NCBI GenBank assembly: GCA_016283755.1
Contig: JAEENO010000020.1
Coordinates: 84,156-148,155 of the forward strand
From: Lachnospiraceae bacterium
GTDB taxonomy: Bacteria > Bacillota > Clostridia > Lachnospirales > Lachnospiraceae
Direction of reading: 5' to 3'
Length of the DNA stretch: 64,000 bases
A program made the translations under genes and the position numbers. Numbering within the stretch: position 1 is the first letter of the stretch; the number at the start of each line of letters is the position of its first letter. Under the pieces are notes generated by a model. The model was not told where the DNA came from, did no database searches, and was given only the letters and a program-made list of their open reading frames with translations. Below are positions 1 to 64,000 of the stretch, one piece after another.

Positions 1-2405
1 ACTGCAGGTCTATATTCAAATGGAAGTATTATTGTAAAGGTTGTACCGACTTCCAATTCGGAAGCAACCTCTATCGTACCGTCCATCTCTGTAACAATTC
101 TATTTACAAGTGCAAGTCCTAAGCCCGTTCCCGAGTACTTATCCGAGAACATATTGCGTTCCTGCGCAAACGGCTCATAAATCTTTTGTAAAAAGCTCCT
201 GCTCATACCGCAGCCGTTATCCTTAATTGTAATTTTATCCCGACAATTGGTATCGGATATAAAGTTTCTTTCAATCTTAAGGGATACTTTACCGTATTCC
301 CCGGTAAACTTATAAGCATTACTGAGAAGATTCATAAGTACCTGTCTGCATCTTGTCGCATCGGCAAATACCTCGACGTGCTTATTCTGATCTTTTACGT
401 ATTCAATTGAAAAATCTATCTTCTTCTCCGCCATCTGCGGCGCAATAATTTTCTCAACCGTAGACAGTAATTCCGGAGTTCTTATCCAATCTCTGTTAAG
501 TTCAAGCTTACCGCTCTCTATACGGCTCATATCAAGGATATCATTAATAAGTGAAAGAAGGTACGAACTTGAAGTCTCTATATCATTAAGGTTTGACATA
601 ATTGAGGCTCTGTCAATCGTCTTATTCTCTTCAATCTCAGACTGCGCAATCTTCGTCATTCCGATAATAGCATTCATCGGAGTTCTTATCTCATGCGACA
701 TGTTAGACATGAAGTCTGTCTTCGCAGCAACCGCGAATTTGAGCTTTTCATTGGCTGTAATAAGTTCCTCATTCTTCGTGCTTAACTGCTTGGCAAGATA
801 TCTTTTATTCGTGAGGTACAGATAGAAAAGATATAGAATTGCCATGAAAAAAACTGCTATAATAAGAAGCTGCATCGAGTACTTACGAAGGAATGTCGTA
901 AAATCCGCCTTGGATGCTGCAGAAAGCTGATATATCGTAGTTGTCTCAACAAGCGATTCATCGTCAAATGTAACTATACACTTATTAAGAATCGATGAAA
1001 GTACGGAATTATCTGTATTTTTCTCAAACGCAAAGAACATATCACCTGTACCGATATATGCGTTTACGAATTCGACACTCGGGTATTTGCTTCCGATCAA
1101 AACCGATGCAACTCTGTAATCTATATACGCATAACTTATCTTACCGTGAATAAGACTTTCCATGCACTTGTCCATACTTTTAAAATATACAAGCGATGAA
1201 TGTTTGAATTCATTTGTAAGATTTGCTTCAATACTGTTACTCGGTGATACAATTCCGATAACTACCTTACCGTCAAGAGGTACATTTAAGTTACGCCTTT
1301 TTACGAGAAACGCAGTAGTTGACATAACAGGCTCAGACAGGTAATATCCCGGCATAACGGATTCATTCTCAAGAAGAATCATTCCCGATATGAAATCCGC
1401 CTTATGATTCTCATCCGCATTCTTAAAAGTAAGGCCCGTAAGCTCACTTATCATATTAAGGATATCCACCTGGATACCTTTTTCTTCATCATCTTTGACA
1501 GTGTAATACGGCATACCGTTATTATACTGCTGAACATATATCACGGGATTCTGCTTAATGAATTCCGCTTCTTTTCTCGTAAAGTTAGGAACGGCTCCCT
1601 GAAGCTTCTTGCCGAAGTATTTACTGTCAAGTTCGGCTCTGAAGTATGGGTTAACCATCAATATATCAAATAATGCCGAATTAAACGCCTGCATCAATTC
1701 TTCATTTCCCTTATAAGTCATGGCATACAAAGGCTCATTATAGCCTTCATATACACGCTTAAAATACGGTCTTACTCCCATTTCTGTAGAGAAAACCGCA
1801 TCGACGTTACCGGCTCTTAATTCATTATATGCATCAGAAATCGAAGTAAATATAAAAGGACTATAGTTAAATCCATTATCCGAAGCTAATTCATTCAGCA
1901 CATGCTCGCCTATGGAATTCTTAAGATATGCAATTTTCATGTTATTAAACGACTTGAAATCATCGTAATAATAACGGGTATCATCGCTTCTTACATAGAT
2001 TCTGGATGTCTCATATCCAACAATATCATTGGAATAGATAAATCTTTCCGTTCTCTCTTCCACATACGAAGCGTTAAGAACAAGGTCTATCTCATGCTTT
2101 TCAAGCTTTTCAAGTAAAACTGACCACTCGTCAACAACATAATTATATTCCCAGCCTGTCTTTTCAGCAATCTTCTGTAAGAATTCAGGAACGTAACCAT
2201 AGTAACCGGTCTCTGTTTCGGAGAAAAACGCTGACTCATAATTAACAACACCGATATTTACAATCTTCTTGCTGTACCTGGAAAAACCTTCACCCGCAAC
2301 AGCATAACTCGCCATCATGCCGACGCATAATGTAAGCATCGTCACGATGGCAAGTATTGATTTAATATTCACTTCGTTTTTCTTTAACCGAAACAAGAAT
2401 TTCAT
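1..2405 (-). CDS. Sensor (hybrid-type) histidine kinase with periplasmic solute-binding domains, 3' end outside window
   Basis: The reading frame is open from an ATG at 2405 to the window edge (801 codons, no stop), so the C-terminus is missing. After an N-terminal hydrophobic signal/anchor come two bacterial extracellular solute-binding (SBP_bac_3-like) domains (about residues 40-480), one transmembrane helix (about 500-525), a HisKA domain with SHEIRTPMNAIIG (phospho-acceptor His571) and a HATPase_c domain with the N, G1 (DNGCGM) and G2 (GTGLGLAL) boxes. This is the BvgS/EvgS-like layout, in which amino-acid-like ligands are sensed outside the cell. A receiver domain may follow beyond the window; I cannot see it. 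The gene starts 21 bp after the nfnB stop and may be co-transcribed with it. The ligand and partner regulator are unknown. Confidence 0.9.
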   Translation of the reverse strand, partial: MKFLFRLKKNEVNIKSILAIVTMLTLCVGMMASYAVAGEGFSRYSKKIVNIGVVNYESAFFSETETGYYGYVPEFLQKIAEKTGWEYNYVVDEWSVLLEKLEKHEIDLVLNASYVEERTERFIYSNDIVGYETSRIYVRSDDTRYYYDDFKSFNNMKIAYLKNSIGEHVLNELASDNGFNYSPFIFTSISDAYNELRAGNVDAVFSTEMGVRPYFKRVYEGYNEPLYAMTYKGNEELMQAFNSALFDILMVNPYFRAELDSKYFGKKLQGAVPNFTRKEAEFIKQNPVIYVQQYNNGMPYYTVKDDEEKGIQVDILNMISELTGLTFKNADENHKADFISGMILLENESVMPGYYLSEPVMSTTAFLVKRRNLNVPLDGKVVIGIVSPSNSIEANLTNEFKHSSLVYFKSMDKCMESLIHGKISYAYIDYRVASVLIGSKYPSVEFVNAYIGTGDMFFAFEKNTDNSVLSSILNKCIVTFDDESLVETTTIYQLSAASKADFTTFLRKYSMQLLIIAVFFMAILYLFYLYLTNKRYLAKQLSTKNEELITANEKLKFAVAAKTDFMSNMSHEIRTPMNAIIGMTKIAQSEIEENKTIDRASIMSNLNDIETSSSYLLSLINDILDMSRIESGKLELNRDWIRTPELLSTVEKIIAPQMAEKKIDFSIEYVKDQNKHVEVFADATRCRQVLMNLLSNAYKFTGEYGKVSLKIERNFISDTNCRDKITIKDNGCGMSRSFLQKIYEPFAQERNMFSDKYSGTGLGLALVNRIVTEMDGTIEVASELEVGTTFTIILPFEYRPA

Positions 2406-2425
2406 TAACTACTCCGGACTAAGCG

Positions 2426-3817
2426 TTATTTGTTTAAATATTCCATAATGCCTCGGGCTGCCTTCTTACCTGCACCCATGGCAAGTATAACGGTTGCTGC
2501 TCCCGTTACAGCATCACCGCCTGCAAATACTGCAGTCTTCGTTGTCTGTCCGTTGTCTTCTTCTGCGATAATGCATCTTCTCTTATTAACATCAAGACCC
2601 TTGGTTGAATTTGCAATTAGAGGGTTAGGTGATGTTCCGAGCGACATGATAACCATATCTGCTTCAATTTCAAATTCGGAATTCGGAATCTCTATAGGCG
2701 ATCTTCTTCCCGATTCATCAGGCTCGCCAAGTTCCATTCTGATACATCTTATACCCCTAACGAATCCGTTGTCATCAACAAGAATCTCTGTAGGGTTGGT
2801 AAGAAGATTGAATATGATTCCCTCTTCTTTTGCATGATGTACTTCTTCCTTTCTTGCAGGAAGCTCTTCTTCGGAACGTCTGTATACTATTGTGGTTTCA
2901 GCGCCAAGTCTTAATGCCGTTCTGGCAGCATCCATCGCAACGTTACCGCCTCCGACAACTACCGCTTTCTTACCGCGCATTATAGGAGTCTTGTAATCCT
3001 TAAATGCCTTCATTAAGTTATTTCTTGTAAGATACTCGTTAGCTGAGAATACACCCTTGGCATTCTCGCCCGGAATACCCATGAACTTAGGAAGTCCGGC
3101 ACCTGAACCGATAAATACAGCCTTAAATCCTTCCTTCTCCATAAGTTCATCAATAGTAATCGACTTACCGATAACTACGTCTGTTTCTATCTTAACTCCA
3201 AGTTCAAGGAGTTTTTCCACTTCCTTCTTAACGATTTTCTCCTTAGGAAGACGGAATTCAGGAATACCGTATACAAGTACTCCGCCTGCTTCATGTAAGG
3301 CTTCGAAGATTGTTACATCGTAGCCTGCCTTGATAAGGTCTCCCGCACAGGTAAGTCCGGAAGGACCTGAACCGATAACGGCTACCTTAATTCCGTTACT
3401 CTTAACCTTATCTCCGCTCTTGAAACCATGCTCCATTGCATAGTCTGCAACGAATCTCTCGAGTTTACCGATTGCAACCGGTTCGCCTTTAATACCTCTT
3501 ATACACTTGCCTTCACACTGCGTCTCCTGCGGACATACTCTTCCGCATACTGCCGGAAGCGCAGAAGACTCGGAAATAATACGATATGCGCCTTCAAAAT
3601 CGCGCATCTTTACTTTCTCAATAAATCCCGGAATATTAATGGATACCGGGCATCCGCCTACACACATAGGGTTCTTGCAGTTTAAGCATCTTTCAGCTTC
3701 TTTTACTGCTTCTTCTTCATTATATCCCAGGCAAACTTCTTCGAAGTTCGTTGCTCTAACCTTAGGATCCTGCTCTCTTACAGGAACTCTTGTCATCCCA
3801 TCCATATTAATCACCAT
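2426..3817 (-). CDS. nfnB: NADPH-binding large subunit of NfnAB-type transhydrogenase (glutamate synthase small-subunit-like)
   Basis: A flavoprotein of about 463 aa. An N-terminal ferredoxin-like region carries two Cys clusters (CLNCKNPMCVGGCP and CGRVCPQETQCEGKC) for two [4Fe-4S] centres. Next is an FAD Rossmann motif (VIGSGPSGL) and then an NADPH Rossmann motif (VVGGGNVAMD). Such proteins are often annotated as GltA/glutamate synthase small chain. Here the gene directly follows, and overlaps, a ferredoxin-NADP reductase alpha subunit gene, which is the arrangement of the bifurcating NADH-dependent ferredoxin:NADP+ oxidoreductase. The start is either ATG 3817 (11-bp overlap with nfnA) or ATG 3805 (GGTGA seven bases upstream). 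The frame extends upstream to 3931 but that part lies inside nfnA. Expected role: a cytosolic link between NADH, NADPH and ferredoxin pools. Confidence 0.85.
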   Translation of the reverse strand: MVINMDGMTRVPVREQDPKVRATNFEEVCLGYNEEEAVKEAERCLNCKNPMCVGGCPVSINIPGFIEKVKMRDFEGAYRIISESSALPAVCGRVCPQETQCEGKCIRGIKGEPVAIGKLERFVADYAMEHGFKSGDKVKSNGIKVAVIGSGPSGLTCAGDLIKAGYDVTIFEALHEAGGVLVYGIPEFRLPKEKIVKKEVEKLLELGVKIETDVVIGKSITIDELMEKEGFKAVFIGSGAGLPKFMGIPGENAKGVFSANEYLTRNNLMKAFKDYKTPIMRGKKAVVVGGGNVAMDAARTALRLGAETTIVYRRSEEELPARKEEVHHAKEEGIIFNLLTNPTEILVDDNGFVRGIRCIRMELGEPDESGRRSPIEIPNSEFEIEADMVIMSLGTSPNPLIANSTKGLDVNKRRCIIAEEDNGQTTKTAVFAGGDAVTGAATVILAMGAGKKAARGIMEYLNK

Positions 3818-4688
3818 TGCACTGTCCGCATCCGCCGTGATGAGTATCACCTTCACGAAGCTTAAGGAGTGCTCTTCCTTCTTCAGTTTTATATAAACTC
3901 TGTCTTGACATAGACTCATCGAAGTCCACAAGGTGACCGTCGAATTCAGGACCGTCTACACATGCGAACTTAACCTTACCGTCAACGGTAAGACGGCAAG
4001 CACCGCACATTCCGGTACCGTCAACCATAATAGGGTTCATTGATACTATAGTCGGAATATCGTACTTCTTGGTTGTAAGACATGTAAACTTCATCATGAT
4101 AAGCGGACCGATTGCAACACATACATCATAATGCTTGCCTTCGGCAACGAGATCGTCAATAACCTTGGTTACCATACCGCTTCTTCCATAACTTCCGTCA
4201 TCTGTAGTAATGTAAAGATTACCTGCAACCTTCTTCATCTCATCTTCAAGAATAAGAATATCCTTAGTCTTGGCACCTACGATAACATCGCAATCAATGC
4301 CGTGCTCATGAAGATACTTAACCTGCGGATATACAGGCGCTGTTCCTACACCGCCGGCAACAAAGAGTATCTTCTTGCCCCTTGTATTCTCGATATCTGT
4401 AATAAGTTCTGAAGGATTACCTAATGGGCCTACTACATCCGTAAAGGAATCGCCCTTTTCCATCTTAAGCATCTCTTCAGTAGATGCTCCGACAGCCTGA
4501 AATACAATTGTGACTGTCTCTTTTTCCCTATCATAATCACATATTGTAAGCGGTATTCTCTCTCCCTCTTCACCGTGTCTTACAATAAGGAACTGTCCCG
4601 GCAAACATGATGCCGCAACCCTCTTGGCTTTAACAACCATAAGGCAGATGTTTTGATTCAACATAGATTTTTCTATTATCTCAAACAT
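3807..4688 (-). CDS. nfnA: Ferredoxin-NADP+ reductase alpha subunit of NfnAB-type complex
   Basis: About 293 aa. It has an N-terminal FAD-binding barrel (PGQFLIVRHGEEGERIPLTI), an NAD(P)-binding domain with VAGGVGTAPVYPQVKYL, and a C-terminal [2Fe-2S] ligand region (GTGMCGACRLTV ... FACVDGPEF). This is the dihydroorotate-dehydrogenase electron-transfer/NfnS pattern. The start is ATG 4688, with GGGAGG nine bases upstream; the longer upstream frame has no better site. It overlaps the NADPH-binding partner gene, consistent with an obligate heterodimer. Known Nfn complexes couple NADH and reduced ferredoxin oxidation to NADP+ reduction. A SudAB-like sulfide dehydrogenase role is the main alternative. 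Confidence 0.87.
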   Translation of the reverse strand: MFEIIEKSMLNQNICLMVVKAKRVAASCLPGQFLIVRHGEEGERIPLTICDYDREKETVTIVFQAVGASTEEMLKMEKGDSFTDVVGPLGNPSELITDIENTRGKKILFVAGGVGTAPVYPQVKYLHEHGIDCDVIVGAKTKDILILEDEMKKVAGNLYITTDDGSYGRSGMVTKVIDDLVAEGKHYDVCVAIGPLIMMKFTCLTTKKYDIPTIVSMNPIMVDGTGMCGACRLTVDGKVKFACVDGPEFDGHLVDFDESMSRQSLYKTEEGRALLKLREGDTHHGGCGQCNGD

Positions 4689-4714
4689 TATGCCTATCCT
4701 CCCATTCAATTTGT

Positions 4715-5659
4715 CTAATTAAAATATACAAGCTCATCTTCAGGCTTCTCAGCCGGTGTGTACTCTGTTATATATAACACCGGTCCTTTGCCTTTATATT
4801 CGATGGCAAATTCATTCTTTATCTTCGCGGTTAAATTAATCCACGATTTATGTGCAATCTCCTTGGATTTGTCAAATTTCGCTTTAAAACCGATAAACTG
4901 TACGTCTTCAATACAGCAGGTCATGGCAAAACGTCCCGGTACGAACACACCCGGCTTCATCTTATCCGGATTATAGCAAAGCGCTAAGAACTTAACTGTC
5001 TTGCCGTCGTACTTCTTAGGGTTCTCCTGCGCATCCATAAACCAGATAGCATAGTCCATATCGGAAATCTCAATTACGTCCTGATTAATATCAAAAGGTA
5101 ACGGTTCCGGTGTCTCATCAATCGTGCCGTCCTTCTTCTCATATACAATCTGTGCTCTTCTATTGTTGGTCTTAACGGCGGTTCTGAACTTAATCTTAGG
5201 AGTATTCTCATCGGAACGATTGAATATTACCACATCAGATAAGAAAAGTTGCTCCATCATCATGGCTCTCATGTTGGTAAGATAATTATTAAATGTCGTT
5301 GAATCTACCGTTGTAAGAGTCTGTACAAGTTCACATGTCTCAGGAAGCAATCCTTCATTAAAGGGAGCCACTTCCCATGTGCCGTTATACTCTATGAATA
5401 TATTGTCCGGCTTATAATCCTTGATGCACTTATTGATGAATTCCGTATTGAAATTCTCTTTCTCTTCGCACATTACAAGGTCGGTATTCATCTTCTTAAG
5501 TTCATCCGTATCAAATTCCACATCACCATCTTCGCAGCAGATGATTAAGTTCTTATTACCTACTCCGAATCCGTTCTCGATAAGGGTTTCCTTGATAAGA
5601 GATGTCTTACCGCTGTCCATAAAACCGGTAAAAAGATATACCGCAATACTTTCCTGCAT
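4715..5659 (-). CDS. CobW/G3E-like GTPase fused to a DUF1980 (YcgQ/TIGR03943-like) C-terminal domain
   Basis: 314 aa. The N-terminus has a P-loop GFMDSGKTS (residues 12-20), a Walker-B-like IFIEYNGTW and a guanine-specificity-like NRSD, as in G3E GTPases. The usual CxCC metal motif is absent; the equivalent strand reads LIICCEDGD. The last 110 residues or so contain VPGRFAMTCCIEDVQFIGF followed by an LTAKI...YKGKGPVLYITEYTPAEKPE pattern. I recognise this from the C-terminal domain of YcgQ/TIGR03943 proteins, which partner YcgR permeases. The gene lies 13 bp downstream of a His-rich CobW gene, so the two are probably one unit. A metal-handling role is an inference from this neighbourhood. Confidence 0.72.
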   Translation of the reverse strand: MQESIAVYLFTGFMDSGKTSLIKETLIENGFGVGNKNLIICCEDGDVEFDTDELKKMNTDLVMCEEKENFNTEFINKCIKDYKPDNIFIEYNGTWEVAPFNEGLLPETCELVQTLTTVDSTTFNNYLTNMRAMMMEQLFLSDVVIFNRSDENTPKIKFRTAVKTNNRRAQIVYEKKDGTIDETPEPLPFDINQDVIEISDMDYAIWFMDAQENPKKYDGKTVKFLALCYNPDKMKPGVFVPGRFAMTCCIEDVQFIGFKAKFDKSKEIAHKSWINLTAKIKNEFAIEYKGKGPVLYITEYTPAEKPEDELVYFN

Positions 5660-5672
5660 ATCCTACCTCTTC

Positions 5673-6770
5673 TTACATTCCGAATAATTCTTTAATCTCT
5701 GCTTCGTTAACGGAAGTACCGATAACAACAAGACGTCCTGTATAATCAGGTGCTCCGTCACGCATCTCGTAATCACCAGGTACCATATCGAAATAAATCC
5801 ACTTTCCGTCTGTAGCAGGAATCATACCCTTCGCACGAAGGATTGTTGATTCATACTTCTCTGAATTAACAAGCGTATTAAGAGCTTTTTCAACTGTGCT
5901 TCTGTCAAACTTATGCGGAGTCTCGATTCCGATTGAAGTAAATACTTCATCCGCATCATGATGATGGTGATGGTGATGTTCATGCTCCTCGTGGTCATGA
6001 TCGTGATGGCAGCAATGACCGTGCTCATGCTCATGCTCTTCCTCATGGTCATGGTCGTGGTAGCAACAATGCTCATGTTCGTGATCGTGCTCATCATGGT
6101 CATGATGATGATGCTCTTGTTCGTGAGCTTCATGCGCTTCATGTGCTTCCTTCATAAGATCAGCCATAAGATCGCTCTTCTTTTCTACCGCTGCAAGGAT
6201 TGTATCACCCTTAAGCTCATCCCAAGGTGTTGTTATAATTGCCGCATTAGGATTCTTCTCCTTCATGACTTTAACAACTTCCTCAAGCTTAGCGCTATCT
6301 ACTTCCTGAGTTCTTGATAATACGATGGTTGTTGCAAACTCAACCTGGTTATTGAAGAACTCACCGAATGCCTTCATCTGCTTTAATGCCTTATTGGCAT
6401 TAACAACTGTAACAAGCGCATTTAACTTAACAGGAACGCTCTTCTCAACATCAACAACAGATGCCATAACGTCTGAAAGCTTGCCTACACCAGATGGCTC
6501 AACAAGAATTCTGTCAGGATGGAATCTGTCACATACTTCACCGAGGCTCTTGGTAAAATCGCCTACAAGAGAGCAGCATATACATCCCGAATTCATCTCG
6601 GTTATCTCAATTCCGGAATCCTTTAAGAATCCGCCGTCTATTCCGACTTCGCCGTATTCATTCTCGATAAGTACAACCTTCTCTCCTTTAAATACTTCCT
6701 CAAGGAGCTTCTTAATAAGAGTTGTCTTGCCTGCTCCAAGGAAACCGGAGATAATATCAATCTTAGTCAT
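5673..6770 (-). CDS. CobW/G3E-family GTP-dependent metal chaperone with His-rich insert
   Basis: 365 aa from ATG 6770 (AAGGAAG ten bases upstream; a TTG at 6779 is too close to it). P-loop GFLGAGKTT (residues 9-17), metal motif GCICC (C63-x-C65-C66) and a Walker-B-like ILVEPSG are typical of COG0523 proteins, which use GTP to deliver Zn, Co or Ni to client proteins. Residues about 205-275 are a low-complexity His/Asp/Glu run encoded at about 5950-6150, probably a metal-binding reservoir. The CobW C-terminal domain follows. It sits between argS and the CobW-DUF1980 fusion. The metal cannot be told from sequence; no Zur-like box was recognised upstream. Confidence 0.9.
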   Translation of the reverse strand: MTKIDIISGFLGAGKTTLIKKLLEEVFKGEKVVLIENEYGEVGIDGGFLKDSGIEITEMNSGCICCSLVGDFTKSLGEVCDRFHPDRILVEPSGVGKLSDVMASVVDVEKSVPVKLNALVTVVNANKALKQMKAFGEFFNNQVEFATTIVLSRTQEVDSAKLEEVVKVMKEKNPNAAIITTPWDELKGDTILAAVEKKSDLMADLMKEAHEAHEAHEQEHHHHDHDEHDHEHEHCCYHDHDHEEEHEHEHGHCCHHDHDHEEHEHHHHHHHDADEVFTSIGIETPHKFDRSTVEKALNTLVNSEKYESTILRAKGMIPATDGKWIYFDMVPGDYEMRDGAPDYTGRLVVIGTSVNEAEIKELFGM

Positions 6771-6801
6771 TTTAATCAAACTTCCTTTCGTATACTATGT
6801 A

Positions 6802-8571
6802 TTACATTCTGTCAGGTGCTTCGAAACCAAGAAGATCAATCGCGGTCTCTAACACTTCTTTTGTAAGCTTAAGTAAAAGTATGTAACTTGCCTGTCTGTC
6901 AGGATCTTCTTCCGCCATAATATTGGTCTCATGATAGAAATGATTGAAGATATTGGCAAGCTCATAAATATAAGCACATACCTTATGAGGTGCGTATTCA
7001 GCTGCTGCGTTCTCAATCATAGCACCGAATCCCGCAAGTGCAAGCATAAGGTCTTTCTCCGCCTTGGAACCCGGCGGAAGAATCACCTTGCCGTTAGCGC
7101 TTTTACCCGAAGATGCATACTTATTAAGAATCGACTTAATACGAACTATCGAGTAAAGAAGGTAAGGACCTGTGTTGCCCTCAAATGATGTGAATCTGTC
7201 TATATCAAAAACGTAATCTTTCGTAGCCTGATTGGATAAGTCGCCGTATTTTAACGCTGCAAGACCGACTATCTTGGCATTCTTTCTTGCTTCCTCATCG
7301 TCATCGACAGGATGATTGTTCACGATCTTATTGTACATTTCGGTCTCAATATCTTTTAAAAGCTCGGACAGACGCATTACGCCGCCGTCTCTTGTCTTGA
7401 ACGGCTTGCCGTCTTTACCGTTCATTGTACCGAATCCGATATGAACAAGCTTCATATCATCCTTAACGTATCCCGCTTTTTTGACAACACGGAATACCTG
7501 CATAAAATGAAGCTCCTGTCGCTTATCTACAACATATATAATCTCGTCCGGATTCTGATCGTGCACACGCATCATAATTGTTCCGATATCTGTAGTTGCA
7601 TAGAGCGCTGCACCGTCAGACTTTCTGATAAGGCACGGTGGCATCTCTCTCTTGTCAGTCTCTTCCGCAACGTCAACTACAAGCGCTCCGTCGCTTTCGT
7701 GAGCAATGTGTCTATCCTCAAGGTCCTTAATCATATCAGGAATATAAGGCTGGGCATTGCTCTCACCAAGCCAGAGCTCGAAATCAACGTTAAGGTTGCC
7801 GTAGTTAATCTTAAGATCTGCGAATGAAAGCTTTAAGATATGGTCCAGTAAAGCTCTGTAAGCTCTGTTACCCTGTTGCATCTTGCTTGTAACTTCCATT
7901 GCTTCCTGATGATAATCCTCATGCTCCTTGGAATATGCGGATGCGAAAGGATACATTTCTTCAAGATCCGATAATGTAAACGGAGGCTCCGACGGATACT
8001 CTCCCGTATATGCGTCATCAAAATAGCAAAGATCAGGCTTTCTTCTTCTAAGCTCCGTAATAAGAAGACCTATCGGAAGTCCCCAATCTCCGATGTGAAT
8101 ATCACCGTATACCGTATTGCCTGTATATTTAAGAATTCTCTTAATGCTCTCTCCGATAATTGCCGGACGCAAGTGTCCGATGTGGAGCGGCTTTGCTACG
8201 TTAGGTCCACCGTAATCAATAACGATTGTCTTAGGATTCTTATTCTCTTCAAGTCCGAACTTAGGCTCTTTAGCCATAAGATTGATTCTCTCGGCAAGGA
8301 ACTTTTCCGAAAGGTCCATATTAAGGAATCCCGGCTTAACAGACTCTACCTTGGCAAAAACTTCGTTGCCGTTAAGCTTCTCTGCAATCTCATCGGCTAT
8401 CATAAACGGAGCCTTATGTGCTTCCTTTGCACAAGCCATGGCGCCGTTACACTGATATTCGCAAAGGTCAGGTCTATTGGACACTGTTACCTTACCGAAT
8501 GAACTGTCATAACCGCAATCGGCAAAAGCTTGTCCCACCACTGCCGATATCTCATCAAGTAATTTCTTCAT
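6802..8571 (-). CDS. argS: Arginyl-tRNA synthetase
   Basis: 589 aa, a class I aminoacyl-tRNA synthetase charging tRNA-Arg. It shows the N-terminal additional domain, the HIGH signature (PLHIGHLRP, residues 130-133), GFGTMNGKDGKPFKTRDGG in place of a canonical KMSKS, and the DALR-type anticodon-binding end (ANIFNHFYHE...). The length fits the short bacterial ArgRS class. ATG 8571 is preceded by AGGATAT with tight spacing. The gene lies between dapF-like and cobW genes on the same strand; no T-box was recognised upstream. Confidence 0.96.
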   Translation of the reverse strand: MKKLLDEISAVVGQAFADCGYDSSFGKVTVSNRPDLCEYQCNGAMACAKEAHKAPFMIADEIAEKLNGNEVFAKVESVKPGFLNMDLSEKFLAERINLMAKEPKFGLEENKNPKTIVIDYGGPNVAKPLHIGHLRPAIIGESIKRILKYTGNTVYGDIHIGDWGLPIGLLITELRRRKPDLCYFDDAYTGEYPSEPPFTLSDLEEMYPFASAYSKEHEDYHQEAMEVTSKMQQGNRAYRALLDHILKLSFADLKINYGNLNVDFELWLGESNAQPYIPDMIKDLEDRHIAHESDGALVVDVAEETDKREMPPCLIRKSDGAALYATTDIGTIMMRVHDQNPDEIIYVVDKRQELHFMQVFRVVKKAGYVKDDMKLVHIGFGTMNGKDGKPFKTRDGGVMRLSELLKDIETEMYNKIVNNHPVDDDEEARKNAKIVGLAALKYGDLSNQATKDYVFDIDRFTSFEGNTGPYLLYSIVRIKSILNKYASSGKSANGKVILPPGSKAEKDLMLALAGFGAMIENAAAEYAPHKVCAYIYELANIFNHFYHETNIMAEEDPDRQASYILLLKLTKEVLETAIDLLGFEAPDRM

Positions 8572-8604
8572 ATATCCTGTCTACTCCTTCTGACTTTCTT
8601 CACC

Positions 8605-9438
8605 CTACATAAAGAATGATTCATTAAGCATCATCATTCCGACCGAATCTACGGAACCCGTCATGATAATCTCGTCATCATCATTCATCTCGACACTAAG
8701 GTCTCCTCCCGGCTGACTTACGACTATCTTTCTATCGGTAAGTCCGAGTCTTGTCGTTACCGCAATAGCGGCGCACGCAGATGTACCGGACGCAAGCGTA
8801 TAACCTGCACCTCTCTCATATACTTCAATCTCGACATGGTCGCGACTTATTACATGGAGCATCATGAAATTGATTCTCTCCGGGAAATAATCGGCCGACT
8901 CAATCATCGGGCCCAATTCCATAACTTTATCATAATGAACCTCATCGGTCATATATACGCAATGAGGGTTACCTACACTAAGACATGTAACCTCGTACAA
9001 TGTACCGCCGAAATACATCGGCTCATTGATGACTTCACGCTCTTCTCCTATAACCGGAATCTTGGATGCGTGGAAGTCTGCCTTCCCCATCTTCGCTCTA
9101 ACAAGCGTTGCATCATCGTTAAGAAACTCAACATACGTCTTGCCGCTTGCTGTGTAGAATTCAGCGCTTTTACCCGTAACATACCCTTCGTCGAATAAGT
9201 ACTTGGCGAAAATTCTGATACCTGTACCGGAATTGGACGCTTCCGAACCATCCGGGTTATAACATTTAACAGATATCTTATCGCCTTCTCTTATAGGTCC
9301 GTACAGTATTCCGTCGGCGCCGATACCGAAATTACGCTTACAAAGCTTTCTGATATGGGCTTCCTGCAAGTTAACATCACACTTTTCAGGATCTATTACC
9401 AGGTAGTCATTGCCTAAACCGTGGTATTTCTTAATCAT
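8605..9438 (-). CDS. Diaminopimelate-epimerase-like protein lacking both catalytic cysteines
   Basis: 277 aa from ATG 9438; a TTG start at 9450 is possible. The protein aligns by eye with DapF over its whole length: HGLGNDY start, NPDGSEA, GNPHCV, and the ERINF and GPM core motifs. DapF uses two cysteines, in CGNG and ACGSGACA. Here the positions read NSGTGIR and LASGTSACA, so both are serine (TCC codons), and the GAGET glutamate is tyrosine (GAGYT). A two-base racemase with Cys/Cys cannot operate as usual. It may be a paralogue acting on another substrate or a non-racemising homologue. The neighbours (argS, acidic hypothetical, hydF) give no pathway clue. Confidence 0.82.
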   Translation of the reverse strand: MIKKYHGLGNDYLVIDPEKCDVNLQEAHIRKLCKRNFGIGADGILYGPIREGDKISVKCYNPDGSEASNSGTGIRIFAKYLFDEGYVTGKSAEFYTASGKTYVEFLNDDATLVRAKMGKADFHASKIPVIGEEREVINEPMYFGGTLYEVTCLSVGNPHCVYMTDEVHYDKVMELGPMIESADYFPERINFMMLHVISRDHVEIEVYERGAGYTLASGTSACAAIAVTTRLGLTDRKIVVSQPGGDLSVEMNDDDEIIMTGSVDSVGMMMLNESFFM

Positions 9439-9467
9439 AAATGAATTCAACTTACCGCTACCCCCAT

Positions 9468-9989
9468 TTATTCTTTGTCAGCCGAGTTCTCATTAATAAT
9501 ACTCTGAAGTTCGTCCTTTCTCATGTTAAGGATCGCTTCTGCCTGTGCCTTGGTCTCATCGGAAACTTCGCCCTGTCCGTAAGTGCCGGAATAGGAACCC
9601 GTTGACGCATTGTAGTTAGGGTCTTTCTCGCCGGCGAGCTTTTCTTCCCATTCTTTCTTCTTGGCAAGCTCATCTTCTTCTGCTTCTCTTTGAAGTCTCC
9701 GGAATATCTCGTCTGCCTGTGCAAGAACATCCGGATCGATATCGGATACATCAAGTGTAGGATCGACTATCTCAACACCCTCAGGAACATTGCTTCTTCC
9801 AAGATCATCGTCGGTTGCCGCAACATTATCGGAAGAAGCATCAGTCTCTCCCATAGCGGCCTTCCGCATAGCCTCTTCTTCTTCGACCGTAACGAAATGA
9901 ACACGGTTTCTTTTAACAACCGTCTTCTTAAGATCGCTTTTAAAGTTCCTCATATCAATTGTATCGATAATAGGGGCTCTGTCTTTCAT
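9468..9989 (-). CDS. Hypothetical acidic, low-complexity protein
   Basis: 173 aa from ATG 9989, chosen because GGAGG lies seven bases upstream; the frame extends to 10010 without a better site. Not recognised as a family. It begins KDRAPIIDTIDMRNFKSDLKK and has a Glu/Asp-rich middle that includes an acidic, probably helical segment (EIFRRLQREAEEDELAKKKE), then a Gly/Ser/Tyr linker, and ends in another predicted helix. There are no cysteines, transmembrane segment or signal peptide. It stands between hydF and the dapF-like gene on the same strand. Confidence 0.75.
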   Translation of the reverse strand: MKDRAPIIDTIDMRNFKSDLKKTVVKRNRVHFVTVEEEEAMRKAAMGETDASSDNVAATDDDLGRSNVPEGVEIVDPTLDVSDIDPDVLAQADEIFRRLQREAEEDELAKKKEWEEKLAGEKDPNYNASTGSYSGTYGQGEVSDETKAQAEAILNMRKDELQSIINENSADKE

Positions 9990-10071
9990 AGTCTGACCTC
10001 CAATAGGCATAGTTCTGATAATATTATACTACTACATGGTAAAAAAGCAAAGTTTTAGAGACATTCTTTAA

Positions 10072-11277
10072 TTATAAAAGCGGCTTTAATGCACGGTCCA
10101 GAATACCCGTCATATAGGCAATCGCAACTCCGTAATTGGTCATCGGAATGTTCTTTGCCTTGGCAAGTTCCATTCTGTGCTCCATCTCTTTATCGTTAAG
10201 CATACATCCGCCACAGTGGATTATAAGCTTTGCTCCGTCTATCGACTCATCAAAGTCCGTACCGCTTGTAAACTTGAATCTCGGCTCTATTCCGGTAAAA
10301 CGTCTTATAAGATTTGGAAGCTTAACCGTTCCGATATCTCCGCACTGTCTGTGATGCGTACATCCCTCCGATATAACAACGGTATCCGTTACGGATAAGT
10401 CCTTAATCTTTTTTACGGATTCAGACAGATAAAGGATGTCATAATTAAGTCTCGCAAGAAGAATTGAAAATGAAGTCAACGGAATATTACTCGGCACTAT
10501 CTTATCTACACTCGCGAATGCCTGACTATCTGTTACAACAAGTGCCGGCGGATTCTTCAATGCACGAAGTGCTGCCTCGAGTTCATTAACCTGAACAACC
10601 ATTGTAATTCCGTCAAAATGAAGTACATCCCTTATTGCCTGCTGCTGCGGAAGAATCATTCTTCCCTTAGGTGCGGATTCATCTATAGGAGTTACAAGTA
10701 TGATAACATCGTCCTTCTTAACGAGATTATCAAGCATATGATTTTCCTTAATTTTTCCCTTCATTAAGGTTCCGAGATACTCTCTTAATTCATTGATGTT
10801 CTCTTTATTCCTTGCGCTGACATAGAATACATGGCCTTTTATTGCAGGGTCATTATCAAAACGTCTCTTATCGATATCCTTCATCTTGTCAATCTTATTA
10901 ACGACTATGACGTAAGGAACTTTTCTCTCATTAAGCTCCATAATAATTGCAAGCTCGGATTTTCCCATAATAGATGTTCCGTCAACTACAATTAACGCAA
11001 GGTCGGTACTTCTTAATACTTCAAAAGCTCTGACAATTCTTTCCTTGCCGAGCACCGTTTTATCATCAAGACCCGGTGTATCTGTAATTACAACAGGACC
11101 TAAAGGAAGTATCTCCATAGACTTATGTACCGGGTCTGTTGTTGTACCCGGTAAATCAGCGACTATCGATATTCTCTGACCGGTAAGCGCATTAATAAGT
11201 GATGACTTACCCGCATTGGTATGTCCGAAGATTCCTATATGTATTCTTTCCGAACGTGGCGTATCTGTTAATCCCAT
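10072..11277 (-). CDS. hydF: [FeFe]-hydrogenase H-cluster maturation GTPase
   Basis: 401 aa. The N-terminal GTPase domain has the P-loop GHTNAGKSS, DTPG (ITDTPGLDD) and NKID motifs. The C-terminal part carries the [4Fe-4S] ligands CTHH and HCGGC that define HydF. HydF is the scaffold on which HydE and HydG build the 2Fe subcluster before transfer to HydA, so the organism should make an [FeFe]-hydrogenase. Start ATG 11277 (GGAGG five bases upstream) is preferred over ATG 11280, which is too close. No hydE, hydG or hydA occurs in the window. It follows the ftsZ terminator. Confidence 0.95.
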   Translation of the reverse strand: MGLTDTPRSERIHIGIFGHTNAGKSSLINALTGQRISIVADLPGTTTDPVHKSMEILPLGPVVITDTPGLDDKTVLGKERIVRAFEVLRSTDLALIVVDGTSIMGKSELAIIMELNERKVPYVIVVNKIDKMKDIDKRRFDNDPAIKGHVFYVSARNKENINELREYLGTLMKGKIKENHMLDNLVKKDDVIILVTPIDESAPKGRMILPQQQAIRDVLHFDGITMVVQVNELEAALRALKNPPALVVTDSQAFASVDKIVPSNIPLTSFSILLARLNYDILYLSESVKKIKDLSVTDTVVISEGCTHHRQCGDIGTVKLPNLIRRFTGIEPRFKFTSGTDFDESIDGAKLIIHCGGCMLNDKEMEHRMELAKAKNIPMTNYGVAIAYMTGILDRALKPLL

Positions 11278-11295
11278 CATATCCTCCTTGGTATT

Positions 11296-11328
11296 ATAAA
11301 GGGCGCACCACCTTGGTGATACGCCCCC
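11296..11328 (-). terminator. Terminator after ftsZ
   Basis: A GC-rich stem (GGGCG...ATCACC pairing with GGTGGTGCGCCC) is followed by TTTATAAT in the minus-strand direction, between ftsZ and hydF. It probably ends the dcw transcript. Confidence 0.75.
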
Positions 11329-11340
11329 TTGTTATACTTA

Positions 11341-12573
11341 TTATTTTCTGGAATTCTTTAAGAAATCAGGCACCTGAATATTCTTTTTCTCTACTTTGCT
11401 CTCAATAGGCTCAGCTCTTCTTATGCCCGGTAACGGATCCTGAATCGTCTGTGTCTGCTGCTGAGTTGGCTGCTGTGCAGGCTGTACCGGCTGTACAGGC
11501 TTAGCACTTGCAACAGGTTGCTGATTAGGATTCGGTACATACGATCTTGTAGGTGGAGTTACCGGAATCCTCTGCTGCGGTGCTGTTGATGTTCTTGTAA
11601 GTCCGAGTCTGTCATTAACACTAACAGGCTTCTCTTCAAGTCCGGTAGCAATTACCGTAATGGTAACTTCATCTATATCTTCCTCCATCAAACCGAAGAT
11701 AATATTGGAATTCTCTCCAACGAGATCACGTACATAAGTTGTTGCTTCGTCTGTATCAAAGAGGCCAACACCACCGGTGAAGTTAATAATAACATCCGAT
11801 GCTCCGTTAATGGATGTCTCAAGAAGAGGACTCGCAACGGCAATCTTAACTGCCTCGAGTGCCTTGTTCTCACCCTTGGCTGAACCGATACCGATATGAG
11901 CAACACCCTTGTTCTCCATAACAGTCTTAACGTCTGCGAAGTCAAGGTTGATTAATGCAGGCTTATTGATAAGATCTGTAATACCCTGAACTGCCTGCTG
12001 TAATACCTGGTCTGCCTTCTTCAATGCATCCGTCATCGACGTTCTTCTCTCTGAAATCTCAAGAAGCTTATCGTTAGGGATAACGATCAATGTATCTACG
12101 TACTCCTTAAGGCGCTCAATTCCGCCCAAGGCATTGTTCATTCTTACTCTGGCTTCAAATCTGAAAGGTTTCGTTACAACACCTACTGTTAAGATTCCAA
12201 GATCCTTGGAAATCTTAGCTACCACAGGAGCTGCACCGGTTCCGGTACCACCGCCCATACCGCAGGTTACGAATACCATATCAGCGCCTTCAAGTGCTGC
12301 TCTTATATCCTCTTCAGACTCTTCCGCAGCCTTCTGTCCGATCTCAGGCTGTGCACCTGCACCAAGACCTTTGGTAAGCTTCTCACCGATCTGAATAACT
12401 CTCTCGGCTTTGCAAAGCTTAAGTGCCTGCTTATCGGTATTAATTCCGATAAACTCAACACCGCCTATATTCTCATCTATCATTCGATTAACCGCATTAT
12501 TGCCGGCGCCGCCGACACCTACGACCAGTATCTTCGCACTGACATCTATTCCTCTATCCTCTAATTCAAGCAA
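11341..12573 (-). CDS. ftsZ: Cell division GTPase FtsZ
   Basis: 410 aa from a TTG at 12573, chosen because GGAGG sits eight bases upstream; the frame runs on to a TTG at 12594. The tubulin signature GGGTGTG is at residues 107-113 and the N-terminal [15 protein letters not shown] is intact. A Gln/Pro-rich linker follows (about residues 320-390), and the C-terminal peptide [12 protein letters not shown] matches the FtsA/SepF-binding tail. FtsZ polymerises at mid-cell to build the division ring. It ends the dcw cluster and has its own promoter just upstream. Confidence 0.97.
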
Positions 12574-12649
12574 GGGTTCTTCCTCCTTCACCAATCTCTA
12601 TATCAATTAAAAATAATATCCCAATCTGCCTAATAACACACTACTAAAT

Positions 12650-12678
12650 ATAATATCTTTTTTCCGACAAAAATTCAA
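12650..12678 (-). promoter_or_regulatory. Promoter for ftsZ
   Basis: Minus-strand -35 TTGAAT (12673-12678) and -10 TATTAT (12650-12655) are separated by exactly 17 bp in the ftsQ-ftsZ gap. This allows ftsZ expression independent of the rest of the cluster. Confidence 0.65.
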
Positions 12679-12695
12679 CAAAAAATCATCATAAT

Positions 12696-13475
12696 TTATG
12701 GTTGTTTTTCAAAAATAATATCCGTGTTTTTCTCTGAATAATCCTCCATGTGCAACACACCCTTTTCGCCGCTTAATTTCGGCAAAATCTTGGCAAGTCG
12801 CACCACTTTATCGTTAAGATTATCCGCTTCTCCGAACATAACAGTTATGTCCCCATATATAATCTCAATATCCGTTGAAGAATTAAACCATATAACTTCA
12901 GGCATTATCTCATACTTCTCAAGTGCAAGCGTAATTGCGAGAAGATTCTTATACATGCTTCTGCTGTCAGTCTTAATCGTCTCGTATAATGCGACTTCTT
13001 TAACCTGAATTCCCTTAATTAAAGCAATATCGGGTAAGACCTCAGTGGAAAGTTCAACAACAACTCCGTCTTTATCAATATAAGCGAACTGTCCCGTAGC
13101 TTCCACATACATATATCCGATTATCTTTTTCTCATAGACTCTTATCGTAAGCTCATTTAAGCCATCCATCTTAACTTCCGTCTTGTCGATAAAAGGAAGC
13201 TTCTCAGGCTCTTTAAACTTATACTTAAGATAGACATATAACGTATTGTACGAATACTCATCATTAAGTATTATTCTTTTTACAGCATCGTCTTCGTAGA
13301 GGTTATTGCCTTTGATATTGACTTTCTTGACATTACACGCAAAATATACAAACATAAATAAGCCGACAGTTATAATAACCACGCCGACAAGTATTATCAA
13401 TATGCGAAGCAATATGCTGTCTTTTTCTTCAGCCGGTTCGTTATCTGTTACCGGCAATTTGCGCTTCTTCAACAT
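12696..13475 (-). CDS. ftsQ: Cell division protein FtsQ/DivIB
   Basis: 259 aa. It has a short charged cytoplasmic N-terminus, one transmembrane helix (about residues 24-46) and then a POTRA-like domain (VKKVNIKGNNLYEDDAVKRI) and the FtsQ domain. This is the bitopic FtsQ/DivIB layout; the protein forms the FtsQLB/DivIB-DivIC-FtsL complex that licenses septal wall synthesis. The ATG at 13475 lies inside the end of ftsW (35-bp overlap), with GAGGAG just upstream. The position between ftsW and ftsZ supports the call despite low sequence conservation. Confidence 0.88.
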   Translation of the reverse strand: MLKKRKLPVTDNEPAEEKDSILLRILIILVGVVIITVGLFMFVYFACNVKKVNIKGNNLYEDDAVKRIILNDEYSYNTLYVYLKYKFKEPEKLPFIDKTEVKMDGLNELTIRVYEKKIIGYMYVEATGQFAYIDKDGVVVELSTEVLPDIALIKGIQVKEVALYETIKTDSRSMYKNLLAITLALEKYEIMPEVIWFNSSTDIEIIYGDITVMFGEADNLNDKVVRLAKILPKLSGEKGVLHMEDYSEKNTDIIFEKQP

Positions 13476-14616
13476 CTGACTCCTCTATCTTGATACGCTT
13501 TGATACACTTAAAACCACACCTATTTCCGCAAGCAGGAATACTACCGAAGTTCCTCCATAACTTATAAAAGGCAATGAAATACCGGTATTCGGAATTGTA
13601 TTCGTTACAACGGCAATATTAAGAACAACCTGGGTTGCTATATGACCCAGAACTCCCATAACAATAAGCGCACCGAAAGTATCATTCGAATGCTTTATAA
13701 TTATCGCAAATCTGTAAATCATCAATGCAAAAAGCACTATAACCGAAATTGCGCCGAACAATCCCAGTTCCTCGCAGATAATCGAGAATATCATATCGTT
13801 CTGTGCTTCCGGAACGTGACCTAATTTCTGGATACTCTGTCCTAAACCCTTACCCATTATTCCGCCGGATCCTATAGCATACAAACCCTGAAGGGTCTGA
13901 CCGCCGTTCTTTGCTGTCTCCGGATTAAGCCATGCATCGATACGCTGTGCTCTGTAGCCGACTTTCATGATATATACCGCGCCTATAAATACGAGCACCA
14001 TACCGGTTAGCAAAAACTGCATATACTTTCTGCTTGATGCAAAAATCATTATAAGTACAATTGCCATTACGATAATAGCATTGGAAAGATTTGTTATAGC
14101 TATTCCGGCGAACGCAGGCATTACAAGCACGAATGCCTTGACCACCGTCTTGATATCATCTATCTTGTCTCCTATACTTACAAGAAATGCTGCCATAAAT
14201 ATAATTATCGCAAGCTTTGCATACTCGGAAGGCTGGAAAGATATACCATTAATAACAATCCATCTCTTAGAACCGTTGATTTCTTTACCAATAACAAAAA
14301 CCAGATATATAAGAACCAATGAACTAAGGTATACCCAAGGTGCAAATCTCTTAAGCCACTTATAATCAAAATTGGCTGCAATTATCATCGCAACAAGACC
14401 TAAGATAGTATTTCTTAACTGTTTCATAAAATAGTAATTTGCACGTCCGAATTTAAGTTCTGCCACATATGACGACGTCGAATATACCATAAGAAGGCCA
14501 AAAGCAAGTAAGAAAAGCGTAATAAATAAAAGCGTATAATCAAAGAAGAAGACAGATGTCTCCCTCTTCTCCTTGCGCTTTTTCTTCTTAACTTCCTTAA
14601 CTCTTGCGTCGGGCAT
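13441..14616 (-). CDS. ftsW: Lipid II polymerase / cell division protein FtsW (SEDS family)
   Basis: 391 aa from ATG 14616 (GGAG nine bases upstream). A basic cytoplasmic N-terminus (KEVKKKKRKEKRE) precedes about ten membrane helices. SEDS motifs visible include SSKRWIVINGISFQPSEYAK-like residues, the GHVPEAQNDMIFSIICEELG loop and the NTGISLPFISYGGTS signature. SEDS proteins polymerise glycan strands together with a class B PBP. The gene sits between murD and ftsQ. SpoVE or RodA identity cannot be excluded by motif, but dcw position favours FtsW. No murG lies between ftsW and ftsQ. Confidence 0.92.
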   Translation of the reverse strand: MPDARVKEVKKKKRKEKRETSVFFFDYTLLFITLFLLAFGLLMVYSTSSYVAELKFGRANYYFMKQLRNTILGLVAMIIAANFDYKWLKRFAPWVYLSSLVLIYLVFVIGKEINGSKRWIVINGISFQPSEYAKLAIIIFMAAFLVSIGDKIDDIKTVVKAFVLVMPAFAGIAITNLSNAIIVMAIVLIMIFASSRKYMQFLLTGMVLVFIGAVYIMKVGYRAQRIDAWLNPETAKNGGQTLQGLYAIGSGGIMGKGLGQSIQKLGHVPEAQNDMIFSIICEELGLFGAISVIVLFALMIYRFAIIIKHSNDTFGALIVMGVLGHIATQVVLNIAVVTNTIPNTGISLPFISYGGTSVVFLLAEIGVVLSVSKRIKIEESDVEEAQIAGNR

Positions 14617-14619
14617 CAA

Positions 14620-16035
14620 TTAATTCTCCTTGATGTTTCTGACAATATCCTTAAAGATACGTCCACGCTGCTCGTAGTTATCAAACATTCCCCAGCTTGC
14701 ACAAGCAGGTGAAAGTAAGACCGCATCTCCCGGGCATGCGTTTTTAATACATATATCCATACACTCTTCGAATGTATCAGCCATTACGATGTTGGTAACA
14801 CCGTATTTTCTAGCACATTCCGCAATCTTGTCGCGTGTAACACCGATAAGAACAAGAAGCTTAACCTTGTTATCAAAAGCCTTGATCCAGTCGTCATACT
14901 CGCTGCCCTTATCATATCCGCCTCCGATAAGGATTGTAGGCTTTGTCATAGCCTTAATTCCCTGAATTGCTGCATCCGGATTCGTTCCCTTAGAATCGTT
15001 GTAGTAATCTACGCCGTTCTTGGTTGCAACGAATTCGATTCTGTGCTCAACAGCCTTGAAATCTCTTATAACCTTAAGTGTAATATCAAGCGGCACATTC
15101 ATGGCTTCCGCAATCGCAAGTGCAGCCATAACATTCTCTATATTGCACATTCCGACAAGATTCATGTCGGTAACATTCATAATCTTCTTCGGTTCTGCAG
15201 GGTTATCGTTATATGATACGGCTTTACCCTCATAACCCTTGTAATTTCTTACGCCTGCACGATAGATTGCACCATCTTCGTAGTAGAATCCGTTCTCTAA
15301 CTTCGTTGATGATGAAAAAGCTATAACCGTTGCAGGGCATCTGTCGATAAAAGCTCTCGTATCAGGACTGTCGTAATTAAGTACGCATACGTCATCCTTT
15401 GTCTGATTAAGTGTAATATCTTCCTTAGCCTTGATATATGCTTCCATCGTATGATGACGGTTAAGATGATCCGGTGTAATATTAAGAATTGCAGTAACTA
15501 CAGGATGAAAATCAATAATTGTCTCAAGCTGGAATGAACTTATCTCTGCAACCGTAATCTGATCTTCTACCTGCGCTGCAGCCTTCTCTGTATAAGGAAT
15601 ACCGATATTACCGACAACATCAACGTGCTTATAATAAGCCTTCATAATTTCGCCCGTAAGAGTTGTAGTCGTGGTCTTACCGTTGGTTCCCGTAATACCG
15701 ATAACACTGCCTTTACCGCAGATATATCCTAATTCAATCTCACCTATAATCATAACACCGCGATTGCGCATCTCGTTAATCCACGGAAGATCCGTAGGTA
15801 CGCCCGGGCTTAATATAAGGCAATCAGTGCTTTTCTTAACATCATCGCTAAGCTCGCCAACAATGATATTAACACCGCGCAATACAGGATTATCGTTAAT
15901 AAGCTTATTAACATCAAGCTTCTCATTGGAATCTGTAAGTGTTGCTTCGATACCTTTTTCTTTTAAAAGTGCAATTGCCGCAACTCCGCTCTTTCCGGAA
16001 CCTACGACAAGAATTTTTTTACCGTCAAGAATCAT
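14620..16035 (-). CDS. murD: UDP-N-acetylmuramoyl-L-alanine--D-glutamate ligase
   Basis: 471 aa. The N-terminal Rossmann-like UDP-binding domain (VVGSGKSGVAAIALL), the central ATPase with P-loop GITGTNGKTTTT, and the C-terminal ligase domain (ILIGGGYDKGSEYDDW; LLSPACASWGMFDNYEQRG) are all present and typical of MurD. It adds D-Glu to UDP-MurNAc-L-Ala in the cytosol. The start ATG overlaps the mraY stop, indicating translational coupling, and ftsW starts 3 bp after its stop. Confidence 0.96.
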   Translation of the reverse strand: MILDGKKILVVGSGKSGVAAIALLKEKGIEATLTDSNEKLDVNKLINDNPVLRGVNIIVGELSDDVKKSTDCLILSPGVPTDLPWINEMRNRGVMIIGEIELGYICGKGSVIGITGTNGKTTTTTLTGEIMKAYYKHVDVVGNIGIPYTEKAAAQVEDQITVAEISSFQLETIIDFHPVVTAILNITPDHLNRHHTMEAYIKAKEDITLNQTKDDVCVLNYDSPDTRAFIDRCPATVIAFSSSTKLENGFYYEDGAIYRAGVRNYKGYEGKAVSYNDNPAEPKKIMNVTDMNLVGMCNIENVMAALAIAEAMNVPLDITLKVIRDFKAVEHRIEFVATKNGVDYYNDSKGTNPDAAIQGIKAMTKPTILIGGGYDKGSEYDDWIKAFDNKVKLLVLIGVTRDKIAECARKYGVTNIVMADTFEECMDICIKNACPGDAVLLSPACASWGMFDNYEQRGRIFKDIVRNIKEN

Positions 16036-17033
16036 AATTTACCTCCGCATATACCGGCAAAGCCTACGAGACAAAGAAGTGCTGTAACTATTGCAAAGAA
16101 AGCAACAACCTTAGTCTCTGAATATCCCTTAAGTTCGTAGTGATGATGGATAGGCGTCATCTTAAATATACGCTTACCCTGACCGTACTTCTTCTTCGTG
16201 TACTTAAAGTAAGATACCTGAATAATTACCGATAATACCTCAACAAAATAAATGAAACCGACAATCGGTAAGTAAAGCGGAAGCTTAAGTATATATGCCA
16301 TTCCGGCAACATAACCGCCAAGTGCAAGTGAGCCTGTATCGCCCATAAATATCTTGGCAGGATATGCATTGAACATAAGGAATCCAAGAAGCGCACCTAT
16401 TACAGCTGCAGGAAGTAATGCAACCTGCTCTGTCTTGTAAAGTGATACGCAAATAAAGAAAAGTGATACCGGAAGTGTAACGGTTGATAAAAGTCCGTCA
16501 AGACCGTCGGTAAAGTTAACACCGTTAGCCGTTCCGATAACAACAAAGAACATCAAAGGTATTGTCAAAAAGCCTGCGTTAAGATAATAACCGCCTGCTA
16601 CGAAATACTGCGAAAACGGAATTAAAAGTGTAAGATCGTTGCCTGAGAAAAATACCATATAAGCTGCAAATACAGCTGTTACAACAATCTGAAGAAGCAT
16701 CTTCTGATAGCTCAAAAGTCCGTCGGAGCGTTTCAATACTACCTTAAGATAATCATCAAGAAAACCGATTACCGCATATCCCCAGGTAAGAATTAAAACA
16801 GGTAATACCTTAGGATACTTGCCGATGCTTATTAAGACAGCAACGGTAAGTCCCGCAAGGATAAGCATGCCTCCCATTGTAGGGGTACCGTTCTTAACCT
16901 GGTGAGACTCAAGTTCCTCTCTCTCGGTATTGCCGACTTTGAGCTTTTTAAGCCATGGAATAAGTACCGGGCCGACCGCCACGGTAACGAAATAAGCAAT
17001 TATAAGCGGAAGAATTATCTCCTGCAAATACAT
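16032..17033 (-). CDS. mraY: Phospho-N-acetylmuramoyl-pentapeptide transferase
   Basis: 333 aa from ATG 17033, preceded by GAGGTG; the frame continues to 17078 without a ribosome site. About ten membrane helices with the family motifs GTPTMGGM, FLDDYLK (the Asp pair), GTANGVNFTDGLDGL and the terminal MTPIHHHYELKG. It transfers phospho-MurNAc-pentapeptide to undecaprenyl phosphate, giving lipid I. It lies between the class B PBP gene and murD. Confidence 0.97.
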   Translation of the reverse strand: MYLQEIILPLIIAYFVTVAVGPVLIPWLKKLKVGNTEREELESHQVKNGTPTMGGMLILAGLTVAVLISIGKYPKVLPVLILTWGYAVIGFLDDYLKVVLKRSDGLLSYQKMLLQIVVTAVFAAYMVFFSGNDLTLLIPFSQYFVAGGYYLNAGFLTIPLMFFVVIGTANGVNFTDGLDGLLSTVTLPVSLFFICVSLYKTEQVALLPAAVIGALLGFLMFNAYPAKIFMGDTGSLALGGYVAGMAYILKLPLYLPIVGFIYFVEVLSVIIQVSYFKYTKKKYGQGKRIFKMTPIHHHYELKGYSETKVVAFFAIVTALLCLVGFAGICGGKL

Positions 17034-17108
17034 AAAAATCACCTCTATAATATATATAACGAATAAATTATAGACCACTTAAAGTGCTATGGCAACCATT
17101 AAAGATTA

Positions 17109-18995
17109 TTAATCTCCGAAAATATCATCCTCGTAATTTTCTTCAGGCGGAGTCAGAGTCGGAACGCTTCCTTCCTTGTCTTCATCAGGATAAATGTTGA
17201 AGTAAGGAAGTATCTCTGTCATAATCTCTTTCGCAAGATTCGTTGCAAGCGAACTTTGCGCCTGGTTCTCAAGATTCGGTTCATCAATAATTACGTATAT
17301 TAAAAGCTTAGGATTGGCCGCCGGTGCAAATCCGATGAAAGATACCAGGTACTTCTTGTTGCCTCGTGGGAGCTTTTCCGCGGTACCGGTCTTACCGCCC
17401 ATGGTGTAACCTTCTACCTTGGCAGAATGGCCTGTTCCTACCTGAACCGTTGTATATAAGTATTTTCGTAAATATCTCGAAGTCTCTTCGGATATGGTCT
17501 GTCTTATAAGATATGACGAAAGCTGTTCTTCCGCTCTTCCATCCGCTGTCCAGCACTCTTTTAATATATGAGGCTTATAATAATTGCCTCCGTTGATAAG
17601 CGACGAAAAGCCCGCTGCAAGCTGAACCATGGTTACATTAAAGTTCTGACCGAACGAGTTGGTTGCAAGCGATGCTGCATTCATATTATCGATTGTGTAG
17701 ATTAAAGTATCTGTTCTTGCTTCACCCGGAAGGTCAATATTGGTCTTCTTACCGAATCCGAAGATCGCCTGATACTTCGTAAAAGCATCAACTCCGATTA
17801 CACGGCTCATCTGCATAAGCGCGTCATTACAGGAATTATTGATTGCCTGCTCTATGGTCTCCCATCCGTGGCCTTCACGGTTAACGCATCTTATCTTATG
17901 TCCGCCGGCATTCTCTGAGCCGTCACAATAGTAATGCTCGTCACCGGTAAGCTTACCACAGTCAAGGCCTGCCGCAACCGTAAAGGGCTTCGCGGTAGAA
18001 CCCGGCTCATATGTCGATGTTACGCAGAAATTATTCCAGAGGTTATTGAGTATATTAAGAATCTCTTCATCAGACATTTCAGCAATCTGTTCTTCCGAAT
18101 AATACATGGAAAGATCTCTCGGATCGTTAAGATCAAATGAAGGATATGATGCCATAGCATATATTTCGCCGCTGTTAGGGTCCATAACGATTACAGCCGT
18201 ATTCTTACTTCCGAGTCCATACTCTCCGTAGCTTAAACTGTCATTAAAAGCTTTGATTTTCTGCTCTACTACCATCTGAACATTAAGATCGAGCGTGGTG
18301 CACAATGTATGACCATCCGTAGGATTAATAATATTCTTCTGGAAATCATTGTCGGAATCAAGATATCCGTACTGTCTTCCGTTAATGCCGTTTAATGTAT
18401 CGTTATAATACTTCTCTAATCCGGTCACACCTTCATTACCTGCTGTAATAAAACCTATAACATTGGCTGCCAGGCTTCCGTAAGGATACATTCTAATATA
18501 TTCCTTCTCAAACCATATACCGGTTATATAGGCTTTGTTCGTATCAACAGTTTCCTTATATGCATTGAATTCCTGAACTTTTTCGAAGGAAACCTTTTTC
18601 TTTAATACAATGTACTGACTTGTCTTGTTCTCGTTAAGCTTCTCTCTTATCTCGGTTTCATCTAATTCAAATATTTTAACGAGTGCTCCGACACTTACAT
18701 CAATGCAGTCCTTCTTAGCATTAAGTACTTTGCAGTCAAGTATTACATTATATACATCCATACTTGTTGCAAGGATTGTACCGTTTCTGTCTACAATATC
18801 ACCTCTTTTATAAGGAATCGTAAGTGACGAGTACTCCTGCTGATTAAGGACTATTCTCTTATAACGCTCGCCCTGAACCATCTGAATATATATAATTCTT
18901 CCCACTAAAAACAGTAGTGCCGCGAATATTATCACGAGCACTACCGTTAATTTCTTATTGATTGTCTTTCTTATTGTTCTTTTATAAGACTTCAA
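17109..18995 (-). CDS. Class B penicillin-binding protein (FtsI/PBP2B/SpoVD type)
   Basis: 628 aa starting at a TTG (18995) with AGGATAG upstream. One N-terminal transmembrane anchor (about residues 15-37), a dimerisation domain, then the transpeptidase with SxxK (STAKPF, near residue 333), SxN (SCN, near 386) and KTG (GKTGTAEKL, near 534). It cross-links septal peptidoglycan with FtsW. The acidic Pro/Glu tail has no PASTA repeat that I can see, which argues for FtsI/PBP2B over SpoVD. It is the only PBP in this dcw cluster. Confidence 0.93.
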   Translation of the reverse strand: MKSYKRTIRKTINKKLTVVLVIIFAALLFLVGRIIYIQMVQGERYKRIVLNQQEYSSLTIPYKRGDIVDRNGTILATSMDVYNVILDCKVLNAKKDCIDVSVGALVKIFELDETEIREKLNENKTSQYIVLKKKVSFEKVQEFNAYKETVDTNKAYITGIWFEKEYIRMYPYGSLAANVIGFITAGNEGVTGLEKYYNDTLNGINGRQYGYLDSDNDFQKNIINPTDGHTLCTTLDLNVQMVVEQKIKAFNDSLSYGEYGLGSKNTAVIVMDPNSGEIYAMASYPSFDLNDPRDLSMYYSEEQIAEMSDEEILNILNNLWNNFCVTSTYEPGSTAKPFTVAAGLDCGKLTGDEHYYCDGSENAGGHKIRCVNREGHGWETIEQAINNSCNDALMQMSRVIGVDAFTKYQAIFGFGKKTNIDLPGEARTDTLIYTIDNMNAASLATNSFGQNFNVTMVQLAAGFSSLINGGNYYKPHILKECWTADGRAEEQLSSYLIRQTISEETSRYLRKYLYTTVQVGTGHSAKVEGYTMGGKTGTAEKLPRGNKKYLVSFIGFAPAANPKLLIYVIIDEPNLENQAQSSLATNLAKEIMTEILPYFNIYPDEDKEGSVPTLTPPEENYEDDIFGD

Positions 18996-19015
18996 TTCTC
19001 TATCCTAACCGCATT

Positions 19016-19552
19016 TTACTTGCCGGTAAATATCATGCCGAAAACGGTATTATCCTTTCCGCCTGGGATATCTCTATATTGCTCCATATAATCCGTATTG
19101 TCAATATGATAATACTGAATCTGGCCCTCTGCAGGATATACCATTTTAAGTTCATTTATGGCCTTATCTCTAATCTCTTCAAGATTTACGGATGCTTCGA
19201 TTCTCTTCTCGTATACGTTGTTGGTTTCGGTAAGATTAACGAGCTGCGCTTTTAAAGAAGTGACATGATTTAATCTCTTATTGTACTCTGCTCTTAAGTT
19301 AATGTAGGATACACATAAGACCATAACAAGAGCAGTTGCACCGATCATTGCAACCATATTGATTCTGCTCTTTCTCTTCTGGCATGCAAGAGTATGAACT
19401 CTATGAAGTCTGCGAGCTTCTTCTTCCTCGAGACGTCTTCTCTCATTCTCCTCTGCTATTGCCTGTCTTCTTGCAGCTTCCTTGCTAAAATCAAACGCCG
19501 GAGCAGCGGTTCCTTCAACATACTCCTCATTCATCCATGAAACATTTGCCAT
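19016..19552 (-). CDS. ftsL: FtsL-like cell division protein
   Basis: 178 aa, bitopic. An acidic/basic coiled N-terminal region (RRQAIAEENERRRLEEEEARRL) is followed by one transmembrane helix (about residues 67-88) and an extracellular leucine-zipper-like helix (LNHVTSLKAQLVNLTETNNV). Family sequence conservation is low, but position between rsmH and the class B PBP gene plus this layout identify FtsL. The N-terminal cytoplasmic part is longer than in many FtsL proteins. It should act with FtsQ/DivIC to activate septal synthesis. Confidence 0.82.
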   Translation of the reverse strand: MANVSWMNEEYVEGTAAPAFDFSKEAARRQAIAEENERRRLEEEEARRLHRVHTLACQKRKSRINMVAMIGATALVMVLCVSYINLRAEYNKRLNHVTSLKAQLVNLTETNNVYEKRIEASVNLEEIRDKAINELKMVYPAEGQIQYYHIDNTDYMEQYRDIPGGKDNTVFGMIFTGK

Positions 19553-19567
19553 AAGTCTTCTCCTTTT

Positions 19568-20512
19568 TTATTTCGCAGCTTTCTCGAATACACGAAGCTT
19601 TGCGCTGTGTGATCTGCTGTTAATTTCAAGTTCTTCAGCTGATGGCGTAATAGGCTTTTTCGTAACTACATGTCCTTTGCTTTTCTTCCCACATACACAC
19701 ACCGGAAATTCCTTAGGGCATGTACACGGGTTCTCATTCCTCTTAAATGCTTCCTTAACAATTCTGTCTTCCAAGGAATGAAACGTTATTATTGCTAATC
19801 TCCCCGAAGGTGCTAAGAAATCTATCATTCCGTCTATGGAATCTGTTAAGACTTCAAGCTCCTTATTACATTCAATTCTAAGTGCCTGGAAAGTTCTCAT
19901 CGCAGGATTCGGACCATCCATCCAGAACTTCTTAGGAATCGCATGTCTTACTATCTCTGCAAGTTCACCTGTTGTTTTGATTCTCCCCTTACTTCGCTCG
20001 GCTACTATGTGCTTCGCGATGTTCTTGGCGAACTTGTCTTCACCGTAATCTCTTATTATCTTAAATATTTCATTTTCATCATATTCGTTAACGATCATCT
20101 CTGCTGTTAAAGGATTCCTGTTATCCATTCGCATATCAAGCGGTGCATCCTTTTCCATATATGAGAATCCTCGTTCTTTTGTGTCCAATTGGAAGGATGA
20201 AACCCCGATGTCAAGAAGTATTCCGTCTACGTTCTCAATACCAAGCTCCTTAACTCTTGTAACCAGGTTCTTATAATTATCCCTGATTATCATCGCCCTC
20301 TCGTTATATTGCATAAGCTTCAGAGTCGCTGCATTAATTGCGTCTTCATCCTGGTCGATTCCTATGAGCCGTCCGTTTTCATTAAGTCTCTTGCATATCT
20401 CAAAAGAATGTCCCGCACCTCCAAGTGTTCCGTCTACATATATCCCGTCAGGCTTAATATTGAGCGATTCAATTGTCTCATTAAGTAAAACCGATACATG
20501 ATTGAATTCCAT
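19568..20512 (-). CDS. rsmH: 16S rRNA (cytosine-1402-N4)-methyltransferase
   Basis: 314 aa. The SAM-binding [10 protein letters not shown] near the N-terminus, [23 protein letters not shown] and RIECNKEL(E)VL are hallmark RsmH/MraW motifs, and the protein ends in the conserved [14 protein letters not shown]. It methylates the base of C1402 in 16S rRNA at the decoding site. It starts 13 bp after mraZ in the standard dcw order. Confidence 0.97.
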
Positions 20513-20525
20513 TTCTTATGCCTTT

Positions 20526-20954
20526 CTATATGCTAAGTCCGAGTTCTGCCATATGCTCTGCAATCTCGTCCATATCATCGTATGTATTATCCTGCCATCT
20601 TTGCTTATCCCAGATCTCAATCCTCGATAACGTTCCGGCGGTTACTATATCCTTATCGAGTCCTGCATATTCTCTAAGCACAGGCGGTATAAGTACTCTT
20701 CCCTGCTTATCAATCTCGCACGAAGCTGCACCGGAGAAGAAGAATCTTAAGAACTTCCTCGCATCCTTCGAAGTTAAGTTAACCGTCTTAAACTTCTCTT
20801 CGATGTTCTTCCATTCTGTAGTGGTGTATCCGTAGAGACAACCGTCAAAACCTTTTGTAATAACGCACTCATCACCGAACTCCTCACGGAACTTGGACGG
20901 AACTATCATTCTGCCCTTGGCATCAATCGAATGATTATACTCACCCATGAACAT
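20526..20954 (-). CDS. mraZ: Transcriptional regulator MraZ
   Basis: 142 aa with two SpoVT/AbrB-like half domains: MGEYNHSIDAKGRMIVPSKFRE and SCEIDKQGRVLIPPVLREYAGL. MraZ forms a DNA-binding ring and usually represses its own dcw promoter through short direct repeats. AAAGGAGGA is placed well before ATG 20954. The upstream region holds 10-bp-phased repeats of the kind expected for autoregulation. First gene of the division cluster. Confidence 0.96.
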   Translation of the reverse strand: MFMGEYNHSIDAKGRMIVPSKFREEFGDECVITKGFDGCLYGYTTTEWKNIEEKFKTVNLTSKDARKFLRFFFSGAASCEIDKQGRVLIPPVLREYAGLDKDIVTAGTLSRIEIWDKQRWQDNTYDDMDEIAEHMAELGLSI

Positions 20955-20998
20955 AATGATTATTCCTCCTTTCCACGATTCTTTCGATTTTTAAGCGG

Positions 20999-21062
20999 TT
21001 ATCCACGAAGTTATTAACTTATCCACCACTTCGTGGTACTTCCCACCACTTCACTCCACTTT
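20999..21062 (-). promoter_or_regulatory. Probable MraZ operator: 10-bp-phased GTGG repeats
   Basis: In the minus-strand direction, blocks reading (A)AGTGG recur with exact 10-bp phase (CACT on the plus strand at 21027, 21047 and 21057, with a degenerate TACT at 21037), and TTATCCAC occurs at 20999 and 21019, 20 bp apart. They lie between the -10 box and the mraZ start, where MraZ box repeats are found in other bacteria. Confidence 0.6.
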
Positions 21063-21069
21063 CAATCAT

Positions 21070-21098
21070 ATAGTACTACAAATTGCACATTAAATCAA
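21070..21098 (-). promoter_or_regulatory. Promoter of the dcw cluster (mraZ)
   Basis: Minus-strand -35 TTGATT (21093-21098), 17-bp spacer, -10 TACTAT (21070-21075), immediately upstream of the repeat operator. Confidence 0.7.
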
Positions 21099-21157
21099 GT
21101 GTTTTTCTTGATTTTCTGCACGTTTCACGGATTTTTTATAAAACCACAAAATAAAGA

Positions 21158-21205
21158 AAGCCCCGAAAAAACGACCACTAAATAAGTCATTTTTCCGGAG
21201 CTTTT
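21158..21205 (-). terminator. Terminator after lgt
   Basis: Stem AAAGCTCCGGAAAAA pairing with TTTTTTCGGGGCTTT, followed by CTTTATTTT on the minus strand, between lgt and the mraZ promoter. Confidence 0.7.
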
Positions 21206-21245
21206 ACTCCATACTTTTCAATATGAAATTATGAAACTTTTGTGT

Positions 21246-22118
21246 CTATGCTGCAGGGGAACACTTCTTCCTAAGTCTTATTCTTACAGCTATATCAATG
21301 ATAAGCGCTGCAACGAATAATACCATTCCGAGAACCTGCGATATCGCAATTCCCGTACTTCCTATCTGAAGCTGGTCCGTACGAAGTCCTTCAATCCAGA
21401 ATCTTCCGATTCCGTATCCGCCAAGATACCATAAGAACACTTCGCCGTTGAAGGCCTTATGTCTCTTAAATGCATTCATAAGTATAAAAACGCCCAAATT
21501 CCAGAGTCCTTCATAAAGGAAGGTCGGATGTACCTGTACAAACTTAATATCGTCTATAACAACGGAATTTGCTTCCATAAGCGGTGTTATCTCGTTATCC
21601 CTTATCGCAGATACAGGAAGCTGCATTGCGAGAAGATTATTCGTATATCCTCCGAATGCCTCTCTGTTGAAGAAATTGCCCCATCTGCCGATTATCTGTC
21701 CCAAGACAAGGCCAAGTCCCGCTGTATCGGTCAAAAGCGGAAATGAGAGCTTTTTAACCTTGCCATAGATAAATGCGGTAATAATCGCTGCTATAACCGC
21801 ACCGTATATCGCAAGTCCGCCGCCTCTTATATTGATAATATCAGCAGGATGCTTACCGTAATAATCCCACTTAAAGATTACATAGTAAAGTCTTGCTCCT
21901 ATAACCGAGAAAACAACCTCATATATTGCAAGGTCCATATAAGTCTCGGGATTCTGCCCGCTTCGCTTTGCTTCATAGCACGCCATTGCAATTCCGGCAA
22001 GTACCGCCAAAGCAATACATACGCCGTAAAAAGCTATCTCAAGCTTACCTATGAAAAAGCTTTTTCCCACATAGTTAAGATGTATTCCTATGTTCGGAAA
22101 ATTAATCATATAGTCCAT
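21246..22118 (-). CDS. lgt: Prolipoprotein diacylglyceryl transferase
   Basis: 290 aa from ATG 22118 (AAGGTG upstream; a GTG at 22124 is possible). Seven or so membrane helices and the Lgt signature GRWGNFFNREAFGG, with HPTFLYE(GLWN) and RFWIEGLRTDQL nearby. It transfers diacylglycerol to the lipobox cysteine of prelipoproteins, for example the CapA-like lipoprotein at 47 kb. It begins 10 bp after the thrS stop codon and is probably in the same transcript. Confidence 0.96.
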   Translation of the reverse strand: MDYMINFPNIGIHLNYVGKSFFIGKLEIAFYGVCIALAVLAGIAMACYEAKRSGQNPETYMDLAIYEVVFSVIGARLYYVIFKWDYYGKHPADIINIRGGGLAIYGAVIAAIITAFIYGKVKKLSFPLLTDTAGLGLVLGQIIGRWGNFFNREAFGGYTNNLLAMQLPVSAIRDNEITPLMEANSVVIDDIKFVQVHPTFLYEGLWNLGVFILMNAFKRHKAFNGEVFLWYLGGYGIGRFWIEGLRTDQLQIGSTGIAISQVLGMVLFVAALIIDIAVRIRLRKKCSPAA

Positions 22119-22127
22119 AATCACACC

Positions 22128-24092
22128 TTACTTGTTATCCTGCTGTACAGTTACTTCTCTTATTGCCTTGGTACGAATCTCTTCGCAGATTCTGTCGGCA
22201 AATTCCTTAACTGACATCTTGCCTTCATCACCGGCAAATCTTGATCCTACTGCTACTTCGCCCGCAGCTTCTTCCTGCTCACCGACAACAAGTCTATACG
22301 GGATTCTGTCAAGACGAGCTTCTCTTATCTTAAATCCGATCTTCTCGGAACGCGCATCAACTTCAGTCTCAATGCCGCGAGCACGAAGCTCAGCACATAC
22401 CTTATCCGCATAATCAATATACTTATCGGATATAGGAAGAATTCTTACCTGTTCAGGGCAAAGCCATGTAGGGAAGTTACCTGCATAGTGCTCGATAAGC
22501 CAAGCAAGGGTTCTTTCATAGCATCCCATTGATGTTCTGTGAATAATGTAAGGGCGAACCTTATCACCGTTCTGGTCGATGAAGTACATATCGAACTTTT
22601 CTGCGGAAGCGCAGTCAAGCTGAACCGTAATCATTGTATCTTCCTTGCCGTATACATTTTTAGCCTGAATATCAATCTTAGGGCCGTAGAAAGCTGCTTC
22701 TCCGTCTGCCTCTGTAAACGGAACACCCTTCTCAATAAGAACTTCTCTTAAAGCACCCTGTGTTCTGTTCCAATAGTCTTCGTCACCGATATACTTCTCT
22801 GTATTGGCAGGATCCCACTTTGAGAGTCTGTATGTAACGTCATCCTGTAAACCAAGTGTAGAAAGAATATGGTAAGCCAAGTCGATACAGTTCTTTAACT
22901 CCTGCTCTGCCTGGTCAGGACGGATAATGTTATGTCCTTCAGATATAGTAAACTGACGAACTCTTGTAAGTCCATGCATTTCTCCGGAGTCTTCGTTTCT
23001 GAAAAGTGTTGAAGTCTCGCTCATTCTATACGGAAGGTCTCTGTAGGACTTCTGCTCATTCTTATATACAAAGTACTGGAACGGACATGTCATAGGACGA
23101 AGTGCCATACATTCCTTGTCTTCCGGATCGCCAAGAACGAACATTCCGTCAAGATAATGATCCCAGTGACCCGAAATCTTGTAAAGGTCTGACTTAGCCA
23201 TTAACGGAGTTCTTGTTCTTACGTAGCCCCACTCTCTGTCCTCAAGGTCCTCAATCCATCTCTGGAGCTTCATAATCATCTTGGTTCCCTTAGGTGTAAA
23301 GAGAGGAAGTCCCTGTCCGATTACATCTACAGTTGTAAATAATCCCATTTCGCGGCCAAGCTTATTATGGTCACGACGCTTAGCATCTTCAAGCTGCTCA
23401 AGGTAAGCATCAAGGTCTTCCTTGTTATCAAATGCAGTACCGTAGATTCTCTGAAGGCGCTCTCTCTTCTCATCGCCTCTCCAATATGCCATTGAAGAAG
23501 AGATAAGCTTAAAAGCTTTAACTCCCTTGGTATTCATAAGATGAGGGCCTGCGCAAAGATCTGTGAAGCCTTCTCCCTGGCTGTAGAAAGAGATAATTGC
23601 ATCTTCAGGAAGATCACGAATAAGCTCTACCTTATATGGCTCCTTTAAATCTTCCATCTTCTTGATTGCTTCTGCTCTCGGAAGTTCGAAGTATGTAAGA
23701 CGCTCACCCTTCTTAATAATCTTCTTCATTTCCTTTTCGATTTCGTCAAGGTCTTCTCTGGAGAATGGCTCAGTATCGAAATCATAATAGAATCCCGTAT
23801 CGATTGCAGGTCCGATTGCTACCTTAACATTAGGACGTACAACCTTAACAGCCTCAGCCAAAATATGTGATGCTGTATGGCGAAGAACTCTTAAACCTTC
23901 AGGGTCCTTAGCTGTAAAGATTCTTAAAGTGCAATCCTTATCTATAACTGTTCGAAGATCGCACACCTTGCCGTCGATTTCAGCTGCACATGCCGCACGG
24001 CCGAGACCTTCGGAGATATCCATTGCGATATCGAATGCCATTTTCTTTTCCTGATACTCTCTTACAGAGCCATCAACCAATGTAATCTTCAT
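22128..24092 (-). CDS. thrS: Threonyl-tRNA synthetase
   Basis: 654 aa class II synthetase. Domains in order: N-terminal TGS, the second additional domain with the editing HxxxH (HTASHILAEA), catalytic core with the Zn ligands (MRPMTCPF, HRTSMG) and motif 2 (FRNEDSGEMHGLTRVRQF), and the anticodon-binding domain. It charges and proofreads tRNA-Thr. AAGGAGGAATTGAT precedes ATG 24092. A T-box leader with an intrinsic terminator sits directly upstream, so expression should rise when tRNA-Thr is uncharged. Confidence 0.97.
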   Translation of the reverse strand: MKITLVDGSVREYQEKKMAFDIAMDISEGLGRAACAAEIDGKVCDLRTVIDKDCTLRIFTAKDPEGLRVLRHTASHILAEAVKVVRPNVKVAIGPAIDTGFYYDFDTEPFSREDLDEIEKEMKKIIKKGERLTYFELPRAEAIKKMEDLKEPYKVELIRDLPEDAIISFYSQGEGFTDLCAGPHLMNTKGVKAFKLISSSMAYWRGDEKRERLQRIYGTAFDNKEDLDAYLEQLEDAKRRDHNKLGREMGLFTTVDVIGQGLPLFTPKGTKMIMKLQRWIEDLEDREWGYVRTRTPLMAKSDLYKISGHWDHYLDGMFVLGDPEDKECMALRPMTCPFQYFVYKNEQKSYRDLPYRMSETSTLFRNEDSGEMHGLTRVRQFTISEGHNIIRPDQAEQELKNCIDLAYHILSTLGLQDDVTYRLSKWDPANTEKYIGDEDYWNRTQGALREVLIEKGVPFTEADGEAAFYGPKIDIQAKNVYGKEDTMITVQLDCASAEKFDMYFIDQNGDKVRPYIIHRTSMGCYERTLAWLIEHYAGNFPTWLCPEQVRILPISDKYIDYADKVCAELRARGIETEVDARSEKIGFKIREARLDRIPYRLVVGEQEEAAGEVAVGSRFAGDEGKMSVKEFADRICEEIRTKAIREVTVQQDNK

Positions 24093-24112
24093 ATCAATTC
24101 CTCCTTAATAAA

Positions 24113-24340
24113 TGAAAAAAGTCCCTTGCATATGCAAGGGACGTAATATACGCGGTTCCACCCAAGTTGCCATTCTCATGGCCTCTCAAACTGACTATAA
24201 CGTAGTCACCGGACCTTATTAGGGCCGCTCTGAGGTGGTCTTCGGACGAATGTCTATTAAATCGCTCTCAGCATTCACGATTCTCTCTGTCATATACTTA
24301 GACGTCTTACTCTTCTCATCAACGCGTTGGTTTGTTAAAT
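24113..24340 (-). promoter_or_regulatory. T-box riboswitch leader of thrS
   Basis: On the minus strand the leader contains the invariant T-box GGGTGGAACCGCG (24151-24163), the Stem I start (GATGAGAAGAGTAAG) and an AGAGAGAATCG segment. The thrS context implies a Thr specifier; ACC in GACCACC is my best candidate, unproven. The T-box side pairs to form an antiterminator that competes with the terminator at 24115-24142. Confidence 0.9.
24115..24142 (-). terminator. T-box-controlled terminator of thrS
   Basis: A perfect palindrome GTCCCTTGCA-TATGCAAGGGAC followed by TTTTTT in the minus-strand direction, 23 bp before the thrS start. Confidence 0.9.
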
Positions 24341-24347
24341 TATTTGA

Positions 24348-24376
24348 ATGATAACGCAATTGCGCTTCGTTGTCAA
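24348..24376 (-). promoter_or_regulatory. Promoter of thrS T-box transcript
   Basis: Minus-strand -35 TTGACA (24371-24376), 17-bp spacer, -10 TATCAT (24348-24353). The -35 box overlaps the edge of the structured repeat array. Confidence 0.72.
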
Positions 24377-24553
24377 GTGCCACTTGGCTATTCTTTGAGC
24401 TTCGGTTCGCATAGCGAACTCGAATCCTGCTTCGCAGGACAAGTGCCGCACTTTTGTGCGTCACTTGGCTATTCTTTGAACTTCGGCGCACATAGTGCGC
24501 TCGAATCCCACTGCGTGGGACAAGTGTCATACTGCGTATGCCACTTGGTTATT
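24374..24553 (-). repeat. Tandem array of hairpin-rich repeats with compensatory stem changes
   Basis: Two full units (24374-24439, 24440-24520) and a partial third (24521-24553). On the minus strand each unit has CAAGTG...CACTTG enclosing an inner hairpin, then a TCC-N-GGA hairpin, TTCGAG, a third hairpin with loop TAT, and CCGAAGYTCAAAGAATAG. Stem sequences differ between units while pairing is kept (CCTGC/GCAGG against CCCAC/GTGGG; TTCGC/GCGAA against CGCAC/GTGCG). The array starts at the stop codon of the SEC-C gene. Confidence 0.85.
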
Positions 24554-25049
24554 TACCGCAACAATGCTTATATTTCTTACCGCTGCCGCATGGACACGGA
24601 TCGTTTCTTCCGACTTTCTTACCTACACGGATAGTTGTGGATTCTTTCTGCTCCTTATAGAGAGCTTTTCTCTCATCCTCGGTAAAAATGCTTTCCCACT
24701 GCGGAAGTCCGTATAACCAGTCAGCCTTAGCTCTTACCATATTCTTATATAGCTTAGCCTTATCAAACTTCAATGAAACAACCGTATCCTCTTCCATTGT
24801 GTCAATCGGGTTAGGTGTTACAAGCGAATCATCTATTCCATCAAGAAAACCAACCATTGCCATAAGTTCGATTCCGAACTTATCTGCAAGTTCCTTAACG
24901 GTTCCCTTTACTTCCTCATCAGGATTCGTAAGAAGCTTCTCATATACGGAAGTCTCCTTCTCAAAATATCTTCTCCAGAAGCTCTGCAACTCATTTCTGT
25001 CTGCCTGCTCATTATAAGCCATGCTTCTCCACTGTTCCAATAATGCCAT
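24549..25049 (-). CDS. SEC-C motif protein
   Basis: 166 aa from ATG 25049 (GAGGTG upstream, in-frame codons above it are unlikely). The N-terminal 120 residues are predicted helical with no family I recognise. The C-terminus is a zinc-binding SEC-C motif, [20 protein letters not shown], as at the end of SecA and in many small standalone proteins. The role is unknown; SEC-C domains bind Zn and can contact the ribosome or SecB in SecA. Its stop codon is part of the third copy of the structured repeat. Confidence 0.88.
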
Positions 25050-25124
25050 AATGCACCTCATTTTAATATTCTATGGGATAAGCCCACTTCACCTATTATA
25101 CTTTAATTCATATAAAACTACAAT

Positions 25125-25159
25125 AAAAAGCGCCCGAAATTTAGATAATCTCGGGCGCC
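25125..25159 (-). terminator. Terminator after the NCS2 permease gene
   Basis: Stem GCGCCCGA / TCGGGCGC followed by TTTTTATT on the minus strand, 38 bp after the permease stop. Confidence 0.8.
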
Positions 25160-25196
25160 ACAACTTTTTCAACTTTTTCTTCTTAAACTCTATAAA

Positions 25197-26612
25197 TTAC
25201 ATAACTACAAAGAACTTAATAATGAAGAGGAGTGAAAGTACATATGTGAGAATTGATACTTCCTTAGCCTTTCCTGTAATTAACTTAATGATTGTATATG
25301 TAATGAGACCGATACCGATTGCATGTCCGATCGAGCTTGAAATCGGCATAGCGATAAGCATTAATGCTACAGGAGCTGCCTGTGTGATGTCCTCGAAGTT
25401 AACGTTCTTAAGACCTGAAAGCATTAAAATTCCAACATAGATTAATGCAGATGAAGTAGCTGCTGAAGGAATGATAGCTGCTATAGGTGAAATGAACATA
25501 CATGCAAGGAACATGATACCTGTTGTTAATGCTGTAAGACCTGTACGTCCGCCTGCTTCAACACCTGAAGCTGACTCAACGAATGTGGTAACTGTAGAAG
25601 TACCTGTGCAAGCACCTGCTACTGTACCAACAGCATCTGCAAGTAACGCTTCTCTCATCTGAGGCATGTTGCCCTTCTCGTCAACCATACCTGCACGTGA
25701 AGCTGTACCAACAAGTGTTCCGATTGTATCGAACATATCGATAATGCAGAATGTAATTACAAGAGTAATTGCTGTTGTCCAGCCAATCTGCATGAATCCT
25801 TCAAAGTTAAACTTAAATAAAGTTGTTGCAGCCATATCGCCAAAAGGAGGCAACCAGCTAGCTGTCTTTAATCCTTCGAAAGGATTGGTCTTGAATACAA
25901 GAATCTTAGCTACCCAGTTAACAACTGAAGCTACGAGCATACCAAGAATAACGGATCCTTTTACCTTCTTATGGTTAAGGAAGATAATTACGAATAAACC
26001 GATAAACATTGTAGCAACTGCAAGTACCATCTCGCCGTATCCGGAACCGATGAGCTCTTCCTTAGCATACTTAGCTGTAAGTGCGCCGAAGAAATCTCTC
26101 ATTACGAAGAAAGGACCACCCTTATCGGAGAAGATCTGGCAGTTGGAACCAAGACCGATGTTAAGTAACATAAGTCCGATTGCCGGAGCGATACCAAAAC
26201 GTACTCCAAGAGGAATAGCATCAACAATCTTCTCACGAATCTTGAAGATAGAAAGGATAATAAAGATAATACCTTCAATCAAGATGATAACAAGTGCGGA
26301 CTGGAATGACTCAAGATATGACATACCTGTAAGTCCAACGATGTTACCAACTACGATTGCGAAGAATGAGTTAAGTCCCATTCCCGGTGCCATAGCAAAC
26401 GGCTTGTTAGCACAGAATGCCATAACGAACATACCAATTGCGGATGCGATACATGTTGCAAGGAATACACCGTTCCAAAGCGGGCTTCCTACATCCCAGT
26501 TTGTAAGTAAGTTAGGATTCAATGCAATGATGTAAGCCATTGTCATGAACGTAGTCAAGCCGGCGATAATCTCGGTCTTGACTGTAGTCTTATTTTGCTC
26601 AAGCTTAAACAT
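25197..26612 (-). CDS. NCS2/AzgA-family purine permease
   Basis: 471 aa with about 12-14 membrane helices. The start TTVKTEIIAGLTTFMTMAYIIALNPNLL, the GMGLNSFFA segment, the FDTIGTLVG motif and TGTSTVTTFVESASGVEAGGRTGLTA are typical of the AzgA/PbuG group that imports adenine, guanine or hypoxanthine by proton symport. The substrate cannot be set from sequence. No purine riboswitch core was found in the 200-bp upstream region, which is AT-rich and otherwise featureless apart from the next gene's terminator. Confidence 0.92.
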   Translation of the reverse strand: MFKLEQNKTTVKTEIIAGLTTFMTMAYIIALNPNLLTNWDVGSPLWNGVFLATCIASAIGMFVMAFCANKPFAMAPGMGLNSFFAIVVGNIVGLTGMSYLESFQSALVIILIEGIIFIILSIFKIREKIVDAIPLGVRFGIAPAIGLMLLNIGLGSNCQIFSDKGGPFFVMRDFFGALTAKYAKEELIGSGYGEMVLAVATMFIGLFVIIFLNHKKVKGSVILGMLVASVVNWVAKILVFKTNPFEGLKTASWLPPFGDMAATTLFKFNFEGFMQIGWTTAITLVITFCIIDMFDTIGTLVGTASRAGMVDEKGNMPQMREALLADAVGTVAGACTGTSTVTTFVESASGVEAGGRTGLTALTTGIMFLACMFISPIAAIIPSAATSSALIYVGILMLSGLKNVNFEDITQAAPVALMLIAMPISSSIGHAIGIGLITYTIIKLITGKAKEVSILTYVLSLLFIIKFFVVM

Positions 26613-26783
26613 AAGTTAGAGACCTCCTATAAATTTTTCTCACAATGATAATTATAATTAATGCGTCACAATTTTTCCATACTTTTTTGACTTTTATTTA
26701 TACAAATTATTAATATCTCAAAGAACTTTTTTCAAAAACTTTTACATTAAAAAATTGGCAGAATTTTTCATCAAAAAGCAACA

Positions 26784-26812
26784 AAAAAGCAGGTCTACGA
26801 CCTGCTTTTAAA
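26784..26812 (-). terminator. Terminator after the 26.8-kb secreted protein gene
   Basis: Stem AAAAGCAGGTC / GACCTGCTTTTTT with a short loop, running into TTTTTTG on the minus strand. Confidence 0.85.
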
Positions 26813-26816
26813 ATCA

Positions 26817-27590
26817 TTATAAAACTCTTAATCTGTATCCTGCGTTCACATAATCAATCTGTGTGATCTTAAAACATCTTACATACTCGCCTGCAGCATT
26901 GTATACCATAAGATATACGTTAACACCGTCTGTACGAGGTGTATAAAGTACCTGATAAGAGAAACCTGCACGAGGTACAAGCTCTATAATCTTATCTTCC
27001 GCAACGGTGATATCTCCGTTAAGTCCGGAATACGTAACCGTAAGGAATACTTCCGATGTAGTATTCTTGTTCTTGGCTTCCTTACATAAGCTTACCGTAA
27101 TCTTGTCATTATCGACAATTGCCACGTCCTCACCGTTCTTGTAAGCAGCAATATCCTCTTCACTCATAAGATACTTTGCAGTCTTCTTGGAATAAGGAAG
27201 TCTGCTCTCAACCGTATGCTCATCCCAAATACCGTCACCGTAGGTAGCTCTTACGATATATGTACCGTAATATCTAACCGTAATAATCTTGGTAACAGGC
27301 ATTACGGAATCGGTGGAATTGGTAATCGTATCTGTAATCTTCTGCAACTTCATACCCTGCTGTACACCGTTATTCATAAGGTCCGGATAGACCGTATAAG
27401 TAACCGTTGTATTAGCCGGTACGTAGAACTTAACATATAACTTGCCGTTGTACTTATTATCAACGGTATCAATCAAAGTCGGATCATTGTCTGTGTAATC
27501 AGCTTTCGCCGATTCAGGATGCGCCATTGCAATGAACACAACACAAAGTACGCAAAGTAAAGCCAGCGCCTTTTTGGTTAATGAATTCAA
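26817..27590 (-). CDS. Hypothetical secreted protein
   Basis: About 257 aa from TTG 27590, chosen because GGAGG lies nine bases upstream; the frame continues to a GTG at 27608. A classic Sec signal peptide (KKALALLCVLCVVFIAMA...SAKA) with likely cleavage before DYTDNDPT. The mature part is rich in beta-strand-like segments with Ig-like spacing (KLYVKFYVPANTTVTYTVY; KTITVRYYGTYIVRATYGDG). No catalytic motif, lipobox, LPxTG or repeat was found. It has its own sigma-A-like promoter and terminator, so it is a single-gene unit. Confidence 0.85.
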   Translation of the reverse strand: MNSLTKKALALLCVLCVVFIAMAHPESAKADYTDNDPTLIDTVDNKYNGKLYVKFYVPANTTVTYTVYPDLMNNGVQQGMKLQKITDTITNSTDSVMPVTKIITVRYYGTYIVRATYGDGIWDEHTVESRLPYSKKTAKYLMSEEDIAAYKNGEDVAIVDNDKITVSLCKEAKNKNTTSEVFLTVTYSGLNGDITVAEDKIIELVPRAGFSYQVLYTPRTDGVNVYLMVYNAAGEYVRCFKITQIDYVNAGYRLRVL

Positions 27591-27632
27591 TGTGTATCTC
27601 CTCCTCACTTATATACTACTACACATATTGCC

Positions 27633-27661
27633 ATTGTAATACATTTGTAACAAAAAATCAA
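27633..27661 (-). promoter_or_regulatory. Promoter for the 26.8-kb secreted protein gene
   Basis: Minus-strand -35 TTGATT (27656-27661), 17-bp spacer, -10 TACAAT (27633-27638). Confidence 0.7.
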
Positions 27662-27694
27662 GTTTATTCTATTTTGTCAGCAAATATACACAAT

Positions 27695-27738
27695 TCGAAA
27701 CGTTTCGCTTGACCTTATCCCCTATAATTTGTTACACT
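27695..27738 (+). promoter_or_regulatory. Plus-strand promoter with adjacent palindrome for the small membrane protein
   Basis: -35 TTGACC (27709-27714) and -10 TACACT (27733-27738) with an 18-bp spacer. A perfect 12-bp palindrome CGAAACGTTTCG (27696-27707) touches the -35 box and lies between two divergent promoters. It could be an operator. Confidence 0.5.
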
Positions 27739-27770
27739 ACAAAGCGAACAAACTATTGCGAGGTACGTAT

Positions 27771-27977
27771 ATGGATAAGATTCGCAGAATACTTGCTATA
27801 ATCGGCATCGTACTTCTTGCCGGATTATACATTGCAACAATATTCGCGGCATTTACCGCATCAGAGAACTCCTTCGGATTATTCATGGCTTCAATCGCCG
27901 CAACAATCATAATCCCTGTTCTCATCTGGTTATTCACACTGTTCTATAAGCTTTCTCACAAGAAAGACGATGAATAA
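27771..27977 (+). CDS. Small two-helix membrane protein
   Basis: 68 aa from ATG 27771, with GAGGT seven bases upstream; the frame extends to 27729 but that ATG lies in the promoter. Two hydrophobic helices (about residues 8-28 and 36-59) are joined by a short polar loop and followed by the charged tail YKLSHKKDDE. No family recognised. It is one of two plus-strand genes in the window, with its own promoter, and converges with the thioesterase gene, whose stop lies one base away. Confidence 0.75.
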   Translation: MDKIRRILAIIGIVLLAGLYIATIFAAFTASENSFGLFMASIAATIIIPVLIWLFTLFYKLSHKKDDE

Positions 27978-27978
27978 C

Positions 27979-28398
27979 TTATTGTTTCATAACGAAGAAT
28001 GTGTAAGACGCCTTGCTTATAAGGCGTTTTTCTTCATCCTTAATTTCAACTTCTATAACCTGTACGGTCTTACCTGCCTTAATTATCTTAGACGTAGCCG
28101 TAAGTGTCTTAGTCCTTGATAAAAGCGCCGGTGCGAGAAATGACATCTGCGCATCAAGTGTTGTAACCTTAACTCCATTTGCTACCGCAGCTGTTCCCGC
28201 AGTAATATCGGCAAGTGAGAATAACACACCACCGTGAACGGAACCTAACGGATTAACCTGCCAATCCTGAATGGTTAAAAGCGCTGTAGCCTCTCCGTTA
28301 CCGAGTGCGGTAAATACCATTCCCATTCTCTTTGAATACTCATCCACACAATTGGGATTGCCGACAAGTTCCTCTATATTAAATCCTTCTACTGACAT
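27979..28398 (-). CDS. Hotdog-fold thioesterase (PaaI-like)
   Basis: 139 aa. It contains the PaaI/YdiI pattern GSVHGGVLFSLADITAGTAA (catalytic-side Asp in the helix) and a final strand ending KRLISKASYTFFVMK. Such enzymes hydrolyse small acyl- or aryl-CoA thioesters in the cytosol; the substrate is unknown. It starts 10 bp after the degV gene, and both lie downstream of the ABC exporter. Confidence 0.9.
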   Translation of the reverse strand: MSVEGFNIEELVGNPNCVDEYSKRMGMVFTALGNGEATALLTIQDWQVNPLGSVHGGVLFSLADITAGTAAVANGVKVTTLDAQMSFLAPALLSRTKTLTATSKIIKAGKTVQVIEVEIKDEEKRLISKASYTFFVMKQ

Positions 28399-28408
28399 TT
28401 ATAATTCC

Positions 28409-29272
28409 CTATCCTATCTTCTTAGAGCATGCAATAGCAAGCGAACCCGGTCCGATGTGACAGGATACGCTTAACGAAAGCGGCTGAAGCACTATCTCAT
28501 TATTAGGAAACTCCGCCTTAACTTCCTCATAGAACTCTTTTGCAAGTTCTTCATCCTTAGTATAGGCAATCTCAAGATTCATACCCGTACCGTCGGGACA
28601 ATTAAATCTCTCCTTAAAGTCCTTCTTCATCTGCTCTATCATTGTTGCCTTCGCAGATTTAACGGTTCTTGCAGTACTGAAAAGATCGAGCTTTTCACCG
28701 TTAATGGAAAGAACAGGCTTAATCTTAAGAAGTGTTGCGATTGAAGCTGCAGCAGGTGTAACCCTTCCACCCTTCTTAAGATAATACATGGTATCTACCA
28801 TGATATATATACTGCTGTCTGCCTTAACTTCTTCAAGATAATTCCTGATCTCTTCCGCAGACATCCCTCTGTCGCGAAGTGTTATTGCATCAAGCACCGA
28901 CTGCCTCTGGGTAACCGAAATACGGTGGTTGTCAACTACATATACTCTGTTGCCGTAGTCCTCAGCAAGAAGTGTAGCTGCTGCTGTACTTCCGCTAAGT
29001 CCGCTGGACATAGGTATATATACAAGCTCATCATATGATTCAAGAATCTCATCAAACATATCCATTGTATTACCCATTGCAGGCATGGATGTCGAGATCT
29101 CCTCATCTTCCGCAAGAAGTCCGTAGAACTGTTCCTGCGTAAGATTGATTCCCTCAAAATAGCTTGTTCCCTTAATTATAAAAGGCATCGGAATTACATA
29201 TACGCCGAGCTTGACAGCTTCTTCCTGCGTTATTCCGCTGTTACTGTCAGTCATTATTGCGACCGTAGCCAT
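28409..29272 (-). CDS. DegV family fatty-acid-binding protein
   Basis: 287 aa with the DegV pattern: VAIMTDSNSGITQEEA at the start, ISTSMPA (the Thr-Ser-x-Pro fatty-acid site), and the C-terminal S-CHIGPGSLAIA. DegV/FakB proteins bind a fatty acid for FakA phosphorylation, or have unknown roles. AGGAG precedes ATG 29272. No fakA is present here. It is 15 bp downstream of the ABC exporter subunit gene. Confidence 0.93.
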   Translation of the reverse strand: MATVAIMTDSNSGITQEEAVKLGVYVIPMPFIIKGTSYFEGINLTQEQFYGLLAEDEEISTSMPAMGNTMDMFDEILESYDELVYIPMSSGLSGSTAAATLLAEDYGNRVYVVDNHRISVTQRQSVLDAITLRDRGMSAEEIRNYLEEVKADSSIYIMVDTMYYLKKGGRVTPAAASIATLLKIKPVLSINGEKLDLFSTARTVKSAKATMIEQMKKDFKERFNCPDGTGMNLEIAYTKDEELAKEFYEEVKAEFPNNEIVLQPLSLSVSCHIGPGSLAIACSKKIG

Positions 29273-29287
29273 TAAATTACTCCTCCC

Positions 29288-31186
29288 CTATTCCAATTCA
29301 AAAGCACCGGTATAAAGTCTGTAGTAGTTACCGTGCTGAGCTATCAATTCTTCATGTGTTCCGCGCTCGGTAATAACACCGTTCTCAAGATACATGATAG
29401 CCTTGGCATTTCTTACAGTAGACAAACGGTGTGCTATAACGAATACCGTTCTGCCCTCCATAAGCTTGTCCATACCATCCTGTACAATCTTCTCTGTACG
29501 CGTATCGATTGAAGAAGTTGCCTCATCAAGGATAAGAACAGGCGGATCCGCAATCGCAGCTCTTGCAATTGAAAGAAGCTGTCTCTGTCCCTGTGAAAGC
29601 ATACCGCCGTCGCCGGTAATTACGGTGTCATAACCATCCTTAAGATGTCTTATGAAGTAATCCGCATTTGCAAGCTTGGCTGCCTTAACAACATCCTCAT
29701 CGCTTGCATCAAGACGGCCGTATCTTATATTCTCCCTGATTGTTCCCGTAAAAAGATGTGTATCCTGTAATACGATACCGAGAGAACGTCTAAGATCGTC
29801 CTTCTTAATATCCTTTACATTAATACCATCATAGACGATCTCACCCTCATTAACATCATAGAATCTGTTGATAAGGTTGGTAATTGTTGTCTTACCCGCG
29901 CCGGTATGACCGACAAAAGCAATCTTCTGTCCCGGCTTGGCATATAGATTAATATCCTTTAAAACCGTCTTTTCTTCATTATATCCAAAAGTTACGTCAT
30001 TAAACTTAACGAATCCCTTAAGAGGGATAAGCTCGGTCTCGCCGTCCGTAACCTTCTTCCATGCCCAATGATCTGTACGCTCTGCGCACTCTGTCAAAGT
30101 ACCGTCCGCATTCTCATGTACGCGCGCAATTGTAACCGTGCCATCATCAATTTCAGGCTTCTCATCAATAAGCGTAAAGATTCTGTCCGCACCTGCCAAA
30201 GCCATAACAACGGATGCAACTTCCTGAGATACCTGCGTTATAGGGTTGGTAAAGTTCTTGGTATACTGTAAAAACGCAACCAATGTACCGAGTGTAAGCG
30301 GTAACTTACCTGTAATAATAAGCGCTGCTCCTGCTATTGCCACAAAGAAATAGAGGAAATTAGACATCTGTGCCATAACAGGCATCATGATATTTGCAAA
30401 TATACTTGCTCTCTTTGCATTGTTACAGAGGTCTTCATTTAATCTGTTAAATTCCTCGACTGCCTTCTCTTCATGGTTAAATACTTTAACGACCTTCTGA
30501 CCGTTAAGCATTTCCTCGATAAAGCCGTTGGTCTTACCGATTGACTTCTGCTGTGCTACATAGAAGGTAGAACTTTTACCCGCAAGGAACTTACCTACGA
30601 ATACGATAATGACAAGGCAAAGTACAACAAATATTGTAAGCTGCCAGCTCATTCTTATCATTCCGTAGAATACCGCAACAATTGTAACTATAGATGAGAA
30701 CAGGTTAGGAATACCCTGGCTTATCATCTGACGAAGAGTATCCGTATCGTTCGTATAACGGCTCATAATATCGCCGTTCTTATTGGTATCAAAGTACTTA
30801 AGCGGTAACGTCTGCATCTTCCGCATCATACTGTTACGCACAGACATAAGCGCATCCTGTGATACATTGATCATAAGGCGCGAATGTAACCACGCAAGGA
30901 ATACAACGATCGCATAAGTAATCGACATTCTTATTACAACACTGTATAACGGACCAAGATCAGGATTGGAAACTCCTATCATCGGCTTAATTCCGTCATC
31001 TACAAGTTCCTTAAGAAGTGATACTCCGTATGCGGAAAGAACAGCTCTTGCAAGTAAACAGATAAATACAATAACAATTGCAAAGGCGTGCTTTTTCGTA
31101 ACAAGCGCAAGTAATCTTCCGAGAACTACTTTCATACGGCCCTTAGGAAGTTTTGGCGGCGGGCCCATAGGTCTTCTAGGCGGCAT
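29288..31186 (-). CDS. ABC exporter subunit with catalytic NBD (heterodimer partner 2)
   Basis: 632 aa from ATG 31186 (GGAGG eight bases upstream; ATG 31192 is too close to it). A Pro-rich start (PPRRPMGPPPKLPKG) precedes six transmembrane helices and an NBD with Walker A GHTGAGKTT, signature LSQGQRQL and Walker B LILDEATSSID, so the catalytic Glu is present. With the upstream gene it forms a type IV heterodimeric exporter of the BmrCD/TM287-288 kind, typically a lipid or multidrug exporter. A loop between TMD and NBD has an unusual insert (ENADGTLTECAERTDHWAW). The genes overlap by 11 bp. Confidence 0.93.
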   Translation of the reverse strand: MPPRRPMGPPPKLPKGRMKVVLGRLLALVTKKHAFAIVIVFICLLARAVLSAYGVSLLKELVDDGIKPMIGVSNPDLGPLYSVVIRMSITYAIVVFLAWLHSRLMINVSQDALMSVRNSMMRKMQTLPLKYFDTNKNGDIMSRYTNDTDTLRQMISQGIPNLFSSIVTIVAVFYGMIRMSWQLTIFVVLCLVIIVFVGKFLAGKSSTFYVAQQKSIGKTNGFIEEMLNGQKVVKVFNHEEKAVEEFNRLNEDLCNNAKRASIFANIMMPVMAQMSNFLYFFVAIAGAALIITGKLPLTLGTLVAFLQYTKNFTNPITQVSQEVASVVMALAGADRIFTLIDEKPEIDDGTVTIARVHENADGTLTECAERTDHWAWKKVTDGETELIPLKGFVKFNDVTFGYNEEKTVLKDINLYAKPGQKIAFVGHTGAGKTTITNLINRFYDVNEGEIVYDGINVKDIKKDDLRRSLGIVLQDTHLFTGTIRENIRYGRLDASDEDVVKAAKLANADYFIRHLKDGYDTVITGDGGMLSQGQRQLLSIARAAIADPPVLILDEATSSIDTRTEKIVQDGMDKLMEGRTVFVIAHRLSTVRNAKAIMYLENGVITERGTHEELIAQHGNYYRLYTGAFELE

Positions 31187-32918
31187 CGTCATCCCCTCCT
31201 TTCACCTGTGAATCATATACATCCTTATAGATTTCACTGGTCTTATATAACTCATCGTGTGTACCGATTGCGGATACACGTCCCTCTTCAAGAACGATAA
31301 TCATATCCGAATCCATAACAGATGCTATTCTCTGCGCAATAATAATCTTGGTTGTATCAGGAATCTCATTCTTGAACATATCACGAATAAGCGCGTCCGT
31401 TCTCATATCAACCGCACTTGTAGAGTCATCAAGGATAAGAATCTTAGGTTTCTTTAAAAGCGCTCTCGCGATACATAATCTCTGCTTCTGTCCACCGGAG
31501 ACATTGTTACCGCCCTGCTCTATCTTATAATCATACTTGTCTTCCCATTGCTCGATAAATTCGGAAGCGCAAGCCATGTCGCATGCCTTCTTAATCTCTT
31601 CAGCGGTAGCGTTCTCATCGCCCCAATGCATATTGGAAGTAACGGTACCCGAGAAGACCTCGTTCTTCTGCAATACCATTGATACTGCGTCACGAAGTGC
31701 ATGCATATCATAATCTCTTACATCAACTCCGCCAACCTTAACAGAACCGCCTGTTACATCATATAGACGCGGGATAAGCTGAACGAGAGTCGACTTGGAA
31801 CTACCGGTTCCACCGATAATACCTACAGTCATACCGGACTTAATATCAATATTAACATCGGTAAGGACATTCTTATCCTCACCCTTCTCATAAGCAAAAT
31901 CAACATGTTCAAACGTAATTGAACCGTCTTTTACTTCTTCAATCGGATTCTCAGGATTCTTCAAGGTGCTCTCCTCGTTAAGAACCTCGGTAATACGCTC
32001 TGCTGAAGCTATCGACATAACGAGCATTACGAGGATAAACGATACCATCATAAGGCTCATAAGAATCTGCATTGTATATGTAAACAGCGAGTTTAATGTG
32101 CCGACCTCGACTTCGCCGTAAATTGCAAGCTTACCGCCGATAAGGGATAAAAGCACATTAATCGCGTTAACGACGAACATCATAATAGGCATCTGGATTA
32201 CCATTATCTTCTCTGCCTTAACCGCAATCTTGGCAATCTTATCGGTAATCTTCTCAAACTTGTCAATCTCATAAGATTCACGAACATAAGCCTTAACTGT
32301 ACGGATGTTAAGAAGGTTCTCCTGAACATCGTTGTTAAGGTTATCGATTTCTTTGAACATCTGCTTGAAGAAGCCATGTACGTTGGTAATAATGAAATAA
32401 AGCGCCACAGCTAGAAAAGGCACCGCAATTACAAATAGTGATGCAAGCTTGGCATTAAGACGGAATGCCATAATAAGAGCAAATACCATCATAAGAGGAG
32501 CTCTTACGCACATTCTTATAATCATCTGAAATGTATTCTGAACGTTGGTTACGTCAGAGGTAAGTCTTGTAATAAGACTCGAAGAAGAGAACTTATCGAT
32601 ATTCTCAAACGAAAAGCCCTGCACCTTACTAAAAAGCGCCTTGCGTAAGTTCTTTGCAAGTCCGGTTGAAGCTATAGCAGCATGCATACCGCTCGTTACA
32701 CCGAACAATAATCCGCCGAACGACATAACAAGCATTATAACACCGGTTCTGATAACATAATTAAGGTCTCCGTCACCCTTCTCAAGACCATTATTAATAA
32801 GTAATGCCATTATGTACGGAATCATGGTATCCATAAGAACTTCCATGACCATAAGAGCCGGAGCAAGAATAGTATTCTTCTTGTATTCGCCTATATATGA
32901 GGCAAGTTTCTTAATCAT
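31176..32918 (-). CDS. ABC exporter subunit with degenerate NBD (heterodimer partner 1)
   Basis: 580 aa from ATG 32918 (AAAGGAG upstream; the frame extends to 32981). Six transmembrane helices, then an NBD with Walker A GGTGSSKST, signature VSGGQKQRL and Walker B LILDDSTSAVD. The catalytic Glu is replaced by Asp, which is the hallmark of the non-hydrolysing site in heterodimeric exporters such as BmrC or TM287. The partner encoded directly downstream retains Glu. The substrate cannot be predicted; the neighbours (DegV, thioesterase) hint at lipid handling, an inference only. Confidence 0.93.
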   Translation of the reverse strand: MIKKLASYIGEYKKNTILAPALMVMEVLMDTMIPYIMALLINNGLEKGDGDLNYVIRTGVIMLVMSFGGLLFGVTSGMHAAIASTGLAKNLRKALFSKVQGFSFENIDKFSSSSLITRLTSDVTNVQNTFQMIIRMCVRAPLMMVFALIMAFRLNAKLASLFVIAVPFLAVALYFIITNVHGFFKQMFKEIDNLNNDVQENLLNIRTVKAYVRESYEIDKFEKITDKIAKIAVKAEKIMVIQMPIMMFVVNAINVLLSLIGGKLAIYGEVEVGTLNSLFTYTMQILMSLMMVSFILVMLVMSIASAERITEVLNEESTLKNPENPIEEVKDGSITFEHVDFAYEKGEDKNVLTDVNIDIKSGMTVGIIGGTGSSKSTLVQLIPRLYDVTGGSVKVGGVDVRDYDMHALRDAVSMVLQKNEVFSGTVTSNMHWGDENATAEEIKKACDMACASEFIEQWEDKYDYKIEQGGNNVSGGQKQRLCIARALLKKPKILILDDSTSAVDMRTDALIRDMFKNEIPDTTKIIIAQRIASVMDSDMIIVLEEGRVSAIGTHDELYKTSEIYKDVYDSQVKGGDDDAA

Positions 32919-33054
32919 AAAAACTCCTTTGTTGCAAAACAATCCAAGTACTATTTTATCTTTTTTTATGCAAGAAATCAATAAAAATGTCTACATGATA
33001 ATAATCTCATCTATTGCACAAAATGACATAAGATACCACTGCGGCTATCGTAAC

Positions 33055-33267
33055 TAAAACGGGACAATATATACGCTAAACGAACATTTGCATTGCGCAC
33101 TTAGTGAATTCTAGCAAGGATAGCAACGAGCTCGACCTGTTTGAGCAGCCTCGTCCTGATGAGACGAGGCTAGCGAGTTTCGAGCGAGGCACGCGTGATC
33201 ATCCTTGCGACGAATGAACTTAGTGCAGCAATAGCCGTGAGTGTGCGTATATATTGTCACCGTTTTA
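33055..33267. repeat. 211-bp near-palindromic element (MITE-like or large structured RNA)
   Basis: Terminal inverted repeats AAAACGGGACAATATATACGC (33056-33076; longer by one base in the right arm, 33245-33266) flank an imperfect palindrome whose centre (about 33160) is the hairpin CCTCGTC / GACGAGG (33149-33169). Internal arms also pair (GCAAGGAT with ATCCTTGC; GCTCGA with TCGAGC). It fills most of the 405-bp gap between groEL and the ABC gene. No coding capacity. Confidence 0.8.
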
Positions 33268-33273
33268 AGCCAC

Positions 33274-33306
33274 AAAAAAGCAGGAGAATTATTCATTCTC
33301 CTGCTT
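33274..33306 (-). terminator. Terminator after groEL
   Basis: Stem AAGCAGGAGAATGA / TCATTCTCCTGCTT-like, perfect for 12 bp, followed by TTTTTTGTGG on the minus strand, 17 bp after the groEL stop. Confidence 0.9.
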
Positions 33307-33323
33307 AAAGGCATATATATCGC

Positions 33324-35245
<1,922 letters not shown>

Positions 35246-35293
35246 AGAAAATTGCCTCCTATCTATTTGATAATATAGTATTTAAATTCGTTG

Positions 35294-35320
35294 TTAGCAC
35301 TCTTGATATACGAGTGCTAA
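35294..35320 (-). promoter_or_regulatory. CIRCE operator (HrcA site) of groESL
   Basis: Perfect inverted repeat TTAGCACTC-N9-GAGTGCTAA, the binding site of the heat-shock repressor HrcA, just downstream of the -10 box. Confidence 0.97.
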
Positions 35321-35331
35321 TCACAAAACAT

Positions 35332-35360
35332 ATATTACTACTATTATCTTAGAAATGCAA
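35332..35360 (-). promoter_or_regulatory. groESL promoter
   Basis: Minus-strand -35 TTGCAT (35355-35360), 17-bp spacer, -10 TAATAT (35332-35337), immediately upstream of CIRCE. Confidence 0.75.
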
Positions 35361-35379
35361 CCTAATTTCTAAAAAATTT

Positions 35380-36129
35380 TCATGATTTTTTCCAATAGAA
35401 AAAAAGAAGGAATCCGAATAAAAGCGCTCCGATTCCAAGGATATGATTATATACAGATGCAGACTCTATTATCTTATATAACGGAGTCGCAGGAAGAAAG
35501 AAAGCAAGCGTATTCGCTGCCATATGTGCAAGAATTGAAGTCCATAATTCACCCGTCATATCAAATATAACGGCGAATATTATTCCGAGTAAAAAAGCAT
35601 AGACTCCCTGGACTATATTAAAATGTGCTATTCCGAATACTGCTGCACTTATAAGAACCGCCAAGACACGCGGCATGGCACACTTTAACTTAAAGAAAAG
35701 AATACCTCTAAACACAAGCTCTTCTACAATCGGTGCAATAATAAGGGCTGCAAGAACTTTAACAATAAAGATATCGGAGCTTACTGCGTCGGTTATTCTT
35801 CTGTATGTCGGAGAATAAGCCTTAAGCTTGATAAGTTCAACCACATAATTAAGTCCTATACAGAATACCGCACCTGATATAACGGAAAAAGCGCCTGCCT
35901 TAACCTTATCTAAGGAGCTTTTACCAAGGTGGCTCTTATGACTTGTCATATGATAAAAATACAACATTGCAGGTATGCATATTCCCTTGGCGATGACCTG
36001 TGGCAGGGAATATGAAACCTCCTTTAAGACAGTAAAATGCAATAACCCCTCCATTACAAAAGAGATTATTGCATAATAGATTACCAAGGGATATACACCT
36101 TCAAATATTGCTACGATTTTCTTGCCCAT
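35380..36129 (-). CDS. CPBP (CAAX/Abi-type) intramembrane metalloprotease
   Basis: 249 aa from ATG 36129; the frame runs to a TTG at 36147 and the ribosome site is weak. About seven or eight membrane helices with the CPBP motifs EELVFRG (motif 1), AHFNIVQG (motif 2) and HMAANTLAFF (motif 3), which hold the Glu/His metal ligands. Such proteases act on membrane substrates, in some cases processing or giving immunity to peptides. The start lies 4 bp downstream of the hybrid-kinase stop, so the two are probably co-transcribed. Confidence 0.88.
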   Translation of the reverse strand: MGKKIVAIFEGVYPLVIYYAIISFVMEGLLHFTVLKEVSYSLPQVIAKGICIPAMLYFYHMTSHKSHLGKSSLDKVKAGAFSVISGAVFCIGLNYVVELIKLKAYSPTYRRITDAVSSDIFIVKVLAALIIAPIVEELVFRGILFFKLKCAMPRVLAVLISAAVFGIAHFNIVQGVYAFLLGIIFAVIFDMTGELWTSILAHMAANTLAFFLPATPLYKIIESASVYNHILGIGALLFGFLLFFYWKKS

Positions 36130-36133
36130 TGTC

Positions 36134-38173
36134 TTACTCTTTCTCAAACTGTTTGTCCGGATCTATCCACTTTCTAAGAATAGCATCAAGACTTGCAAGA
36201 TCCATAGGTTTGAATATGTAATCGTCGAGTCCTTCATCAAGGAACATCTTCTCTACGCCCTTAATAGCGTTGGCAGTAAGAGCAATAATTACATTATGCT
36301 CGTACGTACCCTTCTCGCGTTCACGAATCCTGTGGGTTGTCTCAATACCATCCATCTGAGGCATCATATGATCCATAAAGATAATATCATATTTGTTGCC
36401 CTGTTCCAATAGTTTAAGACAATCCATTCCGCTTCCGGCGAAAGATACATTAAGTTCGAAAAACTTCATCATTGAAGCAGCCACTTTAAGGTTAACCGGG
36501 TTATCATCTACAACAAGTACTTTGATACCGGGTGCCCTGAATGGCTTAACGGTCTTCTTTTCTTCCGTCTTCTGATCACTTGCGCGATTCTCAAGTATTG
36601 CAAGGAGTTTCGTTATGCTGAACGAATGCATGAGAGTCTCTCTTCTCTGAATATCCTCATGCACAACATCGAAAAGCTTAACCATTCCGATGAACTTTGC
36701 CCTTTTAAATCCCGACTTCTTCTCCTTAATTCCTTCATAAAACGAAGCAAAATTATAGAATACATAAGAATTCTCAACATCATCAACCTGGCTCAATGCA
36801 TCAGGTGCGTCAAGAACGACCGTACTTATCTTCAAACTTCCGAAAGTCTGAACGAAAGCATCCAGGAAATGAGGATTGCTCTCAAGAAGATATATCTTAT
36901 ACTTCTCAGGATTTGTTATCTTAACGAACGGAGTCTTGTTAAGTACCTTCTGCATAACCTTAACGGTTACGGACGTACCAAGGCCATAATCACTTTCAAT
37001 TACTACACTTCCACCCATGGCTTCAGCAAGCCTCTTGGTAATCGCAAGTCCGAGTCCCGTACCTTCAATGTTACGATTCTTCTTGGTATCCGCCTGATTG
37101 AATGCATCAAAAATATGCTCAAGATCGTTCTTCGGAATACCGGAACCGGTATCCTTCATAATAAAGGTAATCTCAACCATATCATCGACAATCTCGCCGC
37201 ACTTAATCTCAAGCGAGACATAACCCTTATTGGTATGTTTGCATGAGTTACCCAAGACATTAATAAGAACCTGCTTAAGTCTTACCTCATCGCCCATAAG
37301 TACGGACGGAAGATTAGGATCTATTATATTGGTAAATATAACCTTCTTATCTTTAAGTCTTGTCTCGATAATATTGGAAACATCCTGAGTCATAGACGCA
37401 AGATCGTATCTGTCTTCGATTAATTCAAGCTTGCCCGCATCAATCTTGGAGAAATCAAGAATATCATTAATAATATTAAGTAACGACTTCGAAGAATTAT
37501 GAATGGTATTAAGATATTCTTTCTGTGTATCATTCATATCATCAAGCAATAAAAGCTCACTCATACCAAGTATCGCATTCATAGGAGTTCTGATCTCGTG
37601 CGACATATTGGCAAGAAATGTACTCTTACTCTTATTAGCTTCAATAGCCTTCTCAGTCTCTTCTTCAAGGCGCTTTTTATATCTTTCCTGATACTTTGCA
37701 ACAAGCACGAAGAATACAAGACATACCAGCGTAAATGTCTCAGAAAGATAGAATGTTCCCGGATCAATCTTGGAAAGAAACGACCTGTCAAATGCGCTTG
37801 CAATCATATCGATTACAAGAATATCGAATACAACCATCGCATATAAATGAACGGCTTTGTAACTGAAAATAGGTAGAATATATGCACCCGCCGCAATTAC
37901 CGATATCGGCACAAGCGCAAACGAGTGAATCATATAGCTGTCAAACACAAGATAGATAAGCGCGGTAAAAACAAATATTCTCTGTTCCGCGGTTACTGAC
38001 AAAGTTTTGATAAAACAGCACAAAAAATCAGCAACCAGCAATATAATCGCACCTATTGTAACAATCACCGCAATACTCTTCGGCGCTACATAGAACGAGT
38101 ATAATGAAGTTGCTGTTATCATAAAAGCGAATCCTGCGATCCACATTATTTCTGTCCTTCTTCTAGGAGTCAT
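36134..38173 (-). CDS. Hybrid sensor histidine kinase with receiver domain
   Basis: 679 aa. About six membrane helices (residues 10-160) form a 5TM/7TM-like sensor with no large external loop. They are followed by a coiled linker, HisKA (SHEIRTPMNAILG, His192), HATPase_c (GTGLGLAITKRLAEAMGG), a second domain (about 425-530) resembling a receiver but without its phospho-Asp, and a true receiver with VVDDNPVNLKV and MDHMMPQMDG. There is no output domain, so phosphate must pass to another protein or act in cis. Its neighbours are folC upstream and a CPBP protease downstream. Confidence 0.93.
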   Translation of the reverse strand: MTPRRRTEIMWIAGFAFMITATSLYSFYVAPKSIAVIVTIGAIILLVADFLCCFIKTLSVTAEQRIFVFTALIYLVFDSYMIHSFALVPISVIAAGAYILPIFSYKAVHLYAMVVFDILVIDMIASAFDRSFLSKIDPGTFYLSETFTLVCLVFFVLVAKYQERYKKRLEEETEKAIEANKSKSTFLANMSHEIRTPMNAILGMSELLLLDDMNDTQKEYLNTIHNSSKSLLNIINDILDFSKIDAGKLELIEDRYDLASMTQDVSNIIETRLKDKKVIFTNIIDPNLPSVLMGDEVRLKQVLINVLGNSCKHTNKGYVSLEIKCGEIVDDMVEITFIMKDTGSGIPKNDLEHIFDAFNQADTKKNRNIEGTGLGLAITKRLAEAMGGSVVIESDYGLGTSVTVKVMQKVLNKTPFVKITNPEKYKIYLLESNPHFLDAFVQTFGSLKISTVVLDAPDALSQVDDVENSYVFYNFASFYEGIKEKKSGFKRAKFIGMVKLFDVVHEDIQRRETLMHSFSITKLLAILENRASDQKTEEKKTVKPFRAPGIKVLVVDDNPVNLKVAASMMKFFELNVSFAGSGMDCLKLLEQGNKYDIIFMDHMMPQMDGIETTHRIREREKGTYEHNVIIALTANAIKGVEKMFLDEGLDDYIFKPMDLASLDAILRKWIDPDKQFEKE

Positions 38174-38235
38174 AAAGTCACCGTTATCCCTTTCAAGTAT
38201 AATTCGACATTTATAATGTGGATTCTATCACTTAT

Positions 38236-39507
38236 CTATGTTAAAACTGTTAAAACCGTGTCATATAAATATGACAACGAACCGAAAACGAGAACCGCAT
38301 CATCTTCTGCTATATACAGGGTACGGCACTTACCTACCGCTTCATGCATTGTATCCGCCATTTTTACGGATTTGCAGTACTTTTCGCACACCTTTGCAAG
38401 CTCTTCTTTCGATAATCCTCTGTCTACCGGAGGCGTAACACATACACAAGTCTCACAGTAAGGTAAAACCTCGGCTACAATCTTCTCGACTTCTTTATCC
38501 TTCAAGATTCCTACAACGGCATGAATCTTATATCCGCCCAAAGTACTCTTAACTGTCTTCCCAAGCTTAATTGCTGCATCTTCGTTATGACAGCCGTCAA
38601 TAATCGTAAGCGGCTTATCCGCAATAACCTCAAATCTTCCCGGCCACTTGGTCTGTCCTAATGCAGTAAAAGTTCCCTCCGTTAGCTTATCTATACCCAG
38701 TATAAGCTTTAAAGCCTCAACCGCAAGGCAATAATTCTCCTTCTGGCAGAATCCCGTAAGCCTTAAGTTATTATCAACACCATCGTATGAGACTTCCATA
38801 CCGTATGGCGTAATATTCAAAATCTCCGCCTTACCCGCATCCGCGTATGTTAACTTGGAATTATGCGCTTTTGCGGAAGCTTCTATTACGGTATTCACTT
38901 CTTCCTTCTGTAAAAGCGCAACAACCGGAGAAGAATCCTTAATAATTCCGGCTTTCATAGTTGCAATTTCACTTAATGTATCACCAAGAAACGCCATATG
39001 ATCCATGCTTATCGAAGTAATAACCGAAAGAAGCGGTTTCTTGACAACATTCGTTGCATCGGTAAGTCCGCCGCAGCCTACTTCAATGAGGCTATAATCG
39101 CAGCCTTCTTCCTTCATATAAAGGTATGCCGCAGCAGTCTCAACTTCAAATACCGTAGGTCCCGGAAGTCCGCGGGATACTATTCTGTCATAAGCTTCCT
39201 TAACTTCCATCATAAGCTCGGCAAGTCGCTCCTTACTTATCGGAACCTCGTTAACTTTCCACATTTCCTCATATTCAAAAACTGCCGGCGAGGTAAATCT
39301 GCCGACTTTATAACCCAAGGAACAAAGGGCATGCTCAATAAAAGCTCCCGTAGAGCCCTTACCATTCGTTCCCGCTATATGAATGACTTTGCCGTAATCT
39401 TCCGGATGACTAAGTTCTTCGCATAATCGCATAATGGACTCCATACCGAGTATGGAGCCCTTAACACGCGTCATATCCAGAAAATCCATAGTTTCTTTGT
39501 AATTCAT
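38236..39507 (-). CDS. folC: Folylpolyglutamate synthase / dihydrofolate synthase
   Basis: 423 aa, Mur-ligase fold. The ATP loop HIAGTNGKGSTGAF, the MDHMAFLGDTLSEIATMKAGI motif and the C-terminal IIDGCHNEDA are diagnostic of FolC. It adds glutamate to folates, retaining them in the cell, and may also make dihydrofolate from dihydropteroate. ATG 39507 has GAGGT upstream. It follows parC by 8 bp, suggesting the parE-parC-folC order is one transcript. Confidence 0.95.
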   Translation of the reverse strand: MNYKETMDFLDMTRVKGSILGMESIMRLCEELSHPEDYGKVIHIAGTNGKGSTGAFIEHALCSLGYKVGRFTSPAVFEYEEMWKVNEVPISKERLAELMMEVKEAYDRIVSRGLPGPTVFEVETAAAYLYMKEEGCDYSLIEVGCGGLTDATNVVKKPLLSVITSISMDHMAFLGDTLSEIATMKAGIIKDSSPVVALLQKEEVNTVIEASAKAHNSKLTYADAGKAEILNITPYGMEVSYDGVDNNLRLTGFCQKENYCLAVEALKLILGIDKLTEGTFTALGQTKWPGRFEVIADKPLTIIDGCHNEDAAIKLGKTVKSTLGGYKIHAVVGILKDKEVEKIVAEVLPYCETCVCVTPPVDRGLSKEELAKVCEKYCKSVKMADTMHEAVGKCRTLYIAEDDAVLVFGSLSYLYDTVLTVLT

Positions 39508-39515
39508 GGATACCT

Positions 39516-41759
39516 CTATTTCTTTGTTCCCTTACCGTCTCTATGCGCAAGGTGAATTCTGTGGAGCGCCACTTCAGCGCCTTTTCTTGATATATACTTC
39601 TCTTCGCCCTCTTTTAAGATATGGATACCGATAATCTTATCATCTTTTCCCACCTTAATTCCGCGAACGCCGACAGCAGTCTTCTTCTTTTTCGGAATCT
39701 CTGAAATCGGGAATCTTAAGAAGTAACCCTTATCGGTCTCAATAATAACAGTCTCCGTTCCGTCGACTATTGTTACATTCATAAGTGCAGCCTTGGCATT
39801 AAGCTTGGTTGCAGCCGTAGTCTTCTTAGCAACGTCAAATTCATCACCTTCAACGAGCTTACACATACCGTCGGATGAGCCCATAAATACGTCTTTGCCG
39901 CTTAAGTCCAACTTACTCTCAACAAGCACCATCTGCTCCTTAGAGCTTGTGTAGTTACTGATATTATCAATAGGCGTACCCTTATCTCTGAATCGTCCGA
40001 ACGGTACATCTAAAACTTTCACCATGTGAAGCTGGCCCGTATCCGTAAAGATACTTAATCTGCCTGTATTCATGCAATGAATAATATACTTATTCTCTTC
40101 GTGAACAGCTTCCTGATTACGCTCATAAGTAGGAAGATCGATTGTCTTGCAGTAACCGAATCTGTCCATAAGGAAGACTACCTCCTGCTCCTCTATCTTC
40201 TTCTCTTCGATAACGATCTCTTCAGCGTTCTCGATTGCAGTTCTTCTCGGTCTTCCGTACTCCTTGATGAATCCGTCGATTTCCTTCATAATGACTTTCG
40301 CCATGTAGAGACGGCTGCCAAGAATCTTCTCGTATTCAGCGATATTCTTTAAGGTCTCCTCATGCTCTTTCATCAAAGCTTCCATTTCGAGACCGATTAA
40401 CTTAACAAGACGCATATCTAAGATTGCTGTTGCCTGTCTTTCCGTAAAAGCTAAGAACGCTGCTTTCATTTCAGATTCCTTGTTCTTGAAAGTTACATTC
40501 GAGGTATCACCCTTGGTAAGACATGCTTTGGCATCAGCCACATTCTTACTTCCGCGAAGAATCTCGATTATCAAATCTATTACATCACAGGCTTTTATAA
40601 GACCTTCCTGAATCTCTTTCTTATCAAGTTCCTTATCAAGTAAAGTCTTATACTTTCTTGTATTAATCTCGTACTGGAAGTTAACATGATGACGGATGAT
40701 ATCCGTTAAGCTCATAGTCTCCGGTCTTCCGTCGACTACGGCAACCATGTTAACACCGAAGGTATCTTCAAGTCGAGTCTTTTTGTAGAGAAGGTTCTTG
40801 ATGTACTCAACATCTGCGCCCTTCTTAAGTTCGATAACGATTCTAATACCTTCTTTTGAAGACTGGTTGGAGATATCTACGATATCATTGGTCTTCTTGG
40901 TCTCAACAAGTGAATATACATCGTTTAAGAACTTGCCGATATTAAGACCTATCATAGGATAAGGAATCTCTGTTACAACAAGCTGTGTCTTACCACCCTT
41001 TAATTCCTCTACCTCAATCTTGCCTCTTATCTTAATCTTACCTACACCTGTAGTGTAGATTTCAAGTAATTCGTCTTCGTTTACAACTATACCGCCGGTC
41101 GGGAAATCAGGACCTTTGATATATTCCATAAGTTCAGCCACTTCAATATCAGGATTCTTGATATAAGCCTTAACCGCTTCAAGAACCTCTGTTATATTAT
41201 GAGGCGGAATACTTGTAGTCATACCTACTGCAATACCTTCCGCACCGTTTAAAAGAAGGTTCGGAACACGTACCGGTAATACAACCGGCTCCTTCTCCAT
41301 ACCGTCGAAGTTAGGTTTAAAATCAACCGTATTCTTATCAAGGTCGTTAAGGAAAGCCATTTGCGTAACTTTCGCAAGTCTTGCTTCCGTATAACGCATT
41401 GCAGCGGCGCCGTCACCTTCTATGGAACCGAAGTTACCGTGACCGTCGACAAGCGGGAGTCCCTTCTTGAAATCCTGCGCCATTACAACCATTGCTTCAT
41501 AGATTGAAGCATCACCGTGCGGATGATACTTACCCATTGTATCACCTACGATACGAGCGCTTTTTCTATGAGGCTTATCGTATTTAACACCGAGCTCATG
41601 CATGGAATAAAGTGTACGTCTTTGTACCGGCTTAAGTCCGTCCCTTGCATCAGGCAATGCTCTGTCCACGATTACGCTCATCGCATAGTCAATGAAGGAC
41701 TTCTGCATAACCTCAGAGTACTCGGTTCTTATGATCTGTTCTTCCATATGCTTCTTCAT
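39516..41759 (-). CDS. parC: Type IIA topoisomerase subunit A, probably topoisomerase IV ParC
   Basis: 747 aa. It has the winged-helix QRRTLYSMHELG, the MGKYHPHGDASIYEA motif and the catalytic tyrosine in AAMRYTEARLAK. The C-terminal beta-propeller is short and I see no GyrA-box (QRRGGKG-type); the nearest segment is KTAVGVRGIKVGKDDK. The missing box and the linkage to a ParE-like gene favour topoisomerase IV, which decatenates chromosomes, over gyrase. Spacing to the upstream partner is 18 bp. The start could instead be the ATG four codons in. Confidence 0.85.
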   Translation of the reverse strand: MKKHMEEQIIRTEYSEVMQKSFIDYAMSVIVDRALPDARDGLKPVQRRTLYSMHELGVKYDKPHRKSARIVGDTMGKYHPHGDASIYEAMVVMAQDFKKGLPLVDGHGNFGSIEGDGAAAMRYTEARLAKVTQMAFLNDLDKNTVDFKPNFDGMEKEPVVLPVRVPNLLLNGAEGIAVGMTTSIPPHNITEVLEAVKAYIKNPDIEVAELMEYIKGPDFPTGGIVVNEDELLEIYTTGVGKIKIRGKIEVEELKGGKTQLVVTEIPYPMIGLNIGKFLNDVYSLVETKKTNDIVDISNQSSKEGIRIVIELKKGADVEYIKNLLYKKTRLEDTFGVNMVAVVDGRPETMSLTDIIRHHVNFQYEINTRKYKTLLDKELDKKEIQEGLIKACDVIDLIIEILRGSKNVADAKACLTKGDTSNVTFKNKESEMKAAFLAFTERQATAILDMRLVKLIGLEMEALMKEHEETLKNIAEYEKILGSRLYMAKVIMKEIDGFIKEYGRPRRTAIENAEEIVIEEKKIEEQEVVFLMDRFGYCKTIDLPTYERNQEAVHEENKYIIHCMNTGRLSIFTDTGQLHMVKVLDVPFGRFRDKGTPIDNISNYTSSKEQMVLVESKLDLSGKDVFMGSSDGMCKLVEGDEFDVAKKTTAATKLNAKAALMNVTIVDGTETVIIETDKGYFLRFPISEIPKKKKTAVGVRGIKVGKDDKIIGIHILKEGEEKYISRKGAEVALHRIHLAHRDGKGTKK

Positions 41760-41777
41760 AATACTAATTAACTACTC

Positions 41778-43700
41778 CTATACGTCAAGTTCGGCATCAG
41801 CCGCATTATCATGAATAAACTTCTTTCTCGGACCGACATCCGTACCCATAAGCATCTCCGTTACATCAGACGCCATTCTCGCATCCTCAATCTCTACAAG
41901 CTTAAGCTTTCTCGTCTCAGGATTAAGAGTTGTCTCCCATAACTGCTTCGGATCCATTTCTCCAAGACCTTTGTATCGCTGCAAAGTGAACTTTTCCGTA
42001 TGGGTCTTTCTGTATCGCTCAAGGGCCGCGTCGTCGTAGAGGTACTCGCCCTCACCTTTTGGCGGCACCACCTTATATAAAGGCGGCATTGCTATATATA
42101 CATGACCTTCCTGGATAAGCTCAGGCATAAATCTGTAGAAAAGCGTGAGCAGCAAGGTCGAGATATGCGCACCGTCGACATCGGCATCGGCCATTATGAT
42201 TATCTTATCGTATCTAAGCTTCGTAATATCGAAGTCATTACCGTATCCTTCGGAGAAACCGCATCCGAACGCATATATCATGGTCTTAATCTCGGCGTTG
42301 GCAAGAACCTTATCGATTGATGCTTTTTCCACGTTAAGGATCTTACCACGGATAGGCATAATTGCCTGATACATACGGTTTCTTGCCATCTTCGCGGAGC
42401 CGCCCGCGGAATCTCCCTCTACGATGAAGATCTCGCACTTGTCCGCTTCACGGCTCTCGCAGTTTGCAAGCTTACCGTTAGAGTCAAATGAAAACTTCTG
42501 CTTGGTAAGAAGATTGGTCTTGGCCTTCTCTTCTGTCTTTCTGATCTTAGCGGCCTTCTCTGCACAGGCAATAACGCTCTTTAATACTTCAACATTTCTG
42601 TCGAAGAATAACTGAATCTCCTCACCCGTAACCTTACTTGCGACACGAGCAGCATCCTGGTTATCAAGCTTGGTCTTGGTCTGACCTTCAAAACGCGGAT
42701 CCGGATGCTTCATTGAGATAACGGCAGTCATACCGTTTCTTACATCTGCACCTGTAAAGTTCTGGTCCTTATCCTTTAAGATACCGAGCTCTCTTGCGTA
42801 ACTGTTGATAACGGTCGTAAACATAGTCTTAAAACCGGTTATATGTGCTCCACCCTCGGCATTGTATATATTATTGCAGAAACCAAGCACAGTCTCTCGG
42901 AATTCATTCGTAAACTGGAATGCAACTTCAACTTCGATTCCTTCGGATGCGCCCTTAAAATAAACTACATCATGAATGGTCTCTACGTTCTTATTAAGCT
43001 CATCGACGAAGCCCACGATACCTTCAGGCTCGTGGAATACCGTCTTCTCTCTTGTCTCTTCTCTCTTATCCTCGAATGTAATCGTAAGATTCGGGTTAAG
43101 ATAAGCAGTCTCATGAAGACGTGACTTAACATCATCAGAAATAAACTTGGTCTTCTCGAAAATCTCTCCGTCAGGGAAGAAATTAATGGAAGTACCGCGG
43201 CTTCTTGTCGTACCTATAGTAGGAAGTAAGCCGTTCTCAAGCTTAATTACAGGCTGTCCCTTCTCATAACGGTCGTGATATATCTTACCGTCGCTCATTA
43301 CCTTAACATCAAGGTATTCAGACAGCGCATTAACAACAGATGAACCTACACCGTGAAGTCCACCCGAAGTCTTATAAGCATTATTATCGAACTTACCGCC
43401 TGCATGAAGTGTCGTGAATACAACACGCTCCGCAGATACGCCCTTCTTATGCATACCGACAGGAATACCTCTACCGTCATCCGTAACGGTACAGGATCCG
43501 TCCTCTTCAATCGTTACAAAGATATTGTTGCAATATCCCGCCAAATGCTCGTCGACCGCGTTATCAACAATCTCATATATTAAATGGTGAAGACCTTTTC
43601 TCGAAACCGAACCGATATACATACCGGGACGCATACGAACGGCTTCAAGACCCTCAAGGACTGTAATACTCGAGGCGTCATACACATCTTTTTTCACCAC
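41778..43700 (-). CDS. parE: Type IIA topoisomerase subunit B, probably topoisomerase IV ParE
   Basis: 640 aa from GTG 43700, with GGAGG eight bases upstream. A GHKL ATPase domain (LEAVRMRPGMYIGS, EIVDNAVDEHLAG, GRGIPVGMHKKG, GGLHGVGSSVVNALS) is followed by transducer, TOPRIM (EGDSAGGSAKMARNR, MADADVDGAH) and the C-terminal GLGEMDPKQLWETTLNPETR motif. It supplies ATP hydrolysis for the ParC subunit. GyrB identity is possible by length, but a canonical gyrBA pair would normally lie near dnaA, not seen here. Confidence 0.87.
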   Translation of the reverse strand: MVKKDVYDASSITVLEGLEAVRMRPGMYIGSVSRKGLHHLIYEIVDNAVDEHLAGYCNNIFVTIEEDGSCTVTDDGRGIPVGMHKKGVSAERVVFTTLHAGGKFDNNAYKTSGGLHGVGSSVVNALSEYLDVKVMSDGKIYHDRYEKGQPVIKLENGLLPTIGTTRSRGTSINFFPDGEIFEKTKFISDDVKSRLHETAYLNPNLTITFEDKREETREKTVFHEPEGIVGFVDELNKNVETIHDVVYFKGASEGIEVEVAFQFTNEFRETVLGFCNNIYNAEGGAHITGFKTMFTTVINSYARELGILKDKDQNFTGADVRNGMTAVISMKHPDPRFEGQTKTKLDNQDAARVASKVTGEEIQLFFDRNVEVLKSVIACAEKAAKIRKTEEKAKTNLLTKQKFSFDSNGKLANCESREADKCEIFIVEGDSAGGSAKMARNRMYQAIMPIRGKILNVEKASIDKVLANAEIKTMIYAFGCGFSEGYGNDFDITKLRYDKIIIMADADVDGAHISTLLLTLFYRFMPELIQEGHVYIAMPPLYKVVPPKGEGEYLYDDAALERYRKTHTEKFTLQRYKGLGEMDPKQLWETTLNPETRKLKLVEIEDARMASDVTEMLMGTDVGPRKKFIHDNAADAELDV

Positions 43701-43765
43701 GATAATTTCCTCCTAATTCATTGGAAAGTATTCCACTTTTCCTATTATCGTTTTATAGAATAACA

Positions 43766-43801
43766 CAAAAACTTGTGCTTTGTAAAGAGCCAAAGCACAA
43801 G
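43766..43801 (-). terminator. Terminator after glycerate kinase gene
   Basis: Stem CTTGTGCTTTG / CAAAGCACAAG followed by TTTTTGTGTT on the minus strand; separates the glycolysis genes from parE. Confidence 0.88.
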
Positions 43802-43813
43802 ATAAAGGTATTT

Positions 43814-44965
43814 TTAATTTTTGACCAAAACAACGGAAACATCGTTCAAATTGGTATTTGTAGGGCCTGTTACGATAAGAGAATTAACTTTTTTTAATGC
43901 ATTATATGAGTCATTATCCTCTAACGCTTCCCTTATCACTTCGCGGGAAAGTGCTTTAACTGTAGAAGAATCTACGAATCCACCCGCCGCATCCGTCGGT
44001 CCGTCCGTACCGTCTGAACCTATTGAAAATATAGCTACGTTATCAAGATTATCTATTCCGAGTGCTGCGGAAAGTGCAATCTCTGTATTGCGTCCGCCAC
44101 GTCCTCCGCCTTTTACGACTACGGTAGTTTCCCCCCCGTATATAAAAGCTCTGCTCGTGAATCTATCGCATGCACTTACTTCTTCTCGGGCTTTCGCAGC
44201 TAACATAGCACCCGCATCCACGGCATATCCGGTTAATGTGCTCGTTACAATCTCTGCTTTATATCCAAGCTCCTCGCAGGTTTTCTTTGTCTCATTGCAA
44301 AGAAGTTCCACATTGCCGATGATCTTAGTCTCCACGTTATCTCCGATTGCCGGTCCTGATGCTATTACTTCTATCTTATCTCCCAAGACATCCGATAATA
44401 TAAGTGTTGTTATATGCGCAGGCTTACAGTGCTCTGCAAACTTTCCGCCCTTTACTTTCGAAAGCTTGCTTCTTACGCGGTTTAATTCGTATATATCCGC
44501 ACCGCTCTTTAATAATCTGTCCGTAGTATCCTGCAGTTCTTTTAAAGAGCAATCAGGACTTTCAAAAAGCGCTGAACCGCCACCCGATATCAGGAACAAG
44601 ACTTCATCATCGCTTGTCAGATTCTCCGTCATTTTAAGCACTTCTACGGTTGCCTTAACGGAATTCTCGTCAACTATAGGGTGACCTGCTTCATATACCC
44701 TTAAGCGCACCATACTGTCTGTATTGACAGAGCTTTTATAAGAATGGCCGTACTTGGTGATTACTATACCTTCGTCTATTTCGGAAGGTAAGGATAGTGC
44801 CGCACCTTCAGCCATCTTAAAGGCCGCCTTTCCTATCGCAACCAAAATTAAGCGACCTTTCGGTCGCTTAAAATCTTGTAAAGCACTTATAACAAGCTTA
44901 TCCGGCATACATGCCGAGATAGCATGAGTAACAATATAATCGCAATCTTCTCTTAATGTACTCAT
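43814..44965 (-). CDS. Glycerate 2-kinase, MOFRL/GckA type
   Basis: 383 aa. The N-terminal DUF4147 domain contains VAIGKAAFKMAEGA and ISGGGSALFESP, and the C-terminal MOFRL domain has GGRNTEIALSAALGID and SDGTDGPTDAAGG. This is the class II glycerate kinase family that makes 2-phosphoglycerate from glycerate and ATP. 2-phosphoglycerate is the product of the neighbouring gpmI enzyme, so glycerate would enter lower glycolysis here. It starts 12 bp after gpmI (GGAGC upstream) and ends the transcript. Confidence 0.92.
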   Translation of the reverse strand: MSTLREDCDYIVTHAISACMPDKLVISALQDFKRPKGRLILVAIGKAAFKMAEGAALSLPSEIDEGIVITKYGHSYKSSVNTDSMVRLRVYEAGHPIVDENSVKATVEVLKMTENLTSDDEVLFLISGGGSALFESPDCSLKELQDTTDRLLKSGADIYELNRVRSKLSKVKGGKFAEHCKPAHITTLILSDVLGDKIEVIASGPAIGDNVETKIIGNVELLCNETKKTCEELGYKAEIVTSTLTGYAVDAGAMLAAKAREEVSACDRFTSRAFIYGGETTVVVKGGGRGGRNTEIALSAALGIDNLDNVAIFSIGSDGTDGPTDAAGGFVDSSTVKALSREVIREALEDNDSYNALKKVNSLIVTGPTNTNLNDVSVVLVKN

Positions 44966-44977
44966 ATATGCTCCAAA

Positions 44978-46516
44978 TTATTTGATAAGAAGGCTCTCTC
45001 CTGTCATTTCTTTAGGCTTCTCAATTTCCATAAGCTCAAGAAGTGTAGGAATGATATCGCATAATCTGCCGTTATCTTTGAGCTTATACTTCTCATCCGC
45101 ATTGATTAAGATAAAAGGTACAGGGTTGGTTGTGTGCGCTGTTAACGGTTCACCTGTCTCGTAATCAACAAGCTGCTCGGAGTTACCGTGATCTGCGCAT
45201 AAGAACATCTGGCCGTCAACCTTTTTTATCGCCTGAACAACTTCGCCTACACACTCATCAACAGCTTCGCATGCTTTTACTGCAGCTTCGAATACACCTG
45301 TGTGTCCTACCATATCCGGGTTTGCGAAGTTACAGATGATTACATCATACTTCTCGGAAAGAATCGCATTAACGAGATTCTCACATACTTCATATACAGA
45401 CATTTCAGGCTGAAGGTCGTATGTTGCAACCTTAGGAGAATTGATCAAGAATCTGTCCTCTCCTTCATAAGGCTTCTCAACACCGCCGTTAAAGAAGAAT
45501 GTTACATGCGCATACTTCTCTGTCTCGGCGATTCTTGCCTGCTTAAGTCCGAGTGAAGAGATATACTCACCGAAAGTATTCTTAAGTTCAACCTTCTTAA
45601 ATGCAATCTCCTTATTTGGAATTGTTACATCATATTCTGTAAAGCAAGTGTAATGAACTTTTTTACGAGGTCCGCGATTAAATCCATCGAAATCATCACA
45701 GCAGAAAGTTCTTGAAATCTCACGTGCTCTGTCCGGTCTGAAGTTATAGAATATGATACTGTCGTTATCGTTAATTGTCGCAACAGGCTTGCCATTTTCA
45801 GTTGCTACTATAGGAAGTACGAATTCATCGGTAACATCGTTATCGTAAGATGCTTTTAAACCTGCAGCGGCATCTTCAACTTTAACACCTTCGCCTTCGG
45901 TAAGAGCGCGATAAGCCTTCTCGATACGCTCCCATCTGTTATCTCTGTCCATTGCGTAGTAACGGCCCATAATGGTTGCGATCTTACCTACGCCAATTTC
46001 TTTCATCTTCTTCTGTAATTCTTCAACATAAGTAATACCCGATGTCGGAGCTGTGTCTCTTCCGTCCATAAAACAATGAACGTATACGTTGCTTACACCT
46101 TCGCGCTTAGCCATCTCAAGAAGTCCGTAAAGATGAGTATTGTGACTGTGTACACCGCCGTCAGACAATAGTCCGTACAAATGAAGTGCTGAATTATTCT
46201 TCTTAACATTATTCATTGCATTAAGAAGCGCTTCATTCTTGAAGAAATCCCCGTCTTCAATCTCCTTTGTGATTCTGGTAAGTTCCTGGAATACAACACG
46301 TCCCGCACCCATATTAAGGTGTCCTACTTCGGAGTTACCCATCTGTCCATCCGGCAATCCTACGTGCAACCCGCTCGCATTACCGTGAACAAAAGGATAT
46401 TCCTTCATAAGTCTGTCGATATTGGGAGTTTTCGCGGTATATACCGCATTAGCCTTGGTATTCTCATTTAATCCAAATCCGTCAAGGATTAATAATAATG
46501 TTGGTCTTTTCTTCAT
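44978..46516 (-). CDS. gpmI: 2,3-bisphosphoglycerate-independent phosphoglycerate mutase
   Basis: 512 aa, alkaline-phosphatase superfamily, Mn-dependent. LLILDGFGLN at the start (metal Asp), the catalytic serine in GNSEVGHLNMGAGR, and CADHGNSEQL with HTTNPVPF near the end (metal His/Asp) identify it. It interconverts 3- and 2-phosphoglycerate. It sits between a CapA-like lipoprotein gene and glycerate kinase and lies downstream of the gap-pgk-tpiA set. Confidence 0.97.
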   Translation of the reverse strand: MKKRPTLLLILDGFGLNENTKANAVYTAKTPNIDRLMKEYPFVHGNASGLHVGLPDGQMGNSEVGHLNMGAGRVVFQELTRITKEIEDGDFFKNEALLNAMNNVKKNNSALHLYGLLSDGGVHSHNTHLYGLLEMAKREGVSNVYVHCFMDGRDTAPTSGITYVEELQKKMKEIGVGKIATIMGRYYAMDRDNRWERIEKAYRALTEGEGVKVEDAAAGLKASYDNDVTDEFVLPIVATENGKPVATINDNDSIIFYNFRPDRAREISRTFCCDDFDGFNRGPRKKVHYTCFTEYDVTIPNKEIAFKKVELKNTFGEYISSLGLKQARIAETEKYAHVTFFFNGGVEKPYEGEDRFLINSPKVATYDLQPEMSVYEVCENLVNAILSEKYDVIICNFANPDMVGHTGVFEAAVKACEAVDECVGEVVQAIKKVDGQMFLCADHGNSEQLVDYETGEPLTAHTTNPVPFILINADEKYKLKDNGRLCDIIPTLLELMEIEKPKEMTGESLLIK

Positions 46517-46530
46517 CTTAACATCCTCTC

Positions 46531-47940
46531 TTACTGTGCTTCTCTGACGTATCCGTCATTATCTATTGTAACGCCGTCGGATAACGATCTTATGTATCCT
46601 AATGCATTATCAAGTTCTTCCTTATTCTCTATCTTATAAGTTAAGCCGTTCTCATATTCACACGGTATAACCCTGTAATCTACCTTATTATCTTCATGAA
46701 TAACTATCTGAAAAAGCATGGTATGCCTTGATATCGCAGTCGTCCAGTCAAACCAGTAGTTGCCGAGACTATAGAGGATCGGCGCACCCATAAAGTATTC
46801 AAAGCCCTGAAGGCAATGAGTATGTCCTCCGACTACAACGTCAGCACCCTTTTCTATATACTTCATACCGAGCATCCTCTGATCGGCACCCATCTCATCG
46901 GTATCTTCCGTACCCCAGTGTACGTAAGCAATGACATAATCAGCCTTCGCTCTTGCTTCTTTAATAACTTCAAGATACTTATCCGGATTAAGTGTCTTAA
47001 GTACTCCCGGAGTTGTTGCGGTTGCTTCCCGCGTAAAGTTATAGCTTCGCTCAACCTGCGTTGCGGAAGTAAAAGCTATCTTACGTCCGTTTACGATAAA
47101 ATATACTATCTCCGACGCTTGCTCTAAGTTACGGCCCGCGCCGACATAAGGCATATCTATATCTTCCAATGTCTCAAGCGTAGAGATAAGACCTTCTTCA
47201 CCGTAATCATAGACATGATTATTGGCAAGAGACACTATATCAACACCAAGTGTACGCAGGCTTGCAGCGTATTCAGGCTTTGCCTTGAATGTATAAGCCT
47301 TGCCCTCAAGCGGTTCTCCCACCTCAGTATAAGTGCATTCATTATTAATCATGAATATATCCGCATTATGCATCTCTTCGAGGAGCGCTTTGGAGAAACA
47401 ATGCTCGGGCTCATTCTGAAGACTAAGCATAATCTCCATATTGCCCCAGGAATCATCGAAATTGATATCACCTGCAAAATCTATGATAATATCAGTTTTC
47501 GCGTCCACATTCTTAACATATACATTATCAAGATAATCAGGATGGATTCCCTTATCCGCACAATAATATACCCACAGAACATGCAACGTATTACCTGTTA
47601 ATTCATAGTAACAGCTCTCGTCTCCGCCTACCTTAAGCTTACTTTCAAGCTTCTTAAGAATCTCTTCTCCGTATCTTGCATAGAACCACAGATAAAAGCT
47701 CTCATCGAGAGGATATCCGTAAGTATTCTGCGAATTGGCAAGACGAAGCAGATCTTCTATAAGAATCTGTGCTTCATTGGTAAGCTCGCGATTCTTCAGT
47801 GTCTCCATATCTACGTAATGCTCTTCTTCAGCCTTATGAAATTCATTATCACCGGAATTCTTCTTACCACATCCCGGAAGTATCGTTAATACTGTCATCG
47901 ACACGATAATAAGAAGTGCCGTCAATTTCTTAAGTTTCAT
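46531..47940 (-). CDS. CapA-family (PGA_cap) lipoprotein
   Basis: 469 aa. Signal peptide with lipobox LPGC (near residue 25) predicts a lipid-anchored extracellular protein. From about residue 150 it shows the CapA metallophosphatase-like domain: DFAGDINFDD, NNECTYTE, SLANNHVYDYGEEGLISTLETL, YVHWGTED and GGHTHCLQGFEY. CapA proteins are linked to poly-gamma-glutamate capsule synthesis, but many relatives occur without cap genes, and none is seen here. The next gene downstream, gpmI, is 14 bp away, though the functions look unrelated. Confidence 0.9.
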   Translation of the reverse strand: MKLKKLTALLIIVSMTVLTILPGCGKKNSGDNEFHKAEEEHYVDMETLKNRELTNEAQILIEDLLRLANSQNTYGYPLDESFYLWFYARYGEEILKKLESKLKVGGDESCYYELTGNTLHVLWVYYCADKGIHPDYLDNVYVKNVDAKTDIIIDFAGDINFDDSWGNMEIMLSLQNEPEHCFSKALLEEMHNADIFMINNECTYTEVGEPLEGKAYTFKAKPEYAASLRTLGVDIVSLANNHVYDYGEEGLISTLETLEDIDMPYVGAGRNLEQASEIVYFIVNGRKIAFTSATQVERSYNFTREATATTPGVLKTLNPDKYLEVIKEARAKADYVIAYVHWGTEDTDEMGADQRMLGMKYIEKGADVVVGGHTHCLQGFEYFMGAPILYSLGNYWFDWTTAISRHTMLFQIVIHEDNKVDYRVIPCEYENGLTYKIENKEELDNALGYIRSLSDGVTIDNDGYVREAQ

Positions 47941-48023
47941 CTTATAATATAATCCCTTTTAGTAAGACATATATGTTATATTTTACCGCAGATTAATCAA
48001 TAATTCTATCTATAAAATAAATA

Positions 48024-48055
48024 AAAAGGGAACCATGCCATTCCATGATTCCCTA
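48024..48055 (-). terminator. Terminator after tpiA
   Basis: Imperfect stem GGGAATCATGG / CATGGTTCCC followed by TTTTTATTTATTT on the minus strand. Confidence 0.8.
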
Positions 48056-48068
48056 AATATTAACTAAA

Positions 48069-48815
48069 TCAGCAATTTACAATCTTACCGAAATCAGCCT
48101 TAAGTGCTGCACCGCCGACCAAACCGCCGTCGATATCAGGCTTGCCGAAGATCTCTGCGGCATTCTCGCCCTTAACGGATCCGCCGTACTGAATACGAAC
48201 GGATTCAGCAGTTGCATCGTTATACATAACACGGATTACGTCACGAATTGCCTTGCATACTTCTTCTGCCTGATCGGATGTAGCTGTCTTACCTGTACCT
48301 ATAGCCCAGATCGGTTCATAAGCGATAACCATCTTAGCAACATTCTCTGCAGGAACACCGAATAAGCACTCCTTAATCTGAGTATTGATAAAGTCGATTG
48401 TTACGCCCATTTCTCTCTGTTCTAACGTCTCGCCGCAACACAGAATAGGTGTAAGACCTGCCTCGAAAGCTTTTTTAACCTTCTTATTAAGAAGTTCGTT
48501 ATCCTCACCGAAGTACTGTCTTCTCTCGGAATGTCCGAGGATTACGTACTTAACACCTGCATCAACAAGCATCGGTGCGGAAATCTCGCCTGTAAAAGCG
48601 CCCTTATCTTCAAAATACATATTCTCAGCGCCTACAACTACATTAGTTCCCTTAACTGCGTTAATTACAGGAACTATATCAATTGCAGGAACGCAATATA
48701 CTACTTCTACACTATCTGACTGAACAAGCGGCTTTAATTCTTCAACAAGCTTAATTGCTTCCGAAGGAGTCATGTTCATCTTCCAGTTTCCTGCTACTAT
48801 TCTCTTTCTTGACAT
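48069..48815 (-). CDS. tpiA: Triosephosphate isomerase
   Basis: 248 aa from ATG 48815 (GGGAGG seven bases upstream; the frame runs on to 48902 inside pgk). Catalytic residues are clear: Asn/Lys in GNWKMN, His in LGHSERR, Glu in [11 protein letters not shown]. It interconverts DHAP and glyceraldehyde-3-phosphate. Third gene of the gap-pgk-tpiA run, ending at a terminator. Confidence 0.98.
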
Positions 48816-48831
48816 CTTATGTCCTCCCATT

Positions 48832-50055
48832 CTATTTATCGTCAGCTGCAACAACGCCCGGAAGTGCCTTGCCTTCAAGGAATTCAAGTGATGCACCGCC
48901 ACCTGTTGAGATGTGGCTCATCTTATCTGCAAATCCCATCTGGTTAACTGCCGCTGCGGAATCTCCGCCACCGATGATTGTTGTCGCATCTGTATCTGCA
49001 AGAGCTTTTGCTACTTCCAAGGTACCCTTTGCAAGTACCGGGTTCTCGAATACGCCCATAGGTCCGTTCCATACTACAGTCTTAGCATTCTTAACTTCAT
49101 TCTTAAAAAGCTCCATAGTCTTAGGTCCGATATCAAGGCCCATCTTGTCTGCCGGAAGCTTATCTGAAGGGAATACTTCTGTATCGATAGGTGCATCGAT
49201 CGGATCCGGGAAAGCTGCTGCTACTGTTGTATCGATAGGAAGAAGAAGCTTCTTGCCAAGCTTATCAGCCTTCTCCATCATTTCCTTACAATATGAAATC
49301 TTCTCATCGTCTACAAGTGATGTACCGATCTCATATCCTTTTGCCTTAAGGAATGTATAAGCCATACCGCCACCGATGATTAATGTATCGCACTTTTCAA
49401 GCAAATTATTAATTACATTAAGCTTATCAGCTACCTTAGCTCCGCCCAGGATCGCTACGAAAGGACGTACAGGATTCTCTACCGCATTGCCAAGGAAATC
49501 AATCTCCTTTTGCATTAAGTATCCGACTGCGTTCTTGCCACCCTTAGCGGTGATAAACTTTGTAACGCCTTCAACGGATGCGTGGGCTCTGTGTGATGAA
49601 CCGAATGCATCGCATACATAGAAATCCGCAAGATCTGCAAGTTCCTTGGAGAACTTCTCGCCGTTTTTCGTCTCTTCCTCGCCTCTAAAGCGGGTATTCT
49701 GTAAAAGCACAACATCGCCTTCAGCCATTGCATTAACTGCTGCTGTTGCTGCATCGCCTGTTACATTGTAATCGGATACGAAATTAACTTTCTTTCCGAG
49801 CTTTTCAGATAAGCGCTCTGCTACAGGAGCAAGAGATTCACCTTCGTTAGGGCCGTTCTTAACCTTGCCTAAGTGTGAGCAAAGGATAACCTTGCCGCCG
49901 TCCTTAAGAAGCTTGTTGATTGTAGGAAGTGCAGCTGTGATACGGGTATCGTCTGTAATCTTGCCTTCTTTCAACGGAACGTTGAAGTCGCAACGAACAA
50001 GGACTCTTTTGCCCTTAACGTTAATATCATCAACCGATAATTTATTCAATGCCAT
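48832..50055 (-). CDS. pgk: Phosphoglycerate kinase
   Basis: 407 aa from ATG 50055 (GAGGTG upstream; a GTG at 50064 is in frame but lies within that site). [39 protein letters not shown] and the C-terminal [13 protein letters not shown] are standard PGK motifs. It makes ATP from 1,3-bisphosphoglycerate. An intercistronic stem-loop separates it from gap. Confidence 0.98.
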
Positions 50056-50084
50056 ATACTTCACCTCTAATTTTCAATAATAAT

Positions 50085-50117
50085 GGGCCCGGTCCACAAA
50101 GAACCGGACCCTTTTAA
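50085..50117 (-). other. Intercistronic stem-loop between gap and pgk
   Basis: GGGTCCGGTTC pairs with GGACCGGGCCC around a short loop; on the minus strand the tail is ATTATTATT, not a clean U-run. It may attenuate or stabilise mRNA between gap and pgk, giving more gap than pgk. Confidence 0.55.
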
Positions 50118-50132
50118 TTCGAGTCTAATTGA

Positions 50133-51149
50133 TTATTTTAACTCTGAGAAGTACTTAATTGTACGAACCATCTGGCTTGTGTAGCTGTTCTCGTTATCAT
50201 ACCAAGAAACAACCTGTACCTGATATGTATCGTCATCAATCTTAGATACCATTGTCTGAGTTGAATCGAATAATGAGCCGTATCTCATACCGATAATATC
50301 GGATGAAACGATCTCGTCTACGTTGTAGCCGAATGACTCGTTGGAAGCTGCCTTCATGGCTGCGTTGATACCGTCAACTGTGATGTCCTTGCCCTTAACA
50401 ACTGCGATAAGGATTGTTGTTGAACCTGTAGGTACCGGAACACGCTGTGCAGCGCCGATTAACTTGCCGTTTAACTCAGGGATAACAAGACCGATTGCCT
50501 TAGCTGCTCCTGTTGAGTTAGGAACGATATTAACTGCTGCAGCACGTGAACGACGAAGATCGCCCTTTCTCTGAGGTCCGTCAAGTGTCATCTGGTCGCC
50601 TGTGTAAGCGTGAATTGTCTGCATAATACCTGACTGGATCGGTGCATACTTATTAAGTGCCTGTGCCATAGGTGCAAGGCAGTTGGTTGTACAGCTTGCT
50701 GCTGAAATAATATCATCAGAAGCCTTTAAGATATCATGGTTAACATTATATACGATTGTAGGAAGATCGTTACCTGCCGGAGCGGAAATAACTACCTTTC
50801 TTGCACCTGCCTTAATGTGAGCGGCTGCCTTTTCCTTAGATGTGTAGAAACCTGTACACTCAAGTACTACGTCAACGCCAAGCTTACCCCAAGGGCAGTT
50901 AGCTGCATCGGATTCAGCATAGATCTTAATTGTCTTACCGTCAACAGTAATTGAATCTTCACCTGCTGTTACTGTATCTGCAAGATCATACTTCTTCTGA
51001 GCACTATCATACTTAAGAAGATGAGCAAGCATCTTAGGGCTTGTAAGATCGTTAATTGCTACTACCTCATATCCTTCTGCTCCAAACATCTGTCTGAATG
51101 CAAGACGTCCAATACGTCCAAAACCATTAATCGCTACTTTAACTGACAT
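50133..51149 (-). CDS. gap: Glyceraldehyde-3-phosphate dehydrogenase
   Basis: 338 aa from ATG 51149 (AGGAGGATCATT upstream). NAD-binding [14 protein letters not shown], the catalytic Cys in [12 protein letters not shown], and [12 protein letters not shown] near the end are canonical type I GAPDH. It oxidises glyceraldehyde-3-phosphate with NAD+ and phosphate. First gene of the glycolytic cluster, with an extended -10 promoter and a palindrome in the leader. Confidence 0.98.
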
Positions 51150-51193
51150 AATGATCCTCCTATTTAATTGATATCGGTATTTTATTCTGAATA

Positions 51194-51210
51194 TGACCAA
51201 GTATCGGTCA
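51194..51210 (-). promoter_or_regulatory. Palindrome in the gap leader (candidate operator)
   Basis: TGACC-N7-GGTCA, 17 bp, placed about 20 bp after the gap -10 box, a position suited to repressor binding. The matching regulator is not known. Confidence 0.45.
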
Positions 51211-51227
51211 TCCATCAGTCAACTTTT

Positions 51228-51236
51228 ATTATAGCA
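51228..51236 (-). promoter_or_regulatory. Extended -10 promoter of gap
   Basis: Minus-strand TGCTATAAT (TG-n extended -10). No good -35 is present 17 bp upstream, consistent with an extended -10 promoter. Confidence 0.55.
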
Positions 51237-51335
51237 TAGAAAAAAGATTTTACCACATTGAAATTTAATGTCTTTGCGAAAATACCCGTTGTGATATAAG
51301 TATCAATCAACAGGCTATAACTTATGGCTGCATTG

Positions 51336-51344
51336 TGATATAAT
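51336..51344 (+). promoter_or_regulatory. Extended -10 promoter of the PAP2 gene
   Basis: TGTGATATAAT on the plus strand (TATAAT at 51339-51344, TG directly before), with a weak -35 TATAAC 17 bp upstream. Confidence 0.5.
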
Positions 51345-51420
51345 AACGACATGGTTTTATCGGGTTTATCGGTAAGACCTAACGGGGTTTATAATAATTT
51401 ATATCAGGAGCTTTTATAAC

Positions 51421-52347
51421 ATGGGTAACACATTCTACTTCAACTGGGAACCGGCTCTTATGGAGTGGCTCCAGGCGCATATGGGAAGTTTCGGAACGAC
51501 CTTTATGTCCTATTGTTCAGCGTTCGGTGAGGAATTAATCCTTATCGGAGTTATGTGCATTCTTTACTTTATCTATGATAAGGAAACCGCAAAGTATGTT
51601 GCAAGACGCTATATGGTTGCAAGCTGCGGATTTGGTTTCATCAAGAACATCTTCTGCAGATTACGCCCTTATTTCGTACATGATAATGTAAAATGCTTAA
51701 AACCCGTCGATCCCAATGCGGACCTATATGACGTAACGCATCAGGGTTTCTCCTTCCCAAGCGGGCACTCCGCAGGAAGTATGGCAATCTTCGGCGGCGC
51801 AGCCGTTAAGATTAAGAAAGGCTGGTTTAGAGCACTTGCAGCAATAATTATTCTTCTTGTAGGTATCTCAAGATTCGCACTCGGTGCTCACTATCCTACC
51901 GACGTTCTTGCAGGCTGGGGAATCGGTATCTTAAGTATATGCCTCTTCTCTCTTATGGAGAAGTACATTAAGAATCGCAAGATTGTATATCTTATCTGGC
52001 TTTTAATCTTCTTACCGGGATTTTTCTTCGCAACAACAACAGACTTCTACTCAAGCTACGGTATGATGATCGGTGTATTCGGAGCAGATCTTTTCGAAGC
52101 AAAGTTCGTTAAGTTTGAGAAGCCTAAGAATATCTTTACAGGTATCTTAAGAATAGTCGGCGCACTTGCTATTTATTATGCACTTAACGTATTATTGAAG
52201 ATGCCGTTTAGTTCTGAATTCCGTTCATCCGCAACACTTGCTTCTTACCTTGTAAGAATAGCAAGATACGGACTTATGTTATTCGTTCCGATGGCAATCT
52301 ATCCTATGTGCTTTAAGCCATTAGGCAAGATATTCTTTAAAAAATAG
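51421..52347 (+). CDS. PAP2-family membrane phosphatase
   Basis: 308 aa, about eight membrane helices. The three PAP2 motifs are visible: IKNIFCRLRP (KxxxxxxRP), PSGHS, and SRFALGAHYPTDVLAG (SRxxxxxHxxxD). These enzymes dephosphorylate lipid phosphates such as undecaprenyl pyrophosphate or phosphatidic acid on the outer face of the membrane. The extra C-terminal helices after motif 3 are typical of the longer subgroup. AGGAGCTTTTATAAC precedes ATG 51421. It is transcribed divergently from gap and convergently with nifU. Confidence 0.92.
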   Translation: MGNTFYFNWEPALMEWLQAHMGSFGTTFMSYCSAFGEELILIGVMCILYFIYDKETAKYVARRYMVASCGFGFIKNIFCRLRPYFVHDNVKCLKPVDPNADLYDVTHQGFSFPSGHSAGSMAIFGGAAVKIKKGWFRALAAIIILLVGISRFALGAHYPTDVLAGWGIGILSICLFSLMEKYIKNRKIVYLIWLLIFLPGFFFATTTDFYSSYGMMIGVFGADLFEAKFVKFEKPKNIFTGILRIVGALAIYYALNVLLKMPFSSEFRSSATLASYLVRIARYGLMLFVPMAIYPMCFKPLGKIFFKK

Positions 52348-52372
52348 AGCTTTTATACAATTACATAATCAA

Positions 52373-52407
52373 TAAAAATATCCGGAGATCTCTCTCCGGA
52401 TATTTTA
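52373..52407. terminator. Bidirectional terminator between PAP2 gene and nifU
   Basis: Perfect stem TATCCGGAGA / TCTCCGGATA with T-runs on both sides (ATTTTAG on plus, TTTTTATT on minus). Confidence 0.85.
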
Positions 52408-52453
52408 GTCTAACGTGAGTTTCTATTTAAGTTAATCACTATAGGGAGTGATA

Positions 52454-52891
52454 TTAATAATCCTCTTCTTCTTCGCCTTCTGATATATCAGACTTCGGCT
52501 TCTTTAAGCCTTCGATGGTGATTCCGTGCTTCTCTGCGTAATCCCAAAGTGCTGCATGAATTGCTTCTTCTGCAAGTAGTGAGCAATGAACCTTAACAGG
52601 AGGAAGTCCGTCAAGAGCTTCCATAACTGCCTGATTGGTAACCTTTAAAGCCTCTTCAATAGTCTTACCCATTACAAGCTCTGTTGCCATTGATGATGTT
52701 GCAACTGCTGCGCCGCAACCGAAGGTCTTGAACTTGCAATCTCTTATTATCCCGTTATCATCGATATCAAGATACATTCTCATGATATCGCCGCACTTTG
52801 CGTTACCTACTGTACCAACGCCTGATGCGTTCTCTATCTCGCCAACGTTTCTAGGATGCTGAAAATGATCCATTACTTTTTCGCTATACAT
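52454..52891 (-). CDS. nifU: Iron-sulfur cluster scaffold NifU/IscU-like
   Basis: 145 aa, single U-type domain without the Nfu domain. It has the three cluster cysteines: GNAKCGD, KTFGCGAAVATSS and VHCSLLAEEAI. Fe-S clusters are assembled on it using sulfur from the upstream-encoded desulfurase. It follows nifS by 19 bp. The C-terminal acidic tail (SDISEGEEEEDY) is unusual but common in this group of Clostridia by my recollection. Essential for NfnAB, HydF and other Fe-S proteins. Confidence 0.95.
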   Translation of the reverse strand: MYSEKVMDHFQHPRNVGEIENASGVGTVGNAKCGDIMRMYLDIDDNGIIRDCKFKTFGCGAAVATSSMATELVMGKTIEEALKVTNQAVMEALDGLPPVKVHCSLLAEEAIHAALWDYAEKHGITIEGLKKPKSDISEGEEEEDY

Positions 52892-52910
52892 AACATACCC
52901 TCCGTTAATC

Positions 52911-54098
52911 CTACTTATTCTGCTTCTTTACGAAATCTTCGTAAAGCGGTGACATTGCTCTTAATGTCTCTATAATCTTCTTTAATTCATCAACCGTGTA
53001 ATCAATCTCTTCCTTGGTGGTCTCATAGCTTAATGTAAGTCTTAATGAGCCGTGTGCAATCTCATGCGGTAAACCGATCGCAAGAAGTACATGTGAAGGA
53101 TCGAGTGAACCCGATGTACAAGCAGAACCGGATGAACCGCAGATTCCCTTGCCGTCAAGCATGATAAGCATTGATTCGCCTTCAATGAATCTGAAGCATG
53201 CATTAACGTTATTAGGAAGTCTATGTGTTCTTGAACCGTTAATCTTGGTATAAGGGATCTCATTCTCAAGTCTTCCGATTAAGTAATCACGAAGTTCGGA
53301 TTCCTTCTTGATTCTCTCATCAAGTGTAGCCTTGGCAATCTCGCAAGCTTTACCGAATCCTGCGATACCCGGAATATTCTCTGTACCTGCACGACGCTTT
53401 CTCTCCTGTGCGCCGCCATGTACGAATGACTTAATCTTAACGCCCTTTCTAATATAGAGCATTCCGACTCCCTTAGGTCCGTATAACTTATGTCCGCTTG
53501 CGGAAAGCATATCGATATTCATTTCATCTACATTGATATGAACCTGCCCGAATGCCTGAACCGCATCTGTATGGAAGTATATTCCGTGCTTATGAACAAC
53601 TTCACCGATCTCTTTGATCGGTTCAATTGTACCGATCTCGTTATTGGCAAACATAATGGATACTAAGATTGTATCCGGACGAATAGCTTTTTCAACTGCT
53701 TCAGGAGATACGATACCGTCTTCATCAACATCAAGGTATGTAACTTCAAAACCGTTCTTCTCCAAGTATTCGCATGTATGAAGAATTGCATGATGCTCAA
53801 TCTTCGATGTAATTATATGCTTGCCTTTATCCTTTAATAATTCTGCAGTTGCCTTAAGTGCCCAGTTATCTGCCTCAGAACCGCCTGCTGTAAAGTAAAT
53901 CTCATCAGTGTTGGCACCGATCAAGTCTGCAACCTTAGCTCTCGCATCGGTTAAAGCTTCCTTTGCCTTAGCTCCTACCGAATATATTGCAGATGCATTA
54001 CCGTAGTTCTCCGTAAAAAACGGAATCATGGTCTCCACAACTTCCGGACGTACCTTGGTTGTTGCTGCATTGTCAAGATATACGATTCTCTTCTCCAT
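52911..54098 (-). CDS. nifS: Cysteine desulfurase NifS/IscS
   Basis: 395 aa PLP enzyme. YLDNAATTKVRPEVVE at the start, PLP lysine in SASGHKLYGPKG and the active-site cysteine loop SSGSACTSGSLDPSHVL place it in the IscS/NifS class I group. It releases sulfur from L-cysteine to the scaffold protein. It starts 2 bp after the Rrf2 regulator gene stop, in the order regulator-nifS-nifU. Confidence 0.96.
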   Translation of the reverse strand: MEKRIVYLDNAATTKVRPEVVETMIPFFTENYGNASAIYSVGAKAKEALTDARAKVADLIGANTDEIYFTAGGSEADNWALKATAELLKDKGKHIITSKIEHHAILHTCEYLEKNGFEVTYLDVDEDGIVSPEAVEKAIRPDTILVSIMFANNEIGTIEPIKEIGEVVHKHGIYFHTDAVQAFGQVHINVDEMNIDMLSASGHKLYGPKGVGMLYIRKGVKIKSFVHGGAQERKRRAGTENIPGIAGFGKACEIAKATLDERIKKESELRDYLIGRLENEIPYTKINGSRTHRLPNNVNACFRFIEGESMLIMLDGKGICGSSGSACTSGSLDPSHVLLAIGLPHEIAHGSLRLTLSYETTKEEIDYTVDELKKIIETLRAMSPLYEDFVKKQNK

Positions 54099-54100
54099 GT

Positions 54101-54535
54101 CTATTCCTCTCCTACATTGCGGCTGTCGTTGACAAGCTCGCTTATAAATATATTGTTAATTGTATCGTTCACGCTATCGTTGATCTTCTTCCACACAAGT
54201 CTTGTTGTGCAATGTCCCGTTGCGCCGCAACTGTGCTCACAGGATTCCTCCTCCGTTGCACATTCAACCGGTGAAAGGTCACCTTCAAGTGCTCTTAATA
54301 CATCGCCTACCGAAATCTCTTCGGGCTTTCTTGTAAGTACATATCCTCCCGAAGCTCCGCGAACCGATTCCACAAGATTAGCTTTCTTAAGCTTAGTCAT
54401 AAGCTGTTCCAAATAACTTATTGAAATATCCTGACGCTTGGCTACTTCCGCAAGTGATACCGGTTCTTTCTCCGAATAGATCGCTATATCAACAAAAGCT
54501 CTTAAACCGTAGCGTCCTTTTGTAGACAGTTTCAT
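54101..54535 (-). CDS. iscR: Rrf2-family regulator, IscR-like
   Basis: 144 aa. Winged-helix Rrf2 N-terminus (MKLSTKGRYGLRAFVDIA) with recognition helix (ISISYLEQLMTKLKKANLVES) and the RGASGGYVLTR wing. The C-terminal region has cysteines CATEEESCEHSCGATGHC that can bind an Fe-S cluster as in IscR. It should sense cluster status and repress its own operon. The upstream DNA holds four direct repeats at 15-bp spacing. CymR-like function is less likely because of the cysteines. Confidence 0.93.
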   Translation of the reverse strand: MKLSTKGRYGLRAFVDIAIYSEKEPVSLAEVAKRQDISISYLEQLMTKLKKANLVESVRGASGGYVLTRKPEEISVGDVLRALEGDLSPVECATEEESCEHSCGATGHCTTRLVWKKINDSVNDTINNIFISELVNDSRNVGEE

Positions 54536-54556
54536 GTGATTACCTCACTTAAACCC

Positions 54557-54608
54557 AATTCCTACAGATTTAATTCCTAGTATTGTAATTCCTAGTAAAT
54601 TAATTCCT
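54557..54608 (-). promoter_or_regulatory. Four-copy direct-repeat operator upstream of iscR
   Basis: AATTCCT (TAGGAATT on the minus strand) starts at 54557, 54572, 54587 and 54602, an exact 15-bp period. The array overlaps the probable promoter (CTGACA, 17 bp, TTTACT). Confidence 0.65.
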
Positions 54609-54729
54609 ACTATTTTTGTCAGAATTATAATATCATCTATTTTTACAGTTTGCAATAGCTTACTTAAAATTTTTTATTAAAGAATAATGAAAGTATCGAT
54701 AAAACAAATTCTAATATAATGCAAAAAAA

Positions 54730-54758
54730 TAAGGAGAACCATTTCGGTTCTCCTTAAA
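54730..54758 (-). terminator. Terminator after efp
   Basis: Stem TAAGGAGAACC / GGTTCTCCTTA followed by TTTTTTT-rich sequence on the minus strand. Confidence 0.9.
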
Positions 54759-54766
54759 GTCATTAA

Positions 54767-55324
54767 TTAAACTCTTGATAAATACTCGCCTGTACGTGTA
54801 TCGATCTTGATTACTTCGCCCTGCTCTACGAATAACGGAACATAAACCTGAGCACCTGTCTCAACGATTGCCGGCTTTGTAGCGCCCTGTGCTGTATCGC
54901 CCTTGAATCCAGGCTCTGTCTCTGTAATTGTAAGCTCTACAAAGAGAGGCGGTTCAACTGCGAATACGTTACCATTGTGGGAACATACCTTAACCATTTC
55001 GTTATCCTTAACGAACTTAAGAGCATCACCGATTGCATCCTTGTTAAGACCAATCTGCTCATATGACTCAAGATCCATGAAGTAGTAAAGATCTCCGTCA
55101 TTGTAAAGATACTGCATATCCTTACGATCTATTCTGGCTGCCGGGAACTTCTCTGTTGGTCTGAATGATGTCTCGACAACACCACCGTTCTTAACATCCT
55201 TTAACTTTGTACGAACGAAAGCTGCACCCTTACCAGGCTTAACGTGCTGGAATTCTATAATCTGGCAAACCTTTCCATCATATTCAATAGTAATACCGTT
55301 TCTGAAATCTCCTGCAGAAATCAT
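54767..55324 (-). CDS. efp: Elongation factor P
   Basis: 185 aa. KOW-like N-terminal domain ending in the functional loop [14 protein letters not shown], in which the lysine of GKGA is at the tip that can be modified, then the EFP/P-OB domains with [19 protein letters not shown] and a typical end [14 protein letters not shown]. It relieves ribosome stalling at polyproline. Monocistronic, with its own promoter and terminator. No epmA/ymfI-type modifier gene is adjacent. Confidence 0.97.
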
Positions 55325-55408
55325 GTGTTTTCCTCCTTAATACATATCACTGCTCTATTGATCTAAATTTAATAATATCCATTACCATTTAAGGCAACAA
55401 TCTATGAT

Positions 55409-55437
55409 ATTATAACTTATACAATCTATCTTTTCAA
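55409..55437 (-). promoter_or_regulatory. Promoter of efp
   Basis: Minus-strand -35 TTGAAA (55432-55437), 17-bp spacer, -10 TATAAT (55409-55414). The rest of the 55325-55648 gap is AT-rich and probably includes the downstream end of the IS30 element. Confidence 0.8.
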
Positions 55438-55605
55438 GCATTTTCTTCTTTAATAGAACTTTTTTTAAATGTCAATATTAAATGCGAAAAAAAATATAAT
55501 AAATTGTCTTGGTCCAGATCCATGTTTTTAAGCATAACTTCAAACATAATTTTCAAATACCGTGCTTTAGTTAGAAAAAATAGGGAAAATACGGATATAC
55601 AAATA

Positions 55606-55624
55606 AAACTGGCAAAACCAGTTT
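55606..55624 (-). terminator. Short terminator-like hairpin after the IS30 transposase gene
   Basis: AAACTGG-TTTTG-CCAGTTT followed by TATTTG, 25 bp beyond the transposase stop. Confidence 0.45.
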
Positions 55625-55648
55625 ATAATTAAAAATAACATTTCTGTG

Positions 55649-56698
55649 TTACAAACTAATTCCAAGAGCATTTAGCTCCTGATTATACATCTCTTCCGAA
55701 GATTTATAACCAAATATCTTTCTCGGATAGTTATTGATCCAGTCTTCGACTCGCTTAACATCGCGTTGTTTTAGAATATTAAGATCTGTTCCTTTTGGAA
55801 TATGCCGGCGAATCATACGATTTTGATTTTCATTAGAGCCCCTTTCGCAGCTGCAATAAGGATGACAGTAATAAATTGTTGTCCTGTTAATATCGCTGCG
55901 ATGGCTTTTTTGCATTCCCAAATAATCTTGAAATTCCGAACCATTATCGACAGTTATTGATTTAAATATCTTTTTAAAATTTCGTTCTCCGAACTTCTTT
56001 TCAAGAGTATTTAATGCTTTCACTACACATTCCGTTGTATGCCTTTTAAGTAGCAAACACAACTCTTTTCGGGTTTTTCTTTCAGTCAAAACCAACAAGG
56101 ATTTTTTCGAGATGCCCTGCTTACCTACTACTGTATCCATTTCCCAATTTCCGAATTCTTTTCTAGAGAGTACCTTTTCCGGTCTTTTTTCTATACTGAG
56201 TCCTTTACTTGGACGAGCTTGTCTAATGACTCTATTATATGACCGTTTTTTGCATTTGCATTTGATAGGCAATTGCTTGTTTGTCAATTTGTAGAATATG
56301 CCTTTATCGATGTAGCTATATAGGGTTGATACGCATATACTTATAGTATTACCTTCCTTTTTTATAGCTTCTAACGCAGCCGCAGGACTGTATTTCTTAT
56401 TAATGATTATATCCTCGATACGATTTGCAAAAGCACGTTCTTTATCAATTTTCAAATTTGGTCCTTTACATGACATTATTTCATTAATATGTTCTTGAGC
56501 AATATCCGGACTATAACGTACTTCTGTTGTTTCGTCACTATTTCGCGCTACAAAGTATCCTCTGTTTTTTTCTCTATATATTGTACTAATATGTTTATCA
56601 AGAAGCTTCGCAATATCTTTAGGTGTATGGCCCGCTTTAAGTAAAACTTCAATTTTCAAGCGATCATTAAATGTTAAGTGTCTAAACGTTTTTCTCAT
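55649..56698 (-). CDS. IS30-family transposase
   Basis: 349 aa from ATG 56698; the frame runs on to 56743. An N-terminal HTH (LTFNDRLKIEVLLKAGHTPKDIAKLL) precedes an intact rve-type DDE core: WEMDTVVG, ITVDNGSEF and CERGSNENQNRMIRRHIPKG, so all three acidic residues are present. The gene looks active. I could not fix the terminal inverted repeats or a target duplication; candidate ends share AAATGTC near 55470 and 56770. It sits between efp and tRNA-Lys at the edge of the accessory region. Confidence 0.95.
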   Translation of the reverse strand: MRKTFRHLTFNDRLKIEVLLKAGHTPKDIAKLLDKHISTIYREKNRGYFVARNSDETTEVRYSPDIAQEHINEIMSCKGPNLKIDKERAFANRIEDIIINKKYSPAAALEAIKKEGNTISICVSTLYSYIDKGIFYKLTNKQLPIKCKCKKRSYNRVIRQARPSKGLSIEKRPEKVLSRKEFGNWEMDTVVGKQGISKKSLLVLTERKTRKELCLLLKRHTTECVVKALNTLEKKFGERNFKKIFKSITVDNGSEFQDYLGMQKSHRSDINRTTIYYCHPYCSCERGSNENQNRMIRRHIPKGTDLNILKQRDVKRVEDWINNYPRKIFGYKSSEEMYNQELNALGISL

Positions 56699-56888
56699 AA
56701 AGTATACTTCCTTCGATGCCCCGGCTTGCTTGTCGCAGGACAAATAATCCTATTTATCATTTTAGACATTTGCGCATCAAAATTCAATTTTTTCTTTTTG
56801 ATTCCGTTAACTTTTTAGCTTATCTTCTTCTATTTCTTGGATCATCTGCTCATGTGTAATGTATTTTTCTTTCATCGTTTCCAAATAA

Positions 56889-56925
56889 AAAATCACTAAC
56901 CAAATATAGTTAGTGATTTTACTAT
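56889..56925 (-). terminator. Terminator-like hairpin between tRNA-Lys and IS30
   Basis: Perfect 12-bp stem AAAATCACTAAC / GTTAGTGATTTT followed by TTATTT on the minus strand, about 180 bp downstream of tRNA-Lys. It lies within a small open frame (56807-57022), which argues that frame is not coding. Confidence 0.7.
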
Positions 56926-57101
56926 TATTTAAAAAGGTATATGCGGTTTTAGCACCAAGAAGGGATAATAGTTCTACTACTGTGTAAATTGGGATATCCC
57001 AAAACCGACAATCCCATTTCATTGTCTTTTGCTTTCTTTAACTACAGTGCACAGTTTCCAGGAAGAGACGTAACTTAATCATCTGAGCTCGGCTTGTGAA
57101 A

Positions 57102-57174
57102 TGCGCCGTACTGGATTCGAACCAGCGACAACTCGATTAAAAGTCGAGTGCTCTACCAACTGAGCTAACGGTGC
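57102..57174 (-). tRNA. tRNA-Lys (anticodon TTT)
   Basis: 73-nt cloverleaf on the minus strand: acceptor GCACCGT, D arm GCTCAGTTGGTAGAGC, anticodon arm CTCGACTTTTAATCGAG (anticodon TTT), T arm CTGGTTCGAATCCAG, discriminator A, no encoded CCA. Acceptor pair 3-70 is A-C, a mismatch; the other six pairs are intact. The stop codon of the upstream gene lies 2 bp from its 5' end. No dedicated promoter was recognised. Confidence 0.93.
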
Positions 57175-57176
57175 AA

Positions 57177-58043
57177 TTACGTTTTGAGTAATATGTAATA
57201 AATATGAGGCAAGTATCGAGTTTCTTTTTTAATGTCAAATCTCACAATCACCAATACTGGTTCCATATCTTTTAAGCAGTTCAGATCTGACATAAGATTC
57301 TCTTTTAGGATATCATCTATATATTCTGACGGATATTCAGAATATGTCATTTCTCCAACATAAATGCTATGTTGCTTTTCGTTGATTAGATCTTCTAATC
57401 GCCTTTTATAATATTGCCTGGCTTTATAATTATTAGTAATCTCATAACTTTTCATCGGAGCAACTGATAAATCTAATATCCTATCTTTGGATATATCCTG
57501 AACTTTAATGGGATATTTTACAGTATCCGTTTGGAAAAGCTTATTAAGTAGATCTTTTAAAGCATATTTAAATGTAGTGCTATATGAATCTAATACTGTT
57601 AAAGGCAATTTTCGTTCGTAAACATAAAGAGTATCTTTATAGCATTTTTTATAGAAGAAAATCAGACCTTTTATATAATTTGCCGGATATCTTTTATCAA
57701 GTACAGCCGGAAATCCCATGTAACGTAAAAACTCTTCTAAATTATACACGCGTTGGTCCGTACTTTTATTTTCTATAACTTCTGGAACTTTTTCCGACAA
57801 AAAGACTGTCGGTATATCAATAGAAAGCCCAAGAAAATCGCACATTAAATTCATGCTTTCTTCTTCATACATTATTACTTTAGAGGATTCCTTTAACGCA
57901 GCTTCTAAAGCTTCTTTTCCAATTTGCTTTTTTTCTTCATCTAAAAGCCGTTCGCTAAATAGTATCTTTCCGTCAAAAGAGCCGATTGTAAAATTAAATA
58001 AAGCCTGAACCGGAGCCAAGGAATAGTAAATAAAAAGAATCAT
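57177..58043 (-). CDS. Hypothetical protein, third gene of an XRE-led operon
   Basis: 288 aa; no family recognised. It has a short hydrophobic N-terminal stretch (LFIYYSLAPVQALFNFTIGSF), not a clear signal peptide, then a charged alpha/beta-looking body (EKKQIGKEALEAALKESSKVIMYEEE; YYKRRLEDLINEKQHS). No nuclease, protease, kinase or membrane motif was found. It starts 2 bp after the membrane-protein gene and ends 2 bp before tRNA-Lys. Tight coupling to a regulator and a membrane protein suggests joint function, possibly stress or defence; this is inference. Confidence 0.75.
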   Translation of the reverse strand: MILFIYYSLAPVQALFNFTIGSFDGKILFSERLLDEEKKQIGKEALEAALKESSKVIMYEEESMNLMCDFLGLSIDIPTVFLSEKVPEVIENKSTDQRVYNLEEFLRYMGFPAVLDKRYPANYIKGLIFFYKKCYKDTLYVYERKLPLTVLDSYSTTFKYALKDLLNKLFQTDTVKYPIKVQDISKDRILDLSVAPMKSYEITNNYKARQYYKRRLEDLINEKQHSIYVGEMTYSEYPSEYIDDILKENLMSDLNCLKDMEPVLVIVRFDIKKETRYLPHIYYILLKT

Positions 58044-58045
58044 AG

Positions 58046-58522
58046 TTAATCAAAAATAATAATATCTTCAGGGTTAAATTGGTTTGTAAGTCTGATTTTT
58101 CCTTCGTCTGTTATGTCAAAAATATAAAAAACAGAAACAGAATAATCATAGTTATATAGCTTAAGAATAAATACGTCGGAGCTAATATCAAGAGAATATA
58201 TCCAATTCTGAACATTGGGATTATCGGAATTAACATAGCCACTATAGTTATTATCATCTCCAAAATTAAAAATTTTATCCCCGGATGTATATACCTCTCC
58301 TTTTATCATCATGCCGTATGATTCTAACAAGCAATCATTAATAACTTGATAAGATTCCGCTGATTCTTCTGCTTTGTTCTTGATTTCATTACTATTGTGC
58401 TTACTTCCCGGCATTTTATGAATTATCAAGATCGATATCATAAAAATAATAACGATACCGTCTAGTATAAGTAGAAGCATACTTGTTTTATTATTCTTAA
58501 AAAGTTCTTTTATCTTATTCAT
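58046..58522 (-). CDS. Hypothetical single-pass membrane protein
   Basis: 158 aa. Short basic start (NKIKELFKNNKTS), one transmembrane helix (MLLLILDGIVIIFMISILII, about residues 15-34), then an extracytoplasmic domain of about 120 residues with many Tyr/Asp/Asn (GDDNNYSGYVNSDNPNVQNW). Family not recognised. Its ATG overlaps the stop of the XRE gene as ATGA, so translation is coupled. It may be a sensor or an anti-factor for the regulator; not shown by sequence. Confidence 0.75.
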   Translation of the reverse strand: MNKIKELFKNNKTSMLLLILDGIVIIFMISILIIHKMPGSKHNSNEIKNKAEESAESYQVINDCLLESYGMMIKGEVYTSGDKIFNFGDDNNYSGYVNSDNPNVQNWIYSLDISSDVFILKLYNYDYSVSVFYIFDITDEGKIRLTNQFNPEDIIIFD

Positions 58523-58971
58523 TGTGTTATTTCTTTTTCTCGCTTATATGTATTAATTGCACTTACCATAGATGATACTTGCTCTAGTATTAATGATTTT
58601 GCTATTGGATCAAGTTCTTTTATTAATTCTGCAAAAATCCCCTGATAATCAGTAACATTAAAGTTCATATTCGGTATTACAGATGACGGTTCAATATTTA
58701 GTGCTGCAGAAATCTTAAATAGGGTAGCTACAGATATGGATTTTACTGTTGAAGAATTAAAAAGCCTAGCAATTGTAGATTTCGAGATACCCGTAGTTCG
58801 CGATAATGCATTATAAGATATATTTTGACGATCCACTTCTCTTAATATGTTTTGATAAAGCGTTCTTGTGTATATATTTATAACTTCATCGTTAAAGCCG
58901 TTGTTCTTTTCCATGTTTTGAATTAGAACAGTTCCGATTTTTTTATTTCTTCGTTGTTGAGGCACAGTCAT
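58519..58971 (-). CDS. XRE-family transcriptional regulator
   Basis: 150 aa. A helix-turn-helix of the Cro/CI type at residues about 48-90: ISYNALSRTTGISKSTIARLFNSST...ATLFKISAALNIEPSSVI. The N-terminal 45 residues and the C-terminal helix (ELIKELDPIAKSLILEQVSSMVSAI) may oligomerise. It leads a three-gene overlapping operon and has its own promoter with a 10-bp palindrome in the leader, so autoregulation is likely. AAAGGAAT is close to ATG 58971. Confidence 0.85.
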   Translation of the reverse strand: MTVPQQRRNKKIGTVLIQNMEKNNGFNDEVINIYTRTLYQNILREVDRQNISYNALSRTTGISKSTIARLFNSSTVKSISVATLFKISAALNIEPSSVIPNMNFNVTDYQGIFAELIKELDPIAKSLILEQVSSMVSAINTYKREKEITQ

Positions 58972-58996
58972 ATTCCTTTCTATATTGTAATAAATC

Positions 58997-59006
58997 GGTA
59001 ATTACC
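58997..59006 (-). promoter_or_regulatory. Candidate XRE operator
   Basis: Perfect palindrome GGTAATTACC, 26 bp upstream of the XRE start and downstream of its -10 box. Confidence 0.4.
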
Positions 59007-59036
59007 AATAGTAGTAATAATATTAGTATATATTTA

Positions 59037-59078
59037 GATATATACCATTTTTCTAATTTAGTCAAGCAAAAATCGAAC
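59037..59078 (-). promoter_or_regulatory. XRE operon promoter with GTTCGATTTTTGC box
   Basis: Minus-strand -35 TTGACT (59060-59065), 17-bp spacer, -10 TATATC (59037-59042). Directly upstream of the -35 is GTTCGATTTTTGC (59066-59078), the reverse orientation of a box in two other promoters of this region. Confidence 0.55.
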
Positions 59079-59113
59079 CATTATATCCAAAACGTTCTTT
59101 TTTTGAATATATA

Positions 59114-59150
59114 ATTACCGGAGCCTCATAAAGAAGCTCCGGTAAGTTTT
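59114..59150 (-). terminator. Terminator after the 59.2-kb DUF5688 gene
   Basis: Stem TTACCGGAGC / GCTCCGGTAA, loop of about ten bases, tail AATTATATA on the minus strand (weak U-run). Confidence 0.65.
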
Positions 59151-59181
59151 AGTATATCATAGAATACCTTTTCTTATTCTA

Positions 59182-60144
59182 TTACATCTTCTGAATATTA
59201 TTCTTGATGCCTTCTGCCTGCATTGACATGTACTCATTAGGCATAAGAAGCTGCATCGTTTTATTATCATATACATAAACGTGATCTGATAAAATATCCT
59301 CTGCGTCAACTGACTCTGTGTTAACCGCTTTAACCATAGCATCAAATTCTTCAAAATGATTATCTCTTAAGTCATTCATCGGAACAGCAATCACTTCATG
59401 AATTGATGACGGTAAAATCATCAATGAAGAACCAATATAATCAACAAATTTCTTCATGAAATCGTTGTCAAGTATTACCGATGCGCCCTGGAACTTATCC
59501 TCCGTGTGTAGAATAAACATCTGCGGGCCTTCCATTTCAAAAGGCATATCTGACATATCTGTATCCGATGTAACCTTTAATGATTTCATAAAATCTGTCA
59601 TGGATGTTACTATTGGTGTTCTTCCTTCGAGTTTGTTTTTCTTCGCTGCATCCATAAGGTCATTAACGTTTACATTCCATCGTTCTAAATGACTAGTTTT
59701 AATTAATACTGTTCCTTTGCCAATTGTTGAATCTGAAATTAAAGCCTTGAACACAATAGCCAAATCCTTATAAGGAATATACGGAACATCTTTCAAAAGG
59801 CTTTCGTTTTCCTTTCTATTAATTAATGTTGCAAATATCTTTGAATTAACCTGGGCAAAATCATTAAAAAACGAAAAGTCAACAGCTTCTACTTCAGCTT
59901 TTATATAAGCATCATTGATTGCATTAACTATTTCTTCAAAAGAGAAAAGATCTCTATCATATAAATCATAATATTTATTAAGATAGATAGTTGGAGTGCA
60001 ATTATGTCCTTCCTTTGAGATGTTAATTCCGTCAAGAACAACTCCGTTGTTCTTATTTACCTGAACTATAGAGACGGTATAATCTTCTCCGTAAATATCC
60101 TTCAATTTACTTAATACAGCTTCCTTAAATTCATTATAATTCAT
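59182..60144 (-). CDS. DUF5688-family protein (copy 1)
   Basis: 320 aa. The start MNYNEFKEAVLSKLKDIYGEDYTVSIVQVNKNNGVVLDGI, the middle IKTSHLERWNVNVNDLMDAAKKN and the C-terminal LPSSIHEVIAVP match a second gene at 61.4-62.4 kb segment by segment. I recall this as DUF5688, frequent in Lachnospiraceae and of unknown function. Soluble, without signal peptide or metal motif that I can see. GAGGAAACC precedes ATG 60144. Its upstream region has the shared promoter module. Monocistronic. Confidence 0.85.
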   Translation of the reverse strand: MNYNEFKEAVLSKLKDIYGEDYTVSIVQVNKNNGVVLDGINISKEGHNCTPTIYLNKYYDLYDRDLFSFEEIVNAINDAYIKAEVEAVDFSFFNDFAQVNSKIFATLINRKENESLLKDVPYIPYKDLAIVFKALISDSTIGKGTVLIKTSHLERWNVNVNDLMDAAKKNKLEGRTPIVTSMTDFMKSLKVTSDTDMSDMPFEMEGPQMFILHTEDKFQGASVILDNDFMKKFVDYIGSSLMILPSSIHEVIAVPMNDLRDNHFEEFDAMVKAVNTESVDAEDILSDHVYVYDNKTMQLLMPNEYMSMQAEGIKNNIQKM

Positions 60145-60187
60145 GGTTTCCTCCTCGGTTTAAGCAATATCGCTTTTGATACTATAG

Positions 60188-60260
60188 ATGATAGCAAGTT
60201 TTTTATGGCAAGGTGGTGTCATAAATTGTGCTGTTTTTCTTTTTTTGTTCGATTTTTGCA
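60188..60260 (-). promoter_or_regulatory. Shared accessory promoter module, copy 1
   Basis: Minus strand: TGCAAAAATCGAAC box (60247-60260), A-rich stretch, TTTATGACACCACCTTG, then -10 TATCAT (60188-60193). Same order and spacing as at 63153-63224. The -35 position reads CCACCT, unlike TTGACA, so an activator or alternative factor may be needed. Confidence 0.6.
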
Positions 60261-60393
60261 GTGTTGTTATGATTCTTTGTATTAGGTATGGAATATAATT
60301 AAAAAAGAACCACTCAATTCTCAATGGAGAAAGGAATGATTCTTTTTACTTCCATATTTAAATGCTAAAATTATAAGAATCTCGAATAAATTC

Positions 60394-60816
60394 TTACTTA
60401 TAATTCATGTTGCCATATATCAATGAATCATCTGCGAATTTAAATCTGTTAGATATATTTCTTAAACACTCATTAAAATAAGCATCCAGTTTTATCAATG
60501 TTTTTTCTGATGTTATAAGTCCGGTTGAAAAATCAAACGCGGAACACTGCTGCTGTGATAACATATTATCGTATTCAAGCGGTATTAATTCTTTTCTTTC
60601 AAAATCAAGCGCAAAATAAATCGAGAGAATATCTTCGTCTGTTTCTTTGAATAAAAGTGAATAGATTGTATTCCCAAAATAGTCTGTCATCCCGGTTTCC
60701 TTTAATTGTATTGACAAGCCATTATTAGATACAATCTTCCCACTGTCCTCATTTAAGGCAGTGGGAAGATATGGGAATACTAAATTGAAATTCTCTGCAG
60801 CATTAGCGATCAGCAT
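60394..60816 (-). CDS. Hypothetical protein, partner of small ORF
   Basis: 140 aa from ATG 60816 (AGGA eight bases upstream); the frame runs up to 60849. Not recognised. It starts MLIANAAENFNLVFPYLPTAL and contains FALDFERKELIPLEY and ECLRNISNRFKF. No membrane helix or signal. Its start overlaps the end of the 51-aa gene by 14 bp, so translation is likely coupled. A 12-bp perfect inverted repeat falls within codons 16-28 or so. Last gene of the operon that begins with DUF5688 copy 2. Confidence 0.75.
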   Translation of the reverse strand: MLIANAAENFNLVFPYLPTALNEDSGKIVSNNGLSIQLKETGMTDYFGNTIYSLLFKETDEDILSIYFALDFERKELIPLEYDNMLSQQQCSAFDFSTGLITSEKTLIKLDAYFNECLRNISNRFKFADDSLIYGNMNYK

Positions 60817-60958
60817 CGTTTGATTCCTTTTTTTCTTCATCAGAAACAAATGTATAATCGATCTCTTTTACTCTATTCGCGCTCGCTGCTCTTGCAAACT
60901 CTTCATATTCTTTCTTGATATAAGCCATCTGTAAATTTGAATTCTTGTGTTCACTCAT
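60803..60958 (-). CDS. Small charged protein, 51 aa
   Basis: A short frame with a good ribosome site (AAGGAGATTTAG before ATG 60958). It encodes 51 aa beginning MSEHKNSNLQMAYIKKEYEE and ending EEKKESNDADR; mostly polar and helix-prone. It lies 24 bp after the 61.0-kb gene and overlaps the next gene by 14 bp. This spacing supports it being a real gene. No family recognised. Confidence 0.65.
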   Translation of the reverse strand: MSEHKNSNLQMAYIKKEYEEFARAASANRVKEIDYTFVSDEEKKESNDADR

Positions 60959-60982
60959 AATCTAAATCTCCTTATCATTATT

Positions 60983-61366
60983 TTATAGCTGATTATTTAA
61001 ATAATCAATAGGCTGCATATTTAACTCCTTAAGTAAGCTAAATGTCCTGGTTTCAGCATTATAAAAAAGTCCGTCGTCAAAGTTGGTTTTTACTTCATCC
61101 ATAGCTGACTTTAAACCTTCAAAAGATTTTCTAAATATTTCAAGATCTTTTTTCAGATCATACATCGCTTCTGCCACATAAAAATCATCAAAGATAGGAA
61201 TGATAGCAATATCGTCTTCCAGGCCGACAACAGATAGAATATCATTTTTTAATGATGCAGTATTCTCACCTTCTTCCAACTCACAACTGTAAAGCTTTGG
61301 ATGTTGGGCGGCTGCTAATATAAATTTCTCATTCCATCGGCGCTTTATTTCTTCAATCTTTGCCAT
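60983..61366 (-). CDS. Hypothetical protein, DUF5688-linked
   Basis: 127 aa from ATG 61366 (AAAGG ten bases upstream; a TTG at 61375 is in frame). Soluble and mostly helical: AKIEEIKRRWNEKFILAAAQHPKLYSC, then a long helix FRKSFEGLKSAMDEVKTNFDDG. No known domain recognised. It follows DUF5688 copy 2 by 33 bp and precedes the 51-aa gene, so a four-gene operon is likely. Confidence 0.78.
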   Translation of the reverse strand: MAKIEEIKRRWNEKFILAAAQHPKLYSCELEEGENTASLKNDILSVVGLEDDIAIIPIFDDFYVAEAMYDLKKDLEIFRKSFEGLKSAMDEVKTNFDDGLFYNAETRTFSLLKELNMQPIDYLNNQL

Positions 61367-61399
61367 TTCATACAAACCTTTCTAATTATCATTAATTAT

Positions 61400-62389
61400 T
61401 CAAATCATCCGTATATTCTCGACACCCACCGCTTTCTTAAGTTCTTCCATCGTTGTATCCGCAAGAGATAAGGTTCTCTTGGCTGCATCAAAACGATATA
61501 CATGATCTGAAAGCTGCTCTTCTTCAGAAACCTGAGTTCCATTGACCTCTCTTACCATCTCTGACAAAGCCTCTGGTGTTCCCATTTCCGTACTTACCGC
61601 AATTACTTCATGCACAGATGAAGGCAAAATATAAAGGTCAGTTCCAACCTTCTTAGAAAGCTCGGAAAGTGCATCCTCATAAAACATAGAAGCTGCTCCA
61701 TTAACCTTTGCAGCATTAGAGATAACATACATCTGCTGTGTAGGAGGCATTTCCTCAAACATCACATCAGCCATCTCTGCAGGCATACCGTCTTTTCCAA
61801 ACATCTCTCTCATGACTTCGTTCATGGACTGGATGGTAACCGGAAGAATCTCCTTGGTATTTGCCACTGCAAGCTCATGAAGTTCATCTGCGTTTACTCC
61901 CCACATATCCATATGTTCATTGCGGATTGTGATAGTAGCAGTTCCTTCGCTGTCACATCCGAGCATTACCTTATAGATCAAAGACAAGTCTTCTCTCTCA
62001 TGATGAGGAACCTGCGAAAGCAACTTTGCGTTACGCTCTGTATTCACAGCAACCATGATTACATGGTTTTTTACAAAATCAAAATCCTGGAACTTCTCCG
62101 CAACGTTGCTAAACTCTTCCGGAGCCTTAATACTGGATACCACGGTGTTTGTGATCTGATCCATAAGCATATCTAAGTCTTTACCTTCTTCGTACTGCTT
62201 AAAGTACCCATCAAGATAAATGTTCGGAGCAATGTTGCTATCCTCCGGGGTTACTGTAATCCCATGAAGAACAACTCCATTGTTCTTTTCCACTTCACGG
62301 GCGCGAATCTGTGCACCCTTACACTCTTCCGGTAAACGCTCCGGAAGAGTCATCAACGTATAATCCTGAAATTCATTAAAACTAAGCAT
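61400..62389 (-). CDS. DUF5688-family protein (copy 2)
   Basis: 329 aa, paralogue of the 59.2-kb protein: SFNEFQDYTLMTLPERLPEE...VEKNNGVVLHGI, IYLDGYFKQYEEG, ITIRNEHMDMWGVNADELHELA and LPSSVHEVIAVS align with it. Function unknown. The segment VPHHEREDLSLIYKVML is better conserved between the copies than the ends. AAGGGAG precedes ATG 62389. Its upstream region lacks the shared promoter module and instead has a hairpin (ACAGCA/TGCTGT near 62441). First gene of a likely four-gene operon. Confidence 0.85.
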   Translation of the reverse strand: MLSFNEFQDYTLMTLPERLPEECKGAQIRAREVEKNNGVVLHGITVTPEDSNIAPNIYLDGYFKQYEEGKDLDMLMDQITNTVVSSIKAPEEFSNVAEKFQDFDFVKNHVIMVAVNTERNAKLLSQVPHHEREDLSLIYKVMLGCDSEGTATITIRNEHMDMWGVNADELHELAVANTKEILPVTIQSMNEVMREMFGKDGMPAEMADVMFEEMPPTQQMYVISNAAKVNGAASMFYEDALSELSKKVGTDLYILPSSVHEVIAVSTEMGTPEALSEMVREVNGTQVSEEEQLSDHVYRFDAAKRTLSLADTTMEELKKAVGVENIRMI

Positions 62390-62507
62390 ATTCGTGCTCC
62401 CTTCTTATAAATAATTATTATAATATAAACAGCATCTCATTGCTGTATTGCTGTTCATATTTTCCTTATTTATCGCTATATTTTTATTTTAATACGTAGT
62501 TTGAACC

Positions 62508-63116
62508 TTATGTTTTCTTATAGGTTAAGTCATATTGATATTTTTCCTGCTGCTCTTTTAAAATGCTTATCGCAAAGGCCAAGTTATTCATGTCTTCTTT
62601 ATATGAGTCGTACTCGTCTTGGTCATAAGAGTCATATTCAACATCGCCGGGAATCTGTTCTTCAAGTTTTTCTTCACAATAATTTCTAAAGTATTCCAAT
62701 GTCTTAAGTGCCTTATCAAAAAATTCGAATTTAGGCATCGCATTTTTACGCAAATCTTCCTCGTTTTTAATGAATCTAATCGGTACATTCATAAAATCGA
62801 ATATCTTTTTTCTTGAAGAATAAAGCGCAAATTGTTCTATTATTAGATGGAATGTTGTATGACCATATCCATCACCCCAAAATAACTCAGTTGATTCCAA
62901 GCCATTTAATTCATTTTTTGACTTAAATAGATTTACTTCGTCATCAACAAAATAATAAGCATCTTTAAACTCAATCTTTATATATCCCGTAGATGAATAA
63001 CTTGTTTCTACTTTTAAAGCAGAAACAAGTCTTTCCTCATTATTCTTGAACTTAAGAATTATATAATCCGGATTAATATGTTCAGATTTTACTTCGGCTT
63101 TAATTCGTATATCCAT
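62508..63116 (-). CDS. Hypothetical protein under shared promoter module
   Basis: 202 aa, not recognised. The N-terminal half is beta-rich (IRIKAEVKSEHINPDYIILKFKNNEERLV; TGYIKIEFKDAYYF) and the C-terminal half helical and acidic (NYCEEKLEEQIPGDVEYDSYDQDEYDSYKEDM). No signal or membrane helix. ATG 63116 has GAGG well upstream (11 bp). It carries the same promoter module as DUF5688 copy 1, which ties it to that gene despite the 2.4-kb gap. Confidence 0.75.
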   Translation of the reverse strand: MDIRIKAEVKSEHINPDYIILKFKNNEERLVSALKVETSYSSTGYIKIEFKDAYYFVDDEVNLFKSKNELNGLESTELFWGDGYGHTTFHLIIEQFALYSSRKKIFDFMNVPIRFIKNEEDLRKNAMPKFEFFDKALKTLEYFRNYCEEKLEEQIPGDVEYDSYDQDEYDSYKEDMNNLAFAISILKEQQEKYQYDLTYKKT

Positions 63117-63152
63117 ACTAAAATGTCCTCGTAATCACGTTGTTGTTTTCTT

Positions 63153-63225
63153 ATTATATCTTATTTAATAGAACAAAGTGGTTTCATAAAAGACATTGTT
63201 TTTCGTTTTTTGTTCGATTTTTGCA
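63153..63225 (-). promoter_or_regulatory. Shared accessory promoter module, copy 2
   Basis: Minus strand: TGCAAAAATCGAAC (box ending at 63224), A-rich stretch, TTTATGAAACCACTTTG, then -10 TATAAT (63153-63158). It matches copy 1 at 60188-60260 in sequence and, within one base, in spacing. Confidence 0.65.
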
Positions 63226-63231
63226 ACAAAA

Positions 63232-63256
63232 TTCCCCGGCAAATTTGCCGGGGAAA
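63232..63256 (-). terminator. Terminator after the HEPN/MNT pair
   Basis: Stem TCCCCGGCAAA / TTTGCCGGGGA followed by ATTTTG on the minus strand. Confidence 0.8.
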
Positions 63257-63280
63257 AATTATAGCTTTTGTTTTGTTATC

Positions 63281-63676
63281 TTATCCTTGCTTTGGTTCTA
63301 CTAAAAGAAGCGTATCTATAAATAATGTAACTTCATTTAAAGCCTTTCCTACTTTATTTTTTTCCAATTTATAATTTGTTATATATCTTGTCTTTGATTC
63401 CCAAATTGTAAACATTTCACCGTGTTCTTTTATATATTCTGGAATATCTACGTTTAAGTTTTCTTCCTTAAACTTCAGCAGCAATTGTGTTATATCGTGT
63501 GTTTTAATGTACTCAATTCCATTTTGTTCTAACAAAAATTTAATCGCTAATTCAACGGTTTGTTGTAAATGATATCCAACAAAATTTAAATATGCTTCAT
63601 CTTCACATAAGTTATTATATATACTTTTTGCCACTTCCAAATTTTGCAATGCTTTAGTCAGTAATGTTTCGTTCAT
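63281..63676 (-). CDS. HEPN-domain protein of HEPN/MNT pair
   Basis: 131 aa. A four-helix HEPN pattern (LLTKALQNLEVAKSIYNNL; YHLQQTVELAIKFLLEQNGIEYIKTHDITQLL). The Rx4-6H RNase motif is not seen: the C-terminal site reads TRYITNYKLE, so it may be non-catalytic or belong to the nucleotide-binding HEPN type. It overlaps the nucleotidyltransferase gene by 23 bp with GGAG before ATG 63676, the usual HEPN/MNT arrangement, which can be toxin-antitoxin. Confidence 0.85.
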   Translation of the reverse strand: MNETLLTKALQNLEVAKSIYNNLCEDEAYLNFVGYHLQQTVELAIKFLLEQNGIEYIKTHDITQLLLKFKEENLNVDIPEYIKEHGEMFTIWESKTRYITNYKLEKNKVGKALNEVTLFIDTLLLVEPKQG

Positions 63677-63980
63677 AAATTTTCACTCCTGTCTTTTTTA
63701 TTTCAGATAACAATCTTTCATCTACCGTATAATTAGTCCAAAGATCAAATAGAAATGGCATATACACCGTAATTAGGTTTTTTTCATTTTTTTCGAGCGT
63801 TACATATATATCCACGTCACTTCCGGAATGACATCTTTCGGTAACACTTGAACCAAATATTGTTATTTCCTGTACAGTTTCATTTTTCAATAATTCATCA
63901 TACAGCTGTTGGACTTTCTTTTGTTGTAAAGGATGTATCTTATCACAATTCATAAATGGACTTTTAATACAAATTTTCAT
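63654..63980 (-). CDS. Minimal nucleotidyltransferase (MNT) of HEPN/MNT pair
   Basis: 108 aa. Pol-beta-like nucleotidyltransferase fold with GSSVTERCHSGSDVDIYV (GS...DxD), the signature of small MNT proteins. In characterised HepT/MntA systems the MNT partner adds AMP to the HEPN toxin. AAAGGAG is nine bases before ATG 63980, near the window end. The start MKICIKSPFMNCDKIHPLQQ suggests a full-length protein. Confidence 0.9.
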   Translation of the reverse strand: MKICIKSPFMNCDKIHPLQQKKVQQLYDELLKNETVQEITIFGSSVTERCHSGSDVDIYVTLEKNEKNLITVYMPFLFDLWTNYTVDERLLSEIKKTGVKIYERNITD

Positions 63981-64000
63981 TGCTATTTGCTCCTTTTCCA

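Follow-up and report, generated by a model that had tools for sequence, protein, structure and literature searches.

Class II activator-dependent sigma-A promoters are found, for example, under the control of LysR-, AraC- or response-regulator-type proteins. Two promoter modules near the end of a Lachnospiraceae contig appear to resemble them in combining a putative site that overlaps a poor -35 with a putative distal site near -70, fixed spacing and a good -10. They differ in that their activator is only postulated and in that the box could not be assigned to a known regulator family. The second comparison is with XRE-family local regulators of accessory clusters. As in those systems, an XRE gene is present in the cluster and a copy of the box is found at its own promoter, but here that promoter is without the full module and the box is asymmetric.

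The window, i.e., the whole stretch of DNA analysed, spans 64,000 nucleotides (G000:C11:84156-148155) and ends at the contig end. Unit 1 consists of DUF5688 copy 1, and in operon 2 the gene of a 202-aa orphan comes first, followed by DUF5688 copy 2 and three small uncharacterised ORFs. Together with the XRE operon, the features of the cluster are:

57177-58043, minus strand: gene of an uncharacterised 288-aa protein, at the end of the XRE operon
58046-58522, minus strand: 158-aa protein of the XRE operon, overlapping the XRE stop
58519-58971, minus strand: XRE-family (HTH_3) regulator, 150 aa (PF01381, E 5.7e-9), candidate regulator of the modules
59115-59145, minus strand: intrinsic terminator after DUF5688 copy 1
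59182-60144, minus strand: DUF5688 copy 1, 320 aa (Pfam PF18941, E 9.5e-88), first gene after module 1
60188-60260, minus strand: module 1, promoter region of DUF5688 copy 1: TGCAAAAATCGAAC, A-tract, 6-bp spacer, TTTATGACACCAC, -10 TATCAT (TG-extended)
60394-60849, minus strand: uncharacterised 151-aa ORF of operon 2 (listed with a TTG start; it may begin later)
60803-60958, minus strand: 51-aa ORF of operon 2, uncharacterised
60983-61375, minus strand: 130-aa protein of operon 2, uncharacterised
61400-62389, minus strand: DUF5688 copy 2, 329 aa (Pfam PF18941, E 2.4e-97), second gene after module 2
62508-63116, minus strand: 202-aa orphan, first gene after module 2, no Pfam, NCBIfam, PADLOC or PHROG match
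63153-63225, minus strand: module 2, promoter region of the 202-aa gene operon: TGCAAAAATCGAAC, A-tract, 6-bp spacer, TTTATGAAACCAC, -10 TATAAT
63232-63255, minus strand: intrinsic terminator following the HEPN gene and immediately ahead of module 2

The uncharacterised proteins of the cluster gave no convincing match in Pfam, NCBIfam, PADLOC or PHROGs, and at the limits used neither the 202-aa protein nor the XRE protein had relatives in 396 other genomes of the family. Single-sequence structure prediction of the 202-aa protein was uninformative (pLDDT 46). PDB matches of the XRE protein were to polyubiquitin chains only, and we judged them to be artefacts of repetitive sequences. No DUF5688 relatives were found in viral contigs, neither DUF5688 nor the 14-mer came up in the papers searched, and an Rfam scan of the region matched nothing except the nearby tRNA. 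A HEPN gene paired with an MNT-type nucleotidyltransferase gene (63281-63980, type VII toxin-antitoxin-like) occupies the contig end directly upstream of module 2.

A preliminary description of this DNA proposed a shared promoter module before two operons, and both copies were indeed found at these positions and on this strand. Ungapped alignment gave 74% identity over 73 bp, very unevenly distributed. Block 1, composed of TGCAAAAATCGAAC and the A-tract, is identical at 28 of 29 positions and block 2 (TTTATGANACCACNT) at 13 of 15, whereas the spacer between them, 6 bp in both modules, has no identical position (0/6). Between block 2 and the -10, 9 of 18 positions agree, and the flanks are unrelated (14/60 in the 60 bp upstream, 11/35 in the 35 bp downstream of the -10). 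The element order, described earlier as kept within one base, turned out to be kept exactly, with 53 bp from box to -10 in both copies. The pattern box-N53-TATNAT matches twice in the window and never in 100 shuffles. For the two intergenic regions, the top identity over 52 columns was 43, as compared to at most 35 in 600 simulated pairs of random intergenic sequence with local composition.

The -10 boxes are good, but at 17 bp from them the -35 position is occupied by CCACCT in module 1 and CCACTT in module 2, far from TTGACA, which bears out the earlier observation that a normal -35 is missing. Module 1 allows a second sigma-A reading, TTGCCA-19-TATAGT. The start codons lie about 44 bp (module 1) and about 37 bp (module 2) downstream of the -10 boxes, so that leaders of some 30-37 nt are predicted and the -10 positions appear compatible with the gene starts. 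DNA hairpins within the modules were no better than those in shuffled sequence.

The contrast between the blocks (28/29 and 13/15) and the spacer (0/6), together with the same 53-bp distance, points to constraint on contacts and spacing rather than to mere recent copying. In the reading that we favour, at about even confidence, the modules act as sigma-A-type promoters in which the -35 is poor and a single dedicated activator, acting at two sites, is required. The activator would contact the distal box TGCAAAAATCGAAC and the A-tract (about -79 to -51) as well as a proximal site, TTTATGANACCAC, that overlaps the -35 (about -44 to -32); the spacing between the two contact sites would be fixed and the spacer sequence free. 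Once bound, it would switch on both DUF5688 operons together, activation and co-expression being what we infer from the promoter anatomy. The regulator is most likely encoded within or beside the cluster, with the XRE protein (58519-58971) as first candidate.

The 1.9-Mb genome has exactly three copies of the 13-mer GCAAAAATCGAAC, and a single 4.2-kb stretch of the window contains them all; its reversed control does not occur. When two mismatches were allowed, the 14-mer was found at 20 places in the whole genome and the reversed control at 11; the extra near matches are mostly in long open frames and are without the rest of the module. Block 2 has no other place in the genome with fewer than two mismatches, and its near matches, too, fall mostly in long open frames. 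The whole-genome search that the preliminary description had set as a check thus revealed no scatter of true matches in coding DNA and none that looks functional elsewhere. The module is missing from 143 relatives and from 396 other genomes of the family, and a search with the combined pattern over 397 family genomes found true modules in this genome only, the other genomes sharing unrelated strings. Among 84,980 species genomes the exact 19-mer had 20 matches, which we regard as chance because none of them is accompanied by the other parts of the module. In viral contigs that contain the 18-mer or ATCGAAC-N-TATGANACCAC, nothing resembled the module. Because the control sequence is in no other place in the genome or in relatives, the controlled gene set looks like a very small, locally controlled one and not like a general switch.

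A third copy of the box, together with a palindrome, is found in front of the XRE gene:

59066-59078, plus strand: third, isolated 13-mer box, reversed relative to the modules, adjoining the TTGACT -35 of the XRE operon
58997-59006, no strand assigned: GGTAATTACC, a palindrome within the XRE leader and, as an operator for autoregulation, a more conventional candidate

Read on the minus strand, the third box is GTTCGATTTTTGC, followed at once by TTGACT (59065-59060). Its position and orientation agree with the preliminary description, which had it abut the XRE -35 in the opposite orientation, but the copy consists of the 13-mer alone, with neither an A-tract nor TTTATGA or ACCAC behind it. A 13-base match to the core has a chance of about 0.001-0.002 in the 210-bp gap and 0.003-0.009 in 1.2 kb of such sequence, and the third box is therefore probably, though not certainly, meaningful. 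The XRE operon may have tandem promoters around it (59107-59037): the pair TTCAAA-16-TATAAT (59107-59080), which looks like a promoter, reaches to within one base of the box, and TTGACT-17-TATATC begins directly after it.

The XRE gene lies next to the modules and has the third box at its promoter, which makes its product our best guess for their regulator. Against it, the box is asymmetric, with no two-fold symmetry, which is unusual for a dimeric XRE protein, and the palindrome in the leader of the XRE gene is another operator-like sequence. The XRE promoter shares the 13-mer with the putative targets but not the rest of the module.

Many XRE proteins act as repressors, and the best PHROG match of this one is a transcriptional repressor. 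The modules could then be operators of a local repressor such as the XRE protein, which would bind both the distal box and the block at the -35, blocking or looping the promoter, with the third box serving autoregulation. The overlap of the proximal block with the -35 and the contact of the third box with the XRE -35 fit this arrangement. However, with such poor -35 elements the promoters would be weak also when unrepressed, and the box is non-palindromic, both in its sequence and in the repeat listing, which has no palindrome there. We consider repression possible but distinctly doubtful.

It is unlikely that the modules resemble each other mainly by descent from an ancestral promoter segment that recombination copied beside two operons, with little regulation at present. 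The modules are neighbours on the same strand, each immediately follows the 3' end of the transcription unit before it, and their overall identity would suit a copied segment. A spacer without identity beside a nearly invariant block is nevertheless unlike the neutral decay of one copied segment, and the downstream genes are not sister copies. In a tree of 26 proteins, copy 1 groups with the genome's third copy and a congener gene (98/96), whereas copy 2 falls with others in another supported clade (97/92), so the modules were not carried along by simple DUF5688 duplication. No module was found upstream of 23 further DUF5688 genes, among them the third copy of this genome. A congener carries a relative (L072) of that third gene (L060, G000:C11:40778-41653), whose upstream region is its own and unrelated.

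The surroundings of the cluster bear on another explanation. In four congeners the DNA match ends at most at about 55464, just past (upstream of) efp, beyond which they carry genes common to one another; no congener has a DNA match to 57180-63980. By this comparison, both promoters are in a species-private accessory cluster. The synteny junction (55465-57180) contains an IS30-like transposase gene (HTH_38 and rve, 55649-56743) and a tRNA-Lys(TTT) gene on the minus strand (57101-57175) whose start is 1 bp beyond the end of the 288-aa gene. The corresponding stretches of the congeners gave no tRNA. The 13-mer might mark the end or boundary of a mobile unit, with box 3 and either box 1 or box 2 inverted around one or both DUF5688 units. 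The boxes form perfect 13-bp inverted repeats (59066-60259 or 59066-63224) and lie between transcription units, and the cluster is missing in congeners that share another neighbourhood beyond efp. Such a unit is very unlikely, however: the sequence has no target duplication of more than 2 bp, there is no recognisable transposase between the repeats and no other genome copy of the 13-mer, and conservation reaches about 38 bp deeper at two of the ends but not at the third, and leads into a promoter.

The preliminary description had offered an activator or an alternative sigma factor, and the activator is the better half of that suggestion: although the missing normal -35 would suit an alternative sigma factor reading the modules, this is highly improbable because both -10 boxes (TATCAT with its TG extension, TATAAT) are sigma-A-like, and it leaves the distal box near -75 unexplained, while the modules have, to our knowledge, no resemblance to ECF, sigma-54 or sporulation-sigma consensus sequences.

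Activator-dependent sigma-A promoters thus remain our preferred reading, against which it counts that there are only two full copies of the module, that no relative has the cluster and hence no phylogenetic footprint is available, and that copy 1 could use its alternative promoter without an activator. The small regulon proposed earlier holds in a minimal sense, with two promoters and perhaps one isolated box, all within 4.2 kb and in one genome only; as such it is plausible but minimal. In the full picture, two promoters would make up a self-contained regulon in a species-private island, and an uncharacterised activator, perhaps of XRE type, would govern DUF5688 and orphan proteins through an asymmetric operator in two parts; we give this picture only a low probability. 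The shared module would tie two sets of wholly uncharacterised genes (DUF5688 and orphans) to one control input and so give a handle on when they are used; beyond this, the regulon is small, private and ordinary in kind.
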